NCBI GenBank assembly: GCA_028288395.1
Contig: JAQBNV010000544.1
Location: 1 to 20,178, forward strand
Direction of reading: 5' to 3'
DNA from: Adhaeribacter sp.
Lineage (GTDB): Bacteria; Bacteroidota; Bacteroidia; Cytophagales; Hymenobacteraceae
DNA length: 20,178 nt
Part shown: positions 1 through 20,178 of the stretch, one piece after another
Layout: every line of letters begins with the position of its first letter
How positions within the stretch are numbered: position 1 is the stretch's first letter
The notes under the pieces: model-generated
Told to the model about the DNA's origin: nothing
Seen by the model: only the letters and a program-made list of their open reading frames with translations
Databases searched by the model: none
Made by a program: the position numbers and the translations under genes

Positions 1-245
1 TGTTTTTGTTTTTCGCTGGGATATATACTCGCCGTTCTATCGCATTTGTCATCGTTGTAGTAACAGATAAGAAAAAGCGATCCGGATTCGGCTTTGTTGC
101 TCCAGATACTCATCTGGGGCATGTCTATAATCAGGGTAGCCGATTGCTTGACCGAATTGATGTATTTTTTCTTTTTACCGAGTAATTCCTGCGCAAATAA
201 AGTGGCGGGCAGCAGGAGAAGAGACAGGAGTAATATTTTCTTCAT
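1..245 (-). CDS. Secreted hypothetical protein, C-terminus cut by window edge
   Basis: This minus-strand frame starts at an ATG at 245-243 and stays open to the first base of the window, so only the first 81 residues are visible. The N-terminus is a clear signal peptide: MKK, then a leucine-rich core, then ATLFAQ with likely cleavage before the Q. The mature part begins with a lysine cluster (GKKKK) and includes the segment TLIIDMPQMSIW and a CYYNDDKC pair of cysteines. I do not recognise the family. Export to the periplasm or cell surface is inferred from the signal peptide. A good promoter match lies 54-85 bp upstream, which supports this start. The gene runs away from everything else in the window. 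Confidence 0.75.
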   Translation of the reverse strand, partial: MKKILLLSLLLLPATLFAQELLGKKKKYINSVKQSATLIIDMPQMSIWSNKAESGSLFLICYYNDDKCDRTASIYPSEKQK

Positions 246-298
246 AAGCCAAAATAGTATTGTGTAGAGAATATTTTAGTTAATTAAAATTGCTTCAC

Positions 299-330
299 CA
301 AAAATAAATGTTATTTTATTTACTTTCAAG
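299..330 (-). promoter_or_regulatory. Putative Bacteroidota promoter for the truncated secreted gene
   Basis: On the minus strand TATTTTTG at 306-299 is an exact match to the TAnnTTTG -7 box. A TTG (329-327) lies 20 bp upstream as a -33 element, within the spacing known for Flavobacterium-type promoters. The implied leader before the ATG at 245 is about 47 nt. The surrounding DNA is AT-rich, so a chance match is possible. Confidence 0.4.
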
Positions 331-745
331 TTAATATTTATAGCTTAATTATAAATAAAATCATATATCAATGTAAATGAACCGATATAATGATTTAAAT
401 ATTTTACTGAATAGCTATTCTTGGTTAGGCTAATGAAAAGTAGAAGATTTGAAGAGGGCTATAGCCTGTAATTTGCCCCAAGGCTTCAGTACGTGACGGG
501 TTAAACCTTACTACTTTTAGATGGAAAATCTAAATTGATTAACCGGTTGTATCTAAGATTTCGGGTGATTCCTGACTAACGCTAAATGGCAATATTCAGG
601 TTTAATAAGTTAATCTTAAATTAAAATGGCTGATTGGTAAATAATGATGGTTATGCTCCCGCCTTTGGCCAGAACAAGCAGCTAAATAGAATTAGAAATA
701 TAAATAACGGCGGCGCAGGGCTAAGCGCCGGTATCAAGCTACAAA

Positions 746-773
746 TTATACCTGTTGTTTGCGGCAGGTATAA
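746..773. other. 9-bp perfect hairpin
   Basis: TTATACCTG at 746-754 and CAGGTATAA at 765-773 are exact inverted repeats with a 10-nt loop. It lies 77 bp beyond the stop of the small minus-strand gene at 850-1050, so it may be a 3'-end structure of that transcript. No strong T-run follows on either strand, so the terminator role is uncertain. Confidence 0.35.
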
Positions 774-783
774 AAATTAAAGT

Positions 784-839
784 TTATCTTCGGCTGACAC
801 CAGGTTTTCGCCCGTAGTCTTTACTGGTGTTTTAGATAA
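784..839 (-). terminator. Imperfect hairpin just past the 850-1050 stop codon
   Basis: An inner stem of 7 bp (ACACCAG 797-803 with CTGGTGT 824-830) is nested in an outer stem of 6 bp (TTATCT 784-789 with AGATAA 834-839). On the minus strand the structure is followed by ACTTTAATTTTTA, a U-rich tract. Its position 11 bp after the stop codon fits a terminator for the small minus-strand gene. Confidence 0.35.
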
Positions 840-849
840 GCAATTCCCC

Positions 850-1050
850 TTAAACCCCGGTTGGCTTCATCAACTGCACAAACCTCTTTTCTAGTTTTTC
901 GATTTTAGTTTTATTTTCTGCCAACTGCAAAGCTGTTACTTCCAGGGTTTGCAAATAACGCATAAAAGCAACACATTCGCGGATGTTAAATCGCTCTAAA
1001 TTGTCTACTTGAGATAAGATATAAGGCTGTGTTTCTTTTTCTGTTAGCAT
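850..1050 (-). CDS. Small hypothetical protein with C-terminal coiled coil (66 aa)
   Basis: The frame begins with ATG at 1050-1048 and ends at TAA at 852-850. There is no signal peptide or membrane segment, so a cytoplasmic protein is expected. Residues 6-35 contain ILSQVDNLERFNIRECVAFMRYL and look helical. Residues 36-60 show heptad-like leucine spacing (LQLAENKTKIEKLEKRFVQL cut short), suggesting a short coiled coil. I do not recognise the family. Support for it being real comes from the amphipathic composition, isolation in an otherwise non-coding stretch, and a terminator-like hairpin straight after the stop. It could still be a chance frame, because it is short and no strong promoter was found. 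Confidence 0.5.
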   Translation of the reverse strand: MLTEKETQPYILSQVDNLERFNIRECVAFMRYLQTLEVTALQLAENKTKIEKLEKRFVQLMKPTGV

Positions 1051-1417
1051 TATGGAAGAATAAGGTTTTATAAAAATGAGTAAACTTTTTATTTATATAT
1101 TGCCAACATAAAAATTGTTATAAGATTCCCGGTTATAACACATTTGTTTCATTTTTAAGTGTTTACACCTGATTTTAAGTAAAAGCCGAAAGTGTTTAAC
1201 TTCTTTTGTAGCCTCTGGCAGCGTTGGCAGGCATTAACCAAGTTTTAGTAAAGATTGCTCCATCGTTAAAATAGAGATGCTGTTAATTTCTAAACGGGCA
1301 TTGTGGTGTAATTTTTGTAACTAATAAAAAATATTTACAACAGAAGGCAACCAAAATCCGGTAAGATTGCTCTTTTATGTATACCGCCCGCTTTTGTCGG
1401 TTTTAATCTTACTATTT
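1051..1417. other. Divergent intergenic region (367 bp)
   Basis: This stretch separates a minus-strand gene from a plus-strand gene, so it must carry promoters in both directions. I see no clean TAnnTTTG box; TAATTTTTG at about 1310 is the nearest match on the plus strand and is off by one spacing. It contains an operator-like inverted repeat (1116-1140, listed separately) and a 10-bp direct repeat AAGATTGCTC at 1251-1260 and 1363-1372 of unknown meaning. Confidence 0.5.
1116..1140. promoter_or_regulatory. Operator-like inverted repeat TGTTATAA-N9-TTATAACA
   Basis: The two 8-bp arms (1116-1123 and 1133-1140) are perfect inverted repeats separated by 9 bp, so the arm centres are 17 bp apart. 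It lies 66 bp upstream of the minus-strand start at 1050 and about 280 bp upstream of the plus-strand lipoprotein. The spacing would suit a dimeric DNA-binding protein, but a simple cruciform or transcript hairpin is equally possible. Confidence 0.3.
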
Positions 1418-1804
1418 ATGAATATCAGCTATATATATCGTTCTTTTTGGGGCCTATTGGTCTTGATGTTTTTTCTGGTGGGTTGCACCCAGCAGGAGGA
1501 TGCAGTCGTACCGCAAGAAACCTGCGATACTGTTGCTACGGTGCAGTTAGTGCCTGGTTGCGGCCTGCAATTGCAACTGGAGAATAACCAGGTACTGGTG
1601 CCTGTAAATGTAACCACCACTGGTCCGGCCAATGCGCCCGCGTATAAAATTAACGGCTTTCCGGTACAGGTTGGCCAACGCATAATTGTGGGCTATAAAA
1701 CCGCCAAAGTAGAAATGGGGGCCACTCCGTGTAATATAGCCGGCTACTACCATAATAAATTAGTAGCGATAACCTGTATAGTGGGTATTGAACAAGGTAC
1801 CTGA
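1418..1804 (+). CDS. Small lipoprotein with four further cysteines (128 aa)
   Basis: The frame is open from an ATG at 1367, but the ATG at 1418 is the better start. It places a short hydrophobic signal (residues 11-22) directly before a lipobox, FLVGC, with the lipidated cysteine at residue 23. The longer version would add a second hydrophobic stretch in front of a complete lipoprotein signal. The mature protein has cysteines at 36, 48, 105 and 120, likely two disulfides, and a beta-rich pattern with QRIIVGYKTAKVE near residues 88-100. Export to the periplasm and lipid anchoring, probably in the outer membrane, are inferred from the lipobox. I recognise the general style of small Bacteroidota lipoproteins but no named family. 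The next gene follows after 92 bp on the same strand. Confidence 0.75.
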   Translation: MNISYIYRSFWGLLVLMFFLVGCTQQEDAVVPQETCDTVATVQLVPGCGLQLQLENNQVLVPVNVTTTGPANAPAYKINGFPVQVGQRIIVGYKTAKVEMGATPCNIAGYYHNKLVAITCIVGIEQGT

Positions 1805-1896
1805 TTTAGAAGCAGGCTTTAAATAAATAAATTTTTGATAATGAGGGCATAGGGCACATCCCGGTTCTACCCCAGCTTATTACTAATATCAGCATA

Positions 1897-2400
1897 ATGA
1901 AAAAGGCCTTAATAGTTTTTCTCGTTTTAATTTTTTACAGTGGTTATTCCTTTAGCCAGTTGCCAGCCCGACCAGTTCCTTTTACAAAGATTGGTATTGT
2001 TGAAATAAAACAGCCATTGCTCATAATCGGTACTTTAGAAACAGATTATAATTCATTAGTTATAGATACTGAAAACCTAAAGATTATTAAAACATATAAA
2101 GACTCCCTGGAATTAATACCTTTTGGCGAGAAGGGCCGGAACGGTATTGTTTTAGCTACCTTAAAGACTAAAACACCGCTCTTAAGACTGGAAGAAGTTT
2201 TAGATTATTATAAAATCCCGGCCCAGGATCGAAACTTAAAAGTGCTGGTAAATAAAAGAATGATTAACCCTGCGTTGTTTTTGGCGGATGTGAAAAGGAT
2301 AGAAAGAATAGAAAGAACAAAACAAGATATTAACAGCACCATCCGGTATAGTTTTAATAATACCGAAGAATATTTAAATATTGTAACTCTTAGTAAATAG
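1897..2400 (+). CDS. Secreted protein resembling a stand-alone TonB-receptor plug (167 aa)
   Basis: An N-terminal signal peptide (residues 1-20, ending YSFSQ) directs export. Residues 39-90 follow the rhythm of the plug domain of SusC/TonB receptors: a PLLII strand, an acidic turn, then LKIIKTYKDS and FGEKGRNGIVLATLK. These parallel the receptor pattern of a Lys-Asp after a helix, then G..G.NGVI.ITTK. Residues 100-139 contain KVLVNKRMINPALFLADVK followed by RIERIE, again like the plug segment that ends in I-x-x-I-E. There is no beta-barrel, so if the likeness is real this is a free plug-like domain in the periplasm. Role and partner are unknown. The gene lies 92 bp after a lipoprotein gene and is followed by two hairpins and a terminator-like structure. 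Confidence 0.75.
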   Translation: MKKALIVFLVLIFYSGYSFSQLPARPVPFTKIGIVEIKQPLLIIGTLETDYNSLVIDTENLKIIKTYKDSLELIPFGEKGRNGIVLATLKTKTPLLRLEEVLDYYKIPAQDRNLKVLVNKRMINPALFLADVKRIERIERTKQDINSTIRYSFNNTEEYLNIVTLSK

Positions 2401-2471
2401 CCGCTATCTCATCTTCGCTTCAGGCCGGCGATCTGCTTACCAGCCGCACTGATTCTTAAAAATCAAAACGG

Positions 2472-2499
2472 GCTAATTTAACCGGTACGTTAAATTAGC
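2472..2499. repeat. 11-bp perfect inverted repeat (GCTAATTTAAC / GTTAAATTAGC)
   Basis: Arms at 2472-2482 and 2489-2499 match perfectly around a 6-nt loop, CGGTAC. It lies 72 bp past the stop of the plug-like gene and is not followed by a T-run, so it is more like a protein-binding palindrome or an RNA stability hairpin than an intrinsic terminator. Confidence 0.45.
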
Positions 2500-2550
2500 G
2501 ACTGCCGCCAAGCCTGGTTTAAATAAAATAATTTTATTAGTTTCTGATGC

Positions 2551-2580
2551 GAAAGCCCCTTTGACAAGAGGTGCTTTTCT
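2551..2580 (+). terminator. Terminator-like hairpin after the plug-like gene
   Basis: AAAGCCCCTTT (2552-2562) pairs with AAGAGGTGCTTT (2566-2577) with one mismatch and one G-U pair around a short loop, and ends in GCTTTTCT. The AAAGC...GCTTTT form is the same as the strong terminator at 3892-3919. It lies 150 bp past the nearest stop codon, so a small untranslated RNA ending here cannot be excluded. Confidence 0.5.
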
Positions 2581-2852
2581 GGTGCCATATAAAAGGTTCT
2601 GGGCACTAAATATTTACATATTTACCCGGTAGGGTTTGGCTGGAATGGGCAGTAAAAAGTTTGCGGGCAAGTATAAAGATATTTACTGAATATACTATAT
2701 GTCAGATGTTTGGCGTTGCTTATAGCGGGCGTAACTGATTTTAATAAAACTGATTTTTTATAAAAATTGGCAGCAAACTTGCTATAATAGTTAAGTCTGG
2801 TTTACCTGGCACATAAAACAGATAAGCTGGTAGGAAGCTAATAATTAGAAAA

Positions 2853-3845
2853 ATGAAACCCGAAAATAAAATAAAGAAAAAAGCTATGAACGCTATGAGA
2901 GATATGATAAAACAGGGGTTGGTTTGGTTAGTTGTAGTCGTGTCGCTGCTGCAGGCGCCCGCCGTAACCGGAGCAGCCCTGGGTTTAAAAAATATAAATA
3001 ATGCCTCTGCTACGGTTTATGCCGTACCAGGCGCCCGTGATATTATAAAAGAAATTATTGATGTGGTGGGTCTGAAACCCCGCTTTGAAGTACGCGAAGC
3101 AGACGTGGATAATGCCGCGGCGGTGATTTACAACGGCCAGCGGTATATATTATACAATCGGCAGTTTGTGGCAGCGGTAAACAACGCTGTTAAAACCGAC
3201 TGGGCTGCCGTTAGTATTCTGGCCCACGAAATTGGCCATCACCTGAACGGGCATACCTTGTCGCGGAGCGGCAGTAATCCGCAGGATGAACTGGAGGCCG
3301 ATGAGTTTTCGGGATTTGCGTTACGCAAGATGGGTGCCAGCAAAGCAGATGCCCAGGCGGCTATGCGGTTATTATCCGACGAAGAAGGTTCTTCTACCCA
3401 CCCGGGCCGCAGTGCCCGTTTGGCCTCAATCAGCAAAGGGTGGCAAACCGCTAACGAGCAGATTGTAGCCAGTGCCCGGACCAATGGTGCCGTTGCCCGG
3501 CCGGTGATCCGCCCACAAAAGGAAGATCGGCCGGTTGTCGCTTCTGCCCCTTCCCGTACCCCAATTCGCCAGACCTCAGCGAAACGGGTGGTATTAACCC
3601 AGCAGGATCTTCTCCGGAAAGTTACTTTCCGGGCCATACCCGGCGAGCAGTTTTACCTCACCAAAAACCTGGCCCTGATTCACGTAGATGATAATGGCCG
3701 GGTAGAAGTTATTGGTAAAATGGCCAATACAAATAGCCGTAATTATCCTTACGTATTAGAAAGCTCTTACTTCGATACCATATTCGTAGGTAATAATGGG
3801 GTGCTGGTAACCGAAGACGGGGACCGGATTGGTTATTTATCTTAA
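2853..3845 (+). CDS. M48-like zinc metalloprotease, membrane-anchored or secreted (330 aa)
   Basis: This is a predicted zinc endopeptidase of the gluzincin (M48-like) type. The active-site motif HEIGHH has zinc ligands H125 and H129 and catalytic E126. The third ligand is expected at E146 in an E-x-x-x-D motif (ELEAD, 146-150), 20 residues downstream, as in M48 proteins. A basic N-terminus (KIKKK) precedes a hydrophobic segment at residues 22-40, either a signal peptide or a membrane anchor, so the catalytic part lies in the periplasm. Residues about 200-250 are a low-complexity Pro/Arg/Ser linker. Residues 256-330 form a separate beta-rich C-terminal domain I do not recognise. Alternative starts exist at M12, M15 and M18, all keeping the hydrophobic segment. 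A strong terminator follows 46 bp after the stop. Substrate is unknown. Confidence 0.85.
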   Translation: MKPENKIKKKAMNAMRDMIKQGLVWLVVVVSLLQAPAVTGAALGLKNINNASATVYAVPGARDIIKEIIDVVGLKPRFEVREADVDNAAAVIYNGQRYILYNRQFVAAVNNAVKTDWAAVSILAHEIGHHLNGHTLSRSGSNPQDELEADEFSGFALRKMGASKADAQAAMRLLSDEEGSSTHPGRSARLASISKGWQTANEQIVASARTNGAVARPVIRPQKEDRPVVASAPSRTPIRQTSAKRVVLTQQDLLRKVTFRAIPGEQFYLTKNLALIHVDDNGRVEVIGKMANTNSRNYPYVLESSYFDTIFVGNNGVLVTEDGDRIGYLS

Positions 3846-3891
3846 TTTGGAGAAATAAATCCGCCCGAAAAGGTGTAGTGATATATTAAAT

Positions 3892-3919
3892 AAAAGCCCT
3901 GATTTTCAGGGCTTTTTTT
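3892..3919 (+). terminator. Strong rho-independent terminator of the protease gene
   Basis: A perfect 11-bp stem, AAAAGCCCTGA (3892-3902) with TCAGGGCTTTT (3906-3916), has a 3-nt loop and runs into seven consecutive Ts (3913-3919). It is placed 46 bp after the protease stop codon. Confidence 0.9.
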
Positions 3920-3993
3920 GTGCCGGTGCAACCAATCTTAAAAATATATATACTTCTGATAAAGGACCGATACCCACCAAAACACCCGAAACC

Positions 3994-4338
3994 ATGAAAA
4001 AAGCAGCTTTCTATTTTTTTCTTTTTACCTTATTTTCTGCCTGTCAGGACGATGAAATTCCGCGGGGATTACCCGCTTGCGTAAAAGAAAAAATAGATGA
4101 ATTAAAAAATAAACCAACCCAAAACCCACCGGCCAAAGTTTGGCAATACCAGTACATGGGGAAAACGGTTTATTATATTCCGCCTGCCTGTTGCGACCAG
4201 GTAAGTAAACTTTACGACGAAAACTGTAATTTCATTTGTGCGCCGGACGGCGGAATTACCGGCCGGGGTGATGGCAAATGCCCGGAGTTTTTTGCTACCC
4301 GCCAAAACGGAATATTAGTTTGGGAAGATAAGCGGTAA
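3994..4338 (+). CDS. DUF6970 family lipoprotein (114 aa)
   Basis: The signal ends in a lipobox, LFSAC, giving a lipidated cysteine at residue 17 followed by QDD. The mature protein shows the signature I associate with DUF6970: a paired cysteine ACCD (66-67), then LYDENCNFICAPDGGITGRG (74-91) and GKCPEF (95-99). Cysteines at 29, 66, 67, 78, 82 and 96 make six in the mature part, suggesting three disulfides in the periplasm or at the surface. Molecular function of the family is unknown. The start is well placed, with the signal sequence beginning MKKAAF. It follows the protease terminator, so it is likely its own transcript, and it ends convergently 72 bp from the next gene, which lies on the minus strand. 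Confidence 0.85.
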   Translation: MKKAAFYFFLFTLFSACQDDEIPRGLPACVKEKIDELKNKPTQNPPAKVWQYQYMGKTVYYIPPACCDQVSKLYDENCNFICAPDGGITGRGDGKCPEFFATRQNGILVWEDKR

Positions 4339-4410
4339 ACAGGACCCTTGAAAAGCAGTATTCTAGTCGGAATTATTAAAAGGAATGCCTTTAAATATGC
4401 CGGCAAAATA

Positions 4411-6906
4411 TTAATCTAAATCAGGCGCGCCACCATCATCCCCATTATTATCCTGGTTACGTCGTTCGCGCTGGCGGTTGTTCTGGCCGGGCGTGTTGCC
4501 AAACCGGTACGAGAAGCCGCAAAAGGCAATACGAGACTGCCTTTTGCGGTAGCTTTCGGAACTGAAGTTTTCACCGGACTGCGTAATATTAAATTCCTGC
4601 GTATTAAAAATGTCGTTCAGCCGGAAGCTAATGGTCCCCTTCTTATCCAACACATCCTTTTTCAGGGCCATCTCGGTAAAAAACATGGCAGACATAGTGC
4701 CCTGCGACAGCAAAATAGGTGAGCGGTAATTGGCGGCAACCTGCAGGTCAATGCCTTTCCAGAGGGTAACATTAGAGTTGAGGCGGGCTGTCCAGCTGAA
4801 GTTACGGTTATCTATATTGGTGCCGGCATTGGTGCCGGATAAAATATTTCGGAAAGCCGACACGTTGCCATTGAGCTTCCAGGAACGAAACAGTGTTTTG
4901 GTCGCGATAAATTCTAAACCATACGCCTGCCGCGAGGCCAGGTTAATATCGGTATTAAAGGTAGTTATGCTGTCGATTATCTGACGGTAGCGCTGAATTA
5001 CATCGTTGGTACGGCGGTAAAACAGGGTCGTATTCAGGCTGGAACCGTTCTTACCGTAGTGAATCTGGCTCAGTTCAAAGGCATTCGAAAACTCCGGGCG
5101 CAAGGCTGGGTTACCGCCTCGTGGGTTCAGGGGATCCGAAACATCGATAAACGGATTTAAATCCCACATGCCAGGTCGGTTAATGCGCCGGCTATAACTG
5201 ATCTGTACCTGGTTGTCTTTGTTTAGTTCGTGCGTTAAAAAAACACTCGGGAAAAAATTAAGGTAACTGGTGTCAGGAGCGGTAATGCCCAAGGCTTTTT
5301 GCACGCCTTTATTAGCGGTATATTCCAGGCGGCTGCCTAACTGGTAACTGGTTTTGCCAAATTTATTACCGTAGGTGGCATACAAAGCGTGTACCTGCTG
5401 GTCAAAAATAAAATTATTCGAGATACCCGGATTATTCTGCCAGGTTTGGTTTAAGTTATCCAATTCCTCAAACTGGTAATCGTCGTCGCGGGTGCTGATA
5501 ATACTTTTGTAACCGGCATCGAAGCGGCCATCTTCCCCCACGGGATCGGTAAAATCGATTTGGGCGGTTAGTTGGGTATTCGATTCGTCGGTATCACTTC
5601 TTTCAAAAACTGCTGATTTGTCTTCGCTGGCTACCAGATAGCGCTGGGCAAAGTTCTGGCTCTCGCCGCCGGCGGCGGTGCTGTAAATCAGGTCGGCGGT
5701 TAGTTCCCGGCTTTTCTTCGCAAATGTTTTGCGGTAGCCCAGCGTATATTCTGCATTATAGCTGCGGTCTTGCTCAGAATTATCCCGGATGTAATGTTCC
5801 TGCAGGTTTTGGTTTCCGCTGAATAAGCGGTTAATAACTTCTTCGTTTTCTTTAGACAGGCGGTTGCGGTATTGCCACGAAGCGCTAATGGTTTGGGTGG
5901 GCGTTAACGTAAAATCGGCACCTAATTTAAATACGTTATTCGTAAAGTTCCGGGTTTCGGCTTCATCCTGGTCCAGCAGGGTAGTGCGGCCTTCAAAAGT
6001 GGTGTATCGTTCCTGGTTGCCGTAGCCATTGCGGTTATCTTTCCAGAAATCGTAACTACTAAAAAAATTGAACTTGCGATAGCGGTAATTGCCACCTACC
6101 GAAGCATTGTACCGGTTATTCGTGCCTACATTTACCGCAGCCAAACCGTTAAAACCCTGGTTTTTTTCTTTCTTCAGAATAATATTTATAATACCACCCT
6201 CACCTTCGGCATCGAATTTAGAAGATGGATTGGTTATTATTTCCACGCTTTCGATAGAGCTGGCCGGAATTTGTTCGAGGATTTGCGCCTGGTTGTCGGT
6301 AACCATGCCAGTGGGGCGGCCATCTATTAAAATACGCAGGCTGCTGCTGCCCCGCATACTTATGCCGCCATCGGCATCAACGGTTACCGAAGGTACATTT
6401 TTCATTACGTCGGTGGCCGAGCCGGCAATACTGGTTAAATCTTTGGCTACGTTTACTACTTTCCGGTCCAAGCCATACGAAACGGTTGGCCGGTCGCCCT
6501 GTACCTGTACTTCCTGCAGGCGGGTACTGCTGGCGGCAAACGTAACGATGCCCAGCCGGGCTTCCGGCGCTTCGGCCGACAGCGTTATAAGCGGTAAACG
6601 TTTAGATGCGTAGCCTATCAGGGAAACCTTGGCCACAAACCGGCCGAAAGGCAAATTGTCGATTAAGAAATTTCCTTTTTCATCGGTCATGGCCCCACCG
6701 GCAATCTGAGAGGTATCGGCCAGCGGCAACAATATAATATTGGCATAACCTACCGGCTGGCGGCTGTTTTGGTCTAACAAGGTGCCTCTTACCTTGCCGC
6801 TACCCCCGGCGGTGCTTCCAGTATTAATTTCGTTTAACTGGCCCGATGCTTTGTTTAAAAATAAGCAGTAGTTGATAAACAGAGATAAGTATAATATTTT
6901 TTTCAT
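4411..6906 (-). CDS. TonB-receptor-like outer-membrane beta-barrel protein (831 aa)
   Basis: Signal peptide residues 1-22 end in ASGQ. A carboxypeptidase-regulatory-like beta-sandwich follows at about 38-120 (KVRGTLLDQ to SLIGYAS). The plug spans about 145-245, with the family hallmarks DVMKNVPSVTVDADG, MRGSSSLRILIDGRPTG and IPASSIESVEIITNPSSKFD. The rest, to about residue 805, is a 22-strand-type barrel matching the OMP_b-brl_3 style. A polar, Asn/Asp/Arg-rich tail of about 25 residues follows the final SYRFG strand. The substrate is unknown and there is no SusD-type partner, so it is probably not a glycan SusC. It is the distal gene of a minus-strand cluster of regulator, kinase, barrel, barrel. 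An upstream element shared with the other two promoters (6946-6981) suggests control by that two-component system. Convergent with the DUF6970 gene. Confidence 0.9.
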   Translation of the reverse strand: MKKILYLSLFINYCLFLNKASGQLNEINTGSTAGGSGKVRGTLLDQNSRQPVGYANIILLPLADTSQIAGGAMTDEKGNFLIDNLPFGRFVAKVSLIGYASKRLPLITLSAEAPEARLGIVTFAASSTRLQEVQVQGDRPTVSYGLDRKVVNVAKDLTSIAGSATDVMKNVPSVTVDADGGISMRGSSSLRILIDGRPTGMVTDNQAQILEQIPASSIESVEIITNPSSKFDAEGEGGIINIILKKEKNQGFNGLAAVNVGTNNRYNASVGGNYRYRKFNFFSSYDFWKDNRNGYGNQERYTTFEGRTTLLDQDEAETRNFTNNVFKLGADFTLTPTQTISASWQYRNRLSKENEEVINRLFSGNQNLQEHYIRDNSEQDRSYNAEYTLGYRKTFAKKSRELTADLIYSTAAGGESQNFAQRYLVASEDKSAVFERSDTDESNTQLTAQIDFTDPVGEDGRFDAGYKSIISTRDDDYQFEELDNLNQTWQNNPGISNNFIFDQQVHALYATYGNKFGKTSYQLGSRLEYTANKGVQKALGITAPDTSYLNFFPSVFLTHELNKDNQVQISYSRRINRPGMWDLNPFIDVSDPLNPRGGNPALRPEFSNAFELSQIHYGKNGSSLNTTLFYRRTNDVIQRYRQIIDSITTFNTDINLASRQAYGLEFIATKTLFRSWKLNGNVSAFRNILSGTNAGTNIDNRNFSWTARLNSNVTLWKGIDLQVAANYRSPILLSQGTMSAMFFTEMALKKDVLDKKGTISFRLNDIFNTQEFNITQSGENFSSESYRKRQSRIAFCGFSYRFGNTPGQNNRQRERRNQDNNGDDGGAPDLD

Positions 6907-7225
6907 GTTTGCTGCCCATCGCTTAGATATATTAAAACGCTGAAACGAAGGTATTGTTTAAACTTACACGGGATCTGAAGTAACAGATTATCAGCAAGTA
7001 ATAAAATGCCAGATAAACCACATCTCAGATAAAGGGGCAGTTTAGACTATCGCAATGATTCTGGTTAATGCTGACGTCTTTAATCCAATTGCGTAGAAGT
7101 TAATTACGGGCTAGCAGGTAAAGAATAAGACTAACGGGCCAGAATGTTTTGGTTAAAATAAAAGCTTTGTCTCATCCTGAAATGGTTTATTTAGCCTGCT
7201 TTATTGGCCAGCCAAAAATATTCAC
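6907..7225. other. 319-bp gap between the two barrel genes
   Basis: The gap carries the promoter/operator of the distal barrel gene (6946-6981). The remaining 240 bp show no coding frame and no strong terminator for the upstream barrel gene; only a 4-bp stem TTGG-CCAG-CCAA near 7204 was seen. Confidence 0.5.
6946..6981 (-). promoter_or_regulatory. Promoter with 11-bp operator for the 831-aa barrel gene
   Basis: Minus strand, upstream to downstream: ACTTCAGATCC (6981-6971), a weaker second 11-mer CGTGTAAGTTT (6970-6960), 6 bp, then TACCTTCG (6953-6946) as a -7 box with one mismatch to TAnnTTTG. The implied leader is about 33 nt before the ATG at 6906. The arrangement has the same spacing as at 10042-10077 and 12037-12072. 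No TTTG -33 element is present, which fits activator dependence. Confidence 0.6.
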
Positions 7226-9967
7226 CTAATCCCGTTTATTGTTTTCAAAATCTTTCTGGCTGGTACCCACGCCAAAGTAGCGGATATTGTAGGTAAAGGT
7301 TAGCATAAAATATTGCTGCAACACATTGGTTTGGACGTCCTCGACATACGCATCGGATATATTGCGCCAGATGCTGATGTTTTGTTTTAGCAGGTCGTAG
7401 GCATTCAGGGTTACTTCACCCCGCTGGTTGCGGAATATTTTTTTACCGATGCTCATGTTCCAAAGCAGGAAATTATTGCTCAGATCCGAAAGGCCGGCGT
7501 AGGTCTGGTAGTGCAGATCGGTGCGGTAAACAAAACCTTTCCAAAATATCCAGTTATACCGCAGGCGGGTAGTTTGGCTGAAGTAGTTGTTATTAAGGGC
7601 CGGTCGCAGCGTGTTTTTTACAATATTGTAGTTAGATCGGGTAGAAACCGTAAAGTCAATTTTTTCGGAAATATTGCTACTCACCGATACACCTAACCGG
7701 AAATTACTCGAATTAGCCACGTTTATCTCGTTGTTGATTAAGCCGGGCCGGCTGGTATGACCCAGGCCGCCGTTCAGGTTTACGTTAGAAGATATAAAAC
7801 TTACCGGCTGCCCATAGCTAATATAGGAACGTACATCCCAGTAACCATTCAGGTTTATCGGCCTTATAATCTGGGCCCCACGCCCCACAGTTACTTTTTC
7901 GTTTAGTACGATGGGATCCTGGGCAATTAGGGTGCTATTGGTAATATAATTTTTAATAGCGGTTCCCCACACCGAAGCATACAACGTGCGGTTGGTACCC
8001 GGGTTGTGAGAGCGGTATTGTAACCGGCTCCAGTTCTGGTAAGATTGATTAAGATTGGGATTTCCCATTCTTACCTGAAGCGGGTTTGAATAGTCGATTA
8101 CATCCTGTAACTGCCCCACCGCCGGCGCACTGGTAGAAGCGCGGTAGTTAAATTCCAGGTTGCTGGACGGCGAAAACTTATATTCGAGGCGGGCCGAAGG
8201 CAGGATGCTGTGAAAACTACGGTTTAAATCAGCTGCTATTGGAAACTCCTGCTCATTTTTGAGCGTGGCCTGCTGATAAGAGGCATCTAACTGCAGCTTT
8301 AATTTTTCGGTGTTGTAGCGGTAACCTGCTTCAGCTTCCTGGGTAATGTAGTTGTTCGAAAATGTGTTGCTCAACGGAATATTCAGGTCCCGGTAATCAT
8401 CGTCTTCTTTGGTGTAATCGTAAGTGCGTTTATCTGAATCGTTTACCCGGTTGCCAATTTCGTATTCGAGCTCTAACTGGCTGTTTTTACCCAGCGGCTC
8501 GGTATATGAAACTTCGCCTTCCCAGTCAAATCCTTTCCGGTTCAGGTTGGTATACTGGTTCAGGTATTGGGTGCTGTCGGCATTGCGGCTGTAAAATATA
8601 TTTTCGGCTAACCGGTAATTGTCGCCATTATCCAGGTGGTAGCCCGAACGCAGGTTAAATGTAATGCTCCGGCCTGGTTTGAGGAAACGATGGCTGTATA
8701 ATAAATTGTTGCTATAGTCGGAGCCCAGGTTGTCGCCGGTCGCATTGTTCGTGGATTGATTTAGCGGATTAAAGTCGTTTACAGTACGGCCCAGGAAGTA
8801 AGAGTTGGCGTTATAGTTCTGAACCGAAATGCTGGGCCGAAAGCGAATCCGGTTCCGGTCGTTTATATTATAATCAATGCGCATCCGGAAATTATGGTTT
8901 GCATCGGTGTTCGTAGACCGGTTTTCTTCGGTGTATACCTGGCCGGAATCGGTGGGTAGTACAAAGTCCCGGAACTTAAGCTGGGTGGTATTATTCCGGC
9001 GGTTGTTATAAAAATAGCTGCCCGAAACTTCTAATTTCTTACCCCAGTTTTCGCTATAATTCAAACCAAAGGCATTGCTGGTTATCAGGCCATTCTGGGG
9101 CTGTTGGTCGCCCCCGTTATTCGGATCGGCCGAGAAACTTAAGGTATTAATATTATTGCTGAGACCAGTTACCGTAATGCGGCGTTCGTCGCTGAAAAAA
9201 TTTACACTGGCACCCAACTGGTAACGGTTGTCGGTTCCGTAGCCCACCGAAGTCCGGCCAAAACGGCCTACTTTCCGGTTTGGTTTCGTAACAATATTTA
9301 TGGTTTTTATTCTTTCACCATCATCAAAACCACTTAATTCGGCCTTATCGCTTTTTTTATCAAATACCTGAATATTGGCAATTACACTGGCTGGCAAATT
9401 CTGCAAAGCCGCGTTCACATCCGTCCCAAAAAACGGTTTTCCATCGATCAGAATTTGCTGCACGTTTTCACCCTGGGCCTGGATAGTGCCGTCCTGCATG
9501 GTAATGCCGGGCATTTTCTGCACCAAATCCTGGGCGCTGGCATCCGGAGCGGTTTTAAAAGCTTCGGCATTAAACTGAGTGGTATCGCCTTTTAGTTCGC
9601 CGGGGGGTATTTTGCCAATAATCTGTACTTCGCCCAGCGCTGTGGACTCTTCGATTAAAGCCAGAACACCTACATTTACCGCCGCGCTTTCCACTTCAAT
9701 AGGTTTCCGAAACGTACTGAAACCCAAATATTGCACTTTGAGAGTATACTTGCCGGGGGCCACTTTCTCAATTCTGAATTTACCTTCTACATCGGTGGTG
9801 CTGCCGGTAATGGTAATATCATCGATCCGGTTAGTTAATACTACAGTAGCGCCAATCAGGGGATTTTTATCACCAGCTCCTTGTACCGAGCCGTATACAT
9901 CAAAGCCTTGCGCATAAGCTCCCCCAATCTGCAGGGTAAAGAAAAGAAATAGTATAAGGTTTTTCAT
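7226..9967 (-). CDS. TonB-receptor-like outer-membrane beta-barrel protein (913 aa)
   Basis: The signal peptide ends AYAQ (cleavage near residue 19-20). A carboxypeptidase-regulatory-like domain covers about 22-110, with the typical DVEGKFRIEKVAPGKYTLKV pattern. The plug follows at about 115-235: a KGDTTQF strand, DLVQKMPGITMQDGTIQAQG, then QQILIDGKPFFGTD and ALQNLPASVIANIQVFDKKS. These are hallmarks of the large Bacteroidota TonB-dependent receptor family with an OMP_b-brl_3 barrel. The remaining about 670 residues are aromatic- and Asn-rich beta-strands. The substrate cannot be told from sequence, and no SusD-type lipoprotein is nearby. The gene begins 111 bp after the sensor kinase stop codon and has its own promoter with the tandem operator (10042-10077), so it is likely both a readthrough and a regulated target of the adjacent two-component system. 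Confidence 0.9.
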   Translation of the reverse strand: MKNLILFLFFTLQIGGAYAQGFDVYGSVQGAGDKNPLIGATVVLTNRIDDITITGSTTDVEGKFRIEKVAPGKYTLKVQYLGFSTFRKPIEVESAAVNVGVLALIEESTALGEVQIIGKIPPGELKGDTTQFNAEAFKTAPDASAQDLVQKMPGITMQDGTIQAQGENVQQILIDGKPFFGTDVNAALQNLPASVIANIQVFDKKSDKAELSGFDDGERIKTINIVTKPNRKVGRFGRTSVGYGTDNRYQLGASVNFFSDERRITVTGLSNNINTLSFSADPNNGGDQQPQNGLITSNAFGLNYSENWGKKLEVSGSYFYNNRRNNTTQLKFRDFVLPTDSGQVYTEENRSTNTDANHNFRMRIDYNINDRNRIRFRPSISVQNYNANSYFLGRTVNDFNPLNQSTNNATGDNLGSDYSNNLLYSHRFLKPGRSITFNLRSGYHLDNGDNYRLAENIFYSRNADSTQYLNQYTNLNRKGFDWEGEVSYTEPLGKNSQLELEYEIGNRVNDSDKRTYDYTKEDDDYRDLNIPLSNTFSNNYITQEAEAGYRYNTEKLKLQLDASYQQATLKNEQEFPIAADLNRSFHSILPSARLEYKFSPSSNLEFNYRASTSAPAVGQLQDVIDYSNPLQVRMGNPNLNQSYQNWSRLQYRSHNPGTNRTLYASVWGTAIKNYITNSTLIAQDPIVLNEKVTVGRGAQIIRPINLNGYWDVRSYISYGQPVSFISSNVNLNGGLGHTSRPGLINNEINVANSSNFRLGVSVSSNISEKIDFTVSTRSNYNIVKNTLRPALNNNYFSQTTRLRYNWIFWKGFVYRTDLHYQTYAGLSDLSNNFLLWNMSIGKKIFRNQRGEVTLNAYDLLKQNISIWRNISDAYVEDVQTNVLQQYFMLTFTYNIRYFGVGTSQKDFENNKRD

Positions 9968-10041
9968 TAGGATGGCTTTCGAATATTAATCAATATCAAA
10001 ACTACGGCTTCTGAGACACCATAGTTTAAATCAAAACAGCC

Positions 10042-10077
10042 GAAATATACTGCTCAAATCTGTTTTGAATCTGAAGT
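10042..10077 (-). promoter_or_regulatory. Promoter with tandem 11-bp operator for the 913-aa barrel gene
   Basis: Minus strand: ACTTCAGATTC (10077-10067) directly followed by AAAACAGATTT (10066-10056), 6 bp, then TATATTTC (10049-10042), one mismatch from TAnnTTTG. CAGATT recurs exactly 11 bp apart, the usual period of OmpR/PhoB-family direct repeats. The distal half-site begins one base past the kinase stop codon. The operator occupies the -33 region, where no TTTG is found. Confidence 0.7.
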
Positions 10078-10078
10078 G

Positions 10079-11341
10079 TCAGAAGGTTAGCTGGAAAAAG
10101 TGGCGGTCGTTTTGGTAGTGGTGGGTTATTTCAAGGCCGTTTATGTCGCAGATTTTTTTTACAATAGCCAACCCCAAACCCAGGGAATTAGGCTTGTCGG
10201 CGTTTTTGCGAAAACGATCAAAGATTTGGTGCGAATCGAAAGTAAGAGGTGAGCCGGTGTTGGCAATGGTTAACTGGTGCGGCAATACTTGTATACTGAT
10301 TTCCCCGCTTTTATAGTTGTGCGTTAAAGCGTTTTTAAACAGGTTGCTGAGCAATACATCGAGTAAATAACCATCAATAAAAAGAGTGGCTTCTTTGTCT
10401 AAATCCGTAATAATTTTTACATTTTTCAGTTCGGCCAGTTCTTTAAAATTAAATAAAATATTCTCTACAAAAGCCTTCAGCTGAATATGCTCTTTGTTTT
10501 TAAACTCCTGGTTGTTGATGCGGCTCATGAGGGCCAGCGTTTTGCTCAGTTTGGAGAGGCGCGTGGTGGATTGGTAAATGGCGTTCAGGGCCTGGTATTC
10601 CTGCTCCGGAATATTGCCCGATTTGAGCAGCATTTCGAGTTTGGCCCGCATTACCGCCAGTGGGGTTTGCACCTCGTGCGAAATATTATCGGTAAACTCT
10701 TTAATGTTGCGGTAATCGTACTCGATGCGGGTTACCATTTGGTCGATTAGGCCGTTTAGCTCTTCGAACTCCTGGGTACTGGTGGGCTGTAAGGCAATGG
10801 GCTGATTTTTATTTACCGAGTAGTGCCGGATTTGCTCGAGCGTGTGCCGGAACGGAAGCCACAAAAAGTGCGAAGACAAATAATTTAACAGCAGCAAGAC
10901 CACCAGCAAAGCCAGAAACAGGTAAACCGCCGCCTGAATAATAAATTTTTGCAGCAGCACGTAATCCTGCATGGCAATAAATATCGAAATGCGGTATACT
11001 TTGCCCCGGATGGCCCGGTCGAAGGTGCGCACCCGGTAAAGCTCGGTTTGACCCGACATGTCATTAAACAGGTATACCTCCCGGTCGAAGCCGGCAATAA
11101 CGGGGGCTTTAACCTTGGGCAGGCGCTCTATTTTGAGTGAATTGTAGGAATTTATAAGTGCCAGATCCGGAACCGGCTCCGACAGCAGGGTTAATACGCG
11201 GTGCTCGCGGTATCGGAAATTCTGCCGGATTTGCTCCTGCATAAAATTACTGGCGGTAGCATACAGCATATAACCGGTACCCGAAATAACCAAAGCAATA
11301 ATAAGCAGGTAAAGCAGGGTCGTTTTGGTTATCAGCTTCAT
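10079..11341 (-). CDS. Membrane sensor histidine kinase (420 aa)
   Basis: The protein autophosphorylates on His and passes the phosphate to the adjacent regulator. TM1 is at about 8-28, a periplasmic sensor region of roughly 105 residues at 29-135, and TM2 at about 136-156. The H-box reads ISHEVQTPL, with H222. The N-box includes LSNLFKNALTH (N333, N337), the F-box IFDRF (373-377) and the G2 box LGLGLAIV (387-394). The G1 position reads NTGSP instead of the textbook DxGxG, a form common in Bacteroidota kinases of this type. A HAMP domain is not obvious; residues 157-205 form a linker. The ATG immediately follows the regulator's stop codon with no gap, so the two are cotranscribed and probably translationally coupled. 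The signal sensed is unknown. Confidence 0.93.
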   Translation of the reverse strand: MKLITKTTLLYLLIIALVISGTGYMLYATASNFMQEQIRQNFRYREHRVLTLLSEPVPDLALINSYNSLKIERLPKVKAPVIAGFDREVYLFNDMSGQTELYRVRTFDRAIRGKVYRISIFIAMQDYVLLQKFIIQAAVYLFLALLVVLLLLNYLSSHFLWLPFRHTLEQIRHYSVNKNQPIALQPTSTQEFEELNGLIDQMVTRIEYDYRNIKEFTDNISHEVQTPLAVMRAKLEMLLKSGNIPEQEYQALNAIYQSTTRLSKLSKTLALMSRINNQEFKNKEHIQLKAFVENILFNFKELAELKNVKIITDLDKEATLFIDGYLLDVLLSNLFKNALTHNYKSGEISIQVLPHQLTIANTGSPLTFDSHQIFDRFRKNADKPNSLGLGLAIVKKICDINGLEITHHYQNDRHFFQLTF

Positions 11342-12019
11342 TTAGGCCGAAATAAATTTGTAGCCCATGCCGTAAACCGATTTAATATTATTGCGGCTGC
11401 CTTTGGTTAATACTTTTTTGCGGAGGTTTTTAATGTGGGTATAAATAAAATCGAAAGAATCGGCCATGTCAATATTATCGCCCCAGAGGTGTTCGGCAAT
11501 AGATTCTTTGTTCAGGATGCGGTTGCGGTTGCTGATAAAATAAAGCAGCAGTTCGTATTCTTTGCGGGTTAAAGTGGCTTCTTCGTCGTTTACAAAAACC
11601 TGGTTGGTGGTGGTATTTACCCGGATGTCGTCGAGGATAATTTCGTTGCTGCCGTTAAAGCGTTTGCGCCGCATCAGCGATTGCACACGGGCATTTAGTT
11701 CGGCCAAATGAAACGGTTTGGTCAGGTAATCGTCGGCGCCCAGGTGCAGACCTTCGAGTTTATCGTCGAGGGCATTTTTAGCCGAAACAATGAGTACGCC
11801 GGCGGCAGAATAATTTTGTTTTAACCGTTTGAGTAAATCCAGGCCGCTGCCATCGGGCAGGGTAATGTCCAGCACAATAATATCGTACTCGTAAATGGCT
11901 ATTTTTTCGTCGGCTGTTCTATAATCGGGCGCTGCCTCGCAAATGTAACCTTCCTGCCGCAGGTATTTTACCACGGTTTCCGACAGGTCAGCATTATCCT
12001 CCACCAATAATATTTTCAT
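11342..12019 (-). CDS. OmpR/PhoB-family response regulator (225 aa)
   Basis: The receiver domain spans residues 1-115: acidic residues E7 and D8, phosphoacceptor D51 in the VLDITLPDGSG motif, S79 at the Thr/Ser switch position and K101 in the LTKPF motif. The winged-helix DNA-binding domain is at about 126-225, with LTRKEYELLLYFI and the C-terminal YGMGYKF. The frame is open upstream to an ATG at 12133, but I chose the ATG at 12019. It begins MKILLVEDN, the normal receiver N-terminus, and a promoter with a tandem operator lies between the two ATGs. The gene abuts the kinase gene. The tandem 11-bp operator in front of it suggests autoregulation, and the same operator precedes both barrel genes, which makes them the likely regulon. 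Confidence 0.95.
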   Translation of the reverse strand: MKILLVEDNADLSETVVKYLRQEGYICEAAPDYRTADEKIAIYEYDIIVLDITLPDGSGLDLLKRLKQNYSAAGVLIVSAKNALDDKLEGLHLGADDYLTKPFHLAELNARVQSLMRRKRFNGSNEIILDDIRVNTTTNQVFVNDEEATLTRKEYELLLYFISNRNRILNKESIAEHLWGDNIDMADSFDFIYTHIKNLRKKVLTKGSRNNIKSVYGMGYKFISA

Positions 12020-12036
12020 GCTTTTAAAGTAAAGTC

Positions 12037-12072
12037 CAAATATACGCCCGGAATCTGAAGTAATACTGAAGT
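12037..12072 (-). promoter_or_regulatory. Promoter with tandem 11-bp operator for the regulator-kinase operon
   Basis: Minus strand: ACTTCAGTATT (12072-12062) directly followed by ACTTCAGATTC (12061-12051), 6 bp, then TATATTTG (12044-12037), a perfect TAnnTTTG -7 box. The 11-bp period is typical of OmpR/PhoB-family regulators, and the site overlaps the -33 region. The leader to the ATG at 12019 would be only about 10 nt. Confidence 0.75.
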
Positions 12073-12454
12073 GCAAATATTGGGGAGTAGGGGCAACTGG
12101 CAGTAAACCATTCCCAGACCCCAATGCAGTCAAGTTAAGGTTTTTGCAGCTTCTTTATGATTTATAGATGCTGTTTATCATCCCCTTACCCCCCTTCGAA
12201 AAGGGGGACTTTTCCTGAATATTTTCTTAAGTTGATGGCTTTGCCCCTAACCCCTCCCGGCAAGACTAGCTTTGAAAAAAGGAGGGAGCTGCGCCATAGC
12301 TATTTCGGCAGTTTCTCCAGAAAATTAAGTTGCTGTTTATTGCTTTTGAGCCGCACCAGAATGAAAGGTTGGATCTGGTTTTAGATTTTCCGTAGCGTGT
12401 TAACCGAAGGTTTACTATAAATCGAACAACAAAAAACGATTAACGAACAACGAA
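12073..12454. other. Intergenic stretch (382 bp) holding REP-like palindromes
   Basis: This stretch lies between the operator of the regulator gene and the end of the small gene at 12455, both on the minus strand. The only structure I can support is the pair of GC-rich palindromic elements at 12181-12290. The frame open at 12157-12384 runs through those repeats and looks non-coding. Confidence 0.5.
12181..12290. repeat. Two REP-like palindromic elements
   Basis: The first has arms CCCCCTT (12190-12196) and AAGGGGG (12201-12207) around a CGAA loop, preceded by CCCCTTA. The second begins CCCCTAACCCCTCCC (12244-12258) and closes with GGAGGG (12281-12286), pairing with CCCTCC (12252-12257). Both share a CCCCTWAC lead and a pyrimidine-rich left / purine-rich right design, which suggests two diverged copies of one dispersed intergenic repeat. 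The first is followed by ACTTTTCC and may also act as a terminator for either strand. Confidence 0.5.
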
Positions 12455-12649
12455 TCACCCCTGTACGTAATCCTGCAGGATGAGCATGGCTTCGGCATCG
12501 GAGGTGGCTTCCACCACTTCGTCCATTACAAATTGTATTTCGGCTTCCGACCAGTTTTCTTTTTCGGCCGCTTTTACAAACGCACCCAGGGCCACATAGC
12601 GGGTGGCCTCTACGGGCAAAATCATTTTAATTTTTTTCCGGATTCTCAT
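12455..12649 (-). CDS. Small acidic helical hypothetical protein (64 aa)
   Basis: The frame starts at ATG 12649 with a basic MRIRKKIK; a second possible start is M9 (12625), giving [10 protein letters not shown]. The rest is predicted helical and acidic ([20 protein letters not shown], then [17 protein letters not shown]). There is no signal peptide or membrane segment. It lies 27 bp downstream of the 153-residue gene on the same strand, so the two are likely cotranscribed. I do not recognise the family; composition and the operon position support a real gene. Confidence 0.6.
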
Positions 12650-12676
12650 GGCAAGGCTTACGAAGGGGCCAGGAAT

Positions 12677-13138
12677 TTAGAGCATCTTTAAAATTTTAGG
12701 TGCCTGGGGTTCCTGGGCGGTCTTCTGGTTTATTTCGGCAGTTACTTTCCGGTGCAAATAAGTAATATTCGCGCAGACTTCATACTCTTCTAAAGTAGAG
12801 AATATTAATTCGTAGAAGCGCAGGTTTACCGATAATATTTCCAGATCCGGTAACAGGGCAAAATGCAGCAGACGGGCAATGGCCTCGCGGGCAGGGGCTT
12901 CAGAAGCCGGGTAAGCCGAACGCGAAAATAGGCCGGAGCAGGCGCTGTCGAGGAAAGAGCAGAGGGTTTCCAGGTACTGAATATTATATTGCTGTTCGAT
13001 GCCATTTTCGAAAAACAGATGCAACAGCTTCATTTTGGCAAAGCTTAATTTATCTTCTTCCTGTTGGTAAAGGGGAATAATACTCTGGGTCAGATATTCC
13101 TGATCTTCGAGGAGTTTTCTGTAATCCTGGATAGTCAT
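12677..13138 (-). CDS. Helical hypothetical protein (153 aa)
   Basis: ATG at 13138, TAA at 12679-12677. The sequence begins MTIQDYRKLLEDQEYLTQSI and appears almost entirely alpha-helical, with many Leu, Glu and aromatic residues. The C-terminus (TAEINQKTAQEPQAPKILKM) looks like a flexible tail. No signal peptide, membrane segment or catalytic motif is visible. It is the first gene of a probable two-gene unit with the 64-residue protein 27 bp downstream and is divergent from the large helicase gene across 288 bp of AT-rich DNA. The family is unknown to me. A regulatory or partner role toward the helicase is possible only on grounds of position. Confidence 0.65.
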   Translation of the reverse strand: MTIQDYRKLLEDQEYLTQSIIPLYQQEEDKLSFAKMKLLHLFFENGIEQQYNIQYLETLCSFLDSACSGLFSRSAYPASEAPAREAIARLLHFALLPDLEILSVNLRFYELIFSTLEEYEVCANITYLHRKVTAEINQKTAQEPQAPKILKML

Positions 13139-13230
13139 AAAATAAAAGTAAACAGTAAAAAATATTACAGTAATTTAATAAAAATTCGGCTATACAACGG
13201 TGCCGGTATACTAAATATTCTAATAATTTT

Positions 13231-13263
13231 CTCTGTTTTTTAAATAAATGGTATTTAACAGAG
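13231..13263. other. Bulged AT-rich hairpin in the divergent promoter region
   Basis: CTCTGT (13231-13236) pairs with ACAGAG (13258-13263) and TAAATA (13241-13246) with TATTTA (13252-13257), with a 4-T bulge and a 5-nt loop: 12 bp in all. It sits midway between the divergent small-protein and helicase genes. Confidence 0.3.
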
Positions 13264-13289
13264 ATAATATTTAAAATTATTATAATGTA

Positions 13290-13328
13290 AACATCTGTTT
13301 GGTTTTGCTAGTATATTAACATCTGTTT
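13290..13328. repeat. Direct repeat AACATCTGTTT, two copies 28 bp apart
   Basis: Exact 11-bp copies occur at 13290-13300 and 13318-13328, about 100-137 bp before the helicase ATG. Each copy is itself a near-palindrome (AACA-TC-TGTT). No perfect -7 box could be fixed nearby. They are candidates for a regulator site controlling the helicase gene, the small-protein unit, or both. Confidence 0.35.
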
Positions 13329-13426
13329 TTAACGCCACGCCTGGCCCGGCCGGCTTCGGCCAAATAATGTTTTGGCTGTGCTGCCGTTAGCTATGGATTA
13401 AACCTGTTGAAAAATAACCCTGCTGC

Positions 13427-16400
13427 ATGTCTGTTTCTGAACATCCTATATCTGCTAAACTCGAAGCTGCCCGCCGCGAGCTCCTGGACCTGAGTTTGCG
13501 TAATCCGTTGCTTAACTACCGGCCCCTGAAGGCGCGGGGCGTAGAAGTGGTAAATGAAATTCCCGCTACTGTTTTCAGAATATTGGTGAAGGAAGGCAAA
13601 GCCATGTCTTTTCTGCCAATCAATGCCAAAACAGCCGTAACGCTGGGCGCGCCGGCCCTGGAGATCGAGCCGGAAGAAGAAGCTCCTACCCCGGAGCAAA
13701 GCGATAATAAACTTCAAACCAAAGAAACCCCGGCCAGGCTGGATGCCCGCCTGCTTGATACTTACCACTCGGCCCGCATGTTTGTAGAGGAGCAGGGCGT
13801 AAGCATTCTGTACCTGGCGTTGGGCACTTTAACGTGGTACGAAACCGAAACCAGCACCGACGGCCGGCCCGCCCCCCTGATCCTGGTACCCGTAGAACTG
13901 GAGCGCACTACGGCCCGGGAGCGGTTTCAGGTGCGTTATTCGGGTGGCGAAATTGGTTCTAACCTCTCGCTGATTGCCCGCATGAAAGCAGATTTCGATA
14001 TTATATTACCGGAGCTGCCCGAAACCGAGGAAATAAACGTGGGGCAATATTTTGATGAAGTCTGGCGACGGGTAGTAGGCCGTAAAGGTTGGGTAATTAA
14101 CTCAAAGGCTATTTCGCTGGGCTTTTTCTCGTTCGGTAAGTTTATGATGTACAACGACCTGGACGAAGCCAACTGGCCCGATACGGTTAAACCGCACCAG
14201 CACCGCATCCTCAAGGCCTTGCTCCTGGACCAGGGTTTTACCGAGCCGGCTTCGCATATTCCGGATGATGCCCACCTGGATGAATATTTAGCCCCGACTA
14301 CCAACCGGCAGGTAGTAGATGCCGATAGTTCCCAAACGCTGGCTATTCTGGATGTAAACCAAGGTCGAAACCTGGTTATACAGGGTCCGCCGGGCACCGG
14401 TAAATCCCAGACCATTACTAATTTAATTTCCGAGGCCCTGGGCCAGGGCAAAACTGTGTTGTTTGTCGCCGAAAAAATGGCTGCCCTGGAGGTGGTAAAA
14501 CGCCGGTTGGATAAAGTAGGCCTGGGCGTAGCCTGCCTGGAACTGCACAGCCATAAAACAAATAAAAAAGATTTACTGCAGGAGCTAAGCCGCACGCTGG
14601 AACTGGGTAAACCCAAAACCCAAACCCTGGAAAGTGACTTGAAACTGCTGGAGCAGGTGCGGAGCCGTTTAAATGACTACGCCGATGCCGTTAATACGCC
14701 GGTAGGAGTAAGTGAGTTAACCGTATATACCATTTTCGGACGGCTGATGCAGCTCCGGAAAAAATATACCGGGGTGGTGTTGCCCCGGCTGGTGCTGCCG
14801 GCTTTTTTAAACTGGACCTTCGATGAATTTAAAAGCCGCGAAGTACTGGTAGAAGAAACCCAGGCCCGCTTGCAGCAGATTGGGCAGCCTACTAACCTGT
14901 TGTTCTGGGGCAGCGGCAGAAGAACTTTAATGCCTTCGGAACAGAACCGGCTGGAACCGGCCCTGGAAGCTGCCCTTAGCGCTACCCAGGCCTTACGCGA
15001 AGCTGCCGGGCAGTTGGCGCAGGCCATTACGCTGCCCGCCCCCGAAACCATTCTGGAGGCCGAAACCCTGAGTAAAATTGCTTACCGCCTGCAGCAGAGG
15101 CCCCCGTACCAGGGCATTCATTTGCTTTCGGAGGTTTGGTTGCAGCAGTCCGGCGATTTGCATAAACTAATAGCCGCGGGCAAACAGCTAACGGCCACCC
15201 GGCAAAGACACGAAGGCGTGTTGCTACCAGAAGCCTGGGAGGCCGCCGATATATTGCCCATCCGCCAGGATTTATTAGCTTACGGTACCAAATGGTGGCG
15301 CTTCTTTTCGGGCGCTTACCGCCAGAGTAAAAAGAAATTAACCGGTTACACCCAGTCGGGCTTGCCCACCGATAATGCCGCCCAGCTAGACCTGGTAAAT
15401 GCCGTGCTGGAAGCCCAGCGTCAGCAGAAAATAATAACCCAATACGCCGATTTAGGCAAAACTGCTTTTGGTACCCAATGGCAGGCCGAAGACTCTAGCT
15501 GGGACCGCCTGGACGAGGTGAGCCGCTGGGCCACCGCTTTGCACCAGGCCGTAGAAAAAGCAGAATTGCCCGCAGCCGTTATTTCTTACCTGGTGCAGGA
15601 ACCAAGCCTGGGCACTCTTAAACCGCTGCAGCAGTCCCTGGAAAATGCCTTACGGGAACAATCGGCGCGGCGGCTCGAAATAACCCAATTGCTGCAACTA
15701 AACGACAGGCAGCGCTTTGGCGAGAACAACGATTTGCGTAACCCTACTTTCCGGGAGCAGGAAGCATTATTTCTTACCTGGCGCCGGCACCTCGATGAGC
15801 TGCACCAGGCCGTAGCCTGGAATAATTTAACCGATAGGTTGCAGGAGGCGGGACTGCAGGAAATAATTAACTTGGTCAATGCCTGGCCCGAGGCCGGGCA
15901 ATATTTAACCGTAACTTTTGCCCAAACCTGGCTCGAAGCCCTGCTGGAAAAAGCTTACGAAGAACGGCCGGCGCTGCTGCACTTTGAGCGGGCAAGCCAC
16001 GAAGAAGTGGTAGAGAAATTCAAGAACCTCGATAATTTAATGCTGGCTTATAACCAAACTCGCTTGGCTGCTTTACATTACTACCAGTTGCCCCTGCACG
16101 AAGCCGGCGGCCAGTTGGGTATTCTTCGGCGCGAATTTGAGAAAAAAGCCCGCCATTTGCCCATCCGGCAGCTCATGGCCAAAGCGGGTAAAGCCATCCA
16201 GACCATTAAGCCGGTTTTTATGATGGGACCGCTTTCTATTGCTAATTTCCTGCCCCCCGAAAGCCTTCATTTTGATTTGGTAATATTTGATGAGGCCAGT
16301 CAGGTTAAACCCGTAGATGCTCTGGGCGCTATTTTACGGGCCGGCCAGGTAGTGGTGGTGGGCGACAGCCGGCAAATGCCACCTACCAGTTTTTTCGATG

Positions 16401-18136
16401 CGCTGGTAAAAGAAGAGGAAGTAGAAGAAGAAAATATTACGGCCGATGTTGAAAGCATACTGGGTTTATTTTCGGCCCAGGGAGCACCCCAGCGTATGTT
16501 GCGCTGGCATTACCGCAGTCGCCACGAGTCGCTGATTGCCGTTTCGAACCAGGAATTTTACGAGAACCGCCTGGTAATATTTCCCAGCCCGGATGCCGGT
16601 CGCACCAAAGCCGGCCTGGTGTACCACCATCTGGCTGATACTTTTTACGACCGCGGTAAAACCCGCACCAATCCGAAAGAGGCGGAACGGGTAGCCGCTG
16701 CCGTAATGGAACACGCCCGCACTTCGCCGGGGCTTAGCCTGGGGGTCGCAGCTTTCAGTATGGCCCAGATGCAGGCCATTATTAACCACCTGGAAATAGT
16801 GCGGCGCGAGGAACCTGCTCTGGAAGCTTTCTTTATGGGCCACCCGAACGAACCCTTCTTTATTAAAAACCTTGAAAATGTACAGGGCGATGAGCGCGAT
16901 GTAATATTTATCAGTATTGGTTACGGGCGCACCGAAGACGGGCAATTAGCCATGAGCTTCGGACCACTAAATGGGGTGGGCGGGGAGCGCCGCCTGAACG
17001 TGCTGATAACCCGGGCGCGTTTGCGCTGCGAGGTGTTTACGAACCTGAGTGCCGATGATATTGATCTGACACGCACGCAGGCCCGCGGTGTACAGGCTTT
17101 TAAAACTTTCCTGAGCTACGCCCAGAATGGACAGTTGCCCTTAATGGCAGGCAGCGGCGAGGAACTGGCTTCGCCGTTTGAAGTACTGGTTTACGAGACG
17201 CTGACGCAGGCCGGTTACGAGGTGGTAGCCCAGGTGGGTTCCGTTGGTTTTTATATTGATCTGGCCGTGGTGCACCCGCAGCAGCCGGGCCGCTATTTAT
17301 TGGGTATTGTGTGCGACGGTAACAGCTACAACCGGGCCCGCACGGCCCGCGACCGCGACCGGCTGCGGCAATTGGTGCTCGAAGGTTTGGGCTGGCAAAT
17401 ATACCGTGTCTGGAGCACCGATTGGTTCCGTAACCCCGAAGCCGAACAAAAGCGGTTACTGCGGGCGGTACAAAAAGCGCTGCAGGAAAATACCGAAGCC
17501 CGGCCCGCTATTGCTGATAAAGTGCCTGAAATAATACCCGCCATCCAACGCGAAGAAGTTAAAGCCCCGGCACCGGATAATTCTCTGCCACTTTACCAAA
17601 CTGCTTCCCTGAAAATAAATACCGGCAACCGCGAATTACACGAAGTGCCCGCCCCGGAATTAGCTAACTGGGTGCAGGAGGTAGTACAGGTAGAAAGCCC
17701 GGTACACCAGCAGGAAGTACTGGAACGCCTGGTGGCGGCGGCGGGCATTAACCGGCTGGGCCTGCGGCTGCGGCTGGCTGTAGATACAGCAGTAGCCTTG
17801 GCGGTGCAGGCTGGTAAAATAAAACAGTTTGGCGAATTTTTGTGGTTGCCTGATATGCAAACGCCGCCCTTGCGGGACCGGAGTACTTTGCCCAGCGAAT
17901 CCCGGGATATTAATTTGATTTCGCCGGTTGAATTAAGTGGTGTGATTCGGAAAGCGGTGGGCGATGCTTTTGCGCTGGCAGCACCCGAAATAGCGCCGGT
18001 AGTAGCCCGGCTATTAGGCTTTTCCCGGTGCACAGATAATATTCGGGAACGGGTTGACCAGGTGGTGGAAGAGATGCTACAAGGCGGTAAGTTGGTAAAA
18101 CAAGGCGAACACCTGCTCTTGCCCCGGGCAACCTGA
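13427..18136 (+). CDS. DUF4011 / superfamily 1 helicase / Vsr-like nuclease / DUF3320 protein (1569 aa), candidate anti-phage defence
   Basis: Residues about 8-30 (LLDLSLRNPLLNYRP) mark the DUF4011 N-terminus. The helicase is a Upf1/DNA2-like superfamily 1 enzyme: Walker A GPPGTGKS (320-327), Walker B DEASQ (955-959), motif III GDSRQMPP (979-986), WHYRSR (1027-1032), motif V VQGDERD (1152-1158) and motif VI VLITRAR (1192-1198). A long helical insertion (about 400-900) separates Walker A and B. Residues about 1249-1365 match the Vsr-like MTES_1575 restriction-endonuclease domain, with D1278 and GIVCDG (1293-1298). The usual family form, from memory, is GIECDG followed by a His; here V1295 and N1302 occupy those places. 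DUF3320-like repeats end the protein. Predicted role: cytosolic nucleic-acid unwinding, with uncertain cleavage. Similar single-protein systems are considered phage defence, which I infer here without a defence-island context. Confidence 0.9.
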   Translation: MSVSEHPISAKLEAARRELLDLSLRNPLLNYRPLKARGVEVVNEIPATVFRILVKEGKAMSFLPINAKTAVTLGAPALEIEPEEEAPTPEQSDNKLQTKETPARLDARLLDTYHSARMFVEEQGVSILYLALGTLTWYETETSTDGRPAPLILVPVELERTTARERFQVRYSGGEIGSNLSLIARMKADFDIILPELPETEEINVGQYFDEVWRRVVGRKGWVINSKAISLGFFSFGKFMMYNDLDEANWPDTVKPHQHRILKALLLDQGFTEPASHIPDDAHLDEYLAPTTNRQVVDADSSQTLAILDVNQGRNLVIQGPPGTGKSQTITNLISEALGQGKTVLFVAEKMAALEVVKRRLDKVGLGVACLELHSHKTNKKDLLQELSRTLELGKPKTQTLESDLKLLEQVRSRLNDYADAVNTPVGVSELTVYTIFGRLMQLRKKYTGVVLPRLVLPAFLNWTFDEFKSREVLVEETQARLQQIGQPTNLLFWGSGRRTLMPSEQNRLEPALEAALSATQALREAAGQLAQAITLPAPETILEAETLSKIAYRLQQRPPYQGIHLLSEVWLQQSGDLHKLIAAGKQLTATRQRHEGVLLPEAWEAADILPIRQDLLAYGTKWWRFFSGAYRQSKKKLTGYTQSGLPTDNAAQLDLVNAVLEAQRQQKIITQYADLGKTAFGTQWQAEDSSWDRLDEVSRWATALHQAVEKAELPAAVISYLVQEPSLGTLKPLQQSLENALREQSARRLEITQLLQLNDRQRFGENNDLRNPTFREQEALFLTWRRHLDELHQAVAWNNLTDRLQEAGLQEIINLVNAWPEAGQYLTVTFAQTWLEALLEKAYEERPALLHFERASHEEVVEKFKNLDNLMLAYNQTRLAALHYYQLPLHEAGGQLGILRREFEKKARHLPIRQLMAKAGKAIQTIKPVFMMGPLSIANFLPPESLHFDLVIFDEASQVKPVDALGAILRAGQVVVVGDSRQMPPTSFFDALVKEEEVEEENITADVESILGLFSAQGAPQRMLRWHYRSRHESLIAVSNQEFYENRLVIFPSPDAGRTKAGLVYHHLADTFYDRGKTRTNPKEAERVAAAVMEHARTSPGLSLGVAAFSMAQMQAIINHLEIVRREEPALEAFFMGHPNEPFFIKNLENVQGDERDVIFISIGYGRTEDGQLAMSFGPLNGVGGERRLNVLITRARLRCEVFTNLSADDIDLTRTQARGVQAFKTFLSYAQNGQLPLMAGSGEELASPFEVLVYETLTQAGYEVVAQVGSVGFYIDLAVVHPQQPGRYLLGIVCDGNSYNRARTARDRDRLRQLVLEGLGWQIYRVWSTDWFRNPEAEQKRLLRAVQKALQENTEARPAIADKVPEIIPAIQREEVKAPAPDNSLPLYQTASLKINTGNRELHEVPAPELANWVQEVVQVESPVHQQEVLERLVAAAGINRLGLRLRLAVDTAVALAVQAGKIKQFGEFLWLPDMQTPPLRDRSTLPSESRDINLISPVELSGVIRKAVGDAFALAAPEIAPVVARLLGFSRCTDNIRERVDQVVEEMLQGGKLVKQGEHLLLPRAT

Positions 18137-18259
18137 ACCGGCCGCTTCGCTACTTCAAATATGAACCGAACTACCCTCTAAATCCAACGTATGTGCTTTA
18201 GGCATCGGGAATCGACTTAAGCGATATTTACCTGAACCAGACCCATCACTTAAAGAATA

Positions 18260-20026
18260 ATGGATAAAGACCTGACCAATGTCGTTTCTCCTTCGCACGC
18301 GCCCAAGCTGAAAGAGTTGCCGGCAACTGCCATTTGCGGAAACGATATTACTTCCTCCTGTTTGTACGTTTCGGCGCTGGCTATTATGTATGCCGGCCAA
18401 CTGGCCTGGGTAGCTTTGCTGATGGTGGGCATGGTGTTGTTTTTATTTCGGAAAATTTACGGCGAGGTAGTAGGAGCGCTACCCTTAAACGGCGGGGCCT
18501 ACAATGCGCTTTTAAATACCACCAGCAAACGAACGGCTTCGCTGGCGGCCTGCCTTACTTTATTATCCTATATGGCTACGGCGGTAATTTCGGCCAGCGA
18601 AGCCATGCACTATGTACACCACCTCTGGGAGAACCTACCCGTTATACCGGCCACTATGGCTTTACTGGCGTTGTTCATGGGCCTCTCTATTCTGGGTATC
18701 GGCGAATCGTCTATTGTGGCCATCGTTATTTTTATAACCCACTTGTTAACCCTCACCTTGCTGATTATAGTTGGGTTTTTATTTTTATTTAATAATGGCT
18801 TTGATACCCTGACTCTAAACTACAGCCAGCCATTGGAGGGCGGCGTTACCCGGGCTTTATTTTTTGGTTTTGCCGCCGCCATGCTGGGGATTTCGGGTTT
18901 TGAGAGCTCGGCTAACTTTGTAGAAGAACAGGCCCCGGGGGTATTTATCAAAACCCTGCGCAACATGTGGATGGTGGTCACAATTTTTAATCCTTTAACT
19001 GCTTTTTTAGCCCTGGCCCTGATTCCGATGGCTGCTGTTGCTGCTCACCAGGAAGCTTTACTGGCGTATCTGGGCGAAATTGCGGGTGGTAGCTGGCTGG
19101 CCTGGGTTATTTCTATTGATGCGGCTTTGGTATTAAGTGGTGCCGTTTTAACTTCTTACGTGGGCGTAACCGGGTTGGTACACCGCATGACCCTCGACCG
19201 TTGCCTGCCCCAATTTTTACTCAAAACAAATAAAAGAGGTACGGTTTACCTGATAATTATCTCGTTCTTTATTTTGTGTGTATCTATTTTGCTTATTACC
19301 CAGGGCGATTTAGGCGCTTTGGCGGGCGTATACACCATCTCTTTTCTGTCGGTGATGGCCTTGTTTGGCATCGGAAATTTATTGCTCAAATTCCGGCGTA
19401 ACCGTTTGCCCCGCCCGGTGCGGGCCTCGATCCTAAATATACTTCTAGCAGTTTCAGCCGTAATAGCCGCTTTAGTCGGCAATGCCATCCTGAACCCAGC
19501 TTACTTATGGGTGTTTCTTAAATATTTTATTCCTACTATTTCGCTGGTGTTTATTATGTTGTACCGCATAAGTCTGCTGCGGTTTTTAACTTATTTGCTG
19601 CAACGAATCGAAAAGTCTCTGGGCTGGATTTTTCCTATTACTTCTTATCACCTAAAAAGAATTATCACCCAAATTAACTCGCAGGAATTTGTGTTTTTTA
19701 CCAAAGGCGATAATATTGCCAATATAAATAAGGTGATGCGCTACATCGAAGACAATGAGAACACCCGGCGTATTAAGATTGTGAATATTTTAAGCGAAAA
19801 TGAATCGCCGCCTAAAAAGCTGATGCACGAAGTAGATGTGCTGGACCGCGCCTATCCCGATTTGGATGTTGAGTTTATTATCATGAAAGGACATTTTGGG
19901 CCAGGGCTTATTCAGGAGTTATCCCGGAAATGGAATGTGCCAAAAAATTTCATGTTCATTGGCTCGCCCGGCGATCGGTTTGTCTATGCTATCCAGGATT
20001 TAGGTGGGGTACGCCTGGTTATTTAG
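18260..20026 (+). CDS. APC-family amino acid permease with cytosolic C-terminal domain (588 aa)
   Basis: A secondary transporter of the amino acid-polyamine-organocation superfamily in the inner membrane. Residue 27 onward reads GNDITSSCLYV, the unwound TM1 substrate-site region. GALPLNGGAYN (72-82) is the conserved APC motif after TM2. GFESSANFVEEQAPGVF marks the TM6 region. I count about 12 hydrophobic segments up to residue 440. The last 135 or so residues are soluble (QEFVFFTKGDN at 475 onward, VEFIIMKGHFGPG) and resemble a regulatory, USP-like fold seen on some APC transporters. The substrate, probably an amino acid, is not determined. The gene follows the helicase after 123 bp with no obvious terminator between, so some readthrough is possible, though functional coupling seems unlikely. 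Confidence 0.92.
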   Translation: MDKDLTNVVSPSHAPKLKELPATAICGNDITSSCLYVSALAIMYAGQLAWVALLMVGMVLFLFRKIYGEVVGALPLNGGAYNALLNTTSKRTASLAACLTLLSYMATAVISASEAMHYVHHLWENLPVIPATMALLALFMGLSILGIGESSIVAIVIFITHLLTLTLLIIVGFLFLFNNGFDTLTLNYSQPLEGGVTRALFFGFAAAMLGISGFESSANFVEEQAPGVFIKTLRNMWMVVTIFNPLTAFLALALIPMAAVAAHQEALLAYLGEIAGGSWLAWVISIDAALVLSGAVLTSYVGVTGLVHRMTLDRCLPQFLLKTNKRGTVYLIIISFFILCVSILLITQGDLGALAGVYTISFLSVMALFGIGNLLLKFRRNRLPRPVRASILNILLAVSAVIAALVGNAILNPAYLWVFLKYFIPTISLVFIMLYRISLLRFLTYLLQRIEKSLGWIFPITSYHLKRIITQINSQEFVFFTKGDNIANINKVMRYIEDNENTRRIKIVNILSENESPPKKLMHEVDVLDRAYPDLDVEFIIMKGHFGPGLIQELSRKWNVPKNFMFIGSPGDRFVYAIQDLGGVRLVI

Positions 20027-20046
20027 CCGATCTATTTAGTGAACTA

Positions 20047-20091
20047 TTCAGGCAAGTCAATTTATTGTAAACCAATGTTTTACTGCCTGAA
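20047..20091. terminator. Inverted repeat after the permease gene
   Basis: TTCAGGCA (20047-20054) and TGCCTGAA (20084-20091) are perfect inverted repeats, extended by a bulged AGT/ACT, around a 29-nt AT-rich loop. It lies 21 bp past the permease stop. The long loop and lack of a T-run make it a weak terminator or a 3'-end stability structure. Confidence 0.35.
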
Positions 20092-20178
20092 AAATCAAAT
20101 TAGAAGTAATAAATCAGGATACTTTGCGGGGCAGGCAGCTGTTTTTCGGGCCTTGCCAAACAGCGCCTCAAAATATGC

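Follow-up and report, generated by a model that had tools for sequence, protein, structure and literature searches.

PmrA, also named BasR, is a response regulator of the OmpR/PhoB class that, according to excerpts of two papers, recognizes two hexamers 5 bp apart, is bound to them head to tail over the place of the −35 element, and reads the bases with Asn188, Asn196, and Arg210 (PMC3973317, PMC4660055). In the PorXY system of Porphyromonas gingivalis, as described in an excerpt of another paper, PorX has a PglZ motif, and the genes porX and porY, which are widely separated, are reported to lack autoregulation (PMC8050853). For sigma-A of a flavobacterium, an excerpted account gives the −7 consensus as TAnnTTTG (PMC9723704).

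We analyzed a 20,178-nucleotide stretch of Adhaeribacter sp. DNA, called the window below, whose minus strand carries, in this order, genes for a response regulator (225 aa; 11342..12019, with the ATG at 12019-12017), a sensor histidine kinase with HisKA and HATPase_c domains (420 aa; 10079..11341), and two outer-membrane barrels of 913 aa (7226..9967) and 831 aa (4411..6906). With a receiver and an OmpR-type winged-helix domain both above the Pfam cutoffs (Response_reg 90.9 versus 30.2 bits, Trans_reg_C 66.4 versus 26.2 bits), the regulator falls, like PmrA, into the OmpR/PhoB class, and BasR chains are among its best PDB matches. PmrA is also its top NCBIfam row, but the 175.2 bits reached lie below the curated cutoff of 330 bits, and the protein is not filed as PmrA. 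The operator described below has its closest described counterpart in the PmrA box of enterobacteria, with which, as the excerpts portray it, it shares the 11-bp head-to-tail layout at the −35 place, but its core is CTTCAG where the PmrA box has CTTAAG/T, so that it is not a PmrA box in the strict sense. In an alignment with BasR, Asn196 is kept and Asn188 is replaced by Asp, a substitution that may go with the changed core base. The system further differs from PmrA in having a Bacteroidota −7 box and, as its predicted target, an outer-membrane barrel. The regulator may nevertheless work like PmrA.

The kinase resembles the PorXY system in passing the NCBIfam PorY-family cutoff (376.9 versus 350 bits) and differs from it in that its gene adjoins an OmpR-type regulator gene with an operator of its own. 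Since a PglZ-domain protein is present in all eight genus genomes, it is possible that the kinase also branches to a PorX-like protein. Both barrels exceed the gathering score of OMP_b-brl_3 (PF14905), the 913-aa protein with 87.4 bits and the 831-aa protein with 375.7 bits against a threshold of 27 bits, and both have an N-terminal carboxypeptidase-regulatory-like domain (CarboxypepD_reg). The 831-aa barrel matches Plug (39.7 bits), and its sequence retrieved no PDB chain at E 0.001.

A Predicted Tandem 11-bp Operator before the −7 Box

In a preliminary description, the promoters of the regulator and the two barrels were proposed to share a tandem 11-bp operator at a fixed distance from the −7 box. 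The letters and coordinates given there for the distal 11-mers are right at all three places (12072-12062, 10077-10067, and 6981-6971), and in each case a second 11-mer adjoins the first and is followed, after 6 bp, by a −7 box (TATATTTG, TATATTTC, and TACCTTCG, respectively). On the minus strand, the regulator gene is preceded by ACTTCAGTATT + ACTTCAGATTC (12051..12072) with its −7 box at 12037..12044. The operator before the 913-aa barrel, ACTTCAGATTC + AAAACAGATTT (10056..10077), has a degenerate second half and starts directly after the kinase stop codon, its −7 box lying at 10042..10049. The proposed third site before the 831-aa barrel, ACTTCAGATCC + CGTGTAAGTTT (6960..6981, same strand), is at chance level and shows no conservation. 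The operator can be written approximately as nCTTCARwTTnCTTCAGAwT, in which an 11-bp unit is repeated in direct orientation and the second copy is separated from the −7 box by six bases. Within the 33 bp inspected upstream of each box, TTTG is absent at 17-23 bp from all three, as had been stated; it lies 29 bp from the first box and 5 bp from the second, and the third has none. Scans for sigma-70 promoters and terminators gave match counts below those in shuffles.

As the pattern had been taken from the sites themselves, it was tested with a weight matrix that excluded the window. This matrix was built on 13 sites that precede orthologous or related regulators, and the two strands of the window offered it 40,284 positions. 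First came the regulator site with 34.7 bits and second the site of the 913-aa barrel with 18.9 bits; the next-best position in the window scored −0.7, and the site before the 831-aa barrel came 15th with −4.3 bits. A matrix made from the seven genus sites alone placed the same three sites at ranks 1, 2, and 18. When the top score within each 200-bp upstream stretch was set against 1000 shuffles, the P values were 0.001 for the regulator, 0.001 for the 913-aa barrel, and 0.12 for the 831-aa barrel. Together with the conservation reported below, the matrix and the shuffles support a tandem operator standing where a −33 element would be. The second half-site, described earlier as strong at the first two promoters and weak at the third, is strong before the regulator (13.5 bits) but not before the 913-aa barrel (only 1.8 bits), and it is indeed weak before the 831-aa barrel (−13.3 bits).

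For genome-wide searches we used a model, R1, of 14 regulator-upstream and 3 PepSY-gene-upstream sites, with no barrel site. It gave the regulator site, which it itself contains, 27.9 bits, and the window's 913-aa barrel site only 11.6 bits (E 0.055 in 164 kb); in the genome search, the latter was missing among the six R1 matches in G000, the source genome, at E ≤ 1. For the predicted 913-aa barrel site of the window, the support comes from the matrix and from the orthologous sites. The simple pattern ACTTCAG-N21-TANNTT occurs five times in the 3.95-Mb assembly, and three of these occurrences are the proposed sites.

Conservation within the Genus

Orthologues of the kinase were found in A. rhizoryzae (89% identity), A. 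aerolatus (88%), A. aquaticus (70%), and four further Adhaeribacter genomes (53-58%). In an R1 search, the operator was present upstream of the orthologous regulator in all eight Adhaeribacter genomes, whose sites are contained in R1, and the recognition helix DSFDFIYTHIKNLRKK is identical in seven of seven genus orthologues. Both relatives with the 913-aa barrel beside the kinase (L022 and L023) keep the barrel together with its site, and their second half-sites, at 9.3 bits, are better than that of the window. Upstream alignment in the relatives bore out two of the proposed sites, those of the regulator and the 913-aa barrel, but not the third.

The repeat and its spacing were assessed in an alignment (A1) of 17 sites, made without the siteless loci L016 and L019 and with the register set on the proximal half-site. 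It agrees with the 11-bp period proposed earlier, identity being 63% at shift 11 and not exceeding 30% at any other shift between 6 and 15. The T of the −7 TA stands at one and the same distance from the repeats in 17 of 17 sites, the A in 15, and TT in 15.

Predicted Targets Elsewhere in Adhaeribacter Genomes

Across the eight genus genomes, R1 gave 67 matches at E ≤ 1, of which 19 lie at E ≤ 0.0032 and are followed by a gap to 0.011. These 19 comprise eight regulators, four distant OMP_b-brl_3 barrels, the two orthologous 913-aa barrels of L022 and L023, three TolC-like genes, one membrane-fusion gene (G001), and one match lying some 380 bp upstream of a DUF892 gene (G005). The distant barrels belong to the four genomes (G003, G004, G006, and G007) that have neither barrel within 12.5-13 kb around the kinase; there, the second-best R1 match lies at another place on the chromosome, its end 31 bp upstream of the gene for a 995-999-aa barrel, and it was made although the model contained no barrel site. 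The four proteins form one orthologous set (82-100% identity), a domain scan showed OMP_b-brl_3 for that of G004, and the 14 kb around them contain no relative of the regulator or the kinase. The genus offers a clear instance of rewiring, in that one regulator seems to act on the adjacent barrel in some species and on a distant, different one in others. In a survey of barrel homologues (30 loci fetched out of 40 matches), four loci had an R1 site at E < 1e-4, all of them these distant orthologous barrels; one weak match (E 0.09) was seen among the others, and 25 of the 30, including the window's 831-aa barrel, had none.

TolC-like outer-membrane efflux genes with an upstream tandem site occur in three species (L099, on contig C446 of G000, L095, and L096; genomes G000, G001, and G002). 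By their sites, the TolC-like genes are a possible further target, and the TolC-like and membrane-fusion sites could also belong to a paralogous regulator. At E ≤ 10, no R1 match was found in the PepSY-like gene locus of the source genome (L188), at the other two ACTTCAG-N21-TANNTT places (L001 and L002), or at two further barrels (L149 and L158). Because the source assembly consists of 681 contigs and is 79% complete, some targets of the regulon may be absent from it. A pattern search allowing up to three mismatches in 10 genomes was set aside as not strict enough to delimit a regulon by itself, with matches in 8 of the 10 genomes, many inside genes, and the reversed control pattern matching as well in 5 of 10.

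The Operator outside the Genus

Among relatives of the kinase outside the genus, a site was found upstream of the regulator in six of eight loci; the other two (L016 and L019) had none at up to five mismatches. A sample of 118 genomes of the phylum provided 28 regulator homologues, the window's own being left out and L120 and L121, which have one common upstream sequence, both being counted. The shuffle P value upstream of these homologues was ≤ 0.05 in 21 of the 28 and at its floor of 0.005 in 13, and the forward strand outscored the reverse in 22. The seven homologues that missed 0.05 include both paralogues in the window's own genome.

Half of the 28 loci were extended, 11 of these 14 having been chosen for an R1 match. 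The order regulator, kinase, operator, barrel is seen in six of the 14 (L129-L133 and L139), which represent two families of other classes. Their barrels are 30-33% identical to the 831-aa barrel, an operator also precedes the regulator, and the weakest of their operators scores 11.8 bits. In another genus of the family (L031-L033, whose sites are part of R1), the operator that follows the kinase stands before the gene of an SdiA-regulated/PepSY-like protein; domains were scanned for L031 only, where the PepSY-like domain is just below its cutoff. Other operator matches precede PepSY-like proteins (L142, L174, and L187), an SdiA-regulated protein (L176), and a PAP2 phosphatase (L184). A family search at E 0.002 with stricter filters gave a match in 17 of 41 genomes and none in 24.

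PAP2-type phosphatases also follow the kinase in L136 and L142, as one follows the operator in L184. Such neighbors recall the lipid A remodelling of PmrA regulons, and the PAP2, PepSY-like, and TolC-like neighbors elsewhere are a hint that the output of the system may be envelope remodelling.

Proposed Mechanism and Alternatives

The two-component system very probably binds the paired site both before its own gene and before the adjacent 913-aa barrel gene. Our best reading, held with considerable confidence, is that of a PmrA-like, autoregulated system that activates an outer-membrane barrel. The kinase would phosphorylate the OmpR/PhoB-type regulator, a dimer of which would bind head to tail on the two direct repeats with their CTTCAG core. 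The repeats, six bases before the −7 box, would replace the −33 element, and the bound regulator would help RNA polymerase start at that promoter. The regulator–kinase operon would in this way control itself, and through the second operator, placed directly after the kinase, the regulator would switch on the 913-aa, TonB-receptor-like barrel. The system would then be a two-component regulon of an ordinary kind, with a mechanism of a known kind. The earlier proposal that the regulator binds all three sites, activates both barrels, and controls itself holds up for autoregulation and for the 913-aa barrel; for the 831-aa barrel, binding and activation had been deduced from a site that is doubtful.

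The sites, their spacing and conservation, and the gene context are what we observed; that the encoded regulator is the binder of the repeats and that it activates we infer, and both points have a competitor. The operator may be real and the regulator may repress there, or a paralogous OmpR-type regulator may bind it, an alternative that we consider unlikely. The sites do extend over the core of the promoter, a position that would permit repression, and the genome has close paralogues of 53 and 52% identity. Activation is nevertheless likelier than repression since the operator takes the place of the −33 element, and the lack of TTTG at the usual distance is what is expected of activator-dependent promoters. 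As for the paralogues, neither gene is preceded by the site (P = 0.88 and 0.11), whereas the site travels with the window's regulator in all eight genus genomes.

Somewhat less probable still is that all three promoters are bound, the 831-aa barrel site being a weak or recently changed operator. Its distal 11-mer and its spacing to the TANNTT box match, and the operator neighbors barrels of the 831-aa type in the six loci of other classes, so that this type may be the older target. The site nevertheless has the low rank, shuffle P value, and second half-site score given above, and R1 finds no match to it in the window at E ≤ 10, in L003, the locus that contains it, at E ≤ 10, or in L166 at E ≤ 5. 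The 831-aa barrel is kept in three relatives (L022, L023, and L024), none of which has an upstream site (P = 0.50, 0.15, and 0.73) or the distal 11-mer. Because of its score, the shuffle result, and the missing conservation, we rejected the site as an operator, and a role of the regulator at the 831-aa barrel finds no support in the window's genome.

A merely accidental likeness of A/T-rich promoter stretches, singled out by eye, is very improbable: the pattern was chosen post hoc, and ACTTCAG occurs seven times in the window, every time on the minus strand, but the window-free matrix, the shuffles, and the conservation in the genus and beyond already contradict this reading for two of the three sites.

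Implications for Regulation in Bacteroidota

The promoters of the Bacteroidota follow a code peculiar to this phylum, in which, to our knowledge, few operators of ordinary two-component regulators have been mapped. Among the matches listed in our search of the open-licence literature, we found neither a description of a CTTCAG tandem operator nor a link of OMP_b-brl_3 barrels to a two-component operator. The 37-bp signature can be searched as a profile. It allows targets to be predicted for a regulator subfamily that is common but unstudied, and it ties this subfamily to outer-membrane barrels without a known role. The system appeared to us of moderate interest for the breadth of its operator and the exchange of its barrel targets in a little-mapped phylum.

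We give even weight to the broader proposition that the locus represents a widespread PmrA-like module of the Bacteroidota, in which an autoregulated regulator–kinase operon has a fixed CTTCAG-N5-CTTCAG operator that is repeated after the kinase, and the output gene is exchanged between lineages. The outputs would then be OMP_b-brl_3 barrels, PepSY-like or SdiA-regulated proteins, and perhaps PAP2 phosphatases and TolC-like channels, and the operator and the recognition helix would stay nearly the same while the output changes. Such a module would serve to remodel the envelope as a general response, and one output would be swapped for another when either the operator or the gene is moved.

Other Features of the Window

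Just 3′ of the distal 11-mer of the rejected third site, TTTAAACAATACC (6950-6962, minus strand) is kept at the same place in L022 and L023 as in the window, while the flanking sequence diverges; it is possibly the true promoter of the 831-aa barrel or the site of another regulator. On the plus strand, 13427-18136 encodes a 1569-aa DUF4011/helicase/MTES_1575-nuclease protein that scores 2035.8 bits against PDC-S37, a candidate family of anti-phage defence, and an amino acid permease gene (AA_permease_2) follows at 18260-20026.
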